From the NCBI RefSeq assembly GCF_001723355.1, contig NZ_LPWE01000012.1, positions 62,001-126,000 on the forward strand: DNA of 64,000 bases, given 5' to 3'. The translations under genes were made by a program, and so were the position numbers. Position 1 is the stretch's first letter. Each line of letters opens with the position of its first letter. Source of the stretch: Methyloceanibacter stevinii (GTDB lineage Bacteria; Pseudomonadota; Alphaproteobacteria; Rhizobiales; Methyloligellaceae). The notes beneath the pieces are model-generated. The model worked only from the letters and a program-made list of their open reading frames with translations, made no database searches and was not told the DNA's origin. Positions 1-64,000 of this stretch are shown here, in pieces.

Positions 1-1
1 G

Positions 2-352
2 ACCGCCGTCTATCGCGACACGCTCGGTGCGACAGTCTCTCCGGAGGAAGATCAGCCGGAGCACGGTGTACGGACGGTTTTCATCGAGTTGCCGAACACG
101 AAGGTCGAACTCCTGGGCGTCCTTGGCGACAACTCACCGATCGCGGCCTTTCTTGAGCGCAACCCGAGCGGCGGCATCCATCACATCTGCTACGAGGTGC
201 CGGATATCATGGAAGCGCGCGATCAGCTCACCAAGGAGGGCGCGCGTGTGCTTGGCGACGGCGAACCGAAGATCGGCGCCCACGGCAAGCCGGTTCTGTT
301 CCTTCACCCCAAGGATTTCTGCGGCACCTTGGTCGAACTCGAAGAGGCTTAG
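2..352 (+). CDS. mce: methylmalonyl-CoA epimerase, 3' part (cut by window edge)
   Basis: The frame is open from the first bases of the window, so the true start lies upstream; a TTG at 89 is internal. The visible ~116 residues match the C-terminal half of methylmalonyl-CoA (ethylmalonyl-CoA) epimerase, a vicinal-oxygen-chelate metalloenzyme that interconverts the 2R and 2S epimers of methylmalonyl-CoA in propionyl-CoA or ethylmalonyl-CoA pathways. Supporting motifs are GGIHHICYEVPDI (with a metal-ligand His), the KIGAHGKPVLFLHPKDF stretch and the terminal GTLVELEE, whose Glu is a family metal ligand. It is followed after 3 bases by a DUF1467 gene, the usual order in Rhizobiales. Assignment is firm; only completeness is unknown. 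Confidence 0.9.
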   Translation, partial: TAVYRDTLGATVSPEEDQPEHGVRTVFIELPNTKVELLGVLGDNSPIAAFLERNPSGGIHHICYEVPDIMEARDQLTKEGARVLGDGEPKIGAHGKPVLFLHPKDFCGTLVELEEA

Positions 353-355
353 GCC

Positions 356-658
356 ATGAGTCTCGCCTTCGGCGTCGCCATCTACTTCGTGATCTGGTGG
401 GTTGTGCTCTTCGCCATCTTGCCCTGGGGCGTGCGCACGTCCGAGGAAGCGGGCGAAGCCAGCAATCCGGGTTTCGCCGACAGTGCGCCCCACAAGCCTA
501 GATTGCTGCCGAAGATCGTCGCCACGACCATCGTGTCCGGCATCGTCTTCGCCTTCATCTACGCCATCATGGTGCATCACATCATCAGCTCGACGACATT
601 CCGTTCTTCCCACGGTACGAGCGGGTTCAGGAAGCGCCTCGAGCAAATTGAGATGTGA
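356..658 (+). CDS. DUF1467 family small inner-membrane protein
   Basis: 100-residue protein with two hydrophobic segments (about residues 3-25 and 52-75) separated by a soluble stretch, typical of the DUF1467 family. The IYFVIWWVVLFAILPWGVR start and the SAPHKPRLLPK motif before the second helix are family hallmarks. ATG at 356 lies 3 bases after the mce stop, so the two are probably co-transcribed. No biochemical function is known for the family; it is a conserved alphaproteobacterial neighbour of mce and proS. The tail after residue ~78 (SSTTFRSSHGT...) is longer than I expect for the family. A rho-independent terminator follows at 686-722. Confidence 0.85.
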   Translation: MSLAFGVAIYFVIWWVVLFAILPWGVRTSEEAGEASNPGFADSAPHKPRLLPKIVATTIVSGIVFAFIYAIMVHHIISSTTFRSSHGTSGFRKRLEQIEM

Positions 659-685
659 ATGGAAGGCTGGCGCGCGGGTGGGCCT

Positions 686-722
686 AAAAAAAAGCAAGGT
701 CCCTAAGGACCCTGCTTTCTTA
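686..722 (+). terminator. rho-independent terminator after the mce-DUF1467 unit
   Basis: A near-perfect 12-bp stem (691-702 with 707-718, one A-C mismatch) encloses the tetraloop CTAA. It is followed by TCTTAG on + and preceded by eight A residues (686-693), which become a U-run on the minus strand, so it could stop transcription in both directions. Confidence 0.75.
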
Positions 723-1226
723 GTATTTACTCCTTTTCTTCACTACCGGGACAGCTCTCGAGGAGCGGGGCGGTGAAGCGGCTGCGCTTATCCATCGGGT
801 GGATGCGCGCCAGGAGTCTTTCCTCCCAAGACTTGGACCCAAATAGTCTTTGCCACTAAGTGGTCGTTGACATTGTCCAATCTCTAAACGCTTCACGTCA
901 CAACCTACGGGGGCTGAGCGCTCTTGCGTTGTGGGCGGACCCTAGCTTGGCCGCGCCAAATTGTCACCATGATTGTGACCGGTCGACGCAGATTTATTCG
1001 AAAAATCGATCACTTCATTTGCGAACCAAAAGAAAGTCGGCCTTCTGACTGCTCAAACCGGAAAAAACTGCCTTAAAGAGCGGCACACGCCCTAACTGAC
1101 CAAAACCATAGCGCGCTTTCAGCCACAATTTCGACCGCAAGCACCGGGCGCGCGCGTGTACCAACGTCGAGGAGGAGTCGACTGGGGGAATCATCGCGGC
1201 AAACCGGCAAAGGTTGCGCGGCTCGA
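723..1226. other. gene-poor intergenic stretch
   Basis: About 500 bases between the DUF1467 terminator and the proS promoter. Open frames here are short, overlapping and without ribosome-binding sites or recognisable products. No tRNA cloverleaf or rRNA sequence was seen. The only local structure noted is the small inverted repeat GTCAC-N7-GTGAC near 964-980. AT content is somewhat higher at 985-1075 than in the neighbouring genes. I see no supported gene. Confidence 0.5.
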
Positions 1227-1255
1227 TTGCCACCATGGGCGAACTTGTCTATTAG
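1227..1255 (+). promoter_or_regulatory. predicted sigma-70 promoter of proS
   Basis: TTGCCA (1227-1232), a 17-base spacer, then TATTAG (1250-1255). The predicted start near 1262 would give a leader of about 100 bases before the proS ATG at 1364. The same -35 hexamer with a 17-base spacer occurs upstream of rpsB. Confidence 0.5.
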
Positions 1256-1363
1256 CCGCATCTAGGGTGCGTCATGGTGCCATCGCCGCCGCTTGCAGCC
1301 CCGAGATCAAACGCGGCCGGCCCTCCATGGCCTCGGCCACATCAACGCCTTCAGAGCTTCACG

Positions 1364-2713
1364 ATGCGCCTCAGCCGTTTCTTTATGCCCATCCTGCGTG
1401 ACGACCCCAAAGAGGCGGAAATCGTCTCCCACCGGCTCATGCTCCGCGCAGGCATGATCCGCCAGTCGAGCGCTGGCATCTACACTTGGCTCCCTCTGGG
1501 TTACCGGGTTCTGAGCAAGATCGAGCAGATCGTGCGTGAGGAGCAGGACCGGGCAGGGGCGCTCGAACTCCTGATGCCGACGATCCAATCCGCCGATCTG
1601 TGGCGCGAGAGCGGACGCTACGACGACTACGGCAAGGAGATGTTGCGCATCCAGGACCGGCATGAGCGCGACATGCTCTACGGTCCGACCAACGAGGAGC
1701 TGATCACGGCGATCTTCCGCGACGGCGTGAAGTCCTACAAGGATCTGCCGCGCATCCTCTACCACATCCAATGGAAGTTCCGGGACGAGATCAGACCGCG
1801 GTTCGGCGTCATGCGCGGCCGCGAATTCCTGATGAAGGACTCCTACTCCTTCGACCTCACCCAGGACGACGCCCGCAAGTCCTACAACAGAATGTTCGTC
1901 TCTTACCTGCGCACCTTCGCCCGCATGGGGCTGAAGTCGATCCCCATGGCGGCCGAAACCGGCCCGATCGGCGGCGACCTCTCACACGAGTTCATCATCT
2001 TGGCTGAAACAGGCGAAAGCGAAGTCTATTGCCACAAAGACTATCTCGCGATGGAGCCGCCTGGCGCCGACCTCGACTACGACGGCGACCTCGCGCCGCT
2101 CGTCCAAGACTGGACCGGCCGATACGCGGCCACCTCTGAGATGCACGATGCCGCGCAGTTCGAATCCGACGTCCCCGAGGCGGACCGCGTCACCGCGCGC
2201 GGTATCGAAGTCGGCCACATCTTCTTCTTCGGGACGAAATACTCCGAAGCGATGGGCGCCAAGGTACAAGGCCCCGACGGGGACTTGATCACCGTCGAGA
2301 TGGGCTCTTACGGCATCGGCGTATCCCGCCTTGTCGGAGCGATCATCGAAGCCTCTCACGACGAGGCAGGCATCATCTGGCCGCAATCAGTGGCGCCGTT
2401 CGACCTCGGTCTCATCAACCTGAAGGTTGGCGATGCGGACACGGATGCCGCGTGCGAGGGCTTCTACGCACGGCTGCAAAATGCGGGCTTCGACGTGCTA
2501 TACGACGACCGCGACGATCGCGCCGGCGCGAAATTCGCCGCCATGGACTTGATCGGTCTCCCTTGGCAGTTGATCGTTGGGCCGAAAAGCCTGAAAGCCG
2601 GCGAGGTCGAACTCAAGGAACGTGCGACCGGCGCTCGCCATAGTCTCACCTTCGACTCGGCGTTGACTATGCTGACCGATGCAATGACAGGCCGCACGAG
2701 GGAAGGCGCATGA
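1364..2713 (+). CDS. proS: prolyl-tRNA synthetase (short alphaproteobacterial type)
   Basis: 449-residue class II aminoacyl-tRNA synthetase that charges tRNA-Pro in the cytoplasm. The N-terminal [19 protein letters not shown] is diagnostic and fixes the start at ATG 1364; an in-frame ATG at 1274 would only add a low-complexity extension. Motif 2 is [16 protein letters not shown] (about residues 142-157), and motif 3 is [14 protein letters not shown] (about 315-328). The C-terminal third is the anticodon-binding fold. The YbaK-like editing insertion of the long E. coli form is absent, as is normal for alphaproteobacterial ProS. The stop overlaps the lolC start (ATGA), indicating translational coupling. 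Confidence 0.96.
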
Positions 2714-4011
2714 GCGCGAGTGACACCGTAGCCGGACAAGTCGAAAGCCCGGCGGCACCGACCACGCGCCCCTTTGCGCCCTTCGAATGGCTGGTGGCGC
2801 TGCGGTACCTGCGCGCGCGCCGCAAGGAAGGCTTCATCTCCGTCATCGCCGGCTTTTCCTTCATCGGCATCATGCTCGGCGTGGCGACACTGATCATCGT
2901 CATGGCGGTCATGAACGGCTTTCGACAGGAGCTGTTCGACAAGATGCTGGGGCTGAACGGCCATGTGGTCGTGCATAGCGTCGGGCAGTTCAAGGACTAT
3001 GACGAGGTCTCCAAGCGCATTGCGAACGTGCCCGATGTGAAGCACGCGCTCCCGCTTGTCGAAGGCCAGGTGCTCGCATCGACGCCGCTCGGCTCTACCG
3101 GAGCCCTGGTGCGCGGCCTGCGCGAAGACGATCTCAAGAGCCTCAAGGCGATTTCGAGCAAGGTTCATTTCGGCACGCTCGACGGCTTCGACGACAATCC
3201 CGGCATCGCCATCGGCAGCCGCATGGCGAACACGCTCAACGTCAAGGTCGGAGACAGCGTCTCGATCCTGACACCGCGCGGTGCGTCAACCCCGCTCGGC
3301 ACGGCGCCGCGCATCAAACGCTATCCCGTCGTAGCGATCTTCGAGATCGGTATGTCCGAATACGATGCGAGCATCATGTTCATGCCGCTGAACGAGGCGC
3401 AGATCTATTTCAATCAGCCTGACTCGGTGACGGTTCTCGAAGTGGTCCTGAAATCACCGGACGAAGTTGCCGAACTCGCGCCCGCTATCCTCCAGGCCGG
3501 CGGACCGTCCATCTATGTCACCGACTGGCGCCAGCGCAACGCGACCTTCTTTTCGGCCCTTCAGGTCGAACGCAACGTGATGTTCTTGATCCTGACACTG
3601 ATCGTTCTGGTGGCGGCACTCAATATCATTTCAGGCCTGAAGATGCTCGTGAAGGACAAGGCGCGCGACATCGCGATCCTTCGAACCATGGGAGCCACGC
3701 GCGGCTCCGTGATGCGCATCTTTCTGATCGCGGGCGCCACGATCGGCGTCGCCGGGACGCTGGCCGGGCTTGCCCTCGGCGTGCTCGTCTGCCTGAACAT
3801 CGACCACATCCGCTGGTTCGTCTCCTGGCTTACGGACACCGAACTCTTCCCGGCCGAGCTCTACTACCTCTCCGAGCTGCCGGCGGAGATGGATTCGGGT
3901 GAGACGACCTCGGTCGTGATCATGGCGCTGACGCTCTCCGTTCTGGCCTCGGTCTATCCGGCCTGGCGCGCCTCCCGGCTCGATCCGGTTGAAGCGCTGC
4001 GCTACGAGTAG
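2710..4011 (+). CDS. lolC: lipoprotein-releasing ABC transporter permease LolC/LolE
   Basis: 433-residue FtsX/MacB-fold permease that, with LolD, extracts outer-membrane lipoproteins from the inner membrane for transfer to LolA. It has one N-terminal transmembrane helix (about residues 45-72), a large periplasmic domain, then three helices (about 297-317, 337-363 and 397-420), the LolC/E topology. The C-terminal [17 protein letters not shown] is the conserved FtsX-family end. The family N-terminal motif [15 protein letters not shown] is present. It overlaps proS by 4 bases and is followed by lolD after 8 bases. Only one LolC/E-type permease is present, so it probably forms the transmembrane pair as a homodimer. 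Confidence 0.95.
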
Positions 4012-4019
4012 GGGGAACC

Positions 4020-4739
4020 GTGGACGCGATCGAAAGAACGCCGGCATTGCAACTCGTCGATCTCGAGCGGGGCTTCACGCAAGGTGACCGCCGCATCGAT
4101 GTCCTGAAGCTGGCCAACGCGAGCTTCTATCCGGGTGAGACCGTGGCGCTGCTCGGCCCTTCGGGCGCCGGCAAATCGACCCTGCTGCATATTGCGGGCC
4201 TCTCGGAGAAGCCGGACGCAGGCAGCGTGATCATCAACGGCCGCGACTGCGTCACATCGGGAGACAACGAGCGGACGCGCATCCGCCGGATGGAAGTGGG
4301 ATTCGTCTACCAGTTCCACCACCTGTTGCCTGAGTTCTCGGCGCTGGAGAACGTGATGCTGCCACAGCTCGTGCTCGGCCGCTCCAAGAACGATGCCGAA
4401 GCCCGGGCCAAAGCGCTTTTGGACCCGCTCGGTCTCAAGGACCGCTGGACACACCGGCCGGCAGAACTCTCCGGCGGCGAGCAGCAACGCGTCGCCATCG
4501 CGCGCGCCGTGGCAAACCAGCCCAAGGTACTTCTTGCCGACGAGCCGACGGGGAACCTCGATCCAACCACCGCCGACAAGGTCTTCGACCAGATGATGCA
4601 CCTCGTCCGGGACGAGGGGGTCGCGGCCGTGATTGCGACCCACAATCTCGATCTGGCCGCGCGCATGGATCGGGTCCTGCGCCTGACCGACGGCTTGCTT
4701 GTGGAGGAAAAGGTCGCCGTCGTGGAAGCGGTCGGCTAG
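4020..4739 (+). CDS. lolD: lipoprotein-releasing ABC transporter ATP-binding protein LolD
   Basis: 239-residue ABC ATPase energising LolC. Visible motifs are Walker [10 protein letters not shown] (about residues 47-55), Q-loop [16 protein letters not shown], signature [14 protein letters not shown], Walker [13 protein letters not shown] and the H-loop in ATHN. The FHHLLPEF Q-loop is characteristic of LolD. Start is GTG at 4020 with a GGGGG ribosome-binding site at 4011-4015. It lies 8 bases after lolC in one operon. The reading frame is clean. Confidence 0.96.
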
Positions 4740-4821
4740 GCACCTTGCCATACGGGCTCAAGGGTCCACAATTCCGTCGAGCAGCCCGGTGAGTCTCTGA
4801 CCGCCCCCAAGACGGAACATC

Positions 4822-7800
4822 ATGAGCGAAAACAAACCCTTCGTGCACCTTCGCGTGCATTCCGCCTATTCCTTGCTGGAAGGCGCGCTCAAGATTCCGA
4901 AGCTCGTCGAGCTGGCCAAGGCCGACGCGGCGCCCGCCCTGGCGCTGACCGACTCCAACAATCTATTCGGCGCGCTCGAATTCTCCGAGGCCGTGTCCGG
5001 CGCCGGCATCCAGCCCATTGTCGGCTGCACGCTGAACCTGACCTTTGAGAAGGCCGGCAAGAAGGGAGCGGCCCCGGAGCCGTTGAACCAGACGCCGGAT
5101 GGCCGCATAGCGCTCCTTGCCAAGGACGAGGCCGGCTACGGCAATCTGATGGAGCTGACGAGCCGCGCTTATTTCACGGCGGCGGAGACGGGGGAGGCCT
5201 TCGTCACCATCGATGAACTGGCGGAACATTCGCAAGGCTTGATCGCACTCAGCGGTGGGCCCGAGGGCCTCATCGACACGGCCTTCGCGGACGGGAACGC
5301 GGAGCTTGCTCGTGCCCGCGTCGAGGCGCTTCATTCCATCTTCGGAGACCGCTTCTATATTGAACTCCAACGCCATGGTCTCGCAAAGGAAAGGGCCGTC
5401 GAGCCCCACCTGGTGCAGCTGGCCTATGAGCGGTCGATCCCGCTCGTGGCGACCAATGAGCCGTTCTTCGCCACCACGGACGATTTCGAGGCCCATGACG
5501 CCCTGATCTGCATCGCGCAAGGCAGCTACGTCGCCGTTGACGAGCGCCGGCGCCTCAGCCCCGAGCACTATTTCAAGTCCGCGGCCGAGATGCGGGCTCT
5601 ATTTGCCGACCTGCCCGAGGCCATCGAGAACACGGCCGAGATCGCCCAGCGTTGCGCCTACCGGCCGCAAAAGCGCAGTCCGATCCTGCCGGCGTTTCTC
5701 TCCGGTGGCGAGGCAAGCGCCGCCCTTGCGGAGACCGAGGCCGAAGAACTGAAACGGCAAGCAGAAGAAGGACTTACCGCGCGTATTGCACAACACGGAA
5801 CAGCCCCGGGGTCGGACGAGGCGGCCTATCGCGAGCGGCTCGCCTTCGAGCTCGAAATCATCACCCGCATGAACTATCAGGGCTACTTCCTGATCGTTTC
5901 GGACTTCATCAAATGGACCAAGGGGCAGGGCATCCCCGTGGGGCCGGGGCGCGGCTCCGGCGCGGGCTCGCTCGTCGCCTATGCGCTCACGATCACCGAT
6001 CTGGACCCCATCCGTTTCGGGCTCCTGTTCGAACGCTTCCTCAACCCGGAACGCGTGTCCATGCCGGACTTCGATATCGACTTCTGCCAGGACCGCCGCG
6101 ACGAGGTGATCGCCTATGTGCGCGACCGGTACGGGGCCGACCGGGTCGCGCAGATCATCACCTTCGGTAAGCTCCAGGCCAGGGCCGTGCTGCGCGACGT
6201 GGGGCGCGTGCTGCAGATGCCCTATGGGCAGGTGGACCGGCTCTGCAAGCTCGTCCCCATGAACCCGGCCAACCCTGTCACGCTGCCTCAGGCCATTGCC
6301 GGCGAACCGCGCCTGCAAGAGGAGCGCGACAAGGAGCCGATCGTCGCCAAGCTGCTCGACATCGGGCAACGGCTCGAAGGCCTCTACCGGCACGCCTCGA
6401 CCCATGCGGCGGGCGTGGTGATCGCGGACCGGCCCCTGACCGAGCTGGTGCCGCTCTATCGGGACGCGCGCGCGCAGCTCCCGGCAACCCAGTTCAACAT
6501 GAAATGGGCAGAAGCAGCCGGGCTGGTGAAGTTTGACTTTCTGGGGCTCAAGACGCTCACGGTCCTCGACATGGCGCGAAAGCTGATTGCCCGCGACGGC
6601 CCCGATATCGATCCGTCGAAGATCCCGCTCGACGACACCAAGACGTACGAGATGATCCAGCGGGCCGAGACGGTCGGCGTGTTCCAGCTGGAAAGCCAGG
6701 GCATGCGCGATGCCTTGCGCAAGCTGAAGCCCGACCGGTTCGAAGACATCATCGCCATGGTCGCCCTGTACCGGCCGGGCCCGATGGACAACATCGAGAC
6801 TTTCGTGAACCGGAAGCACGGCAAGGAGAAGATCGAGAGCCTTCATCCCATGATCGAGCCAATCCTGGCGGAGACCTACGGCGTCATCATCTACCAGGAG
6901 CAGGTGATGCAGATCGCTCAGGTCCTGTCGGGCTACTCGCTGGGCGAAGCCGACCTGCTGCGCCGGGCCATGGGCAAGAAGATCAAGGCCGAGATGGATA
7001 AGCAGCGGAAGCGCTTCGTCGACGGTGCCGTGGCAAACGGCGTCGAGAAGGGCCGGGCGGAATACATCTTCGAACTGGTGGCAAAGTTCGCCGGCTACGG
7101 CTTCAACAAGTCCCACGCAGCGGCCTATGCGCTGATCGCCTACCAGACGGCCTATCTCAAGGCGAACTACCCACCCGAATTCGTGGCGGCGTCCATGACG
7201 CTGGACATGGGCAACGCGGACAAGCTCAACAGCTTCGCGCAGGAGGCGCGGCGGCTCGGCATCAAGCTCGAACAGCCGTCTGTAAACTACTCGGAAGTCG
7301 GCTTCATCCCGAATGGGAAGGCAATTCGCTATTCCCTTGCAGCACTTAAGAATGTCGGTCAACCAGCCGTCGAGTCCATCGTGGCGGAGCGGAACGCCAA
7401 CGGGCTGTTCGCCGACATCTCCGACTTCGCACGCCGCTTGAACCCGCGCCACGTAAACAAGCGTGCCTTGGAGACTCTCGCGACCGCCGGACCCTCGACG
7501 AGCTCGGCATCGACCGGGCCACGGCGCTCGAGAACGTGGACCGGATGGTCCTCGCCGGGAACAGCGCGCAAGAAGCTCGCGCCGGCGGCCAGAACGACCT
7601 GTTCTTCTCCGGGCGGCAATCAGGCGCCGCCACCCATCGAACTGCGCAAGGCGGAGCCCTGGCTGCCGACGGACAGGCTTGCCAAAGAGTTCGAGGCTGT
7701 GGGCTTCTTCCTGACCGGGCACCCGCTCGACGAATACAGCGAGGTCCTCAAGTCTCTGGGCGTCGAGACCTGGACCGAATTCGCGGCCAAGGCCCAGACT

Positions 7801-8283
7801 AAGCGGGTGGTCGGTAGGCTCGCCGGCACGGTCCTGTCTTCGCGCGAGCGCAAAGGCAAGACCGGCAACCCCTATGCGTTTGTTGCCTTTTCCGACGCCA
7901 CCGGCCAGTTCGAGGCGGTGATCTTCTCCGAAGCGCTGATTGCGGGCCGGGACCTTCTGGAAGCCGGATCGGTGGTGCTCCTCGACGTGGAAGCGGAAGC
8001 GGATGGCGAAACCGTGCGGGTCCGCGTTCAAGGGCTCTCATCCCTGGACAACACCGCCGAAGAGCGCTCTTCGGGCATGAAAGTCACCATGGACGATCCA
8101 CAGGCCCTATCGCTGCTCGCCGCGCAGATCGACGCTGAAGGCGGGCAGGGACGGTTTCTCCTCCGTCTCCTCATCGACGGCAAGGAGGTCGAGTTCGACC
8201 TGCCGCAAGGCATCGATTCCACACCCCGCCAGCGCAGTGCGCTGAAGCTTCTGGACGGGGTCCTGGACGTCAGCGCGATCTAG
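4822..8283 (+). CDS. dnaE: DNA polymerase III alpha subunit (compensated double frameshift inside)
   Basis: 1153-residue replicative polymerase. The N-terminal PHP domain starts at [20 protein letters not shown]. The palm motif [12 protein letters not shown] sits near residue 415, [14 protein letters not shown] near 570, and [20 protein letters not shown] near 755. A C-terminal OB domain lies around residues 1010-1045. Between about 7490 and 7610 the annotated frame gives an implausible Ser/Pro/Arg-rich run, while the frame one base earlier reads [20 protein letters not shown] and on to QNDLFFSG, the expected DnaE1 sequence. A base is therefore missing near 7491 and an extra one is present near 7605. 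This is probably sequence error in an essential gene. Confidence 0.93.
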
Positions 8284-8330
8284 GGCCTGCCGAAGTCCTC
8301 TGAGCCCTTGTTTTGGTGGCGCTTCCAGAC

Positions 8331-8359
8331 TTGCCAAGCACGGGCGTGCCCCCTATAAG
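8331..8359 (+). promoter_or_regulatory. predicted sigma-70 promoter of rpsB-tsf
   Basis: TTGCCA (8331-8336), a 17-base spacer, then TATAAG (8354-8359). Initiation near 8366 would give a leader of about 130 bases before rpsB. The match to consensus is good, as expected for a ribosomal protein promoter. Confidence 0.6.
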
Positions 8360-8427
8360 GCGCACCATCTCACACGCGGGGACAAAGCGTCACAAAGGGC
8401 CTCTATAACCTTTGCGCTCGCTCCGGT

Positions 8428-8447
8428 GACCGGTCTTTTGGCCGGTC
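8428..8447 (+). promoter_or_regulatory. hairpin in the rpsB leader
   Basis: A perfect 6-bp stem GACCGG/CCGGTC (8428-8433 with 8442-8447) around TCTTTTGG lies about 48 bases before the rpsB start, in the predicted mRNA leader. Ribosomal protein S2 autoregulates its mRNA in several bacteria, so this may be part of such a leader. That role is inference from position only. Confidence 0.35.
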
Positions 8448-8494
8448 TCTCACGCCCCGCGGCGGAAAAACCGGAAAAAGGAGTCTGCAGTCCC

Positions 8495-9310
8495 ATGGCA
8501 CTGCCCGATCTATCTATGCGCCAGCTCTTGGAAGCTGGTGTTCACTTCGGCCACCAGACGCATCGCTGGAACCCGAAAATGGCGCCGTTCATCTTCGGCT
8601 CCCGTAACAACATCCACATCATCGACCTGACCCAGACGGTGCCGCTGCTGCACCAGGCTCTGGTCGCTGTCTCCGACGTGGTGGCCAAGGGCGGACGCGT
8701 GCTCTTCGTGGGCACCAAGCGTCAGGCCACGGAAGCAATTGCCGAGGGCGCGCGCTCGTCGGCACAGTACTTCATCAATCACCGCTGGCTCGGCGGTACG
8801 CTGACGAACTGGCGCACCATCTCGCACTCCATCAAGCGCCTGAAGGCACTAGAGGAGTTGCTCGACGGCGAGCATCGCGGCCTCACCAAGAAAGAGCTGC
8901 TGCAACTGACCCGCGAAAGGGACAAGCTGGAGATCTCGCTCGGCGGCATCAAGGACATGGGTGCTCCGCCGGACCTCATCTTCGTGATCGACACCAACAA
9001 GGAGTCCATCGCGATCGCCGAGGCCCGCAAGCTGAATATCCCAGTCGTCGCAATCGTCGATTCCAACTGCGACCCGGACGGCATCAACTATCCCATTCCC
9101 GGCAACGACGACGCCGGCCGCGCGATCACGCTTTACTGCGACCTGATTGCCCGTGCCGCCATTGACGGCATCGAGCGCGGCCAGGGATCGGTTGGCGTCG
9201 ATCTGGGCGAGGCCGAGGAGCCCATGGCCGAACCGGCCATCGAAGAGGCCCCGGCAACGGAAGCAGCCCCGGCCGAAGCCGGCAAAGCTGAGTCCACGGC
9301 AAGCGCGTAA
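8495..9310 (+). CDS. rpsB: 30S ribosomal protein S2
   Basis: 271-residue S2. Diagnostic stretches are [20 protein letters not shown] at the N-terminus, [13 protein letters not shown] (about residues 94-106), [15 protein letters not shown], and [17 protein letters not shown]. The start is ATG 8495 after AAAAAGGAG; the frame is open from 8426 but that part is leader. An Ala/Glu/Pro-rich tail follows residue ~240, common in alphaproteobacterial S2. It precedes tsf by 46 bases, the universal bacterial pairing. Confidence 0.97.
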
Positions 9311-9356
9311 TTGAAAAGCCGAGCCCTGTCGGCCCGGAACAAGTGAAGAGGAACTG

Positions 9357-10283
9357 ATGGCGACGATTACTGCGGCCATGGTCAAGGAGCTCCGCGAGAA
9401 GACCGGCGCGGGCATGATGGATTGTAAGTCGGCCCTGAACGAGAACGACGGCGACATGGAAGCCGCCGTCGATTGGCTTCGTGCCAAAGGCCTCGCCAAG
9501 GCGGCGAAGAAGGCCGGCCGTGTCGCCGCAGAAGCCCTGATCGGCATCGCGGAGACAGATACGGAAGCGGCCCTCGTTGAAGTCAATTCCGAGACCGACT
9601 TCGTGGCCCGGAACCCGACCTTCCAGGAAATGGTCACCGCCATCTCCAACTCGGCTGTGAAAGCAAAGGGCGACATCGAGAAGCTCGGCGCGGAAGCCTA
9701 CAATGGCGGCAGCTCGGTCGCCGAAACGCTGAAAGAAATGGTCGGCTCGATCGGCGAGAACATGACCCTGCGCCGGACGGCCTATTTGGACGCCGGCAAG
9801 GGCGTGGTTGCGAGCTACATGCATAACCAGGCCGCGCCGGGTCTCGGCAAGATCGGCGTAATCGTCGCTCTGGAGTCGACCGGCGATGCGGAGACCGTGA
9901 GGGGCTTCGGCAAGCAGGTCGCCATGCACATCGCGGCGACGAACCCGCAAGCCATCGACACGGACAGCCTGGACCAGGATCTGGTCGAGCGCGAGCGTAC
10001 CGTCCTCACCGAGCAGGCAAAAGAATCCGGCAAGCCGGACAACGTCATCGAGAAGATGGTCGAGGGCCGCTTGCGGAAGTTCTACGAGGAAGTGGTCCTG
10101 CTCAAGCAGCCCTTCGTGCACGATCCGGACAACACGGTTGCCAAGGCCATGGAGGCCGTCGGCAAGGATGCGGGCGCACCCGTCAAGATCGTCGGATTCT
10201 ACCGGTTTGCCCTGGGCGAAGGCATCGAGAAGGATGAAGGCGACTTCGCCGCGGAGGTTGCCGCCGCTGCCTCGGGCGCATAG
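9357..10283 (+). CDS. tsf: translation elongation factor Ts
   Basis: 308-residue guanine-nucleotide exchange factor for EF-Tu. The N-terminal UBA-like region contains [16 protein letters not shown]; the EF-Tu-contacting core includes [17 protein letters not shown]. The C-terminal half holds the two dimerisation-type subdomains ([29 protein letters not shown]). ATG 9357 follows GAAGAGGAA. Probably co-transcribed with rpsB and closed by the terminator at 10331-10360. Confidence 0.97.
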
Positions 10284-10330
10284 GGTTCAGGCGGTGCTCG
10301 GTATCGAGTCGCGCCTATCCAGCCTGGGTG

Positions 10331-10360
10331 GGCCGGGGTCATTTTCACCCGGCCAGTTTT
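10331..10360 (+). terminator. probable rho-independent terminator after tsf
   Basis: A perfect 7-bp stem GGCCGGG/CCCGGCC (10331-10337 with 10348-10354) with a loop containing TCATTTTCA is followed by AGTTTT. The U-run is short, so termination may be partial and some transcripts may read into pyrH. Confidence 0.55.
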
Positions 10361-10400
10361 CGGGTTAATCCCGCCATATTGCCGCCGGAGCCATGCGTTG

Positions 10401-11133
10401 ATGGACACACCGTCTGCCGCGAAGTCGCGCTACAGGCGCGTACTCGTCAAACTCTCCGGGGAAGCTCTCGCCGGCGATAAGGGCTTCGGAATCGACCTCG
10501 ATGTCATCGATCCGATCGCGAAGGACATCGCCGCCGCAGCGGCGATCGGCGTCGAGATCTGCGTCGTCGTCGGCGGCGGCAATATCTTCCGCGGCATGAT
10601 GGCAGCCGAGGGCGGCATCGACCGCGCCCGCGCCGATTACATGGGCATGTTGGCGACAGTCATGAACGCGCTCGCGCTTCAGACGGCCATCGAACGGGCA
10701 GGGCAGACGGCCCGCGTCCTTTCCGCGATCCCGATGCCGACAGTCTGCGAGCCGTATATCCGGGACAAAGCGCTCGACCACCTTGCCAAGGGACGCGTCC
10801 TGGTGTTCGCCGGCGGGACCGGCAATCCATTCTTCACGACCGATACGGCCGCCGCTTTGCGGGCCGCCGAGATGGAATGCGAGGCGCTGTACAAGCACGC
10901 AGGTCGACGGAGTCTATTCCGCCGACCCAAAGAAGGTGCCGGATGCAAAGCGTTATGACCGGCTGAGCTATGCTGATGTCCTCAAGCAGGATCTGAGGAT
11001 CATGGACGGGGCCGCAATCGCCCTTGCCCGCGACAACCGGATTCCGATAATTGTGTTCTCGATCAAGAACCAAGGCAGCTTGGCTCTTGAACTCCAAGGG
11101 CAAGGGGCCTCGACGACCATCGACGGCGGTTAA
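10401..11133 (+). pseudogene. pyrH: UMP kinase, interrupted by one frameshift (probably sequence error)
   Basis: Amino-acid-kinase-fold enzyme converting UMP to UDP. The first frame (ATG 10401) runs through [27 protein letters not shown] and [15 protein letters not shown], then loses homology after EALYK. The frame one base later resumes [20 protein letters not shown] and continues to [19 protein letters not shown] and the stop at 11131. The break lies at about 10894-10898 (net one extra or two missing bases; the expected junction is K-A-T-Q-V-D). UMP kinase is essential in bacteria and both flanks are perfectly conserved, so I regard the gene as intact in the organism. It precedes frr, the normal order. 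Confidence 0.9.
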
Positions 11134-11217
11134 GCCGTCCCACACATTCGGAAACGCCAACACAACGCGCCAAAGCCGGCTCGGAACGCCGGAACGATGG
11201 CTGCTAGGGAAGACAAG

Positions 11218-11775
11218 ATGTCCGACTTTGACTTGGATGAAATCGAACGGAGAATGCGCGGCGCGCTGAGCTCTCTAAAACACGAGTTCAGCGGGCTGCG
11301 CACCGGCCGCGCCAGCGCCAGCCTGTTGGATCCGGTGATGGTGTCCGCCTATGGAAACCCGATGCCGCTGAACCAGGTGGCGACCGTCAACGTTCCTGAA
11401 GCACGGATGATCACCGTGCAGGTCTGGGACAAGGGACAGGTACCAGCGGTTGAAAAAGCCATCCGCGAATCCGATTTGGGATTGAACCCGGTTGTCGAAG
11501 GCCAGCTCTTGCGCCTGCCGATCCCCGAGCTCAACGAGGAGCGGCGGCAGGAACTGGCGAAGGTCGCTCACAAATATGCGGAGCAAGGACGGATTGCCGT
11601 GCGCAACGTGCGCCGGGACGGCATGGAGCATTTGAAGAAGGCCGAGAAGGACGGCGACATGGGCAAGGACGAACACCATGCGCTGGCCAACAAGGTTCAG
11701 GATTTGACCGACAAGGTCATCAAGGAGATCGACGAGTCGCTCGCCACGAAGGAAGCGGAGATCATGCAGGTCTGA
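11218..11775 (+). CDS. frr: ribosome recycling factor
   Basis: 185-residue RRF, exactly the usual length, which with EF-G splits post-termination ribosomes. Motifs are [35 protein letters not shown] and [18 protein letters not shown]. Start ATG 11218 is preferred over ATG 11197 because AGGGAAG lies at the correct distance before it and the length then matches the family. It sits between pyrH and uppS in the conserved translation/isoprenoid string. Confidence 0.96.
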
Positions 11776-11824
11776 CCAGGACCCGCATGCGGACGCTCGG
11801 TGGCCGGTTTCGGAGAAGCACGCA

Positions 11825-12576
<752 letters not shown>

Positions 12577-12580
<4 letters not shown>

Positions 12581-13446
12581 CGTCACCGTCGCCTTCCGAA
12601 GACAACTCCTCGCAGTCTCAGCGCAAACCGTTGCCGGAACTGTGGCGCCGGATCGGTTCCGCCGTGTTCCTGGCAGCACTGACGCTCGCCGCGCTCGTCC
12701 TCAGCCCCTGGACCTTCCTCGTCCTCGTCATCGCCTCGGCCATGGTCCTGACCTGGGAGTGGGGCTCGGCAACGCGGGCGACAGGCGGCGACGCCACCTC
12801 GATCATCCATATCGCTTGCGCAACCGCCGTCGTCATTTTTGTTGCGGTCCATAAGTACGAGTACGCAGCGATCATCTTTGCCGCCGCGATGGTGACGCTC
12901 CTCGTTTCCGGCTACCAGAAGAAGACGCCGAAGGAAGCGAAACTCGACGCGGGCGGCCTGGCCTATGTCGTGCTGCCCGCCGCCGCGCTTATTTGGCTGC
13001 GCAGCGACCCGAACCACGGGCTGACAGCCATCCTGTTTGTTCTCGTTGTCAGCTGGACCACGGACACGGCGTCGTATGTCGGTGGCCGGACATTCGGCGG
13101 CCCGAAATTCGCCCCGACGATCTCGCCGAAGAAAACCTGGAGCGGCTTCGTCATCGGCACCGCGACACCCATGCTGGTGGGCGTGCTCTTCGCGTACTAT
13201 CTCGGCAACAGCTCGCCGGTGGCTCTGGCGCTGGTGGCATTAGTGCTTGCCTTCGCCTGCCAGATGGGTGACTTGCTTGAGAGCGCCGTGAAACGGAGCC
13301 TGGGCATCAAGGATATGAGCCAGCTTATTCCGGGCCATGGCGGCTTCTTCGACCGGATCGACAGCCTACTGATGGCGGCGGTCGTGGCCGCGTTGATCGC
13401 CCTGCGGAACCCTGAATTTCCGGCCGCCGGGCTCTTGATATGGTGA
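12577..13446 (+). CDS. cdsA: phosphatidate cytidylyltransferase
   Basis: 289-residue membrane enzyme making CDP-diacylglycerol from phosphatidate and CTP. It has about eight hydrophobic segments. The signature is near the C-terminus: DLLESAVKRSLGIKDMS followed by LIPGHGGFFDRIDSL, the CDP-DAG synthase consensus. GTG 12577 overlapping the uppS stop is the natural start; the open frame upstream lies inside uppS and is not coding. Followed directly by dxr. Confidence 0.95.
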
Positions 13447-13525
13447 GGCGCGTACCCTGTTTCCCGTAAGAGAAAACGCCGACTCCGAGCCCCGTTCGAG
13501 CGCCAAGCAACCGAAGAGGATCAGC

Positions 13526-14692
13526 GTGCTCGGCGCCACCGGATCGATCGGCGAAAGCACGCTCGATCTCGTCGGGCGCAATCCCGACGACTACGAAGTC
13601 ATCGCGCTGACCGGCAACAAGAACATCGCACGGCTCGCCGAACTTGCCGTGCAGCATGGCGCGAAGCTGGCCGTGACGGCGGATGCGGGAAGCTACAAGG
13701 ACCTCCTGCTAGCGCTGGCGGGTACGGGCATCGAAGTGGCGGCCGGCCCGAAGGCTCTCTTGGATGCCGCGTCCCGTCCCGCGGATTGGATCATGGCCGC
13801 CATCGTCGGCGTCGCGGGACTCAGACCCACCTTGCGCGCCGTGAAGCAGGGAACGGCCGTCGCGCTCGCCAACAAGGAATGTCTCGTCTCCGGCGGGGAG
13901 ATCTTCATGCGCGAGGTCGCCCGGCACGGCGCAACCCTGCTGCCCGTGGACTCCGAACACTCGGCTGCCCGCCAGGCCATGACCGGCACCGAACCCGACA
14001 AGATCGAGTCCGTCTGCCTCACGGCATCGGGCGGTCCCTTCCGGACCTGGAGTGTCGAGCAAATGGCGGAGGCCGGCCCCGAACAGGCCCTGAAACATCC
14101 GAACTGGTCGATGGGCGCGAAAGTCACGATCGATTCCGCGTCCCTCATGAACAAGGGGCTGGAGCTCATCGAGGCGCATCATCTCTTCGCGCTGCCGCCC
14201 GAGAAGCTGTGCGTGCTGGTGCATCCCCAATCCATCGTGCACTGCCTTGTGCAAATGACCGATGGGGCGGTGCTGGCTCAACTGAGCTGCCCGGATATGC
14301 GCACGCCGATTGCCTACAGCCTGGCCTGGCCGGAGCGCATGCATGTGCCCAATGAGCGCATCGATCTCGCCACGCTCGGCTCCCTGACCTTCGAAGCGCC
14401 GGACCCCGAACGATTCCCGGCCCTGCGTCTGGCCAAAGAGGTTCTGGACACCGGCGGCGGCGCCGGCGCCGTTCTGAACGCGGCCAACGAAGTCGCCGTT
14501 GCGGCGTTCCTCGAGAAGCGGCTAGGGTTCCTCGGAATCGCGGGGCTGGTGGAGACCACGCTGGTCGACTGTGCCGACCTGATCGCTCTCACCGCGGAAA
14601 CCGCCGAGGATGTCTACGAGATCGACGAAGAAGCGCGCCGCCGGGCGAGGGATCGGCTGCCCCGTTGGCCGGGGGCAGACGCGGCGAACTAG
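13526..14692 (+). CDS. dxr: 1-deoxy-D-xylulose 5-phosphate reductoisomerase (start uncertain)
   Basis: NADPH-dependent MEP-pathway enzyme. The Rossmann motif LGATGSIGESTLDLV opens the protein. KECLVSGGEIF, LPVDSEHSA with its metal-binding acidic residues, LTASGGPFR, SMGAKVTIDSASLMNKGLELIEAHHLF and HPQSIVH follow. GTG 13526 is the first standard start in frame but lies inside beta-strand 1: the expected KRISVLG begins at 13514. Upstream in frame there is no ATG, GTG or TTG back to a stop at 13436. An ATG at 13440 overlapping the cdsA stop reads MVRRVPCFP in another frame, so a frameshift near 13465-13470 may have detached the real N-terminus. Confidence 0.92.
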   Translation: MLGATGSIGESTLDLVGRNPDDYEVIALTGNKNIARLAELAVQHGAKLAVTADAGSYKDLLLALAGTGIEVAAGPKALLDAASRPADWIMAAIVGVAGLRPTLRAVKQGTAVALANKECLVSGGEIFMREVARHGATLLPVDSEHSAARQAMTGTEPDKIESVCLTASGGPFRTWSVEQMAEAGPEQALKHPNWSMGAKVTIDSASLMNKGLELIEAHHLFALPPEKLCVLVHPQSIVHCLVQMTDGAVLAQLSCPDMRTPIAYSLAWPERMHVPNERIDLATLGSLTFEAPDPERFPALRLAKEVLDTGGGAGAVLNAANEVAVAAFLEKRLGFLGIAGLVETTLVDCADLIALTAETAEDVYEIDEEARRRARDRLPRWPGADAAN

Positions 14693-14796
14693 AAACACAG
14701 CGCACCGGGCCGGTACCGGCATGCCGGGATGTGCCAAAATAGGCCTGCGCCGACAAACTGACTAAGAAGGGCCCAATTCTCTAGGTAACCGGACTT

Positions 14797-15939
14797 ATGG
14801 ACATATTCACTTCGCTCGCCGGTTTCGGCGGCAACTTTCTCAGCTATCTCATCCCGTTCCTGTTCGTTCTGACCGTCGTGGTCTTCGTCCACGAGATGGG
14901 GCACTTCCTCGTGGCTCGCTGGTGCGGCGTGGGAATCAAGGCGTTTTCCATTGGCTTCGGCCCCGAGATTTTCGGGTTCAACGACAAATACGGCACCCGC
15001 TGGCGCGTTGCCTGGATCCCGCTTGGCGGCTACGTGAAATTCATCGACGACGAGAATGCCGCAAGCGCCGGACAGAAGTCCCTCGAGTCGCTACCTGAAG
15101 CCGACCGCGAGAAGACTTTCCAGGGAAAGACCCTCGGTCAGCGCGCCGCCATCGTCGCCGCAGGCCCGATCGCGAACTTCATCTTCGCGATTCTGATTTT
15201 CACGACCATTTTCAGCATTTTCGGCGAACGCATCACCGCCCCGAAAGTGGACGCGATCAACCCGGACAGCGCCGCGGAGCGGGCCGGTTTCCAGCCCGGC
15301 GACCTCATCACGAGCATCGACGGGACGAAAATCACGAACTTTTCCGATATGCAGCGGATCGTCGCCACCAGCCCCGACCGGGAGCTCCATTTCGAGGTCG
15401 ACCGGGACGGCAAAACCGTGGACCTGACGGCAGTTCCGGAGCGGAAGGAAATCACCGACCGCTTTGGAAACACGTTCAAAATTGGGCTGTTGGGAATTCA
15501 ACGCAGTGCCTCGCCGGACGACTGGACGCTGAAGCGCCATGATCCCGCCACGGCCTTCGTGATGGGCGTCAAGGAATGCTACTTTGTCGTGTCCCGCTCC
15601 CTCGGGTACCTCTATGACGTGATCAAGGGCCGTGAAGATGCCGATCAACTCGGCGGTCCGCTGAGAATTGCTCAAGTATCCGGGCAGGTTGCGACCGCAG
15701 GCTTTCTTGCGCTCCTCAACCTCGCTGCCATCATCTCGGTCAGTATTGGGCTCATCAATCTGTTCCCAATACCTATGCTCGATGGTGGCCATCTGCTGTT
15801 TTACGGAATCGAAGCCGTGAGGGGTAAACCGTTAAGCGAAACCACACAGGAAATCGGTTTTCGCATTGGCCTTGCGTTCGTCCTCATGCTAATGATCTTT
15901 GCGACCTGGAACGATCTGATTCATTTGAAGTTTCTGTGA
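14797..15939 (+). CDS. rseP: RIP metalloprotease RseP (site-2 protease)
   Basis: 380-residue intramembrane zinc protease that cleaves anti-sigma factors and signal-peptide remnants. The active-site HEMGH is at residues 32-36 within the first transmembrane helix; a PDZ domain (GFQPGDLITSIDGTKI, about residues 163-178) lies in the periplasm. The second zinc-site motif NLFPIPMLDGGHLLFY is near residue 320. About four membrane helices are visible. It lies between dxr and bamA, the conserved envelope-biogenesis order. Confidence 0.95.
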   Translation: MDIFTSLAGFGGNFLSYLIPFLFVLTVVVFVHEMGHFLVARWCGVGIKAFSIGFGPEIFGFNDKYGTRWRVAWIPLGGYVKFIDDENAASAGQKSLESLPEADREKTFQGKTLGQRAAIVAAGPIANFIFAILIFTTIFSIFGERITAPKVDAINPDSAAERAGFQPGDLITSIDGTKITNFSDMQRIVATSPDRELHFEVDRDGKTVDLTAVPERKEITDRFGNTFKIGLLGIQRSASPDDWTLKRHDPATAFVMGVKECYFVVSRSLGYLYDVIKGREDADQLGGPLRIAQVSGQVATAGFLALLNLAAIISVSIGLINLFPIPMLDGGHLLFYGIEAVRGKPLSETTQEIGFRIGLAFVLMLMIFATWNDLIHLKFL

Positions 15940-16040
15940 TGGTGGGATTGACGGGCAGGGGACGAAAATAACCGCTCAAATTCACCTGAAAAGAGACAGA
16001 ACGTATCTAAAATCGGCCACAAACAGATGGCCAGCTTGGT

Positions 16041-16061
16041 CCATAGGCCCATAGCCTATGG
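16041..16061 (+). promoter_or_regulatory. perfect stem-loop upstream of bamA
   Basis: CCATAGGC (16041-16048), loop CCATA, GCCTATGG (16054-16061): a perfect 8-bp inverted repeat ending 32 bases before the bamA ATG. It is followed by GGGGTTTGGG, not a T-run, so it is not a canonical terminator. It could be an mRNA leader hairpin or protein-binding site; function unknown. Confidence 0.4.
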
Positions 16062-16093
16062 GGGGTTTGGGTTAACGGGGGATTACACCAGAA

Positions 16094-18502
16094 ATGGTGC
16101 GGTGGACGTTGGAAAGAGGGCTCGCAGCAGTCCTCCTGGTGTTGTGTAGCGTCCCGCTCTCGCTGGGTATCAGCGCGGGCTTTGGCGATCTCACTGCCCT
16201 TGCCCAAAATGCCACCATCAGCTCCGTCGTCGTCCAAGGTAATCAGCGCGTCGAAGCCGAAACGATCCGCTCCTACCTCACGTTTTCCGCTGGCGACCCC
16301 TACGACCCCGGCGAGATCAATCAATCCCTGAAGACCCTTTTCGCGACCGGCCTTTTCAAGGATGTCCGCATTCGGCGCCAATACTCCACGGTCGTCGTGG
16401 TCGTGGTAGAGAATCCCGTCGTTGCGCGCGTGCGGTTCGAAGGCAACAAGGACGTCGAAAGCGACACGCTGAGCTCCGAAGTTCAGGTCAAGCCGCGGTC
16501 CGTCTATACCCAAGCCCGCGTTCAGGCCGACGAGCAGCGAATCCGCGATGTACTTGCCCGCCAGGGCCATTACGACGCGCAAGTCAGCGCCCAGGTCATT
16601 CCGCTCGGCGGCAACCGTGTGGAAGTCGTCTATCAGATCGGCGAGGGCGTTAAGACCAAGGTCAAAGCGATCAAGTTTGTGGGCAACGAGGCGTTCAGCG
16701 CCTCCCAGCTGCGCTTCGTGGTTTCGACGAAACGGACAAGCTGGCTGAGCTTTCTGAAGAACGACAACATCTACGATCCGGACCGGCTCGCTCTGGACCG
16801 CGAATTGCTGCGCCAGTTCTATTTGAAGAACGGTACGCGGATGTACGCATCCTCTCCTCGACGCCGATATGTTGCCGGGCGAGGGCGGCGGCGGTTGCTG
16901 AACCGGAACGAGGGCGGCTTCGTAATCACGTTCGAGATCTACGAAGGACCGCGCTACGACTTCGGATATATCGATATCGAGAGTGCCTTGCCGTCGTTGG
17001 ATGTGAACGCGCTCAGTGGCGCTCTCCTGACGAGGCCCAGCAAACGCTACAACGTCGAAAAGGTCGAGAAGACCGTCGAAGCCCTGACCGTCAAGGTGTC
17101 AGAACAAGGCTACGCCTTCGGTCAGGTCCGGCCCCGTTTCGATCGCGATCCGACAACTCAAACGATCAACATCACCTACGTGATCGACGAAGGTCCGCGG
17201 GTCTACATCGAGCGGATCAACATCGTCGGCAATTACCGAACCGAAGATCAGGTCATTCGCCGGCAGTTTCGTCTGGCAGAAGGCGACGCCTATAACCGTC
17301 TGCTGATCGAGGCTGCCCGAAAGCGCTTGCGCTCGCTCGGCTTCTTCAAAACGGTCGACATTCAGACATCACCTGGCAGTGCACCGGATCGCGTCGTCAT
17401 CGATGTCGTCGTCGTCGAACAGCCGACGGGCGAATTCTCGTTCGGTGTCGGTTACTCCACGACGGAAGGCGTCATCGGCGACGTGAGCGTCACCGAGAGA
17501 AACCTGATGGGCCGCGGTCAGTATGTCCGTTTGGGTCTGTCGGGCAGCCTTGAACGTTTCCAGGTGGACTTCAGCTTCACCGAGCCGGCCTTCCTCGGCC
17601 GGAACATCGCCGCCGGTTTCGACCTCTTTCACAAAGAAGTCGACCTGACCAACGTCGCCTCGTTCAAGCAGCGCGATACGGGTGGAAACTTGCGTATCGG
17701 TTTCCCGGTCGCGAACAACACCCAGCTTGGCCTGCGCTACCGGCTGCAGCGCGAAGAAATCTACGACGCCACGCGGGACGCCTCGCTTGCGATCAAGCAG
17801 GCTGCTGACGAAGGCGCCGTCCTCGTCTCGAGCCTTGGCTATACGCTGGCCTACGACACTCGGAACCTGCCGCAGTCGCCGACCAGCGGTATCTTCGCCT
17901 CGATCTCGCAAGACTTCGCGGGCGTCGGCGGCGATGTGCAGTACAACCGCTTCATCCTCGACACCCGGGGCTACTACCCAATCACCAACAAGATCACGCT
18001 CGTGGGACGCGTCCAGGGCGGTGTCATCGAACCCTGGGGCGGCGAGGATTTGCGTCTGACCGACCTGTTCTTCAAGGGCGGCGAGACGATCCGCGGCTTC
18101 GACCGCGCCGGTTATGGCCCGCGTGACGCCTGTCGCGACCCGACAACCGGAAAGCGCGTCCCGGACTGCAGCCAGGACTCCCTGGGCGGCAAGTATTTCT
18201 GGGCCACGACGGCCGAAGTACGCTTCCCGCTGCCTCTTATTCCGGAGAACCTCGGCATGCAGGGCGCAGTGTTCGTCGATGCGGGCTCTCTCTGGGGTCC
18301 GGGTGAGGCGGCCATCCAGGCGGTCGATATCGACGAAGGCAGCTACATCGAGGACACCGCGGACATCCGCCTCTCGACCGGTGTCAGCCTGATCTGGCAG
18401 TCTCCGCTCGGTCCGCTCCGCGCCGATCTTGCCGAGGCCCTGTTGAAGGCCGACTTCGACAGGACCGAGCTGTTCCGCTTCGGCGCCTCAACCGCTTTCT
18501 AA
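16094..18502 (+). CDS. bamA: outer membrane protein assembly factor BamA (three 1-base gaps in POTRA region)
   Basis: 802-residue Omp85 protein that inserts beta-barrels in the outer membrane. A signal peptide (about residues 1-38) precedes five POTRA repeats (for example SSVVVQGNQRVEAETIRSYL, VKAIKFVGNEAFSASQL and IERINIVGNYRTEDQVIRR) and a C-terminal barrel with the GGETIRGFDRAGYGPRD segment and terminal Phe. Residues about 247-270 are aberrant. The expected YADVRILSS, DADMLPGEGGGG and LLNRNEGG are found in three successive frames, so one base is missing at each of about 16833, 16859 and 16894; the total of three restores the frame. The gene is essential and probably intact in the organism. 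Confidence 0.94.
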   Translation: MVRWTLERGLAAVLLVLCSVPLSLGISAGFGDLTALAQNATISSVVVQGNQRVEAETIRSYLTFSAGDPYDPGEINQSLKTLFATGLFKDVRIRRQYSTVVVVVVENPVVARVRFEGNKDVESDTLSSEVQVKPRSVYTQARVQADEQRIRDVLARQGHYDAQVSAQVIPLGGNRVEVVYQIGEGVKTKVKAIKFVGNEAFSASQLRFVVSTKRTSWLSFLKNDNIYDPDRLALDRELLRQFYLKNGTRMYASSPRRRYVAGRGRRRLLNRNEGGFVITFEIYEGPRYDFGYIDIESALPSLDVNALSGALLTRPSKRYNVEKVEKTVEALTVKVSEQGYAFGQVRPRFDRDPTTQTINITYVIDEGPRVYIERINIVGNYRTEDQVIRRQFRLAEGDAYNRLLIEAARKRLRSLGFFKTVDIQTSPGSAPDRVVIDVVVVEQPTGEFSFGVGYSTTEGVIGDVSVTERNLMGRGQYVRLGLSGSLERFQVDFSFTEPAFLGRNIAAGFDLFHKEVDLTNVASFKQRDTGGNLRIGFPVANNTQLGLRYRLQREEIYDATRDASLAIKQAADEGAVLVSSLGYTLAYDTRNLPQSPTSGIFASISQDFAGVGGDVQYNRFILDTRGYYPITNKITLVGRVQGGVIEPWGGEDLRLTDLFFKGGETIRGFDRAGYGPRDACRDPTTGKRVPDCSQDSLGGKYFWATTAEVRFPLPLIPENLGMQGAVFVDAGSLWGPGEAAIQAVDIDEGSYIEDTADIRLSTGVSLIWQSPLGPLRADLAEALLKADFDRTELFRFGASTAF

Positions 18503-18573
18503 AGGTTGCTGCCGTGGGACGACGCGGCGTCCCATCGTCGCGAGCGCTTGAGCGCGGCTCGTAAGGAGGCCCA

Positions 18574-19645
18574 ATGGAACATCCGGGATTTTTCAAACGC
18601 GCCGGTCCGTTCACTTTGGGTCTCGTTGCTGAGACTGTCGGGGCAGAACTCGCACCTGACGCTAACCCCAACCTTGAGATCGTCGACGTCCTGCCGCTCG
18701 AGATGCGGGTGAGGGGCACTTGTCCTTCGTAGACAATCCCAAATATCTACCCGCGCTGGAGACGACGAAGGCGTCCGCATGCATTGTCGCGCCGAAATTC
18801 GTCCGCAAGGTGCCTTCCGGCACCGCTGCTCTCAGGATGCGCGAACCCTATCGTGCTTCGCCAAAGCAATCGCCTTGTTCTATCCGGAATCGGTTCGTCC
18901 GAAGACGGCCGGACCGGGCAGGGAGGGGGATTCGGCCCCCGGCGTCCATCCGTCCGCGGTCCTAGAGCCCGACGTGATCGTCGAGCCAGGCGCCGTCATA
19001 GGGCCCGAAGCTCATATCGGACGGGGTACCACGATTGCCGCCGGCGCCGTCATCGGCTACCGGGTCCATATCGGCCGGAACAGTTATATCGGGCCCAACG
19101 CCGTCGTGACCCATGCCCTTATCGGAAACAACGTCGTCATCCATTCCAGCGTCGCGATCGGCCAGGACGGATTCGGCTTTGCGATGGGGCAGGAGGGCCA
19201 TATGAAGGTGCCTCAGATCGGGCGCGTCGTGATTCAGGACGATGTGGAGATCGGGGCCAATTCGACCGTCGATCGCGGGGCCCTTCGGGATACGATTATC
19301 GGAGAAGGCACTAAAATTGATAATCTCGTCCAAATCGGGCACAACGTCATCGTCGGCCGGCATTGCATTATTGTGTCGCAAACGGGTATTTCGGGCAGTT
19401 CCGAACTCGGCGATTTCGTGGCTCTGGGCGGGCAGGTCGGCGTAGTTGGCCACCTGAAGATCGGTGCTGGAGCGCAGATCGCTGGGAGCAGCAACGTACG
19501 GGGCGACGTCCCGGCCGGAGCACGCTGGGGCGGCACACCGGCCAAACCTGTCCGGCTGTGGTTCCGGGAGCTGACACTTTTGCGGCAGCTTGCCGAACGT
19601 AAGGATGTAAAGATTGACCAAGAAGAAGGCGGGGACGGCGAGTAG
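18574..19645 (+). pseudogene. lpxD: UDP-3-O-acylglucosamine N-acyltransferase, two 1-base gaps (probably sequence error)
   Basis: Lipid A pathway acyltransferase adding the second 3-hydroxyacyl chain. ATG 18574 (after AAGGAGG) reads MEHPGFFKRAGPFTLGLVAE and on to VLPLE, then must slip one base near 18701 to give [20 protein letters not shown]. After REPYRA a second slip near 18856 gives [15 protein letters not shown] and the long left-handed beta-helix of hexapeptide repeats, including [23 protein letters not shown] and [12 protein letters not shown]. Catalytic His is in QIGHN. Both breaks are explained by one missing base each. The gene lies in the bamA-lpxD-fabZ-lpxA-lpxI string and is required for lipid A, so loss is unlikely. 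Confidence 0.9.
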
Positions 19646-19673
19646 CCAGCCCGCATCGAAGGAGCCGGTCCGA

Positions 19674-20153
19674 ATGAACGAGAGCGGAGAAATTCAGAGG
19701 CCTGATCGGGTAGAAGCCGCCGATATCATGAAGCTTCTGCCCCATCGGTACCCCTTCCTGCTTGTCGACCGCATTGTCGACATGGATGGGGATCGCTCTG
19801 CGACCGGCATCAAGAACGTGACGGCCAACGAGCCCTATTTCCAAGGGCACTTTCCCGGCAACCCGGTTATGCCCGGCGTTCTTCTGATTGAAGGCATGGC
19901 CCAGACGGCCGGCGCTCTGTGCATGCGATTCCTCGACGAGTTCGAGGAGCCGCCGCTCGTGTATTTCATGGCCATCGACAAGGCGCGTTTTCGCCGCCCG
20001 GTGATCCCCGGGGACACCGTCCACTACCACGTGGAGAAGATGCGCAGCCGCGGCAAAGTCTGGCGCTTCAAGGCGCGTGCCCTGGTCGACGGCAACCTCG
20101 TGGCCGAGGCGGAAGTCAGTGCAGTGATCGTCGATACGATCGAGGCAGAGTAA
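19674..20153 (+). CDS. fabZ: 3-hydroxyacyl-ACP dehydratase FabZ
   Basis: 159-residue hot-dog-fold dehydratase of fatty acid synthesis. Catalytic His is in [20 protein letters not shown] and the catalytic Glu follows in the same helix. [14 protein letters not shown] at the N-terminus is diagnostic. ATG 19674 is preceded by AAGGAG at good spacing; the frame is also open from a TTG at 19614 that overlaps lpxD by 32 bases, so a longer form is possible. It shares 3-hydroxyacyl-ACP substrates with the adjacent lpxD and lpxA. Confidence 0.95.
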
Positions 20154-20160
20154 ACGTTCC

Positions 20161-20967
20161 ATGTCCAATATTCATGCGACCGCGCAGGTCGATCCGGGTG
20201 CCAAGCTCGGGTCGAATGTCGAGATCGGGCCGTTTTGCGTGGTCGGCCCCAATGTCGAGATCGGCGACGATGTCGTCATTCGCGCCAACGCCGTGATCGA
20301 AGGGCGGACCACCATCGGGGCAGGGTGCAAGATCTTTCCGTTCGTTTCGGTCGGGCTTGAACCGCAGGACATCAAATACAAGGACGATCCGAGCACGGTT
20401 ACGATCGGCGAGAACACGGTTCTGCGCGAACATGTGACCGTACACAGAGGAACGTCCACGGGGCATATGGCGACCCGTGTCGGTTCGAACTGCTTTCTGA
20501 TGATCGCGGCGCACGTGGCGCATGACTGCCAGATTGGAGACAATGTCACCCTCGTGAACAACGTGGCGCTCGGAGGCCATGTCTCCGTCGGCGACGGTGC
20601 AATCATCGGCGGGCTTTCGGCCGTTCACCAGTTCGTCCGTATCGGCGCCTATTCATTCGTCGGCGGCATGTCGGGCGTGGCCGCGGATTTGATCCCCTAC
20701 GGCATGGCCCTGGGCAACCGGGCCAACCTCAACGGCCTGAACATCGTCGGCCTCAAACGCCGCGGTTTCCCGCGCGAACAGATCCATGAGGTGCGCAAGG
20801 CCTATCGCATGCTATTCTCGAGCGAAGGCACCATGAAAGAGCAGCTCGAAGACGTCGAAGCGATGTTTTCCACGAACGAACTCGCGCGTCAGATCATCGA
20901 CTTCATCAAGAGCGATACGGATCGCCAATTCTGCATTCCCAGCAATGTCGCATCGCCGAGCCGCTGA
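20161..20967 (+). CDS. lpxA: UDP-N-acetylglucosamine O-acyltransferase
   Basis: 268-residue first enzyme of lipid A synthesis. The N-terminal two thirds are hexapeptide repeats forming a left-handed beta-helix. MIAAHVAHDCQIGDNV carries the catalytic His; HQFVRIGAYSFVGG and GNRANLNGLNIVGLKRR are LpxA-specific. The C-terminal ~70 residues are the helical acyl-carrier-protein-binding domain. ATG 20161 lies 7 bases after fabZ; its 3' end overlaps lpxI by 23 bases. Confidence 0.96.
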   Translation: MSNIHATAQVDPGAKLGSNVEIGPFCVVGPNVEIGDDVVIRANAVIEGRTTIGAGCKIFPFVSVGLEPQDIKYKDDPSTVTIGENTVLREHVTVHRGTSTGHMATRVGSNCFLMIAAHVAHDCQIGDNVTLVNNVALGGHVSVGDGAIIGGLSAVHQFVRIGAYSFVGGMSGVAADLIPYGMALGNRANLNGLNIVGLKRRGFPREQIHEVRKAYRMLFSSEGTMKEQLEDVEAMFSTNELARQIIDFIKSDTDRQFCIPSNVASPSR

Positions 20968-21847
20968 CAGTCAGCCGTCGGAAGCCCTCAAGACCACAAA
21001 GGTCACGGGGCCGCTCGGCATCATAGCCGGGCGCGGATCCTTGCCGGTGATGATCGCCAACGCGGCCAGGGCCGACAATGTACCGGTCCATATCGTCGGG
21101 ATCCAAGGCGAGGCTGACTCCGAGATCGAACGCTTTCCACACACCTGGATCAAATGGGGCGAGGTGGGGAAGGTGTTCTCCGCCTTGGACAAAAGCGGCT
21201 GCAAGGATCTCGTCATCATCGGTGGCGTGACCCGCCCGCATATCAAGAACGTCCGGATCGATTTCGGCGCCGTCAAAGCATTGCCGTTTCTCCTCAGCCT
21301 ACGCAAAGGCGGCGACGACCGTATTCTGTCGCGGATCGTGCGCTTCTTCGAACAGAATGGCTATCGGGTGCATGGTGCGGGCGACGTCCTGCCCGAGCTT
21401 CTGGTTCCCGAAGGAACGTTGACCCGGCTCTCACCCTCAGCGGACGACAAGGCGGACATGGCGCTCGCCTTCAAGGTCGTCCGTGCACTGGGCCAGTTCG
21501 ACATCGGCCAGGCCGCCGTCATCGCAAGCGGCTACGTCCTGGCCTTAGAAGCCGCCGAAGGCACCGATGCGATGTTGGAGCGTTGCGCGGAAATCAAACG
21601 GCGCGGCCGCAGCCATGGGACCGGCCCGGGTGTGCTGGTGAAGGCGCCGAAACCGGGTCAGGAAGAGCGCGTCGACATGCCCACCATCGGCCCGGAGACC
21701 ATGCTGAAGGCGGCGGAGGCGGGGCTTTCCGGTGTAGCCGTCGCGGCGCAGCGCGTGCTCATCGCCGACTACAATCGTACGCTCGAGATCGCCAACGAAC
21801 GGAAGCTCTTTATCTACGGAGCCCCTCAGGAAGAGACGGACGCCTAG
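20945..21847 (+). CDS. lpxI: UDP-2,3-diacylglucosamine pyrophosphatase LpxI
   Basis: 300-residue LpxI, the alphaproteobacterial replacement for LpxH that hydrolyses UDP-2,3-diacylglucosamine to lipid X and UMP. LGIIAGRGSLPVMIANAAR at the N-terminus, LVIIGGVTRPHIKNV, KGGDDRILSRIVRFFEQNGY and the C-terminal MPTIGPETMLKAAEAGLSGV segment are family features. The start ATG 20945 lies inside the end of lpxA. In most Rhizobiales lpxB follows; here the gene is followed 3 bases later by the convergent gltA. Confidence 0.94.
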   Translation: MSHRRAADSQPSEALKTTKVTGPLGIIAGRGSLPVMIANAARADNVPVHIVGIQGEADSEIERFPHTWIKWGEVGKVFSALDKSGCKDLVIIGGVTRPHIKNVRIDFGAVKALPFLLSLRKGGDDRILSRIVRFFEQNGYRVHGAGDVLPELLVPEGTLTRLSPSADDKADMALAFKVVRALGQFDIGQAAVIASGYVLALEAAEGTDAMLERCAEIKRRGRSHGTGPGVLVKAPKPGQEERVDMPTIGPETMLKAAEAGLSGVAVAAQRVLIADYNRTLEIANERKLFIYGAPQEETDA

Positions 21848-21850
21848 TCC

Positions 21851-23167
21851 CTAACGATCGCCCATGGGAACGAAGGGACGCTCCGTGGCGCCGGTGTAGA
21901 GCTGGCGGGGACGGCCGATGCGCTGAGACGGATCCTCGACCATTTCCTTCCACTGCGCGATCCAGCCGACCGTCCGCGCAAGGGCGAACAGCACCGTGAA
22001 CATCTCCGTCGGGAAACCGAGCGCCTTCAAAGTGATGCCCGAATAGAAGTCGATATTCGGGTAGAGCTTCTTCTCGATGAAGTACTCGTCCGACAGCGCG
22101 ATCTTCTCGAGCTCCATGGCTACCTTGAGGATCGGGTCGTCCTTCAGCCCCACGGCGCCGAGAACCTCGTGGCAGGTCTTCTGCATGATCTTGGCGCGCG
22201 GATCGTAGTTCTTGTAGACGCGGTGCCCGAAGCCCATCAGGCGGAACGGGTCGTCCTTGTCCTTCGCACGCTTGACGTATTCGGGGATCCGGTCGACCGA
22301 CCCGATCTCCTCCAGCATCATGAGCGCCGCTTCGTTCGCGCCGCCATGCGCCGGGCCCCACAGACAGGCGATACCGGCCGAGATGCACGCAAACGGATTG
22401 GCGCCCGACGAGCCGGCCAGCCGGACGGTCGAGGTGGAAGCGTTCTGCTCGTGATCGGCGTGCAGGATGAAGATCCGTCGCATGGCCCGGGTCAGGACCG
22501 GATCGATCGGATAATCCTCGCATGGCACTGCGAAGCACATCCGCATGAAGTTGGCCGAATAATCCAGATCGTTCTTGGGATAGATGAAGGGCTGGCCGAT
22601 GGAATATTTGTAGGCCATGGCGGCGATGGTCGGCATCTTGGCGATCATGCGGATGCTGGCCATCTCGCGCTGCCACGGATCGCGAATGTTGAGGGAGTCG
22701 TGATAGAAGGCCGACAGCGCGCCGACGATGCCCACCATGATCGCCATGGGATGCGCATCGCGGCGGAAGCCGGAGAAGAAGCGGTTCATCTGCTCGTGCA
22801 GCATCGTGTGGCGCGTGATGCGCACCGTGAACGCGTCGTACTGTTCCTTGGTCGGAAGCTCGCCGTAGAGCAGCAGATAGGCCGTCTCCAGGAAGGTCGT
22901 ATTCTCCGCAAGCTGATCGATCGGATAGCCCCGATACAGCAGGACGCCCTTGTCGCCGTCGATATACGTGATCTTTGATTCGCAACTCGCCGTGGAGGTG
23001 AAGCCGGGATCGTAGGTGAAGCACCCCGTGCGGCCGTAGAGCGACGTGATGTCGATGACATCCGGTCCCATCGTGCCGGAGCGGACCGGCATCACATGCT
23101 CGCCACCGCGGAGCGTGACGGTCGCTTCGTCCACGTCGTTCGAGCCAAGCTCTTCTGCGATACTCAT
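21851..23167 (-). CDS. gltA: citrate synthase (type II)
   Basis: 438-residue hexameric-type citrate synthase of the TCA cycle. Active-site regions are [20 protein letters not shown] (His and Asp), [14 protein letters not shown] (second His) and PNIDFYSGI (Asp), plus [15 protein letters not shown]. The N-terminus [20 protein letters not shown] is typical of proteobacterial GltA. ATG at 23165-23167 is preceded on the minus strand by AGGAGG. It converges on lpxI with only 3 bases between stops and no terminator hairpin. Confidence 0.97.
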
Positions 23168-23319
23168 CTCAAAACCTCCTGGACATAAGCGGGGTGGCGG
23201 GCAAAACGCTCAACCGGATAAAGAGAATAACGACGCCCCCAAAATTCACCGCTTCGTTTTGCGTTGCCGCATTTTCGCGTTGATTTTACTGCAGCGCAAC
23301 ACGAGTTGCTGCATAAATA

Positions 23320-24756
23320 TTACGCACTTTGGACGGCTTGCGTTTGGTCTGCAATTCGCGCCAAAGCCTCGTCGCGCCCGAGAACCTCAAGCACATCGAA
23401 GATGCCGGGCGAGGTCGACCGGCCGGTCAGGGCCGCGCGAAGCGGCTGCGCAACCTTACCAAGCTTCCGGTCGGTCCGCTCGGCAAAGGCGCGGACACTG
23501 GCCTCGATTCCCGCCGCGGACCAGGGCTCGACAGCCTCGAGATCCGGCAGCAGCTCGGCCAAGGTCTCGCGGCCGCCGCCATCGAGGAGCTTGGCCGCCT
23601 TGTCGTCGGGCACGAGAGGACGCTTGGCGAAGAGATAGTCCGCGCTGTCCAAGAGCTCGATCAGGGTCTTGGCCCGTTCCTTCAAGCCCGGCATCGCGCG
23701 CTCGAGCTTGCCCCAACCGTCGTCGCCGATGCGTGTAAGCAGCTCGTCCCCGTCCGCAAGATGCGGCACGAGGGTCTTCAAATGACTCACGATCTCCGCA
23801 TCCGGCATGTCCCTCAGGTAGTACCCGTTGAGGCTTTCGAGCTTGGTGAAGTCGAATCGCGCCGGCGACCGCCCAATGGCCTCGAGATTGAACCACGAGA
23901 TCATCTCGTCGGTGGAGATGACCTCCGCGTCGCCATGGCTCCAGCCGAGCCGCACCAGGTAGTTCCGCAAGGCGACGGGCAGGTAGCCCATCTCGCGATA
24001 GGCCTCGACACCGAGCGCGCCGTGTCGCTTCGACAGCTTCGCCCCGTCCGGCCCGTGAATGAGCGGCACATGGGCATAGATCGGTGTCTCCCAGCCGAGC
24101 GCCTCGAAGAGCTGCGTCTGGCGTGCCGCATTGGTGAGGTGATCGTCTCCCCGGACAACGTGGGTAATGCCCATGTCGTGGTCGTCGACCACCACCGACA
24201 GCATATAGGTCGGGGTGCCGTCGCTGCGCAGGAGCACGAAGTCGTCCAGATCCTTGTTGGCGAAGGTCACGCGGCCCTGAACTCGGTCCTCGATGACGGT
24301 CTCGCCGTCGCGCGGCGCCTTGAACCGGATCGCCGGTGCGACACCTTCCGGTGCCAGGGCCGGGTCCTTGTCGCGCCACGTCCCGTCGTAGCCCGGTGAT
24401 CCGCCCTCGGCGCGCGCCTTCTCGCGCATGGCCTGCAGCTCCTCAGGCGTCGCATAGCAGCGATAGGCCTTGCCCTCGGCCAGGAGTTGCTCGGCGGCCT
24501 CACGGTGACGCTCCGCGCGCGAAGACTGGTAGACGGGCTCGCCGTCCCAATCGAGCTCCAGCCAGCGCAGCCCGTCCAGAATGGCCTCAATGGCGGCGTC
24601 CGTGGATCGGGCCCGATCCGTGTCCTCGATCCGAAGCAGCATCTTGCCGCCATGCGCTTTGGCGAAGAGCCAATTGAACAGGGCGGTACGCGCGCCGCCA
24701 ATATGCAGGTAACCCGTCGGAGACGGCGCAAATCGCGTGATAACGGTCTCGGTCAT
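23320..24756 (-). CDS. gltX: glutamyl-tRNA synthetase
   Basis: 478-residue class I synthetase. The HIGH-type motif is [13 protein letters not shown] (residues 11-23) and the KMSKS-type motif is KLSKRHG (about residue 240). The Rossmann core has [10 protein letters not shown] and the C-terminus is the helical anticodon-binding domain. The start is the ATG of [15 protein letters not shown] at 24756; the frame stays open further upstream but that part lies in the gltX/comEC divergent spacer. Many alphaproteobacteria carry two GltX paralogues, so non-discriminating charging of tRNA-Gln is possible. Confidence 0.96.
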
Positions 24757-24861
24757 CGGTGAGGTCTTGACCCGGAAAAAGTGGTTGAGATGAAGAAGGA
24801 AAGCGTCCGCGCGAGGGTGTAGCATAAGGGAAGCACGCGGGTAAGGGCAGGCTGGGGGGCC

Positions 24862-27090
24862 ATGCCGGAGACCAGTTACAGCGAGGGTGGAGACGGCGAC
24901 GCATGGCCGCCGGGCGCACAGCGGCGCCCGCAAGGACTGCTCGCACGCCTTGCGCGAGCCCTCGCTGACGCACTGGAGGCCGAGACCGATCGCTGGATCC
25001 TATGGCTGCCCGTCATCTTCGCAGGCGGGATAGCTCTCTACTTTGCCTTACCCACGGAGCCGCAAGCACGCTTGGCAATCGCATTCATTCTCGGCGCGCT
25101 GGGCATCTTCCTGTTCGTCCGAGGCTCGCACACTGGGCTTGCCTTGGCCGTCGCGCTTCTGGCGCTCTCTCTGGGTTTCGGAACCGCCAAACTACGAACG
25201 GAGCTGGTCCGCGCGCCGGTTCTCCAGGACGAACTGCGGCACGTGTCCGTCGAAGGATACGTGGAGGCGTTCGAAAGGCGCAGCGATGCCCGCGATAGGC
25301 TGACGTTGCGCGTGCTCTCGATCGGCTCGCTGATCCCTGCGGAGACTCCGAAACGCGTTCGCGTGAGCATCTCCGGCAAGAACACGACAGTCTTCCCGGG
25401 CGAGGCGGTTTCCTTGCGCGCGACGCTGAACCCGCCACCGGAACCGGTCGCCCCCGGCGACTTCGATTTTGGACGGCGGGCGTGGTTCCAGCAAGCTCGG
25501 CGGCATCGCTATGCCACGGGCCGGGTCAGCCAACTCGACGGTGCCCCGCCACCGCCGACGGGCGTGCGCCTCTGGGCCCGGATAGACCGGCTTCGAAACG
25601 CCGTCGGCGCGCGTGTGCGGGCCGCGCTGCCCGGCGAGGACGGCGCGATCGCCGTGGCCCTGATCACCGGGGAGCGGGGCGGCATCCCGAGGCGCGTGAC
25701 CGAAGCCATGCGGGACGCAGGCCTCGCGCATGTCCTCGCCATCTCCGGCCTTCACATGGTGATCATGGCCGGCAGCGTCTTCTGGCTCGTGCGGGCGTTG
25801 CTCGCTAGCGTGCCGGCGCTTGCCCTGCGGTACCCCATCAAGAAATGGGCGGCAGCCGCCGCGCTCCTGGCCGCCACGTTCTACCTGGTTCTGTCCGGAG
25901 CGGCCGTCCCAACTGTCCGCGCATATTTGATGATGGGCGTCGTCATGATCGCGATCATGCTCGACCGCCCCGCGATCACCATGCGCAATGTCGCTATCGC
26001 TGCGCTTGCCATTCTCGCATTCGCGCCCGAATCCCTGTTCGACCCGAGCTTCCAGATGTCCTTCGCGGCTGTCATCGGTCTGGTGGCGGTATACGAGGCT
26101 CTATCGGCCCGTGACCGCGTGTCCGCGGCCGAGACCAGCGCCCTGTGGCGCCGCCTGCGCTGGACCGGCGCGCTCGTGCTGGGGGCGGGCCTGACGACCC
26201 TGATCGCGGGCACGGCCGTGGCACCCTTCGCGGTCTATCACTTTCACCGCATGACCCATTTCGGCATCGCGGCGAACATGCTCGTCGCGCCGCTTATCAG
26301 CCTACTGATCATGCCGATGGCACTCCTGTCCTTGATCGCCATGCCGTTTGGCCTCGAGCCTGGCCGCCTAAAGGTCATGGGATATGGAATCGAACTCATG
26401 GTGGGGGCGGCGGCGTGGGTGGCCTCCTGGCCCGGCGCCGTCACGGTCCTGCCGGATCTGTCGGGCTGGTCGCTCGCGCTCATCGCGTTGGGCGGTCTGT
26501 GGCTATGTCTATGGCGGACGCGGCTGCGGGCGCTCGGCCTCGTCATCGCCGCACTGGGACTCGCATTGGCACCGCCCGGCAACCGTCCCGATGTGCTGAT
26601 CGAGCGCGACGGGAAGACGGCCGCCATCCGCGGCGCGGACGGGTTGATCTTCCCGTCGGCAACCGCGGCAAGCTACAGCGTCGAGAAATGGCTCCTGGCC
26701 GATGGCGACGACACCGACCCGAAGGGCCTGCCGCGAACCACGCCGTTTCGCTGCGATCCGCTCGGCTGTGTGGGCACGGTCAAAGGAAAGACGGTTGCGC
26801 TAATACGCGAAACAGGTGCCATCGCCGAGGACTGCCGCAAGGCCGATATCGTGGTGGCGCCGTTCAAGCTCGGTAGGGCCTGCAAAGCCCCACGCATCAT
26901 TGTCGACAGGGCGGCGCTGTCGACCCAAGGCGCGCACGCGCTCTACATCGAAGGATTGTCCATTCGGACGGAGACCGTTGCTGAGCACCGCGGAAGACGC
27001 CCCTGGTCAGGGCACGCGGTAGCTCCTGCCACCGATCAGCGCGAAGCCTCGGAACCGCAGACCGATCCCGAAGGGCAGGGAACTCAGTAG
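24862..27090 (+). CDS. comEC: ComEC/Rec2 family competence membrane protein
   Basis: 742-residue polytopic protein related to the DNA-uptake channel ComEC. N-terminal helices and a soluble OB-like domain (about residues 100-230) lead into the Competence domain with [17 protein letters not shown] (about 288-304) and about seven further helices. The C-terminal region (about 570-715) corresponds to the metallo-beta-lactamase-like part but shows no HxHxDH zinc motif, as is common in alphaproteobacterial versions. It is transcribed divergently from gltX and its 3' end overlaps lexA by 7 bases. Whether it supports natural transformation here is unknown. Confidence 0.9.
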
Positions 27091-27785
27091 CGGCGAATAA
27101 GGCCCACGAGCCGCCCTTGAACCCGCACACGGTCCGGCCCGAAGATGCGGGTCTCATAAGCGGGATTGGCCGCTTCCAGCGCGATGGAATCGCCCCGCCG
27201 GCGCAGACGCTTCAGCGTTGCTTCCTCTTCGTCCACGAGAGCGACGACGATGTCGCCATTGTTGGCATCGTCGCACTTGCGGATCAGGATCGTATCGCCC
27301 TCCAGAATGCCGGCATCGATCATCGAGTCGCCCTTCACCTCGAGCGCGTAATGCTCGCCCTTGGCCAGAAGCTCCGGCGGCACTTCGATCGTATCCAGCT
27401 TGGTCTGAATGGCCTCGGCCGGCACACCGGCCGCGATGCGGCCCATGATCGGCAGCACGACGGTCTGTCCGTCGGAGGCTGCCCCCGCCACCGGAGTCGA
27501 CGCGCGCCCGAGACTGCCTTCTCACGCTTGGCGAAAAGCCGCGTCCGCGCACGGCAACGCTCTGCGGCACCGATTCGGGAAGCTTGATGATTTCCATGGC
27601 GCGTGCCGGTGGGGTAGGCGGCGCACGAAGCCGCGCTCTTCCAGCGCCGTGATGAGTCGATGAATGCCCGATTTGGACCGAAGATCCAAAGCTTCCTTCA
27701 TCTCATCGAACGAAGGCGGAACGCCTGACTCTTTCAACCGCTCATGAATGAACATGAGAAGCTCTTTTTGCTTCGCTGTGAGCAT
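27084..27785 (-). pseudogene. lexA: LexA repressor, two frameshifts (probably sequence error)
   Basis: SOS repressor/self-cleaving peptidase. From ATG 27785 the winged-helix domain reads [20 protein letters not shown], then [20 protein letters not shown]. After RLPHR a base is missing (about 27609), shifting to [16 protein letters not shown] and RGRGFSPS. A second break near 27525 returns to the first frame at [13 protein letters not shown]. The catalytic domain follows with [13 protein letters not shown] (nucleophile Ser) and [17 protein letters not shown] (Lys). The in-frame TGA at 27522-27524 arises from the shifts. Its own operator lies 107 bases upstream. The conserved remainder argues for a working gene. 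Confidence 0.9.
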
Positions 27786-27891
27786 CTGGCCCCCTATTTG
27801 AGCGGCTCGAACCGAGCACCAACCAAAACTAGCTTCGGCCACTCTTGGATATGGCCTCGCCCGTATCGTACAAATCGTGAACAGTATAGAT

Positions 27892-27906
27892 GTTCTATTT
27901 GTGTTC
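27892..27906 (-). promoter_or_regulatory. LexA operator (SOS box) of lexA
   Basis: GTTC-TATTTGT-GTTC, an exact match to the alphaproteobacterial LexA site GTTC-N7-GTTC. It lies upstream of lexA in the moeA-lexA gap and is therefore expected to mediate autorepression. The direct-repeat form (not the CTGT-N8-ACAG palindrome) supports the taxonomic assignment. Confidence 0.8.
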
Positions 27907-27990
27907 CGCAAGCGGTACCCGGCAGGTGTTGGCCCGAACGGCGCTTTTGGACGCCTTTTGTTCGTTTGATTCGGGTTGCCGGGCGGTTAA

Positions 27991-29190
27991 CTAGTCCGGG
28001 AAGGGCAGGACGGAGACCTTTCCGCCCTCAGGGACTGGCGGGGAGGAGGGCGGCTGCACGATGAGGCAGTCCGCACGCACCAGTGCTCCCATCAGGGACG
28101 AATCTTGCGAGGGCAAGGGGCGAACGGTGCGGGTGCCGTCGCCGGTAAAGGCGGAAACGGCCCGATGATAGGCCTGCCGGGGACCGCCCTTGGCAAGCGG
28201 AGCGGCCAGAACGGCCTCTTGCAGGAGATCCTTACGGCTTTCGCCGAGAAGCGCACGCAGCATCGGCCGCAGGAAAACCAAGCCGCAGACCAGTGCCGAG
28301 ACAGGGTTCCCCGGAAGACCGAGCACCCGTGCGGAGCCGAGCCGTCCTGCGAACACCGGTTTTCCCGGACGCATGGCCACTTTGGCAAAGTCGAGCTCGA
28401 GGCCAGCATCGGCGAGGGCACCGGAAACCAGATCGCGGTCACCGACAGAGGCTCCGCCGATCGTGACGAGGACATCGGCGTCGGCGCCCCTCGCGATCGC
28501 GTCGGCAAGCGCCTGCGCCTCGTCGGGTGCAATCCCCAGATCCACAGGCTCACCGCCCAACGCATCGACAAGGGCAGCGATGCCGTAGCTGACGGACGCC
28601 ACGATCTCGTCGGGACCGGGCGTGCTCCCCGGCGGCACGATCTCGTCGCCGGTCGAAAGGATCGCCACACGCGGCTTCTTGCGGACCGGCAGCTCCGCAT
28701 GATTCATCGACGCGGCCAGCATGATCGCGCGCGCGCCGAGCCGCGTTCCCTCGGTCAACAGCACGTCGCCGTCCATGAAATCCTGACCGCGCGGGCGGAT
28801 GTGCCGCCCGGCCTCGGCCTCCTTGATCAGGACGCTGTTTCCCAGCGTCTCGGTGTCTTCCTGGATCACCACCGTATCGGCCCCGTCGGGCACCGGCGCG
28901 CCCGTAAAGATCCGAACGGCTTGGCCAGGCTCGAGGATGCCGTCGAAGCGCGCACCGGCTGCGGACGTGCCAACGAGGGCGAGCGTCGCGGGGAGGGCGC
29001 GCACGTCGGCGGCGCGAACCGCATAGCCGTCCATGGCCGAGGAATCGAAAGGGGGTTGGGTGAGCGTCGCGCTCAAATCCTCGGCCAGCACGCGGCCTGC
29101 GCCTTGCGCCACCGGAACGCGCTCGACACCAAGCGGCGTCATGCCCCGGAGGGCCGCTTCAAGCGCATCCTCGACGGAAGAAAGGGCCAT
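27991..29190 (-). CDS. moeA: molybdopterin molybdenumtransferase MoeA
   Basis: 399-residue MoeA, which inserts molybdate into adenylylated molybdopterin. Features are PPFDSSAMDGYAVRA (about residues 46-60), the IFTGAPVPDGADTVV motif, VAILSTGDEIV with TIGGASVGDRD in the MoCF-binding fold, and VAMRPGKPVFAGRL with LGLPGNPVSALV. Length and domain order (I-IV) are normal. It lies 3 bases downstream of moaC in the trpC-moaC-moeA string. Confidence 0.95.
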   Translation of the reverse strand: MALSSVEDALEAALRGMTPLGVERVPVAQGAGRVLAEDLSATLTQPPFDSSAMDGYAVRAADVRALPATLALVGTSAAGARFDGILEPGQAVRIFTGAPVPDGADTVVIQEDTETLGNSVLIKEAEAGRHIRPRGQDFMDGDVLLTEGTRLGARAIMLAASMNHAELPVRKKPRVAILSTGDEIVPPGSTPGPDEIVASVSYGIAALVDALGGEPVDLGIAPDEAQALADAIARGADADVLVTIGGASVGDRDLVSGALADAGLELDFAKVAMRPGKPVFAGRLGSARVLGLPGNPVSALVCGLVFLRPMLRALLGESRKDLLQEAVLAAPLAKGGPRQAYHRAVSAFTGDGTRTVRPLPSQDSSLMGALVRADCLIVQPPSSPPVPEGGKVSVLPFPD

Positions 29191-29193
29191 CGC

Positions 29194-29685
29194 TTACCGC
29201 GCGCGAAACGTGCCCGACCGGCCGCCCGTCTTCTCGATAAGGCGGATGCCCGTGAAGCCCATGGCCCGATCCACGGCCTTGCACATGTCGTAGAGCGTGA
29301 GGCAGGCGACCGTGACCGCCGTCAACGCCTCCATCTCGACGCCGGTTTTGCCGTCGACCTTCGCCGTCGCCTCGACGCGCAGACAGGCGTTGTCGCGGTC
29401 CGGCTCGAAATCGACCGTGACTTTCGACAGCGCCAGCGGGTGGCACAGAGGAATGAGTTCGGAGGTCTTCTTGGCGCCCATAATGCCGGCGATCCGCGCG
29501 GTCGCCAGCACGTCGCCCTTGGGCGCCGTCCCGTCCAGAATCATGTCGAGCGTCGCCGGCGCCATGGTCACGAAGCCTTCGGCAGTGGCGCTGCGTGAGG
29601 TAACGGCCTTCTCCGAGACATCGACCATATGGGCCTCGCCGCGCGCATTGAGATGCGACAGCGGGCTCTTCATGGGGCTGCTCAT
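29194..29685 (-). CDS. moaC: cyclic pyranopterin monophosphate synthase MoaC
   Basis: 163-residue enzyme completing cPMP formation after MoaA. Family motifs are [34 protein letters not shown] with the active-site region, [15 protein letters not shown] and [14 protein letters not shown] at 29683-29685 overlaps the trpC stop (ATGA), giving translational coupling to tryptophan genes, an arrangement common in Rhizobiales. Confidence 0.96.
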
Positions 29686-30500
29686 TGCGCGGCCTCGGCG
29701 CTGGCTTCCTCGCCCGTCAGGAGCGCGCGGGTTGCGGCGGCCACGTCCACCTTCCGCATCAAGCTCTCGCCCACCAGGAACGCCCGCACTTCGGCGCGGG
29801 CGAGCCGCGCCAGGTCCTCATGATGGAAGATGCCGCTCTCCGAGACGACGATGCGGTCTCCGGTCACGCGTGGGGCGAGACGTTCGGTGGTCTCGAGCGT
29901 CGTGTCGAAGGTTTTGAGATCACGGTTGTTGATGCCGATCAGCTCGGTCTTGAGCTTCAACGCGCGTTCGAGCTCCGCCTCGTCGTGCACTTCCGCGAGC
30001 ACATCCATGCCGAGATCCTGCGCCGCGTCCTCGAGGTCGCGAGCCAAGGCGTCGTCCAGCGCCGCCATGATGATCAGGATGCAGTCCGCCCCGAGAACGC
30101 GCGCTTCGAGCACTTGGTACGGATCGACCATGAAGTCCTTGCGCAGAGCGGGCAGCGAGCACGCCGCGCGGGCCATGGTCAGATATTCCGGGTTGCCCTG
30201 GAACGAGGGACCGTCCGTCAGCACGGACAGACACGCCGCGCCGCCGGCCTCGTAGGCGACCGAAAGGGTCGGTGGGTCGAAATAGGCCCGGATCAGGCCC
30301 TTGGACGGGCTGGCTTTCTTGATTTCCGCGATGAGGCCGAAGTCCCCGGCCGCGATCTTCGCCTTCAGGGCGCCAGCGAAGCCCCGGGGCTTATCGGCCG
30401 GATCGAGCTGCGCTCTCAGGTCGGCTTCGGAGTGCGTTTTCTTAGCATCCGCAACCTCTTCGCGCTTGTAGGTCAGAATTTTGTCGAGGACGGTCGCCAT
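29682..30500 (-). CDS. trpC: indole-3-glycerol phosphate synthase
   Basis: 272-residue TIM-barrel enzyme of tryptophan synthesis. [15 protein letters not shown] carries catalytic Lys and Glu region, [12 protein letters not shown] the catalytic Lys, [12 protein letters not shown] the substrate-binding strand, and [14 protein letters not shown] the phosphate loop. It is a stand-alone TrpC, not fused to TrpF. It follows trpD by 9 bases. Confidence 0.96.
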
Positions 30501-30509
30501 GGGATATTC

Positions 30510-31571
30510 CTATCCGTCCACCTTAGCATTGGTGCGTTCCACAAGCCCCTCCAAAACCTTGAAGGCCTTGCCGCTGTCGATGGACTCCGCCGCCAGCGCG
30601 ACCCCGTCGCGCAGCGTGTTGGCTTTCCCGGCGACCAGCAGCGCCGCGGCGGCATTCATGAGGACGATGTCTCGGATTCGGCCCCTGGTTGCCTGGAGCA
30701 CGGACCGGATATGCGCCGCGTTCTCTTCCGCATCGCCCCCGATCAAATCCTCGGGCTTGGCGTCCGGCAGGCCGGCATTGCGCGGCGAAATCCGGAATGT
30801 GGAGACTTGGCCCTGGTCGAGGAGGGCCACCTCGGTGATGTTTGTGGTGGTCACCTCGTCGAGACCGTCCAGCCCGTGCACCACCCAGGCGCGCTCGACG
30901 CCGAGGCGCCCGAGAACGCGGGCGATCGGCTCCACATATTTGGCATCGAACACGCCCACGACCTGATATTTGGTCGCCGCCGGATTGGCCAAAGGTCCGA
31001 GCAGATTGAAGATCGTCCGCACACCGAGCTCGCGGCGCACCTTGGCCACATGGCGCATGGCAGCGTGATGGGCCGGGGCGTACATGAACCCCAATCCGCA
31101 CTCGGCGATGCAAGCCTCGATGGTCTCGGGTGGGCAGTCCACGTTGACGCCGAGCGCTGCGAGCACGTCGGCCGAACCCGAGCGCGAGGAAATCGACTTG
31201 TTGCCGTGTTTGGCCACGGGCACGCCGGCGCCGGCCACGACGAACGCGGCGCAGGTCGAGATGTTGTGCGTTCCCTTGGCATCGCCGCCCGTGCCGCAGG
31301 TGTCGATCGCGTCTGCGGGCGCTTTGACCGGCAAGACCTTGTCGCGAAGCACGCCGGCAGCGCCTGCGATTTCAGCGACGGTTTCGCCGCGTACATGCAG
31401 GCCCATCAACAGCGCCCCGATCTGAGCGTCTGTGCCTTGGCCCGACATGATGGCCTCGAACGTCATCGCGGACGCCTTCTGCGACAGCGTCTCGCCGTGG
31501 GCGATGATCTTGAGCGCCTCCCGTACGACTTCGGACTCCGCTTGCGGGGCGGGCGGGGGATTAGAGGACAC
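30510..31571 (-). CDS. trpD: anthranilate phosphoribosyltransferase
   Basis: 353-residue enzyme transferring phosphoribose to anthranilate. The glycine-rich PRPP-binding loop is [17 protein letters not shown], followed by [21 protein letters not shown] and [13 protein letters not shown] chose GTG 31571 (reading VSSNPPP), which overlaps the end of trpG by 11 bases; the frame is open to 31616 inside trpG. trpG, trpD and trpC overlap or nearly touch, consistent with one operon. Confidence 0.95.
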
Positions 31572-32181
31572 CGGCCGTATCTTTCTCCGGGAGACCGCGG
31601 CTGTTCCGCTCCACACGGGCGAGGTCCAGAAAATTAGCGAGCAGTTGATGCCCGTACTCGGACGCTATGCTCTCGGGATGGAACTGAACGCCATGCACGG
31701 GGTAGCTTTTGTGCTGCATCCCCATGATGATGCCGTCCGGCGTTTCGGCCGTCACTTCCAGCTCGTCCGGCAGCGTGTCCCGGTCGACGACGAGCGAATG
31801 ATAGCGGGTGGCGGAGAAGTCCTGCGGCAGCCCGGCGAAGATGCCTTTACCCGTGTGGTGCACCTTCGAGAGTTTCCCGTGCATCAGATAGGGCGCACGG
31901 ACGACCTTGCCGCCATAGACCTGACCGATGGCCTGGTGGCCGAGGCACACGCCGAGGATCGGCACGTCGGGCCCGGCACGGCTGATCAGCTCGAGGCAAA
32001 TGCCGGCGCGGTCCGGGTCGCACGGGCCGGGCGACAGCACGATCGCCTCCGGGCCCTCCGCGAGGACCTCGTCGACGGTCACCTTGTCATTCCGGTAGAC
32101 CTTGGTTTCCGCACCCAATTCCCCAAGGAAATGAACGAGGTTGTAGGTAAAGCTGTCGTAGTTATCGATCAGTGTCAGCAT
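31561..32181 (-). CDS. trpG: anthranilate synthase glutamine amidotransferase subunit
   Basis: 206-residue class I glutamine amidotransferase supplying ammonia to TrpE. The nucleophile is in [12 protein letters not shown] and the His-Glu pair in [16 protein letters not shown]. The start at [18 protein letters not shown] (32181) matches family length; an in-frame ATG at 32205 adds eight residues. In many bacteria TrpG doubles as PabA. It is separated from trpE by the sixA-like gene. Confidence 0.96.
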
Positions 32182-32229
32182 GGGTCCAGTTATGCCTTGC
32201 GCCAATGTGCCGTCAAGACCGGCAAGCTG

Positions 32230-32760
32230 TTAGGACGCGGCATCTCCCCGGATGTCGCGAGGGGCGAGGAACAGGGACAGGCTGCCGCTTCCCGCGTCGA
32301 CGCTCGACCATAAACCGGCCGTGAAGTTGATCACCGCCAGCCCCGCCGTGGGATATTTCTCGGCCAAGCGGTCCCGCAGTTCCTTCGGCCCAGCCCCGAT
32401 CAGCCCGAGAGCCAGGGCCTGAATTTCGGGGTTGTGTCCGATCAGCAAGACGCTTCGCGCGCCGGGCTGAAGGTCGCGCAGCATGCCGAGCATTTGGTCC
32501 GGACTCGCATGATACAGCGCATCGTCGTAGACCACCTCGGGCTCGATCTTGAGTTCAGGCAGCACGAGCGCGAGCGTGTCGACCGTGCGCTGCGCCGACG
32601 AACAGAGGACCAGCTCCGGATCGATCCCGCGTTCGGACATTGCCCGCCCCATGGCCGGCGCATCCCCCATGCCGCGCGTATTCAGCGGCCGTTCCCGGTC
32701 GGGGAGCGCCGGGTTCTTCCAGCTCGATTTCGCATGGCGCAGGAGGGTGAGGGTGAGCAT
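32230..32760 (-). CDS. SixA-type histidine phosphatase
   Basis: 176-residue histidine phosphatase superfamily protein. The phospho-accepting His is in LTLLRHAKSSW (residues 4-14) and the second catalytic His in LLIGHNPEIQ. The RHAKS form (rather than RHG) is typical of the SixA subfamily, which dephosphorylates phosphohistidine on HPt domains or the nitrogen PTS protein in studied bacteria. It lies between trpE and trpG on the same strand with short spacers (21 and 48 bases). The exact substrate here cannot be deduced. Confidence 0.85.
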   Translation of the reverse strand: MLTLTLLRHAKSSWKNPALPDRERPLNTRGMGDAPAMGRAMSERGIDPELVLCSSAQRTVDTLALVLPELKIEPEVVYDDALYHASPDQMLGMLRDLQPGARSVLLIGHNPEIQALALGLIGAGPKELRDRLAEKYPTAGLAVINFTAGLWSSVDAGSGSLSLFLAPRDIRGDAAS

Positions 32761-32781
32761 GGGCGAAACCTCCTGGGCTTC

Positions 32782-34290
32782 CTATTGGCCGCGCTTGACC
32801 CGGGCGGCGAATCGGACGGCCTCGTCCGCGGCCTTGAACAGGGCCCCGGCCTTGTTGAGGCATTCGGTCTGCTCGTTCTCCGGAACGGAGTCTGCCACGA
32901 TACCAGCGCCGGCCTGCACATACATGACACCGTCTTTCACGACGGACGTCCGCAACACGATGCAGCTATCCATTTCACCGTCGGCGGAGAAATAGCCGAC
33001 GCAGCCCGCGTAGATGCCCCGCGCGGTCTCCTCCAGTTCATCGATGATCTCCATGGCCCGGACCTTCGGTGCGCCGGACACGGTGCCGGCGGGAAAGCCC
33101 GCCATCAGCGCATCGACGGAGTCGTATTTCGGCGACAGCTTCCCAGCGACGTTCGAGACGATGTGCATGACCTGGCTGTAGTACTCCAGGAAGAAGCTGT
33201 CGGTCACCTCGACGCTGCCGACTTCTGCGACGCGACCGACGTCGTTGCGCCCGAGGTCAAGCAGCATGAGGTGTTCCGCGCACTCCTTGGCATCGGCGAG
33301 CAGGTCTTTCGCGAATGCCTGATCCTCCTCCGGCGTGCTGCCCCGCGGCCGTGTGCCGGCGATGGGGCGAATGGTGACGTCTCCCTTCCGCACACGAACC
33401 AAAATCTCGGGGCTCGATCCGACCACGGCGAAACCGCCGAAGTTCAGGTAATACAGATACGGTGACGGATTGACCCGCCGCAGCGCGCGATACAGCGAAA
33501 AAGGCGGCAGCTCGAACGGCGCCTCAAAGCGTTGGCTGAGGACGACCTGGAAGATATCGCCCGCGGAGATGTACTCCTTCGCCCGCGCGACCTTCGCCAT
33601 ATAGGCATCCGGCGGCGTCATGGCGCGCGGCGCAGGATGAGGCATGTCGTCGGCAAGCTCGGGCTTGTGGGGCAGAGGCTGATCCAGCCGCTCCAAAATG
33701 ACGTTCAAGCGCTCTCCGGCACGCGCATAGGCGGCCTTCGCGCTGACGCCCGGCGCCGGCCGGACCGGCGTGACGACGCACAGCTCGTCCTTCACGCTGT
33801 CGAAGATTGCAATCAACGTGGGGCGCACGAGGATGCTGTCAGGCAGGCCGAGGTCGTCCGCCGGGCCATCGGGCAGGTTCTCGATTAGCCGCACCGTGTT
33901 GTAGCCCATGAAGCCGAAGATGCCGGCCGCCATGGGCGGCAGCGCGTCGGGCAGGGCGATCTTGGACTCGGTCAGGAGAGAGCGAAGGCTCTCGAGCGCC
34001 GGCTGTTGAACGGGTGCGAACGCGTCCGGGTCCGATTGCGGACTCCGATTGACTTCGGCCTTGTTGCCTTGCGCCCGCCAGATCAGATCCGGCTCGCAGC
34101 CGATGATCGAATAGCGGCCGCGATTGGATCCGCCCTCGACAGATTCGAAGAGGAAGCTGTTCGGACGCTCATCGGCGATCTTGAGCATGGCCGAGACGGG
34201 CGTTTCCAGATCGGCGACAAGCCGCGTCCACACCACTTGCGGGACACCGTCTTCGTAGAGACGCGCGAATGCCGTGAAGTCCGGCTCCAT
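32782..34290 (-). CDS. trpE: anthranilate synthase component I
   Basis: 502-residue chorismate-using enzyme of tryptophan synthesis. The N-terminal domain has FLFESVEGGSNRGRYSIIG with the Trp-feedback region. The catalytic chorismate-binding domain includes GDIFQVVLSQRFEAPFEL, RPIAGTRPRGSTPEEDQ, LLDLGRNDVGRVAEVGSV and GTVSGAPKVRAMEIIDELE. ATG 34288-34290 is the start. No obvious leader peptide with Trp codons was found upstream because ppiD ends 53 bases before the start. Confidence 0.96.
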   Translation of the reverse strand: MEPDFTAFARLYEDGVPQVVWTRLVADLETPVSAMLKIADERPNSFLFESVEGGSNRGRYSIIGCEPDLIWRAQGNKAEVNRSPQSDPDAFAPVQQPALESLRSLLTESKIALPDALPPMAAGIFGFMGYNTVRLIENLPDGPADDLGLPDSILVRPTLIAIFDSVKDELCVVTPVRPAPGVSAKAAYARAGERLNVILERLDQPLPHKPELADDMPHPAPRAMTPPDAYMAKVARAKEYISAGDIFQVVLSQRFEAPFELPPFSLYRALRRVNPSPYLYYLNFGGFAVVGSSPEILVRVRKGDVTIRPIAGTRPRGSTPEEDQAFAKDLLADAKECAEHLMLLDLGRNDVGRVAEVGSVEVTDSFFLEYYSQVMHIVSNVAGKLSPKYDSVDALMAGFPAGTVSGAPKVRAMEIIDELEETARGIYAGCVGYFSADGEMDSCIVLRTSVVKDGVMYVQAGAGIVADSVPENEQTECLNKAGALFKAADEAVRFAARVKRGQ

Positions 34291-34342
34291 TGGAGCCGAA
34301 CCGAGATCGGGCAGGGCGGGCTCACCGAAGCTGGCGCCGAAC

Positions 34343-36240
34343 TCATGGCGCCTCGCCGGTACCCGTCAACCGCGCCAGAGCCTGGCGGTTGATCTTCACG
34401 CCGTAGGTCTGCTCGAGCTCGCTGAAATATTCCGCGATGATGTCCTCGCTATAGAGCAGCCCGATCCGCGCGCCCAACTGCTTGAGTGCGCGGGGGTCGA
34501 CCTCGGGCGGCTCGACGATATCTTCCACCTGGAACACGATGCGGCCTTCGTCGCGCCCGATGCAGCCGAGCCGTAGCCACCCTTCGGCAGCGTGAAGGCC
34601 TGCTGCACCGCAGGGGGAAGCACATTGACCGTGATGTCGTCGCGCTTCAGCGCCGACGTCGGCAGCACTTCCTGACCGAGATCCGAGGCGACACCTTCGA
34701 GGGTCTTCGAACCGCTATTCAGCTCACTGATCAGCTTGTCCGTGTAGGTCTTGACCTGATTTCGCGTGGCCTCCCCACGCCAGCCCTTTTCGACCTCGCT
34801 GCGGACCTCGTCGAAGGGCTGCAGCGTCTCGGGCGTAATCCCCAAGACCTCGTACCACACCACGCCTTCGTCACGAGCATCGATCGGATCGTTTTCGATT
34901 CCGGCATCGGTCGCGAAGACTCCGTTCAAGAGCTCCTTCTGCGCCGGCGCTTCGAGCTGCGTGCCGTCAGTTGGACCCGTCCGATCGACCTGGTCTACGA
35001 CCACATAGTCGAGCTTGAGCTTGCCCGCCGTCTCTTCGAGTGTCGCGCCGGAGGCAAGTTCGTCCTCGACCTTGTCATGCATGTCGAAGATCGCCCCGGA
35101 GGCGCGCTCCTTGACGAGGTCGTTCTCGATGTTGGCCTTGGCCTCTTCGAAAGTCGGAATCTTGCCCGGGGTGATTTCGGTCACCCGGAGCAGCACCACA
35201 CCGCCGAGCTTACCGGTGACAGGCTTGCTGACTTCATCCTTCTCGAGCTTGAAGGCTTCCTCCGCGACGACGGAATCGGCGAGGTCCTTTTTCGCCACGG
35301 TTCCGAGGTCGATGTCGGATTCGCTGAGGCCCAATTCCTTCGCGGCCTCGACGAAATCGGTTCCGGCCTCGATCTTGGCGGCGACCTTCTCAGCCTCTTC
35401 CGCACTCGGCAGGAGCAATCTGCTGCACATGCCGTGTCTCGGCCTGACCGAGCGTGTCCTTCTTGGACTCGTACGTGCCTTGATGTCCGCCTCGGTGATG
35501 TTCAGCTCGTCCCTCACGGTATCCGGCGTCACCGCGATGAGACCGACCTTCCGGTATTCCGGCTGGGTGAAGGTCTGCTTGTGATTGTCGTAGTACGCTT
35601 TCAAGTCCTCTTCGGTCGGGTCGCCGGGGGCTTCGGCCGCGGACTTCGGGACGAGCACATATTTCAGAATGCGGCGCTCTTCATTGAAGCGGTTCAAGGC
35701 ATCGATGACGGCCTTGGGGCTGCTCGCGACTTCACCGACCGTCACCAGCAACTGACGCCGCAGCGTCTGCTCGCGCAGCGTCTGCAGATAGGCGCCTTCG
35801 CTCATACCGATATTGCGCAAGGCGGACTGAAAGGCGAGGGGGCTGAAATTGCCCGCTCCATCCTGGAAGGATGGATCCTTCATGATCTGCTCGAGCAGTG
35901 CCTCGTCGCTGATGCTGAGACCGAGATGGCTCGCATGCGTGTCGACAGCGGCGCCGCCCACCAGCCGTTCCAGCACGCGCTGATCGAGACCCGCCGCGCG
36001 CGCCTCTTGCAGACTGAGGGCACGGCCCGCGTCTTGGCTCATAGTGCGCAAGACGTCCTGCTGGGCGCGCTGATAGTCCTGGGGTGAGATCTCGGTATCG
36101 CCGACCTCGATCAAGGTCTGCTGGCCGTAGCCAGTGAAGATATCTGCGATACCCCAAATGGCGAAGCTCACCACCAACAGGGCGACGAGAATCAAACCAA
36201 ACGTTCGTGCTGCGCCTTTGCGCAATGTAGCGAGTGCCAC
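34343..36240 (-). CDS. PpiD-like SurA_N/parvulin periplasmic chaperone (frameshifts inside and near the 3' end)
   Basis: About 630-residue protein anchored by one N-terminal helix (ILVALLVVSFAIWGIADIF, about residues 16-34) with SurA-N-type and parvulin-like periplasmic regions, the PpiD layout. It should assist outer-membrane protein folding at the Sec exit. Residues about 259-283 are out of frame: the neighbouring frame reads YESKKDTLGQAETRHVQQI, the expected sequence, so a base is missing near 35486 and the frame is restored near 35418. Near 34586 another missing base diverts the end; the correct frame reads GRDEGRIVFQVEDIVEPPEV and stops at 34343. The uncorrected frame would end at 34396. 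Confidence 0.85.
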
Positions 36241-36409
36241 GCCTCGAAAACCTTCTTATACATGAATTGCCAAATGCGCATCCGCGTCCGATGGTATGGC
36301 CGCTTGGCGCGGCGCGCATCATAGGTAGACAGCGCGGGTGCGGCAACACGCACGAGCAAAGGAAAATCGCGCTATTTCGATAAGGCAACTGCGCGAGTTG
36401 GGGGGAAGA

Positions 36410-37180
36410 GTGACTGCAATCAGGCCGCTTGTCGCCGGCAATTGGAAGATGAACGGGCTGAGCGGTTCGTTGTCCGAGCTTTCGGCGCTCCGGAAACGTC
36501 TCGACGCCGCGCCCGTTCCGCAGGCCGACGCCATGATGTGCCCGCCGGCGACCCTTCTCGCCCGAGCCCGGGATGTGCTGGAGGGCTCCTCTATCCTGCT
36601 CGGGGCGCAAGACTGCCATCCGCTGCCCTCCGGCGCCCACACAGGCGATATTTCCGCAGAAATGCTGGCCGATGCGGGGGCCACGGCCGTGATCGTGGGC
36701 CACTCCGAACGCCGGATCGATCACGGCGAAACGGACGCGTTGGTGCACGCCAAGGCCCTTGCCGCATACCGGGCCGGGCTGACCGCGATCATTTGCATCG
36801 GTGAGACCGAAGCCCAATACCGGGACGGGAAGACCCTCGACATCCTGCGCAGCCAGCTCGAAGGCTCGGTGCCGGAGGGCGCGCGCGCCGCGAATACCGT
36901 CGTGGCCTATGAGCCCGTCTGGGCGATCGGCACCGGGCTCACGCCCACGCCGCCCGAGGTGGCCCAGGTCCATGGCCTCATTCGCTCCGTTCTGGGTCAA
37001 CTGCTGGGCGATTCGGAAGCGGGCGCCATGCGGATCTTGTATGGCGGCTCCGTGAAACCCGCCAACGCCGCCGAGCTGTTGTTCGTGCCGGATGTGAACG
37101 GCGCCCTGGTTGGCGGGGCCAGCCTGAAGGCTGACGATTTTTACGAGATTCTCGCCGTTTACGCGGAAATTCAGGGCTGA
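36410..37180 (+). CDS. tpiA: triosephosphate isomerase
   Basis: 256-residue glycolytic TIM barrel. Catalytic residues are visible: Lys in VAGNWKMNG (residues 8-16), His in VIVGHSERR, and Glu in [11 protein letters not shown]; the phosphate loop is [13 protein letters not shown] 36410 with GGGGGAAG just upstream gives the standard length; an upstream in-frame ATG at 36338 would add 24 residues that do not resemble the family. Divergent from ppiD across 169 bases. Confidence 0.95.
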
Positions 37181-37282
37181 TCAGTCCCCGGAAAAGCTTG
37201 GGTCGGCGCTTGCAAATCCGCTAGGGTTCTGCATTCTGCCAAGGTGAAGACGGCAGGGGGCCAAGATTTGCTTGGGAAGCCG

Positions 37283-37870
37283 ATGACGAAGCTGCATCCA
37301 ATGGCAGTCATACTGTTCGTTGCCGGCTTCGTTGCGCCCTACGGCACCGCGCACGCCGAGATGCTGGAACCCGAAGAGTGCGAGGCACTCAAAACCCAGC
37401 AGAAATCGCTCCTAACCCCGACGGTCCAGTCCGCCCTGACAAAGGGACCTGATTGGGTCAAGGACAACCTTCACGACCAGGAAAAGATCGAGCAGGTCCG
37501 CGAATACCTGTTGGTCGAGGAAAAGCTCGCTTTCCGCTGCCGCACGGACGGCGTCCGGATTCCGAAACCGATGCCGCCGCCGCTGCCCGACCGCAAACCC
37601 GCCGTTCCGACCTTCGTCGTGGCCGGTGTCGACGCCACATCGCTCATGCCGCTGCGCAACCCCTCGAGAGAGGCGGCCGACGCCATCGCGTCTGTCCTTA
37701 GCGAAGAAGGCGAGGGGGAAGGCGACATCGACAACGGCTTGGATGAAGCCTCCAAGGACGAGGACCCCGGCAATAGCGGCCTCGCCAGCGCCGCGGGCGG
37801 GGTGAACGCCGCCGGGGAGGCCCTGGCAAAAGACGAGGCCGCCATACGGCAGGGGCTAGCCAAGCCCTAG
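37283..37870 (+). CDS. hypothetical secreted protein
   Basis: 195-residue protein of unknown function. From ATG 37283 (GGGAAG just upstream) a signal peptide is evident: MTKLHPMAVILFVAGFVAP followed by a likely AHA-E cleavage site. The mature part has a helical EECEALKTQQKSLLTP segment, PDWVKDNL, a Pro-rich linker (PKPMPPPLPDRKP) and an acidic, low-complexity C-terminus. Two cysteines (in EPEECEAL and FRCRTDG) could form a disulfide. A GTG at 37244 gives a longer alternative. It lies between tpiA and secG on the same strand. I do not recognise a family. Confidence 0.7.
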   Translation: MTKLHPMAVILFVAGFVAPYGTAHAEMLEPEECEALKTQQKSLLTPTVQSALTKGPDWVKDNLHDQEKIEQVREYLLVEEKLAFRCRTDGVRIPKPMPPPLPDRKPAVPTFVVAGVDATSLMPLRNPSREAADAIASVLSEEGEGEGDIDNGLDEASKDEDPGNSGLASAAGGVNAAGEALAKDEAAIRQGLAKP

Positions 37871-37913
37871 CGGATTCGGATAAGACAGCGCCTTCGAATA
37901 ACAAGGCGACACT

Positions 37914-38288
37914 ATGAGCACCGTACTTCTTCTGATCCATGTGATGATCGCGATGGCCCTCGTGGGCGTCATCCTGCTGCAACGCTCCGAGGGCGGCGCG
38001 CTGGGTATTGGCGGCGGCGGTGGCGGCGGTGGCGCCGGATTCATGACCGGCCGCGGTGCCGGCGATGCTCTCACGCGGGCCACGGCCATTTTGGCGGCCT
38101 GCTTTTTCGCCACCAGCCTGACCCTGTCGATTCTGGCGAGCCACAATACGGCCTCCGGTCCGTCGATCGTGCCGACCAGTGGCGGCGAAGGCGGGCTGAC
38201 CCCGCTTGCGATCCCCGGTCAGAGCGAACCGGCTACGCCCGCGGCACCGGCTGCGCCGTCCGGACCGCAAGTTCCGCAGTCGAACTGA
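37914..38288 (+). CDS. secG: preprotein translocase subunit SecG
   Basis: 124-residue SecYEG accessory subunit. Two transmembrane helices (about residues 3-22 and 57-76) flank the cytoplasmic loop, which starts with the canonical VILLQRSEGGALGIGGG and contains eight consecutive glycines before AGFMTGRGAGDALTRATAIL. The C-terminal Ala/Pro-rich tail is typical in alphaproteobacteria. It precedes pyrG, a conserved adjacency. Confidence 0.94.
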   Translation: MSTVLLLIHVMIAMALVGVILLQRSEGGALGIGGGGGGGGAGFMTGRGAGDALTRATAILAACFFATSLTLSILASHNTASGPSIVPTSGGEGGLTPLAIPGQSEPATPAAPAAPSGPQVPQSN

Positions 38289-38348
38289 TTGCGTCCCAAG
38301 TTTCTCACAGGAAATTCTGCGCCATGACGTCACTCACGCCAGGTTTAG

Positions 38349-40016
<1,668 letters not shown>

Positions 40017-40030
40017 CCACGGAGGATCGC

Positions 40031-40456
40031 GTGGCGGAAAAGCGTCTGAAAGGATCCTGCGCCTGCGGCCAGGTTCAGGTGGAGACAAGAGGCGAGCCGT
40101 ACCGGGTCGGCGTGTGTCACTGCATGACATGCCGCAAGGCCCATGGCGCGCCGTTCAACTTCTACGCCGTGTTTCCACCCGAGGCGGTTACCGTGTCGGG
40201 AGAGGTGATCGCCTTCGCGAGCACCGAGAAGGTCCGGCGCTTTTCCTGCCGCAACTGCGGCGCGCCCATCTACTCGACCTATTTCCGCGAGGACGAGTTC
40301 TACGTGCACCCCGGCTCGTTCGACGAGATCGGGGCTTTCACGCCCACATACGAACTTTGGACGAAGCGCCGCGAGCCCTGGCTACCGGCCTTTCCGACCT
40401 GTGTGAGCCAGTTCCCCGAGAGCCGGCAGAAGTGGACGCGGCGCGAGCCGGAATAG
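40031..40456 (+). CDS. GFA family (glutathione-dependent formaldehyde-activating-like) protein
   Basis: 141-residue zinc-binding protein of the GFA/CENP-V fold. Zinc-ligand cysteines appear as GSCACGQV, CHCMTCRKAHGAPF and FSCRNCGAPIYS. The family is named for a formaldehyde-activating activity claimed for one member, but most homologues have no proven role, so this should not be read as proof of formaldehyde metabolism. GTG 40031 follows pyrG by 14 bases with GGAGGA upstream, so it may be co-transcribed with pyrG. Confidence 0.85.
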   Translation: MAEKRLKGSCACGQVQVETRGEPYRVGVCHCMTCRKAHGAPFNFYAVFPPEAVTVSGEVIAFASTEKVRRFSCRNCGAPIYSTYFREDEFYVHPGSFDEIGAFTPTYELWTKRREPWLPAFPTCVSQFPESRQKWTRREPE

Positions 40457-40479
40457 GCAGGCGCCGCGTAGTATCCGCT

Positions 40480-41247
40480 CTATTTCGTTGGCGCAGATGC
40501 ACCCGGAGCGACGTCGGAATCGCCTTCGCCCCTGATCGGAATCTCATCGTCGCCCGACAGTACGCCGCCCGGCCTAAACAGGAGCCCGGCCAGTCCCGCG
40601 CCGAACAGCGGCGCGACGATGAACAACCACACTTGGGCCAGAGCCAGCGGATTCGATGCCGCGCCAACCAGCGCCGGACCGAACGAACGGGCCGGGTTCA
40701 CCGAGGTTCCGGTGATGTTGATGCCGAGCAGATGGAGCGCAACCAGCGTGAACCCGATCGCCAGCCCAGCGAGCCCTACGGGAGCGCCTTTTTGGGTCAC
40801 GCCGAGAATGCAGACGAGAAACAGGAACGTTCCGACGACTTCGTAGACAAATGCCGAGGCGAGGCTGTACTCGCCGAGATAGCCCGGACCCCAGCCATTC
40901 TGGCCGAGACTGCCCGTCCAGCCGGAGGCCTTGCCCGAAAGGATGACATAGAGCACGGCGGCACCCACGATGGCGCCCAGCACCTGAGCGATCACATAGG
41001 TGATGAAATCCGACACGGTCATCCGCCCCGCCACGAGAACGCCGAGGCTGACGGCCGGGTTGATATGACAGCCGGACACTTGGCCGATGCCGTACGCCAT
41101 GGCCACGATGGCAAGGCCGAACGCCATGGCGATGCCTAGGATATCGACGGACGTCGCGCCTTCGCCCATGCCGGCGATCACGGCCGTACCGCAGCCGAAA
41201 AGAACCAGTGCAAACGTCCCGATGAATTCGGCGATCGCCTTATTCAT
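40480..41247 (-). CDS. aqpZ: aquaporin Z-like water channel
   Basis: 255-residue major intrinsic protein with six helices. The two NPA boxes are [12 protein letters not shown] and [12 protein letters not shown]. The Arg after the second NPA and the His in the [13 protein letters not shown] helix match the narrow water-selective filter of AqpZ rather than glycerol facilitators. Start ATG 41247 is chosen because GAGGAGG lies 7 bases before it; another ATG two codons upstream is too close to that site. It is inserted between pyrG and kdsA on the opposite strand. Confidence 0.92.
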
Positions 41248-41378
41248 ACCCATTCCTCCTCGATGAGATGTCCGGGAAACCCGGCGGCGAAAGCACTGCA
41301 TGTTCGCCGCACGGCTGCCTAGTCAGATCACGCCACCGGTCGAGTTCCCCACAGTTGACGCATGCCCGCGCACGGCCC

Positions 41379-42242
41379 ATGAAGAGCCCCATGAATGAAG
41401 CAATGAAGCCCGCGCCGGCGGCCACGGTCTCCGCCGGATCCGTCACCTTCGGCAACGCGTTGCCGCTCGCCATCATGGCCGGTCCCTGTGCGCTCGAGAG
41501 CCGCGAACATGCGCTCGAAACCGCCGCAGCCCTGAAGGAAATCGCAGGCCGGGTCGGGATCGGGCTCGTCTACAAGTCCTCTTTCGACAAGGCCAACCGG
41601 ACGAGCCTGTCCAGCGCCCGGGGGCTTGGCCTGGAAGAGGCGCTTCCCATCTTCGCCGAAATCCGCGAGGCGACGGGGCTACCCGTGGTCACTGACGTCC
41701 ATGAGCCGGACCAATGCGCCGCCGCGGCCGAAGCCGTGGATGTGCTTCAGATCCCCGCGTTCCTCTGCCGCCAAACGGACCTTCTGATCGCCGCCGCCAA
41801 GACCGGCAAGGTCGTCAACGTCAAGAAGGGGCAGTTCCTGGCACCGTGGGATATGCGCCATGTGGTGACGAAGGTCGTCGGCGCCGGCAACCCGAACGTC
41901 CTCGTGACCGAGCGCGGCGTATCGTTCGGCTACAACACGCTCGTCTCCGACATGCGGGCGCTGCCGATCCTGGCGGAGACCGGTGCGCCGGTCATTTTCG
42001 ATGCGACCCATTCGGTGCAGCAGCCGGGCGGGCAGGGCGGCACCAGCGGCGGCGAGCGGCGCTTCGTCCCTGTTTTGGCGCGTGCGGCGGTGGCCGTCGG
42101 CGTTGCCGGTGTTTTCATAGAGACCCATCAGGACCCCGACGCAGCGCCGTCGGACGGTCCCAACATGGTGCCCCTGCGCGACCTCGAACGTTTGCTGAAA
42201 GACCTCTTGGCCTTCGATCGCCTGGCCAAGGCGCAAGGCTAA
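41379..42242 (+). CDS. kdsA: 3-deoxy-8-phosphooctulonate (KDO-8-P) synthase
   Basis: 287-residue enzyme condensing arabinose 5-phosphate and PEP for KDO in lipopolysaccharide. Motifs are [89 protein letters not shown] and [16 protein letters not shown]. The precise start is uncertain: ATG 41379, 41391 and 41403 are all in frame and none has a strong ribosome-binding site. The frame is open from 41268. Confidence 0.95.
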
Positions 42243-42284
42243 GGAGCACGCGCGGCTAGGCAGCGAACGCGACCTGCCAATCGC

Positions 42285-43265
42285 CTAGAGCGGCGCGATG
42301 AGGTGTTCAGTTTCCGGGTCCCAGCGCCAAAGTCTCGCATTGGTGAGATGCGTGCCGCCCCACCAACGGTCAATCGGGTGACGCTCGGCCCAGTCGGCCC
42401 GGCCTTCGACCACGTCCTTACCGAGAGTGGTGAGGGCAGGCTGGCTCTTCACATAGGCTTCCATGCGCGCCTTGTCCTCGACCTGGAACGACGCACCGTC
42501 CAGCCCTGCAATCAACGGCGCGGGACCAAGCGCGAGCCCGTCGAGCACGCGCCAGAAGCTCCAGTCGCCCATGAACTCGGCGTCTTCCATCTTCTGCACG
42601 GCGCCGAATAGGGCGACCGCGGTGAGGCCGGACCCGGCGTTCAAACAGGCAAGGACCAGCCGCTCCGTCCGCGTCACGCCATCGGGACCAGGAAGCTCTT
42701 CCAGCATGCGGACGACAGCGCCCCGGAGAAACGGCAAGGCCGAGATATCCTCTCTCAGGAGATGCGCCCAGGCTTCCGGCGTGGGCTGGCGGAAAGCCGC
42801 CCAGGCCCTGACCGCCAGATCGAGCTGCGCATCCGTTACGGGCCGCGCCAGCGCGGCCTCGTCGACAATCGCTTCCGGCTCTTGGCGCGCGATGTACTCA
42901 TCGGTTTGCACCATCAGGAGCGTTTCGGGCTCGCGCGGATGATCGGCGAACCAATCGAGCACCTGCAGAAGTTGGAGCTGATCGTAAAGATCGTGCTCGA
43001 ACCATAGGATAACCCTATCGAAATTCGCGCTTATGCTCAGGCCCCGATAGCGCGCCTCAAAGTCGTTTTCGAGAACGCCCGGGTCCGCGGCGCCGGCTTC
43101 CGCCAAGAACGCGACCCGCGCCGCGCCCAACTCTTCCCGCGTTTCCGTGAGCGGCACCGGGCCTTCGTGCAGCACGTCGCGCCACGGAAGAACCTCCGTA
43201 CCTTGCAAAGTCCGCCGCAAGAGTTCGCCCGCGGAATCGCCGTTGGTGATGATGAGATCGACCAT
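42285..43265 (-). CDS. DUF1835 domain-containing protein
   Basis: 326-residue protein beginning LIITNGDSAGELLRRT and LPWRDVLHEGPVP, the signature of the DUF1835 N-terminal domain, followed by FDRVILWFEHDLYDQLQLLQ. The C-terminal half (RWWGGTHLTNARLWRWDP end) is also typical of these proteins. No biochemical function is established for the family. ATG at 43263-43265 is the right start; the frame stays open upstream through queF by chance. It follows queF by 22 bases on the same strand and may belong to its transcript. Confidence 0.85.
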   Translation of the reverse strand: MVDLIITNGDSAGELLRRTLQGTEVLPWRDVLHEGPVPLTETREELGAARVAFLAEAGAADPGVLENDFEARYRGLSISANFDRVILWFEHDLYDQLQLLQVLDWFADHPREPETLLMVQTDEYIARQEPEAIVDEAALARPVTDAQLDLAVRAWAAFRQPTPEAWAHLLREDISALPFLRGAVVRMLEELPGPDGVTRTERLVLACLNAGSGLTAVALFGAVQKMEDAEFMGDWSFWRVLDGLALGPAPLIAGLDGASFQVEDKARMEAYVKSQPALTTLGKDVVEGRADWAERHPIDRWWGGTHLTNARLWRWDPETEHLIAPL

Positions 43266-43287
43266 GTTTTCAGAACCTTTGCCGCGA

Positions 43288-43818
43288 CTAGCCGCGACCG
43301 CGATAGGGTGCGACGCCCTGGTCGGGAATCCAAATCCCTTCGGGCGGGCTCCCGCATTGCCAAAAAACGTCGATGGGGATGCCGCCGCGCGGGAACCAGT
43401 AGCCGCCGATCCGCAGCCAAGACGGCTCGAGCAGATCGGCAATGGCCTTGCCGATCGTAAGCGTCGTGTCTTCGTGGAAGGCCGCCGTGTTCCGGAAGCT
43501 GCCGAGATAGAGCTTGAACGATTTGGATTCGACCAGCCAGGCACCGGGCGTATAGTCCAGGACGAAATGGGCAAAATCCGGCTGACCGGTGACGGGACAC
43601 AGGCACGTAAATTCCGGTGCGGTGAACCGCGCCACATAGGCCGTGTCCGGATGGGGGTTCGGAACCCGCTCCAGAATGGCATCGTCGGGTGAGGCTGGCA
43701 GCGGCGCGGTCTTGCCGAGCTGCCGCAGGCCTTGGTTCTTGACGGATGCCTTCTTCGCCGCCTCGGCCATCTTGTTGGCCGGGCTCTTTGCCGTTCTTTT
43801 CGAGGGGCGCTTGGCCAT
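43288..43818 (-). CDS. queF: NADPH-dependent 7-cyano-7-deazaguanine reductase QueF
   Basis: 176-residue queuosine-pathway enzyme reducing preQ0 to preQ1. The nucleophile Cys is in [17 protein letters not shown], the QueF substrate/NADPH motif is [15 protein letters not shown], and the downstream [13 protein letters not shown] His-Glu pair binds substrate. It is the short unimodular (YkvM-like) type. A Lys/Arg/Ala-rich N-terminal extension of about 45 residues precedes the core. It is 3 bases downstream of queD. Confidence 0.94.
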
Positions 43819-43821
43819 CCG

Positions 43822-44202
43822 CTACTCGGCCGCAAGCCGCATGGGCGGCCCGTGATAGACACAGCCCTCGTGGCAGGAGTCGCGCGCCACGACGACCTCC
43901 ACGAGACCCGGCAGCCGGTTATGAAGCCGGTCCCAGAGCCACATGGCGATCCGCTCCAAGGTCGGGGCCGACAAGCCCTCGATGTCGTTCAGCATGCGGT
44001 GGTCGAGCGCATCCTTCGCGTCCTGGACCGCTGCTTCCAGCTCACCGAAATGGATGATGATGCCCGTGTCCTCGTCGGGCTGGCCGTCCACGGTGATGCG
44101 CGCACGGAACGAATGCCCATGCACCCGCGCATTCGGATGCCCGGGTGGGGCCGACGGCAGGAAATGCGCCGCCTCGAAGAAAAATTCCTTGTAAATTCGC
44201 AT
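43822..44202 (-). CDS. queD: 6-carboxytetrahydropterin synthase-like QueD (catalytic Cys replaced)
   Basis: 126-residue T-fold protein of the QueD/PTPS family, which makes 6-carboxytetrahydropterin from dihydroneopterin triphosphate for queuosine. Zinc ligands are His13 in FFFEAAHFLP and His28/His30 in ARVHGHSF. LDHRMLNDIEGLSAPTLE and the terminal RDSCHEGCVYHGP follow. In E. coli QueD the nucleophile is Cys27 in HKCGRLHGH; the same position here is Asn24 (HPNARVHGH). Other cysteines are Cys111 and Cys115 near the C-terminus. Position between queE and queF supports the queuosine role, but the catalytic detail may differ. Confidence 0.88.
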   Translation of the reverse strand: MRIYKEFFFEAAHFLPSAPPGHPNARVHGHSFRARITVDGQPDEDTGIIIHFGELEAAVQDAKDALDHRMLNDIEGLSAPTLERIAMWLWDRLHNRLPGLVEVVVARDSCHEGCVYHGPPMRLAAE

Positions 44203-44271
44203 TCGCGCTGTTTAGGGGATTTTTGCGTGGCCGACCAGAGGCTGTACGCCACAGCGTCAACGCGCGCCGCC

Positions 44272-44907
44272 CTAAGGCAATCCCAGGATTTTATGGGTTT
44301 GCAGGCTCAAACGCCACTGCGGGTGTCGCAGACAGTAGTCCAGCGCCGCTTCCAAATTCGTCGTCCCGCCCGACCGGTCGTCGAGCGGTTGCAGCAGGAA
44401 GTGCGTGAAGGAGAGGCCGAGCACGTCCTCAGGCTCCATATCCGGCTGCGGATAGACGAGCTTCAACTCATCGCCGGAGCGCTGTCGGATCGGAGCCCCT
44501 GCCTTCGGACTGACGCAGATCCAATCGATCTCGTCGAGGACGGGAAGGGTGCCGTTCGTCTCGATGGCGGTCTCGAAACCGGCTTGGTGGAAGGCGTCGA
44601 TCAAGGCCTCGTCGACCTGCAGCATCGGCTCACCGCCCGTGAGAACCACAAATTCGGCGGCGCCCGAGTTGCCCTTCCAGGCTGCCCGGCACGCTTGGAC
44701 AACGTCTTCCGCCGTTTCGAACCGTCCGCCGCCGGGCCCGTCGGTTCCGACGAATTCCGTATCGCAGAAACGACAAATGGCGTCCGCGCGGTCTTTCTCC
44801 CGCCCCGACCACAGGTTACAGCCCGCAAAACGGCAGAAAACGGCCGGACGGCCGGCCTGCGCCCCTTCGCCCTGCAGCGTGTAGTAGATTTCCTTGACCG
44901 CATACAT
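44272..44907 (-). CDS. queE: 7-carboxy-7-deazaguanine synthase QueE
   Basis: 211-residue radical SAM enzyme forming 7-carboxy-7-deazaguanine. The start MYAVKEIYYTLQGEGAQAGR (ATG 44907) is canonical. The cluster motif is of the QueE type with a widened first spacing: Cys in FCRFAGCNLWSG, then ICRFCDTEF, giving C-X14-C-X2-C. VVLTGGEPMLQ and ETNGTLP complete the core. A longer in-frame start at 45003 would run into the stem-loop upstream and is unlikely. Upstream of queD by 69 bases. Confidence 0.93.
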   Translation of the reverse strand: MYAVKEIYYTLQGEGAQAGRPAVFCRFAGCNLWSGREKDRADAICRFCDTEFVGTDGPGGGRFETAEDVVQACRAAWKGNSGAAEFVVLTGGEPMLQVDEALIDAFHQAGFETAIETNGTLPVLDEIDWICVSPKAGAPIRQRSGDELKLVYPQPDMEPEDVLGLSFTHFLLQPLDDRSGGTTNLEAALDYCLRHPQWRLSLQTHKILGLP

Positions 44908-44969
44908 GAGCGGGTAAGTGGGCGCAAAACGCCCTTGAGACAAGCCCCATGTCCAACTCGCCATTGAAA

Positions 44970-45033
44970 ATCGCCCAGGCACTATCCTTGCGCTGCTTGC
45001 CAAAGGCTTGGTGAGCGCAAATGCCTGGGCGAT
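44970..45033. repeat. extended stem-loop between cytochrome c gene and queE
   Basis: A perfect 12-bp inverted repeat, ATCGCCCAGGCA (44970-44981) with TGCCTGGGCGAT (45022-45033), encloses a second perfect 7-bp repeat TTGCGCT (44988-44994) with AGCGCAA (45014-45020). The central loop is 19 bases. On the minus strand it lies just after the cytochrome c stop and is followed by TTTTC, so it may act as that gene's terminator. It also lies in the possible queE leader. No second copy was noticed in this window. Confidence 0.6.
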
Positions 45034-45058
45034 GCTGCGTCCTAGAGGCGCTAGAAGC

Positions 45059-45925
45059 CTACTCGGCCTGCCTCTCTTCGACGGGCGGCGTGTACTTGCC
45101 CGGGATGACCTTCTCGGGCGGGTTGGTGCCCGGAGGATTGATCGACCGGATGAAGGCGATGATCTGCCAGAGGTGGTCGGACGTCTTGATGACGTGTCCC
45201 ATTTCCGGCATCGGCGCTTTCACGGTTCCGTACTGGTAGCGCGTGAATCCTTGCTTCTGCAGCTCCGCGGATCCGAGCGCGATCAGACGGAACAGCACGT
45301 CGTCGGTGTTGCCCCAAAACCAAACGCCTTGGCTAAGGGCAGGGCAGAAACCGCCGCCACCGCCACCGCCGTGGCACTCGTTGCAGCCCGGCAGGCGGAA
45401 CTGCTTAACGAGATAATCCGGATTGTCCTTGTGCTCTTCCTTCAGCTCTTGCCAGTCGTAGGGGTTATGCAGTTCGCCCGGCGGCGTCTTGGCGATCAGC
45501 TCGAAGGGGGGCGTCTTGTCGCCCTTCTTGCAGCACTTGTCCTCTGCTTCCTCGGCCGCAAGTTCCGACTCGGCGGCTTCCTGAGCTTCGGCTTCCTCCG
45601 TGGCAACCGGATCCGTTGGAGGTTGTTCTGCCGGTTCTGATGCGGCTTCGCCGTCGGCATCGCCAGTGTCGGCCTGGGCAACGCGCATGGACGTGTCGGT
45701 CACGGTTGCACTGGAATCGGTTCCCGCTGCGCTCGGAGGCACGTCGTCACCGGCGCCATTGGACGGAGCCTGGGCTTCGGAGCGTTCGACCTGCTCAGCC
45801 ACGGCCGCAAAGGCCATGTTGTCCTTGAACGGCTCGCTGGTCACGAGAGCCGCCCCCACAATAAACGCACCCGCCAAGAACAGGCCAAGCGCGCTCACCC
45901 ATTTCGGGCGTTTGGGCTGGTTCAT
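45059..45925 (-). CDS. c-type cytochrome, possibly methanol-metabolism related
   Basis: 288-residue exported or membrane-anchored cytochrome. An N-terminal hydrophobic segment (WVSALGLFLAGAFIVGAALV) is followed by a ~100-residue acidic Ala/Glu-rich linker and one class I heme domain: heme motif CNECH followed by a run of glycines and FCPALSQGVWFWG, a likely axial Met in APMPEMGHVI, and LWQIIAFIRSINPPG. The CNxCHGG(x)GGGG-CPxL pattern resembles cytochromes linked to methanol oxidation (c553i-like) in methylotrophs; I recall this rather than having tested it. A CC pair (EDKCCKKGD) before the heme domain is unusual. Substrate and partner are not deducible here. Confidence 0.75.
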   Translation of the reverse strand: MNQPKRPKWVSALGLFLAGAFIVGAALVTSEPFKDNMAFAAVAEQVERSEAQAPSNGAGDDVPPSAAGTDSSATVTDTSMRVAQADTGDADGEAASEPAEQPPTDPVATEEAEAQEAAESELAAEEAEDKCCKKGDKTPPFELIAKTPPGELHNPYDWQELKEEHKDNPDYLVKQFRLPGCNECHGGGGGGGFCPALSQGVWFWGNTDDVLFRLIALGSAELQKQGFTRYQYGTVKAPMPEMGHVIKTSDHLWQIIAFIRSINPPGTNPPEKVIPGKYTPPVEERQAE

Positions 45926-46050
45926 ATTTTTCCTCTAATTACCTAGAAATTCTCACGCACCAGGACGGTGCGCAGTCCCCAACCTATAGCATAGGATTCC
46001 CATAGACGAGGGGACCAGCCAGCTTCCCGCCGCAGGTTCGCCGGGCGGAG

Positions 46051-46953
46051 TCAGGCGGCGACGAACCCGCCTGGAACGTCTTTCAGGCGGGCGATATCGC
46101 GTTGCGGCGGCAGACCGAACAGGCGGCGGTACTCGCGGCTGAACTGCGATGGGCTGGCATAGCCGACGTTATGGCTTGCAGCCGCGGCATCGCACAGGCC
46201 TTGGAGCATCAGCCGCCGCGCCTCCTGAAGCCGCATCTGCTTCTGGTATTGCAGCGGGCTCATGGCGGTCACCGCCTTGAAGTGGCTGTGGAGCGCCGAC
46301 GCGCTCATCCGCGCTACGTCGGCCAGATCCTCGACCCGGAACGGCTCGCGGTAGTTGCGCTTGATGTAGTCAATGGCGCGGCCGACCTGCTGCAGGCGGC
46401 TGTCGCCCAGCGCGATCTCGCGAAGCTTCGCCGCCTGATCGCCTTGCAGCAAACGGAACAGCAACTCGCGTTCGAACAGCGGCGCCAAGACGGGAATGTC
46501 TTGAGGCGTATCGAGTAGGCGCATCAGACGGATCACTGCGTCCGTCAACTCGGGTGTGACCTTGCTGAGGCCAAGCGCCGGGGCCGGCTCGCCGCTGTCC
46601 GGCTCCGGACGCGTATCGAGCAGCAGCATCCCGAGAGTCGCCACGTCCAGATCGAACTTGACGCATAGATAGGGCTTTGCTTCGGACGCCTCAGTGACCT
46701 GGCCGACCACGGGGACGCCGACCGAAATCACGAGGTACTTGTCCTGGTCGTAGACATAGACGGCGTCGCCCAGAATGGCGTGCTTGCTTCCCTGGGCAAT
46801 GATGCAGACCGCAGGCTCGTAGACCGCATGCAAGGGTAGCGTCGGGCGCGAGCTCCGGATCACGGACAGCCGGGGCACGGCGGTCGCGTGGACACCGTCC
46901 GTCTTGGCGGATCGGTCAATCAGGCTGGCGAGTTCGGACTGGTTCGTGCTCAT
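46051..46953 (-). CDS. AraC family transcriptional regulator
   Basis: 300-residue regulator with an N-terminal AraC_N-type cupin domain (PLHAVYEPAVCIIAQGSKHA) and a C-terminal pair of helix-turn-helix motifs (DLADVARMSASALHSHFKAV and ASHNVGYASPSQFSREYRRL). It is transcribed divergently from a short-chain dehydrogenase across a 221-base gap, the usual arrangement for regulators of this subgroup controlling a neighbouring oxidoreductase. The inducer is unknown. Confidence 0.9.
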   Translation of the reverse strand: MSTNQSELASLIDRSAKTDGVHATAVPRLSVIRSSRPTLPLHAVYEPAVCIIAQGSKHAILGDAVYVYDQDKYLVISVGVPVVGQVTEASEAKPYLCVKFDLDVATLGMLLLDTRPEPDSGEPAPALGLSKVTPELTDAVIRLMRLLDTPQDIPVLAPLFERELLFRLLQGDQAAKLREIALGDSRLQQVGRAIDYIKRNYREPFRVEDLADVARMSASALHSHFKAVTAMSPLQYQKQMRLQEARRLMLQGLCDAAAASHNVGYASPSQFSREYRRLFGLPPQRDIARLKDVPGGFVAA

Positions 46954-47174
46954 GAATATCGTCTGGGAAGACCTTTATGACAGTGAAAATCTACGCCCAT
47001 TGATGCGCCGGGAGTAGGGCGCGCGCAACAATGCCGCAGCCAGAAGAGCCGAAACTTGGAGGATTAGGCAATACTGCGAGAGCTTTGGTCTACCGCAGAT
47101 CGGGGTCCGGACACCACGTTTTGCCTCAGTCGAGGCGGGGCTCTCCCGCCGCAAGAGGAAAGGAACCTGAGACC

Positions 47175-47907
47175 ATGTCGAACATCGAAGGAAAGGTCGT
47201 CGCCATCACCGGTGCAAGCAGCGGGATCGGCGAATCCGCGGCCAGACATTTGGCCAAGAAGGGCGCCCGCGTCGTGCTCGGCGCACGCCGCACCGACAAG
47301 CTCGAGAAGATCGTCGAAGAGATCCGCGCCGAGGGCGGCACGGCGGAATACCGCCCCCTCGACGTGACCAGCCGTGAGAGCGTCGACGAGTTCGTGCAAT
47401 TCGCCGACAAGACGTTCGGCAAGGTGGATGTCGTCGTCAATAACGCCGGGCTGATGCCCCTGTCGCCCCTCGAGGCGCTCAAAGTCGACGAATGGGACCG
47501 GATGGTCGATGTCAATATCAAGGGCGTGCTCTACGGCATCGCCGCGGGACTGCCGATCATGAAGCGCCAGGCCACGGACAATTCATCAACGTCTCGTCCG
47601 TCGCCGGACACAAGGTGTTCCCGTCGGGCGCTGTCTATTGCGGGACGAAGTTCGCCGTGAACGCCATTTCCGAAGGGTTGCGCGCGGAGAACGCAGATAT
47701 CCGCGTCACCGTGATCTCACCCGGGGCGACGAATCCGAGTTGGCGGACACCATCACCCATGGCGAGACGAAGACGATGGTGGATCAGCTCCGTGCGCTTG
47801 CGATCCCGGCTCAAGCCATCGCCGATGCCATCGGCTTCGCCATTGAGCAGCCTCACAACATCGACGTGAATGAGATCGTCGTTCGCCCCACGGCGCAGCC
47901 GCTCTAA
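47175..47907 (+). pseudogene. short-chain dehydrogenase/reductase, two 1-base gaps (probably sequence error)
   Basis: SDR family oxidoreductase of about 244 residues. From ATG 47175: [20 protein letters not shown] (cofactor loop), [17 protein letters not shown] (NNAG motif). After PIMKRQA a missing base near 47572 shifts to [20 protein letters not shown] and the catalytic [13 protein letters not shown] (Tyr-x-x-x-Lys). After VISPGAT a second missing base near 47737 leads to [20 protein letters not shown] and the end at 47907. Each break is repaired by one base in a homopolymer or doublet. The predicted target is unknown; the divergent AraC gene is a likely regulator. Confidence 0.85.
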
Positions 47908-47924
47908 CCGGACTCCCAGGAGCC

Positions 47925-48651
47925 CTAACCGGCCTGCGCCATCTCGCGCCATTCACGGTAGCCCTTGGCGCGCAGATCGCAGGCGGGCAGGTCCCGCAGC
48001 CATAGCCCCAATCGTGCTTGGTCGCGTGGTCGCCCCTGTAGCAAGTATGGGTTTCCTCCCGGATGAGGTCGATAAAGGCGGCGCCCCCGAGCTTGTCCGC
48101 AAGCGCCCAGCTCTGTGCCTTGGTGAGACACATCAGCGGTGTCTCGATGGAGAAGGGGACCTCCGTGCCCAAACGGATGGCCGTCTGAAGGGCCTGCAAT
48201 GTCTCGTCCCGGCAGTCCGGATAGCCAGAATAGTCGGTCTCGCACATGCCGCCGACCAGCACGTTCAGGCCCCGGCGATGCCCGAGCGCCGCCGCATAGA
48301 CGAAGAACACCAGGTTGCGCCCCGGAACGAAGGTGGAGGGGAGGCCGGACTCGGTCATGACGATTTCGGCCTCGGACGTCAGCGCCGTATCGCCGATCGC
48401 CCCGAAGCTGGAGATATCGATCATATGATCGGGACCGAGGCGTGCGGCCCAGTCCGGAAAGCGCTCGGCAATGGCCGAGCGGATGCGCTGCCGGCACTCG
48501 AGTTCGACGCCGTGCCGCTGGCCGTAGTTGAAGCCGACGGTATCCACGCGGGCGTAGCGGTCCAGAGCGTAGCCAGGCAGGTCGTGGAATCCTGGCCGCC
48601 GGAGAACAAGACCAAGGCACCGGCCGGTTCTGCTGCGGGGGATGATGCCAT
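47925..48651 (-). pseudogene. queC: 7-cyano-7-deazaguanine synthase QueC, two 1-base gaps (probably sequence error)
   Basis: ATP-dependent enzyme converting 7-carboxy-7-deazaguanine to preQ0. ATG 48651 reads [20 protein letters not shown] and on to DSTTCLA (PP-loop SGGQDST). A missing base near 48571 shifts to [20 protein letters not shown], which then runs through [35 protein letters not shown] and [11 protein letters not shown]. Another missing base near 47990 restores [19 protein letters not shown] and the stop. The zinc-site cysteines at the C-terminus (CGTCPACDLR) are complete after correction. It converges with the SDR gene. Confidence 0.9.
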
Positions 48652-48711
48652 GGACTGTTGTCTCCAAATTGGGCCCAAGACGCGGGGACGCGCCTCCTGG
48701 ACATATACGCC

Positions 48712-50055
<1,344 letters not shown>

Positions 50056-50127
50056 AATCCGCAGGCCGGTAACCGTGCCTTAACGACCACGCAACGATGT
50101 TTGTGATTCGCTGCGTGGGGAGGAACG

Positions 50128-50451
50128 ATGCGGTTCAGGGCGTTCATATTCCCGCTTCTGGCTTTGGGAGCGGGCGGCTATTTCGGCTACCATCTGCAAA
50201 ATGGCGATCACGGGCTGGCGGCGAAGACCGACCTGCAGCGTCGTGCCGCCGTGCTGGAAGGGGAGCTCGAAGGGCTGCGCGAGGTCCGGCAGCGGATCGA
50301 ACGGGACGTAGCGCTTCTGGAGCCCGACAGCCTCGATCCGGACATGCTGGACGAGCGAGCCCGCGCCATTCTCAACCTGGCGCACCCGAGCGACCTCGTC
50401 ATGATGAACAGGCGACCGCCCGATCCCACGGGACCGCTGATCAAGCGCTGA
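50128..50451 (+). CDS. septum formation initiator FtsB/DivIC family protein
   Basis: 107-residue bitopic protein: an N-terminal transmembrane helix (about residues 4-22), a heptad-like coiled coil (DLQRRAAVLEGELEGLREVRQ), then the family DMLDERARAILNLAHPSDLVM end. It is expected to link FtsQ-type division proteins at the septum. Its place between eno and pdhA is conserved in Rhizobiales. Confidence 0.88.
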   Translation: MRFRAFIFPLLALGAGGYFGYHLQNGDHGLAAKTDLQRRAAVLEGELEGLREVRQRIERDVALLEPDSLDPDMLDERARAILNLAHPSDLVMMNRRPPDPTGPLIKR

Positions 50452-50559
50452 ATTCCGGTGCCACACCGGGCTTTATGCGGCAGTCCGTGTCTTTGGGCTG
50501 ACTTTGGAGTCGTGCTAGCTTCGATGGCAAGCACGGTGTGAGTCGCAAGGAGGCCCGGA

Positions 50560-51624
50560 TTGACCAGCCCAAGCCTGACGCCTGGAGCGGCCAATTTCTG
50601 GATGGACCAGAAGCCCTCCGAGAGCCCCAATGAGCCAACGCTTCCGGCCGGCTCCAATCTCACGCCCGACGAGTACCTCACTGCCTACCGCAAGATGCTT
50701 CTCGTCCGCCGCTTCGAGGAGAAGGCCGGACAGCTCTACGGCATGGGCTATATCGGCGGCTTCTGCCATCTCTATATCGGCCAGGAAGCCGTGGTCACCG
50801 GCATGATGATGGCCAAGCGCGACGGCGACCAGGTCATCACCTCTTATCGCGACCACGGCCACATGCTGGCCACGGGCATGGACCCTAAGGGCGTCATGGC
50901 CGAGCTCACGGGACGGCAGAGCGGCTACTCCAAAGGCAAGGGCGGCTCGATGCACATGTTCTCCGTGGAGAAGGGCTTCTACGGCGGCCACGGCATCGTC
51001 GGCACGCCGGCGCCGCTCGGTTCGGGCATCGCCTTCGCCAACAAGTACCGCCGCAACGACAATGTGTGCCTGACCTTCTTCGGCGAGGGCGCGGCCAACC
51101 AGGGCCAGGTCTACGAGAGCTTCAACATGGCCTCGCTGTGGAAGCTCCCGGTGCTCTACATCATCGAGAACAATCACTACGCCATGGGCACGTCCGTCGA
51201 ACGCGCCTCGGCCCAAGCCCAAGACCTCCATCATCGCGGGCTCGCCTTCGGCATTCCGGGACGCGAAGTCGACGGCATGGACGTGGCGGCGGTGAAGGAG
51301 GCCGGCGAGAAGGCGCTAGCCCATATCCGCGCCGGCAACGGCCCTATGATCCTGGAAATGCTGACCTATCGCTATCGCGGTCACTCGATGTCGGATCCGG
51401 CGAAATACCGGACACGCGAGGAGGTCCAGGACATGCGTCAGCACCACGATCCGATCGAGCTCGTCCACAAACGCCTCACCGACCTCGGCCGTCCCGAAGA
51501 CGAGATGAAAGCGATCGACAAGGAGATCCGGGCCATCGTCAACGAGGCCGCGCAGTTCGCACAGGACGAGCCGGAGCCGGACGCTAGCGAGCTTTGGACC
51601 GACGTCGTGGCGACGAAAGGCTAG
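50560..51624 (+). CDS. pdhA: pyruvate dehydrogenase E1 component alpha subunit
   Basis: 354-residue thiamine-diphosphate enzyme subunit decarboxylating pyruvate. Motifs are [29 protein letters not shown], the ThDP-binding [20 protein letters not shown] with [11 protein letters not shown], and the phosphorylation-loop-like [15 protein letters not shown] assign TTG 50560 because AAGGAGG (50547-50553) lies exactly 6 bases before it; the first ATG in frame is at 50602. It is 4 bases upstream of pdhB. Confidence 0.95.
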
Positions 51625-51628
51625 GGCG

Positions 51629-53071
51629 ATGCCTACCGACATTCTCATGCCCGCACTGTCGCCTACGATGGAGGAGGGCACGCTCGCCAAATGGCACGTC
51701 AAGGAGGGCGACGCCGTCCAGACCGGCAATGTGATCGCCGAAATCGAGACCGACAAGGCGACGATGGAGGTGGAAGCCATCGAGGACGGCGTCATCCAGT
51801 CGATCCTCGTGTCGGAAGGCACCGAGCATGTGCCGGTCAATCAACCCATCGCCGTGCTGCAATTGGAGGACGACGAAGCCCCGGCGGAAGGCGGGCCTGC
51901 TGCCGTCGCGCCGCCACCCGCTTCCGAGCCGGCACAGCCTGAACCCGCGGCACCTGAAGCACAGGAGCCGCCACCGGACTTTGGCGAAACCGAGCCTGCG
52001 GTGGAGATCGCTCCCGCAGGCCCGCAAGCGGCGCCGCCCGAGCCTGCGCCTGAACCCGATATCCCGCCCGGCACCGAGACTGTCGACATGACCGTGCGCG
52101 AAGCCTTGCGCGACGCCATGGCTGAGGAGATGCGCCGCGACCCCGACGTGTTCGTCATGGGCGAGGAGGTGGCCGAGTATCAGGGCGCCTACAAAGTCAC
52201 CCAGGGCTGCCTGGAGGAATTCGGAGACCGCCGCGTCATCGATACGCCGATCACGGAGTATGGCTTTGCTGGCATCGGTGTGGGCGCGGCCTTCGCGGGG
52301 CTCCGGCCGATCGTCGAGTTCATGACCTGGAACTTCGCCCTGCAGGCCATCGACCACATCATCAACTCCGCCGCCAAGACGCTCTACATGTCGGGCGGAC
52401 AGATGCACTGTCCGATCGTGTTTCGCGGCCCCAACGGGGCGGCTGCCCGCGTCGCGGCCCAGCACAGCCAGGACTTTTCCGCTATCTACGCCCAAGTCCC
52501 CGGACTGAAAGTCATCGCACCATACAGCGCTTCCGATGCGAAGGGGCTGTTGAAAGCGGCGATCCGCGAGAACAGCCCCGTGGTGTTCCTGGAGAACGAA
52601 ATTCTCTACGGCCAGACCTTCCCGGTTCCCAAACTCGACGACTTCGTTCTGCCGATCGGCAAGGCGCGCATTGCACGGCCAGGGCGCGACGTGACGCTCG
52701 TCTCCTATTCGCGCGGCCTCGCCTACACGATCGAAGCGGCCGAACGGTTGGCGGAGGAGGGGATCGAGGCGGAGGTCATCGACCTGCGCACCTTGCGGCC
52801 GCTCGATATCGACACAGTGCTGGCGTCGGTGCGGAAGACCAACCGCATCGTGACCATCGAGGAAGGCTGGCCCATCTGTTCCGTGGGCACCGAGATTTGC
52901 GCGCAAGTAACAGCAGGCGCTTTCGACTACCTCGACGCGCCGCCGCTGAAGATCACGGGCGCCGACGTTCCCATGCCGTACGCCGCCAATCTCGAGAAGC
53001 TCGCGCTGCCCTCAGTGGACCTTGTCGTCAGTGCGGCCAAATCTGTTTGCTACCGTGAGGATGCCGCATGA
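51629..53071 (+). CDS. pdhB: pyruvate dehydrogenase E1 component beta subunit with N-terminal lipoyl domain
   Basis: 480-residue E1-beta. Residues 1-78 are a complete lipoyl domain ([20 protein letters not shown]; lipoyl-lysine Lys43 in [13 protein letters not shown]). A long Ala/Pro/Glu-rich linker (about 85-150) leads to the transketolase-type domain ([54 protein letters not shown]) and the C-terminal transketolase-C domain ([19 protein letters not shown]). Such lipoylated E1-beta is known in alphaproteobacteria. Here it is the only lipoyl domain I find in the operon. Its stop overlaps the next gene by 4 bases. Confidence 0.96.
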
Positions 53072-53556
53072 CGGACTTTTGGCTGACCGACGAGGAAATG
53101 GACAAGGAAATCGAGGCCAACCGGGCGGTGTGCCAGCGGCTCGACGACTATGACCGGGACGAGGACGGCTGGGAGGAAATCTGGGAGGGCCTCTTCGCGA
53201 TCCTGGTCGAGCATATGGACGAAGTCCGCGAAGTGTTCGACCTCGATCCGCGCAGGTCGGAACTCTTTTCCGAGTTCCCGGATCTTCTCTGGGCGGCCTG
53301 CGACCCGCAGCAGCCCATCATCTACTCGCCCGTGTTCCGCGAATTCGGCATGCCTGTGTTCGACGGCGGGCCGGCCATGACCACGCTGCGCTACGATCCG
53401 TGGACAGGCAAGGCGCTTCCACCGTCCGTGCGCGATGCCTTCTTCGAAGAGGCCGAGAAGATCCTGGGCCATGAGGTCGGCGTGCTTGATGAGGAACTCG
53501 ATACGCTGCCCGAGGCTTATCAGCGTGAGACTTGGTGGATCGAGAAGGGACTTTGA
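53068..53556 (+). CDS. uncharacterised protein within the PDH operon
   Basis: 162-residue acidic protein that I do not recognise. ATG 53068 overlaps the pdhB stop (ATGA) and its own stop lies 2 bases before pdhC, so it is clearly part of the operon. The N-terminal half is very acidic and Trp-rich ([18 protein letters not shown]) and predicted helical; the middle holds [20 protein letters not shown] and [20 protein letters not shown]; the end is [12 protein letters not shown]. There is no signal peptide, membrane segment or lipoyl motif. It occupies the place where the lipoyl domain of E2 would normally begin. A role in PDH assembly or regulation is inference from position. Confidence 0.85.
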
Positions 53557-53558
53557 CC

Positions 53559-54662
53559 ATGAACGTCCCCGTGGGTCACAATGGTCCGCACGAGAGCTCT
53601 GCTGAGCATGTGATGGACCGGATCGCGGAGCAAATTCTGGGAAGCACGCAAGACGGAACCGCCGGCGCAGGACGCCTGTTCGCCTCTCCGCTGGCACGGC
53701 GCATCGCTCGCGATCGCGGCATCGACCTTGCCGCGCTGACGGGCTCCGGCCCCCATGGCCGCATCGTCCTGTCCGACGTGGAACGCGCCTTGGCGGAGCC
53801 GCAGCCGCCGAAGGCCACTCCAGCCGAAGGCGCACCCCCAGCTGAGCCTGAAGCACCCATCCACGGCGAACTGATGCGGGCGCCGTCGACACCGCCCGCA
53901 TCGGTCCCCGGCATGGCGCAACCCATGCCGGACAAGCAGATTCTCGCGCTCTATGAGCCCGGACGCTACGAAGTCGTGCCCCACGACACGATGCGCCGCT
54001 TCATTGCGGACCGTCTGACACTTGCCAAGCAGACGATCCCGCATTTCTATCTCAACATCGAATGCGAACTCGATGCGTTGCTGGCCGCCCGCGAGCGGTT
54101 GAACGGCATGGCGCCGCATGAGGGGCCCCGCGCCTTCAAGCTCTCGGTGAACGACTTCATCATCAAGGCCATGGCCATGGCGCTGCAGACCGTGCCGGCC
54201 GCGAACGCGACCTGGACGGAGCAGGGCATATTGCGCCATCGCCCGTCCGACATCGCCGTGGCGGTGGCGCTCGAAGGCGGCGGGCTCTACACGCCGGTGA
54301 TCCGCGATGCCGAACTCAAGAGCCTGTCGGAGATCTCCAACGAAATGCGCGATCTCGCCTCCCGCGCCCGCTCCAAACGTCTCGCCCCACACGAATATCA
54401 GGGCGGCGCGACATCGATCTCCAATCTTGGCATGTTCGGCATCGACAACTTCGATGCGGTCATCAACCCGCCGCACAGTTCGATCCTTGCCGTGGGGCGC
54501 GCGGAGAAGAAGCCTATCGTCAAGGACGACGCCATCAAGATCGCCACCATGATGGGCGTGACGCTGTCGTGCGATCATCGGGTCATTGACGGTGCGCTTG
54601 GCGCGGAGCTCCTTGCCGCCTTCAAGGCCTATCTCGAAGACCCCGTGACGATGCTGGTCTAG
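53559..54662 (+). CDS. pdhC: dihydrolipoamide acetyltransferase (PDH E2) lacking a lipoyl domain
   Basis: 367-residue E2. It begins with about 40 non-domain residues, then the peripheral-subunit-binding domain (FASPLARRIARDRGIDLAAL, about residues 41-77), a Pro/Ala linker and the catalytic domain with IPHFYLNIECELDALLAARE, LSVNDFIIKAMAMALQTVP, SISNLGMFGIDNFDAVINPP and the active-site SCDHRVIDGALGAELL. No GDxxxxx-ETDKA lipoyl motif is present, and none is hidden in another frame, because the upstream DNA encodes the 162-residue protein. Start ATG 53559 follows AAGGGA; an in-frame start at 53532 also gives no lipoyl domain. Typical alphaproteobacterial E2 is 60-80 residues longer for this reason. 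Confidence 0.94.
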   Translation: MNVPVGHNGPHESSAEHVMDRIAEQILGSTQDGTAGAGRLFASPLARRIARDRGIDLAALTGSGPHGRIVLSDVERALAEPQPPKATPAEGAPPAEPEAPIHGELMRAPSTPPASVPGMAQPMPDKQILALYEPGRYEVVPHDTMRRFIADRLTLAKQTIPHFYLNIECELDALLAARERLNGMAPHEGPRAFKLSVNDFIIKAMAMALQTVPAANATWTEQGILRHRPSDIAVAVALEGGGLYTPVIRDAELKSLSEISNEMRDLASRARSKRLAPHEYQGGATSISNLGMFGIDNFDAVINPPHSSILAVGRAEKKPIVKDDAIKIATMMGVTLSCDHRVIDGALGAELLAAFKAYLEDPVTMLV

Positions 54663-54685
54663 CGGGGAGGCCGTCCGACTCTTCC

Positions 54686-55276
54686 ATGGCGCTCGAACCC
54701 ACATTCCGCCCGGCGACACTCGCAGACGCCGCCGCGCTGGCCGTGCTCGTCGATATCGCAGCCAATGGCCTGGCGAACCAAATTTGGCTCGATCAGGCCG
54801 GTCCCGGTCAATCGGCGCTCGAAGTGGGGCGCCAATCCGTGCGACGGCCCGAGGACGTGGATTCCTATCGCAATGCGACAATCGCCATGATGGGCCCGGA
54901 GATCGCCGCATGCGTGATCGGCGGACTGCCGGAAAGCCTCTACGACGCGTCCCGACTGGACGAGAAGCCTGACATGTTTCGCCCGGTCGCCCGGCTCGCG
55001 GTGCAAGCGCCGGGGACTTGGTTCATCGACGTCATTGCCAGTTTCGCCGAGTTCCGGGGCTACGGTCTCGGGTCGAAGCTTCTTGCACTTGCGGCCTCGA
55101 AGGCAGAGGAGGCCGGTCCTGCAGGCAACAGTCTCGTCGTCGGCAGTTGGAACACAGGCGCCGAACGTCTGTATAGACGCTGCGGATTTCTACCGGTGGC
55201 ACGGGAGCCGGCAATCCTGCCGGAGTCGTACCCGCAATCTGGAGACTGGATCTTGATGCAAAGGCCGCTGCCGTGA
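54686..55276 (+). CDS. GNAT family N-acetyltransferase, copy 1
   Basis: 196-residue GCN5-related acetyltransferase. The fold begins FRPATLADAAALAVLVDIAA; the acetyl-CoA loop is FAEFRGYGLGSKLLALA (RGYGLG, about residues 127-132), and the C-terminal strand-helix is VGSWNTGAERLYRRCGF. It lies 23 bases after pdhC on the same strand and overlaps copy 2 by 4 bases. It is clearly paralogous to copy 2. Substrate unknown. Because it sits among PDH genes that make acetyl-CoA, a link to the complex is possible but unproven. Confidence 0.88.
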   Translation: MALEPTFRPATLADAAALAVLVDIAANGLANQIWLDQAGPGQSALEVGRQSVRRPEDVDSYRNATIAMMGPEIAACVIGGLPESLYDASRLDEKPDMFRPVARLAVQAPGTWFIDVIASFAEFRGYGLGSKLLALAASKAEEAGPAGNSLVVGSWNTGAERLYRRCGFLPVAREPAILPESYPQSGDWILMQRPLP

Positions 55277-55878
55277 CGACGACGCCGACATTCCGCCCGG
55301 CGACGCTCGCGGATGCCGCGGCGTTGGCCGTGCTCGTGGACATCGCGGGCGAGGGCGCGCCGAACCGGCTCTGGCTCGATATAGCCGGCCCTGGCCATTC
55401 CGCACTCGAGGTGGGGCGCGAACGCGCGCGCCGGGAGGAGGGCGGCTTCTCCTATCGCCACACCACGATTGCCGAGATCGACGATGAGATCGTTGCATGT
55501 CTCATCGGCTACCGGCTGGACGACCCGTACGACCTCTCCGGCGTCGACGAACTGCCCGCCATGTTTCAACCGCTCCTTCGTCTCGAAGCCCAAGCCCCCG
55601 GCACATGGTATGTGCACGTATTGGCGACGTTTACGGAGCACCACAGACAGGGTCTCGGCATGAAGCTTCTCGATGTCGCGAACGAGCGGGCGCGTGAAAC
55701 CGACGCGCCGGCCGCGAGCATTATCGTGGGCAGCTGGAACGAGGGGGCAGGGCGGCTCTACCGGCGAGCTGGATACGAGCAGATCGCAAGTGAACGTGCC
55801 GTGCTTCCGCCTGACCTGCCGCAATCGGGAGACTGGATCTTGATGACACGGCCAGTGACGACGGGGGCGCTCTCATGA
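55273..55878 (+). CDS. GNAT family N-acetyltransferase, copy 2
   Basis: 201-residue paralogue of the preceding gene. Both share the near-identical N-terminal TFRPATLADAAALAVLVDIA and the ends VGSWN-x-GA-x-RLYRR and LPQSGDWILM, with a more divergent middle. The acetyl-CoA loop here is EHHRQGLGMKLLDVA (RQGLG). GTG 55273 overlaps the stop of copy 1; the stop overlaps lpdA by 4 bases. This is a tandem duplication inside a translationally coupled operon. Confidence 0.88.
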   Translation: MTTTPTFRPATLADAAALAVLVDIAGEGAPNRLWLDIAGPGHSALEVGRERARREEGGFSYRHTTIAEIDDEIVACLIGYRLDDPYDLSGVDELPAMFQPLLRLEAQAPGTWYVHVLATFTEHHRQGLGMKLLDVANERARETDAPAASIIVGSWNEGAGRLYRRAGYEQIASERAVLPPDLPQSGDWILMTRPVTTGALS

Positions 55879-57287
55879 CCTCCGGCACGGAATTCGATCT
55901 CGTCGTCATCGGCGGCGGACCCGGCGGCTACGTAGCGGCGATCCGCGCCGCCCAGCTCGGCATGCGCACGGCCGTCATCGAGCGGGAGCACCTCGGCGGC
56001 ATTTGCCTGAACTGGGGATGCATCCCCACGAAGGCGCTGCTGCGGACCTCGGAGCTCTACCGGCAGATCAAGGAGGCCGAGGCGTTCGGCCTGCGTGTCG
56101 ACGGGCTCGGCTTCGATTTCGGCCGGCTCATCCAGCGCAGCCGCAACGTGGCCGACAAGCTCTCCCGCGGCGTCGCTTTTCTGATGAAGAAGAACAAGAT
56201 CGCCGTGTTCGATGCAACTGGACGCCTCGAAGGTCCCGGACGCGTCGCCCTGACAACGAAGGACGGCACCATCCTGCCGTCGGTCACGGCGAAACACATC
56301 GTCATCGCGACCGGCGCGCGGGCCCGCAGCCTTCCCGGTCTTGAGCCCGACGGGCTCCGCATCTGGACCTACAAGGAAGCGATGGTACCGCCGCGTCTGC
56401 CGCAATCGCTTCTCGTCATCGGCTCGGGCGCGATCGGCATCGAGTTCGCGAGCTTCTATCGGGCGCTCGGCGTCGAGGTGACGGTCGTCGAAGTCCAGGA
56501 TCGAATTCTGCCGGTGGAGGACGAGGAGATCTCGAAGCTCGCCCATATGGCTTTCACCAAACAGGGCATCGCGATCCATACCGGCACGGCCGTTGAGAAC
56601 CTGCACCCTACTGACGCGGGCGGTGTCTCAGCCCGGCTGCGCAGCGCCGACGGCAACACCACCGACGTCGCCGCCGAGCGCGTCATTCTCGCGGTCGGCA
56701 TCACCGGCAACGTCGAAGGCCTCGGCCTCGAGCAGTCTGGCGTGACGGTCGACCGGGGGCACATCGTCATCGACGAATGGTGCCGCACGGGTGCGCCAGG
56801 GATCTATGCCATTGGAGACGTGGTCGGACCGCCATGGCTCGCCCACAAAGCCATGCACGAAGGCGTCCTCTGCGTGGAGAAGATCGCGGGCATCGAAGGC
56901 GTCCATCCGCTCGACCCGCGCAACGTGCCGGGCTGCACCTATTGCACGCCGCAGATCGCGAGCCTCGGCCTGACCGAAGCCGCTGCGCGCGAGGCGGGTT
57001 ACGAGCTCAAGGTCGGGCGCTATCCGTACTCCGCCAACGGCAAGGCCATTGCGCTCGGCGAGACCGACGGTCTCATCAAGACGATTTTCGACGCCAAGAC
57101 CGGCGCTCTACTCGGCGCGCACATGATCGGCGCCGAAGTCACGGAACTGATTCAAGGATTTGCCATCGGCAAGACGCTCGAAACGACCGAGGCCGAACTC
57201 ATGACCACGATCTTTCCTCATCCGACATTATCGGAGATGATGCATGAGTCGGTTCTGGACGCGTTCGGGCGTGCCTTGCACATTTGA
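55875..57287 (+). CDS. lpdA: dihydrolipoyl dehydrogenase (PDH E3)
   Basis: 470-residue flavoprotein reoxidising the dihydrolipoyl arm. FAD motif VVIGGGPGGYVAAIRAAQLG (residues 10-29), redox disulfide LGGICLNWGCIPTKALL, NAD motif LVIGSGAIGIEFASFYRALG, second FAD motif YAIGDVVGPPWLAHKAMHEG, and the C-terminal His-Glu interface PHPTLSEMMHESVLDA. There is no N-terminal lipoyl domain, unlike some bacterial E3 proteins. It overlaps GNAT copy 2 by 4 bases. Confidence 0.96.
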   Translation: MTSGTEFDLVVIGGGPGGYVAAIRAAQLGMRTAVIEREHLGGICLNWGCIPTKALLRTSELYRQIKEAEAFGLRVDGLGFDFGRLIQRSRNVADKLSRGVAFLMKKNKIAVFDATGRLEGPGRVALTTKDGTILPSVTAKHIVIATGARARSLPGLEPDGLRIWTYKEAMVPPRLPQSLLVIGSGAIGIEFASFYRALGVEVTVVEVQDRILPVEDEEISKLAHMAFTKQGIAIHTGTAVENLHPTDAGGVSARLRSADGNTTDVAAERVILAVGITGNVEGLGLEQSGVTVDRGHIVIDEWCRTGAPGIYAIGDVVGPPWLAHKAMHEGVLCVEKIAGIEGVHPLDPRNVPGCTYCTPQIASLGLTEAAAREAGYELKVGRYPYSANGKAIALGETDGLIKTIFDAKTGALLGAHMIGAEVTELIQGFAIGKTLETTEAELMTTIFPHPTLSEMMHESVLDAFGRALHI

Positions 57288-57370
57288 ACGCGCCATTCTC
57301 GATCGCGCCGACGAGACGCACGGCACGGTGGCGCACCAGCTTTAGCCAGACCAACGGTAGGAGACCTGAA

Positions 57371-57604
57371 ATGTCGCTCATTATCTTCCTTGTGGTCGGC
57401 CTGATCGCCGGCGTACTCGGCTCATACCTGATGGGGCGGAAGAACGATCTTCTCACCAATCTCCTGATCGGCGTCGTCGGTGCTGTCGTAGGCGGCCTGC
57501 TGGGCGGCTTCGTCGGCATCACCGCCTCGAACCTCCTCGGCCAGGTCATCATCGCAACCGCAGGCGCGGTTCTGTGTATTTGGCTTTGGCAGCGGATGCG
57601 CTAG
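57371..57604 (+). CDS. GlsB/YeaQ/YmgE family stress-response membrane protein, copy 1
   Basis: 77-residue, almost entirely hydrophobic, glycine-rich protein with three membrane segments. FLVVGLIAGVLGSYLMGRKN and LLIGVVGAVVGGLLGGFVGI are typical of transglycosylase-associated (GlsB/YeaQ) proteins. ATG 57371 follows TAGGAGAC. The frame is open from 57284 but the extra residues are not family-like. Function is poorly known; members are associated with general stress. Confidence 0.85.
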   Translation: MSLIIFLVVGLIAGVLGSYLMGRKNDLLTNLLIGVVGAVVGGLLGGFVGITASNLLGQVIIATAGAVLCIWLWQRMR

Positions 57605-57640
57605 GTTCGGCGCGGACGAACAACACATAGGGAGGCGAGC

Positions 57641-57910
57641 ATGGAAGCTCACGGTTTGTTTTCGATGCCGGGTGTCGGCTTTATCGGCCTGATCATCATC
57701 GGCATCTTGGCCGGTTACATCGCCGAGAAGATCACCGCCAGCGACCACGGCCTGTTCACCAACTTCCTGGTCGGCATCGCCGGCTCGTTTCTCGGCGGCA
57801 CGCTCGCGCGCATCATCGGCGTCGAGTTCTACGGCTGGGTGGGCAACCTGATCGTGGCCTCGATCGGTGCCGTCATCGTCATTTGGCTTTGGCGCAAGAT
57901 CAACCCATAG
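57641..57910 (+). CDS. GlsB/YeaQ/YmgE family stress-response membrane protein, copy 2
   Basis: 89-residue paralogue of the preceding gene with an extra N-terminal segment MEAHGLFSMPGVGF. The core GLIIIGILAGYIAEKITASD and FLVGIAGSFLGGTLARIIGV match the family, and both end in a conserved WLW stretch. It lies 36 bases after copy 1 (GGGAGG upstream) and 21 before lipA. Confidence 0.85.
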   Translation: MEAHGLFSMPGVGFIGLIIIGILAGYIAEKITASDHGLFTNFLVGIAGSFLGGTLARIIGVEFYGWVGNLIVASIGAVIVIWLWRKINP

Positions 57911-57931
57911 CCCACGCAATCAAGATCACGC

Positions 57932-58894
57932 ATGGTTACACTGCTGAATACGGTTCAAGAGACAAAAGGCCGGCCGCGCCATCCCGAGAAGGCGCGGCTT
58001 CCCGATACGCCCGTCATGCGCAAACCGGAATGGATCCGCGTGAAGGCCCCGGGCAATCACGCTCTCGACGGCACGCGCGAGACGCTGCAGCGCCACGGTC
58101 TCCACACGGTCTGCGAAGAGGCTGCTTGCCCTAATATCGGGGACTGCTGGTCGAAACGGCACGCCACCGTGATGATCATGGGCGACGTGTGCACACGCGC
58201 CTGCGCCTTCTGTAACGTCGCCACGGGCAAGCCGGCGCATCTGGATCCGGACGAACCCATGCGTACGGCGGACGCGATCGCCGAACTCGGCCTCACCCAT
58301 GTGGTCGTGACCTCCGTCGACCGGGATGATCTTGCCGACGGGGGCGCGGCCCATTTCGCGCTCACGATCACCGCGATCCGAAAGGCAGCACCGGAAACCA
58401 CGATTGAGGTCCTGACGCCCGACTTCATGCGCAAGACGGGCGCGCTTGAGATCGTGCTGGAGGCACGCCCCGACGTCTTCAACCACAATATCGAAACGGT
58501 GCCCTCGCTCTACCGGCGCATTCGTCCGGGTGCGGACTTTTCGCATTCCGCGGGGTTGCTGAAAGAGGCGAAGCGCATCGATCCAGCAGTGTTTACGAAA
58601 TCAGGCATCATGGTGGGCCTCGGCGAAACCGACGATGAGGTCGAGAGCGTGATGGACGATCTGCGCGCAGCCGACGTGGACTTCCTCACCATCGGCCAGT
58701 ACTTGCAGCCAACGCGCAAGCACGCCGCCATCGACCGCTTCGTCACACCCGAGCGTTTCGCGGACTACAAGCGCCACGCCGAAGCAAAAGGCTTTCTCCT
58801 TGTCGCCTCGACGCCGCTGACGCGCTCGTCCTATCACGCCGCGGAAGATTTCGAGCAGCTGAAGGCGGCTCGGCTTGCGAGCCTCGCTGGCTAG
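57932..58894 (+). CDS. lipA: lipoyl synthase
   Basis: 320-residue radical SAM enzyme inserting sulfur into octanoyl domains. The auxiliary cluster motif is [13 protein letters not shown] (about residues 61-73), the radical SAM motif CTRACAFC (about 88-95), and the auxiliary-cluster Ser is in the C-terminal [10 protein letters not shown]. It sits just downstream of the PDH operon whose lipoyl domain it would modify. ATG 57932 is the start. Confidence 0.96.
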
Positions 58895-58909
58895 CTTAAA
58901 AAACCAAGC

Positions 58910-59380
58910 ATGCAGACTTTCGAAACCCGTCACCGCGTCGCCCATGGGGCCGACGAAATGTATGCGCTGGTCGCGAACGTCGAGGACTATCCGAAGTTCC
59001 TGCCGCTCTGCGAAGCGCTCAGCATCGTGCGCCGCGAGACCGTCGACGACAAAGAGGTTCTGACCGCCAGTATGGAAGTCGGATACAAACTCATCCGCGA
59101 GCGGTTCACCAGCCGCGTGACGCTCGATCCGGCGGCACGGTCGATCCTGGTCGAGTATGTCGACGGGCCGTTCGAGCATCTTGAAAATCGTTGGATGTTC
59201 GAACCGCAAGGCGCAGGCGTCTCGGAGATAGACTTCTTCATCGCCTATAGGTTCCGTTCGCGCATGTTCGAGCGGCTGGTCGGCAGCCTGTTCGACAAGG
59301 CGGTTCGCAAATACACGGACGCGTTCGAGGCGCGTGCGGACGAGGTCTACGGCGTGAAGGGCCCGGCACTCACCAGCTAG
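58910..59380 (+). CDS. COQ10/RatA-like START-domain protein
   Basis: 156-residue polyketide-cyclase/START-fold protein. FETRHRVAHGADEMYALVAN, VEDYPKFLPLCEALSI and the C-terminal LVGSLFDKAVRKYTDAFEAR are shared by mitochondrial COQ10 and E. coli RatA. In alphaproteobacteria the more likely role is binding ubiquinone or its precursors for respiration; toxin activity (RatA) is not supported by anything here. It is 15 bases after lipA and converges with pncC. Confidence 0.88.
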   Translation: MQTFETRHRVAHGADEMYALVANVEDYPKFLPLCEALSIVRRETVDDKEVLTASMEVGYKLIRERFTSRVTLDPAARSILVEYVDGPFEHLENRWMFEPQGAGVSEIDFFIAYRFRSRMFERLVGSLFDKAVRKYTDAFEARADEVYGVKGPALTS

Positions 59381-59388
59381 ACGTGGCG

Positions 59389-59889
59389 CTAGGCGAGGGC
59401 GCGCAACATGAGGAGTGCGCACTCAACGCTTAAGCGGCGAATCTCGTCTCGGCCAAGATCGCCGAACTCAACACGCTGATGCTGTGTCGGTACGTCCCGG
59501 CGTTCGGCCGCGAAATGTACCAGCCCGACCGGCTTGTCTTCAGTCCCGCCGCCGGGCCCGGCAATGCCCGTAATGGCGACAGCAATTGTCGCATTGCTGT
59601 GGGCAAGAGCGCCGCCCGCCATGGCGCGCGCGACCTCCTCGCTCACGGCGCCATGTTTCTCGATCAGCCAGAAGGGCACGTCCAGCATTTCGGACTTGGC
59701 GGCGTTCGTATAGGTGACGAACCCGCGGTCGAACACGTCGGAGGATCCCGGAACGGACGTGAGGGAGGCAGAGACCATCCCGCCGGTACACGATTCCGCC
59801 GTAGCGATCAGATCGCCGCCAGCACGTGCGGCCTCCAGCACCTCGGCCGCCAGCGCCGTCAACGTTTCATCTGAAGGGACGTCACTCAT
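59389..59889 (-). CDS. pncC: nicotinamide-nucleotide amidohydrolase (CinA C-terminal type)
   Basis: 166-residue stand-alone CinA C-terminal domain that deamidates nicotinamide mononucleotide in NAD recycling. The motif IATAESCTGGMVSASLTSVPG has the catalytic Ser/Cys region, and AVAITGIAGPGGGTEDKPVG the substrate loop. The N-terminal CinA domain is absent, so pncC is the better name. ATG 59887-59889 overlaps the ispDF stop (ATGA). Confidence 0.9.
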   Translation of the reverse strand: MSDVPSDETLTALAAEVLEAARAGGDLIATAESCTGGMVSASLTSVPGSSDVFDRGFVTYTNAAKSEMLDVPFWLIEKHGAVSEEVARAMAGGALAHSNATIAVAITGIAGPGGGTEDKPVGLVHFAAERRDVPTQHQRVEFGDLGRDEIRRLSVECALLMLRALA

Positions 59890-61061
59890 GGAAGCATCAC
59901 CGTCGCTGTGGCCATGGCGGCGATGCCTTCCTCGCGGCCGATAAAACCGAGCTGTTCGTTCGTGGTGGCCTTCACGCTGACTTGGTTGAGGCCAAGACCG
60001 AGAATGTCCGCAATCGCCCCGCGCATGGCATCGCGATGGGGCCCGATCTTCGGCGTCTCACAGATCAGGGTGACGTCGGCATGCACGATCTTGCCGCCGA
60101 GCGCCGCGACCCGCTCGCCGGCGTCTTTCAAGAACATGTCGGAACTTGCACCGCGCCACCGCGCATCCGTGGGCGGGAAATGCGCGCCGATATCCCCATC
60201 GGCGATCGTGCCGAGCAGGGCGTCGGTCAGCGCATGCAGCCCCACATCGGCGTCGCTGTGACCAAGCAACTTCCGCGTATGGGGAATGACCACGCCGCAG
60301 AGCGTGACGGCATCGCCGGGCCCCAGCCTGTGTACGTCGTATCCCGACCCGACACGCATGGTGCCGGCGGGTGCGCTTTGCCGCATCAGTCGATCGGCGA
60401 TCATCAAGTCCTCCGCCGTAGTCAGCTTACGATTGTGCTCCGAACCTTCGACGATCGCCACGTTGATCCCGAACCACTCGGCCACGGAGGTATCGTCCGT
60501 GAACTCCAGTGTCGAATCCCGGGCGGCCGCGCGGTGCGCCGTCAGGATCGCCTCGAAGTTGAACCCCTGCGGTGTCTGCGCGCGCAAGAGACCCTCACGC
60601 GGCACGGTGCCGGCGACGTGACCGGCGTCGGCCCGTTTCAGCGTGTCGGTTACGGCCAGACAGGGCAGGGCGCCGGGCGAGGCCTCTAGCGCATCGATCA
60701 CCCGCGAGACCAAGGCTTCGTCGGCCAAAGGCCGCGCAGCGTCGTGGATCAGAACCTTCGTTGGCGCCTTGTCCGCGAGAGCCTCCAGCCCAAGACGTAC
60801 ACTGTCTTGTCGGCGGGAACCGCCCATCACGGCCGGCAGGATGTCCGACGAAAAGGGGGCGCTGGCCTCGCCATACAACGCCACATCGTCTGGATGAATG
60901 ACGACCAGAATATCGTGCACGCCCGGGTGGGCCGCGAACACCGCTAGGGTGCGGGACAGCATCGGCGCGCCGCCAATCTCGCAATATTGCTTCGGCTGCG
61001 ACGCGTCAGTGGAGGCCCGCGCGCCCCTCCCGGCGGCGACGATCAACGCTGCAACAGTCAC
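59886..61061 (-). CDS. ispDF: bifunctional IspD/IspF (MEP cytidylyltransferase / MECDP synthase)
   Basis: 391-residue fusion catalysing two non-consecutive MEP-pathway steps. IspD domain (about residues 1-225): ALIVAAGRGARA, SRRQDSVRLGLEAL, VLIHDAARPLA, RAQTPQGFNFEAIL. IspF domain (about 232-391): RVGSGYDVHRL, LLGHSDADVGLHALTDALLG with zinc ligands, GDIGAHFPP, KATTNEQLGFIGREEGI. GTG 61061 is chosen because GGGGAGG lies 6 bases upstream; an ATG at 61088 is also in frame. The fusion is typical of alphaproteobacteria and complements dxr and uppS elsewhere in the window. Confidence 0.95.
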   Translation of the reverse strand: MTVAALIVAAGRGARASTDASQPKQYCEIGGAPMLSRTLAVFAAHPGVHDILVVIHPDDVALYGEASAPFSSDILPAVMGGSRRQDSVRLGLEALADKAPTKVLIHDAARPLADEALVSRVIDALEASPGALPCLAVTDTLKRADAGHVAGTVPREGLLRAQTPQGFNFEAILTAHRAAARDSTLEFTDDTSVAEWFGINVAIVEGSEHNRKLTTAEDLMIADRLMRQSAPAGTMRVGSGYDVHRLGPGDAVTLCGVVIPHTRKLLGHSDADVGLHALTDALLGTIADGDIGAHFPPTDARWRGASSDMFLKDAGERVAALGGKIVHADVTLICETPKIGPHRDAMRGAIADILGLGLNQVSVKATTNEQLGFIGREEGIAAMATATVMLP

Positions 61062-61267
61062 CAAACACCTCCCCAAGCACTGCAACAAGAGTGCCCATTT
61101 CGGAGCCTAAATCGCTGATTCCCAACGTTGTTGCACTGCGGCATATCGATTATTGCCCCAAACGAAAAACACCCGTATGTTGCCCAATAATAGTTCATGA
61201 CTCATCGGTGCTTATATTTTATGCACGCTCAATTGGGCCACCGGACGCGGCGGCGAGGATATAGGCT

Positions 61268-62434
61268 TTGACGCTCTCTACCAAAACGCCAGGGACGGTC
61301 CATGACATTAAGGGCCCTGCGTGCGAAGCACTTGTGGAGGCCCTTCCGCATCCGCTTTTGGTGATCGGCAAGGGACTTGCCATCGACTATGTGAACACGG
61401 CGGCTGAAGACTTCTTTCAGATGAGCGCCAGTGTCCTCTCCCGCCACAGCCTGCCGGACGTGGTCGCCTTTGGGTGTCCTCTGATCGCGCTCGTGGAGCA
61501 GGTTCAGCGCAACGGAACGACGGTCAACGAATACGGAGTCGAACTGAGCTCGTTCCGTTTCGAATCCACGAAGCTCGTCGACCTCTACGGCGGCCCGGTG
61601 GCGGTCGGCGACGGCGCGGTGATGGTGATGATCCAGCAGCGCAGCATGGCGCAAATGATCGAACGCCAGTTGACCCATCGCGGGGCCGCGCGATCCGTCT
61701 CCGGTCTTGCCGCTGTTCTGGCGCACGAAATCAAGAACCCGCTCTCGGGCATTCGCGGGGCAGCGCAGCTTCTCGAGGGTGAGTGCGATGAGTCCGACCG
61801 TACACTGACACAGTTGATCTGCTCGGAATCGGACCGAATTTGCAAACTCGTGGACCGGATGGAGATCTTCGGCGACGAGCGTCCGCTGCAGCGCGAACCG
61901 GTGAACATTCACGACGTCCTCGACCATGTGAAGCAGGTGGCCTCGACGGGCTTCGCCAGCCACATCAAGATCGTCGAGAATTACGATCCGTCTCTTCCGC
62001 CGGTGCCCGGCAGCCGCGACAAGCTCGTGCAGGTGTTCCTGAACCTCGTCAAGAACGCCGCCGAGGCGATCGGCGACTCCCGCAAGGATGGTCAGATCAC
62101 GTTGTCGACCGCGTTCCGCCCGGGCGTGAGGCTTTCGGTGCCGGGAAGTCAGGCCCGTGTGAGCCTCCCGCTGGAAATCGCCGTCGAGGACAATGGCAGC
62201 GGCGTTCCCGCCGACCTCATTCAACACCTGTTCGATCCGTTTGTCTCCACGAAGCCTTCCGGGACGGGCCTCGGCCTTGCCCTGGTCGCGAAGATCATCG
62301 GGGACCACGGCGGCATCATCGAGTGCGATTCACGGCCGCGCTACACAGTGTTCCGTGCACTGATGCCGATGGCGAGCCGCGATGGGACAACGCGGACCGC
62401 CGAAACAGCGGAACAAGACGAAGCACATATCTAA
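61268..62434 (+). CDS. ntrB: nitrogen regulation sensor histidine kinase NtrB
   Basis: 388-residue soluble two-component kinase/phosphatase controlled by PII. An N-terminal PAS domain ([20 protein letters not shown]) is followed by the H-box [20 protein letters not shown] (phospho-His about residue 157), N-box [12 protein letters not shown], and G-boxes VEDNGSGVP and [18 protein letters not shown]. No transmembrane helices. The start is TTG 61268 after GCGAGGA. In most Rhizobiales dusB (nifR3) precedes ntrB; here the next gene upstream is the divergent ispDF. Confidence 0.94.
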
Positions 62435-62449
62435 GAGACAGACCGAAGT

Positions 62450-63892
<1,443 letters not shown>

Positions 63893-63895
<3 letters not shown>

Positions 63896-63910
63896 CCCTG
63901 GTCAGGGCTA
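63893..63910 (+). other. stem-loop at the end of ntrC
   Basis: TAGCCCTG and CAGGGCTA form a perfect inverted repeat separated by two bases (in practice a 7-bp stem with a GGTC loop), starting within the ntrC stop codon. No T-run follows, so it is at best a weak terminator or an mRNA-protecting hairpin before a probable downstream gene outside the window. Confidence 0.35.
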
Positions 63911-64000
63911 CTCCCGCATCCCATATGACCGCGGTGCATGTCCTTCGGGGCGCGTACAGTCATGCACCGTCCGCCTGTCGCCAAAGCGCCACATTGTGAT

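Follow-up and report, generated by a model that had tools for sequence, protein, structure and literature searches.

It is a central rule in the understanding of the pyruvate dehydrogenase (PDH) complex that the lipoyl arm is part of the E2 core. The system closest to the locus studied here is the alphaproteobacterial PDH with a lipoyl-bearing E1-beta subunit (NF008854, PRK11892), which we take to be the type of Zymomonas and Sinorhizobium. A preliminary description of the locus had held that such complexes normally keep a lipoyl domain on E2 as well. This holds for the wider group: 89 loci with both genes readable had a lipoyl domain on E1-beta and on E2. Deviating positions of the arm have been described elsewhere. 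The PDH of Mycoplasma hyopneumoniae has its lipoyl domain on E3 (PdhD), and lipoylation of this domain was shown (PMC7873978). The actinobacterial OdhA of Corynebacterium fuses E1 and E2 activities and depends on the lipoyl groups of AceF (PMC8146983, PMC7568260).

The window, a stretch of 64,000 nucleotides from the methanol-using bacterium Methyloceanibacter stevinii, contains on its forward strand a pdh operon in the order E1-alpha, E1-beta, a 162-aa open reading frame, E2, two GNAT acetyltransferases and E3, with lipA slightly downstream. The E1-alpha gene pdhA (50560-51624, TIGR03182) is given from its first in-frame start, the true start may be downstream. The gene pdhC (53559-54662, ATG start, 367 aa) encodes a short E2. 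Pfam scans of its 377-codon open frame yielded only E3_binding, the peripheral subunit-binding domain (PSBD; PF02817, 60 bits, residues 41-75, 53679-53783), and 2-oxoacid_dh, the acetyltransferase catalytic domain (PF00198, 265 bits, residues 136-366, 53964-54656). About 40 residues precede the PSBD, which is followed by a linker and the catalytic domain. Neither the open frame nor the upstream sequence contained a lipoyl domain on E2. The open frame begins only about 10 codons upstream of the ATG, which leaves no room for a lipoyl domain from an alternative start, and the initial claim of an E2 lacking this domain from any plausible start was confirmed. The family model TIGR01349 aligned from model position 120 on only, with a score of 380 against a cut-off of 445. 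Of the features of a PDH E2, the protein has the catalytic domain with the His/Asp active site and the PSBD, and lacks the N-terminal lipoyl domain. The active-site motif HRVIDG is intact (His340 codon at 54576-54578), and the His/Asp pair as well as the PSBD were conserved among the relatives compared. Near the N-terminus, the motif EHVMDRIAEQI (53604-53636) of the short E2s in the window's clade is common to the linker between lipoyl domain and PSBD in lipoyl-bearing relatives. The catalytic domain had dN/dS values of 0.02-0.08 against five relatives (NG86), hence the gene is kept by strong purifying selection.

Between E2 and E3 lie the tandem GNAT acetyltransferases (54686-55276 and 55273-55878). 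The pair (54686-55878) was kept in most species of Methyloceanibacter with a short E2 and evolved faster than most pdh genes; a function as regulator of the PDH complex is possible.

The arm is encoded on the E1-beta gene pdhB (51629-53071; NF008854, 803 bits). The protein consists of an N-terminal lipoyl domain with the DKA motif (PF00364) and the transketolase domains (PF02779, PF02780). As initially described, the lipoyl domain is complete (residues 4-77, 51638-51859, E = 9e-21) and includes Lys43 (codon 51755-51757) in the motif ETDKATM, the predicted lipoylation site. This motif was identical across the 33 E1-beta and 19 E2 lipoyl domains compared. The lipoyl domain of E1-beta had dN/dS values of 0.03-0.09 in the same NG86 comparison as E2. 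A structural model of E1-beta based on 23 aligned sequences presented a folded lipoyl domain (pLDDT about 83-94) with Lys43 between two strands, then a disordered linker (residues 82-135) and the core. The Pro/Ala-rich tether from the lipoyl domain to the core comprises about 70 residues (51869-52078); a longer E1-beta tether as compensation for the loss on E2 was not seen in the locus distances among relatives. The dihydrolipoyl dehydrogenase E3 (lpd, 55875-57287) is devoid of a lipoyl domain, the PF00364 scan of this protein being empty as the preliminary description had it.

A lipoyl domain may be provided by another gene, and the genome was searched in an assembly of 14 contigs with a completeness of 99.6 %. 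Two PF00198 proteins were present genome-wide, the short PDH E2 and an OGDH-type E2 with its own lipoyl domain; a second full-length pdhC was not found in this search. The five PF00364 matches were the OGDH-E2, E1-beta, a BCCP-sized protein of 162 aa, a biotin carboxylase with the motif AMKMEN and one weak partial match. A stand-alone lipoyl protein was not found by the PF00364 search, and for the glycine cleavage H protein GcvH no GCV_H match was obtained genome-wide. By these searches, E1-beta carries the sole lipoyl domain available to PDH, aside from that of the OGDH-E2. The lipoyl synthase gene lipA (57932-58894) is located beside the operon, LipB is encoded elsewhere in the genome. The main functional rival of an arm on E1-beta is an arm borrowed in trans from the OGDH E2 in a mixed PDH/OGDH complex: the OGDH-E2 is the only other lipoyl protein of the genome, and the use of AceF lipoyl groups by OdhA is a precedent (PMC8146983, PMC7568260). 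However, the E1-beta lipoyl domain is intact and conserved, so borrowing is not needed, and the short E2 retains its own PSBD. We consider borrowing improbable.

The loss of the E2 lipoyl domain is not unique to the window; it recurs in Hyphomicrobium and elsewhere. Within Methyloceanibacter, seven genomes including the window form a clade with a short E2 and a DUF6980 gene (G000, G003, G004, G006, G009, G013, G014), and two further genomes have a short E2 without DUF6980 (G002, G005). Short E2 genes were also present in the sister genus, there with DUF6980 (G018, G023), in Hyphomicrobium (SB8, G117, G150, G261) and in a member of another family outside the window's order (G753). In G117, SB8 and G753, E2 starts at the subunit-binding domain, a few dozen bases past the E1-beta stop. 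All short-E2 loci have kept the lipoyl domain of E1-beta, and no locus with enough sequence was without both lipoyl domains. In a likelihood tree of E1-alpha, the E1-beta core and the E2 catalytic domain, four separate clades consisting of short forms only were strongly supported; G753 lies outside the order and outside the sampling of this tree.

The distribution also bears on whether a lipoyl-coding segment was missing or misread in assembly or annotation. The layout of this operon recurs in Methyloceanibacter methanicus, in several MAGs and in two genomes of the genus that are assembled as single contigs (G004, G014), which rules out a local fault of the assembly. The E1-beta/E2 gap contained no lipoyl-coding segment in any short-form relative and is occupied in the window's clade by a conserved DUF6980 gene. 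With the short E2 conserved across the clade and under purifying selection, the concern over an isolated artefact raised in the preliminary description is refuted by these relatives, and we regard an artefact as having practically no probability.

Several other candidates were rejected. L121 appeared as the reverse case, with a lipoyl domain on E2 and none on E1-beta, and turned out to be a different 2-oxoacid dehydrogenase complex in its usual canonical layout. L162 had been flagged as free of a lipoyl domain, which is present and overlaps the end of E1-beta. G012 was first taken as a short-E2 genome; its lipoyl domain is present in another frame. The candidate G017 was affected by masked bases, and the short frames of G493, G474 and G625 in the class-level set were located at contig ends. 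An 80-codon frame with a PF00364 match in G753 is biotinyl (ESMKME).

A further reading regards the short E2 as a decaying gene in a lineage losing PDH. In the genus member G008 (L211), 99 % complete, the sole E2 was of the OGDH type and PF00364 gave three matches; its PDH operon appears to be lost, and the complex may therefore matter little in the lineage. The E2 frame is disturbed in three genomes, in G012 (L046) between the lipoyl domain and the PSBD, in G013 (L047) in the last codons and in G023 (L058) mid-gene. These breaks may be sequencing errors or could reflect relaxed constraint there. Both the missing operon and the frame breaks would fit decay, but dN/dS values are very low and the active site is intact in the DUF6980 clade, two of whose genomes are single contigs, and Hyphomicrobium and G753 retain an E2 of the same shape. 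Decay is thus highly improbable.

The gap between E1-beta and the short E2 holds the 162-aa open reading frame (53068-53556), a DUF6980 protein that was absent from the preliminary description. Nine copies of DUF6980 were found in the window's family, all nine between E1-beta and a short E2. Outside this family, no DUF6980 gene had a pdh gene within about 1.5 kb of it. DUF6980 relatives elsewhere in the order have the Cys motifs CC and CPxCG, whereas the pdh-linked proteins have lost them (DPWTG in the window). The pdh-linked proteins (window, L052, L058) also have an N-terminal extension compared with other DUF6980 proteins. The dN/dS values of 0.07-0.10 (NG86) represent purifying selection. 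An AlphaFold model of the protein was set aside for its mean pLDDT of 42. DUF6980 may plausibly have a role in the PDH complex; the short E2s of Hyphomicrobium, G753 and G002/G005 occur without it.

The loss itself left traces in the genus. The lipoyl-bearing members (L037, L044, L045, L046, L049, L050) have a GFA-like gene (CHCGAV) in the slot of the window's DUF6980 gene. In G002 and G005, the DNA past the E1-beta stop matches that of lipoyl-bearing sisters until this small CHCGAV-type gene begins; after that point the sequence jumps to the linker ahead of the PSBD. The simplest account is a single deletion that removed the small gene together with the lipoyl domain. Within Methyloceanibacter, the lipoyl domains of E1-beta and E2 were closer to each other than to their counterparts in other genera, a clustering of short domains with weak resolution. 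Gene conversion or re-copying between the two lipoyl domains within the operon may have occurred. This clustering leaves the number of losses in the window's family uncertain (two to three); the losses in Hyphomicrobium and G753 are separate from these. Redundancy of the two lipoyl domains meant that the E2 copy could be lost several times. Alternatively, one loss accompanied by the DUF6980 insertion preceded the split between Methyloceanibacter and its sister genus, and some species later regained the E2 lipoyl domain by copying it from E1-beta. The DUF6980-linked short E2 in both genera and the clustering of the two lipoyl domains within the genus speak for this history, but the tree would then require two regains, gene conversion accounts equally for the clustering, and G002/G005 have a separate deletion scar. 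We hold it to be possible, though rather doubtful; it yields the same present function and is compatible with a single arm on E1-beta.

Taken for the present-day complex, the window probably encodes a functional PDH in which a lipoyl arm on E1-beta only serves E1, E2 and E3. We infer from the genes that Lys43 is lipoylated, that the complex assembles and that E2 and E3 are served by the arm on E1. In such a complex, E1 (alpha2-beta2) would dock on the PSBD of the E2 core and contribute two lipoyl domains, both held by flexible tethers about 70 residues long. The arms would be reductively acetylated at E1, would hand the acetyl group to the E2 catalytic domain and would be reoxidised by E3 that occupies other PSBDs of that core. 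The preliminary description had called this an inverted architecture, which goes too far, as the catalytic and subunit-binding domains remain on E2 and only the arm moved. The number of lipoyl groups might further be set by the bound E1 instead of the core subunits, with DUF6980, devoid of its Cys motifs, as an added subunit in the Methyloceanibacter group that helps to dock or steer the E1-borne arm, a proposal we rate as unlikely.

If the arm is indeed confined to E1-beta, a natural and repeatedly evolved PDH raises the questions of whether tethering of the arm to the core is necessary, how many arms the complex needs, and what purpose a lipoyl domain on the alphaproteobacterial E1-beta serves. 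Recurrent loss makes the textbook rule directly testable, since Methyloceanibacter and Hyphomicrobium both include strains that can be cultivated. A PDH arm on E1-beta only had no record in the literature searched, most subscription journals being outside the scope of that search. With the alphaproteobacterial lipoyl-E1-beta PDH, the locus shares the gene order, the alpha/beta E1, the N-terminal lipoyl domain of E1-beta, an E2 with PSBD and catalytic domain, and the linked lipA found in many of them; it differs in the E2, which in the 89 loci also has a lipoyl domain and here has none. The PDH of M. hyopneumoniae likewise places the arm on a subunit other than E2, but there it is E3, whereas the E3 in the window is without PF00364 and the arm is on E1-beta. 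As in the OdhA hybrid, an acyltransferase domain would depend on the lipoyl domain of another polypeptide; unlike OdhA, which borrows from AceF, E2 is here a separate gene and the arm is on the complex's own E1-beta. Relocation of the arm has a precedent in M. hyopneumoniae, and among the alphaproteobacterial loci examined, lipoyl domains on both E1-beta and E2 are the common arrangement.
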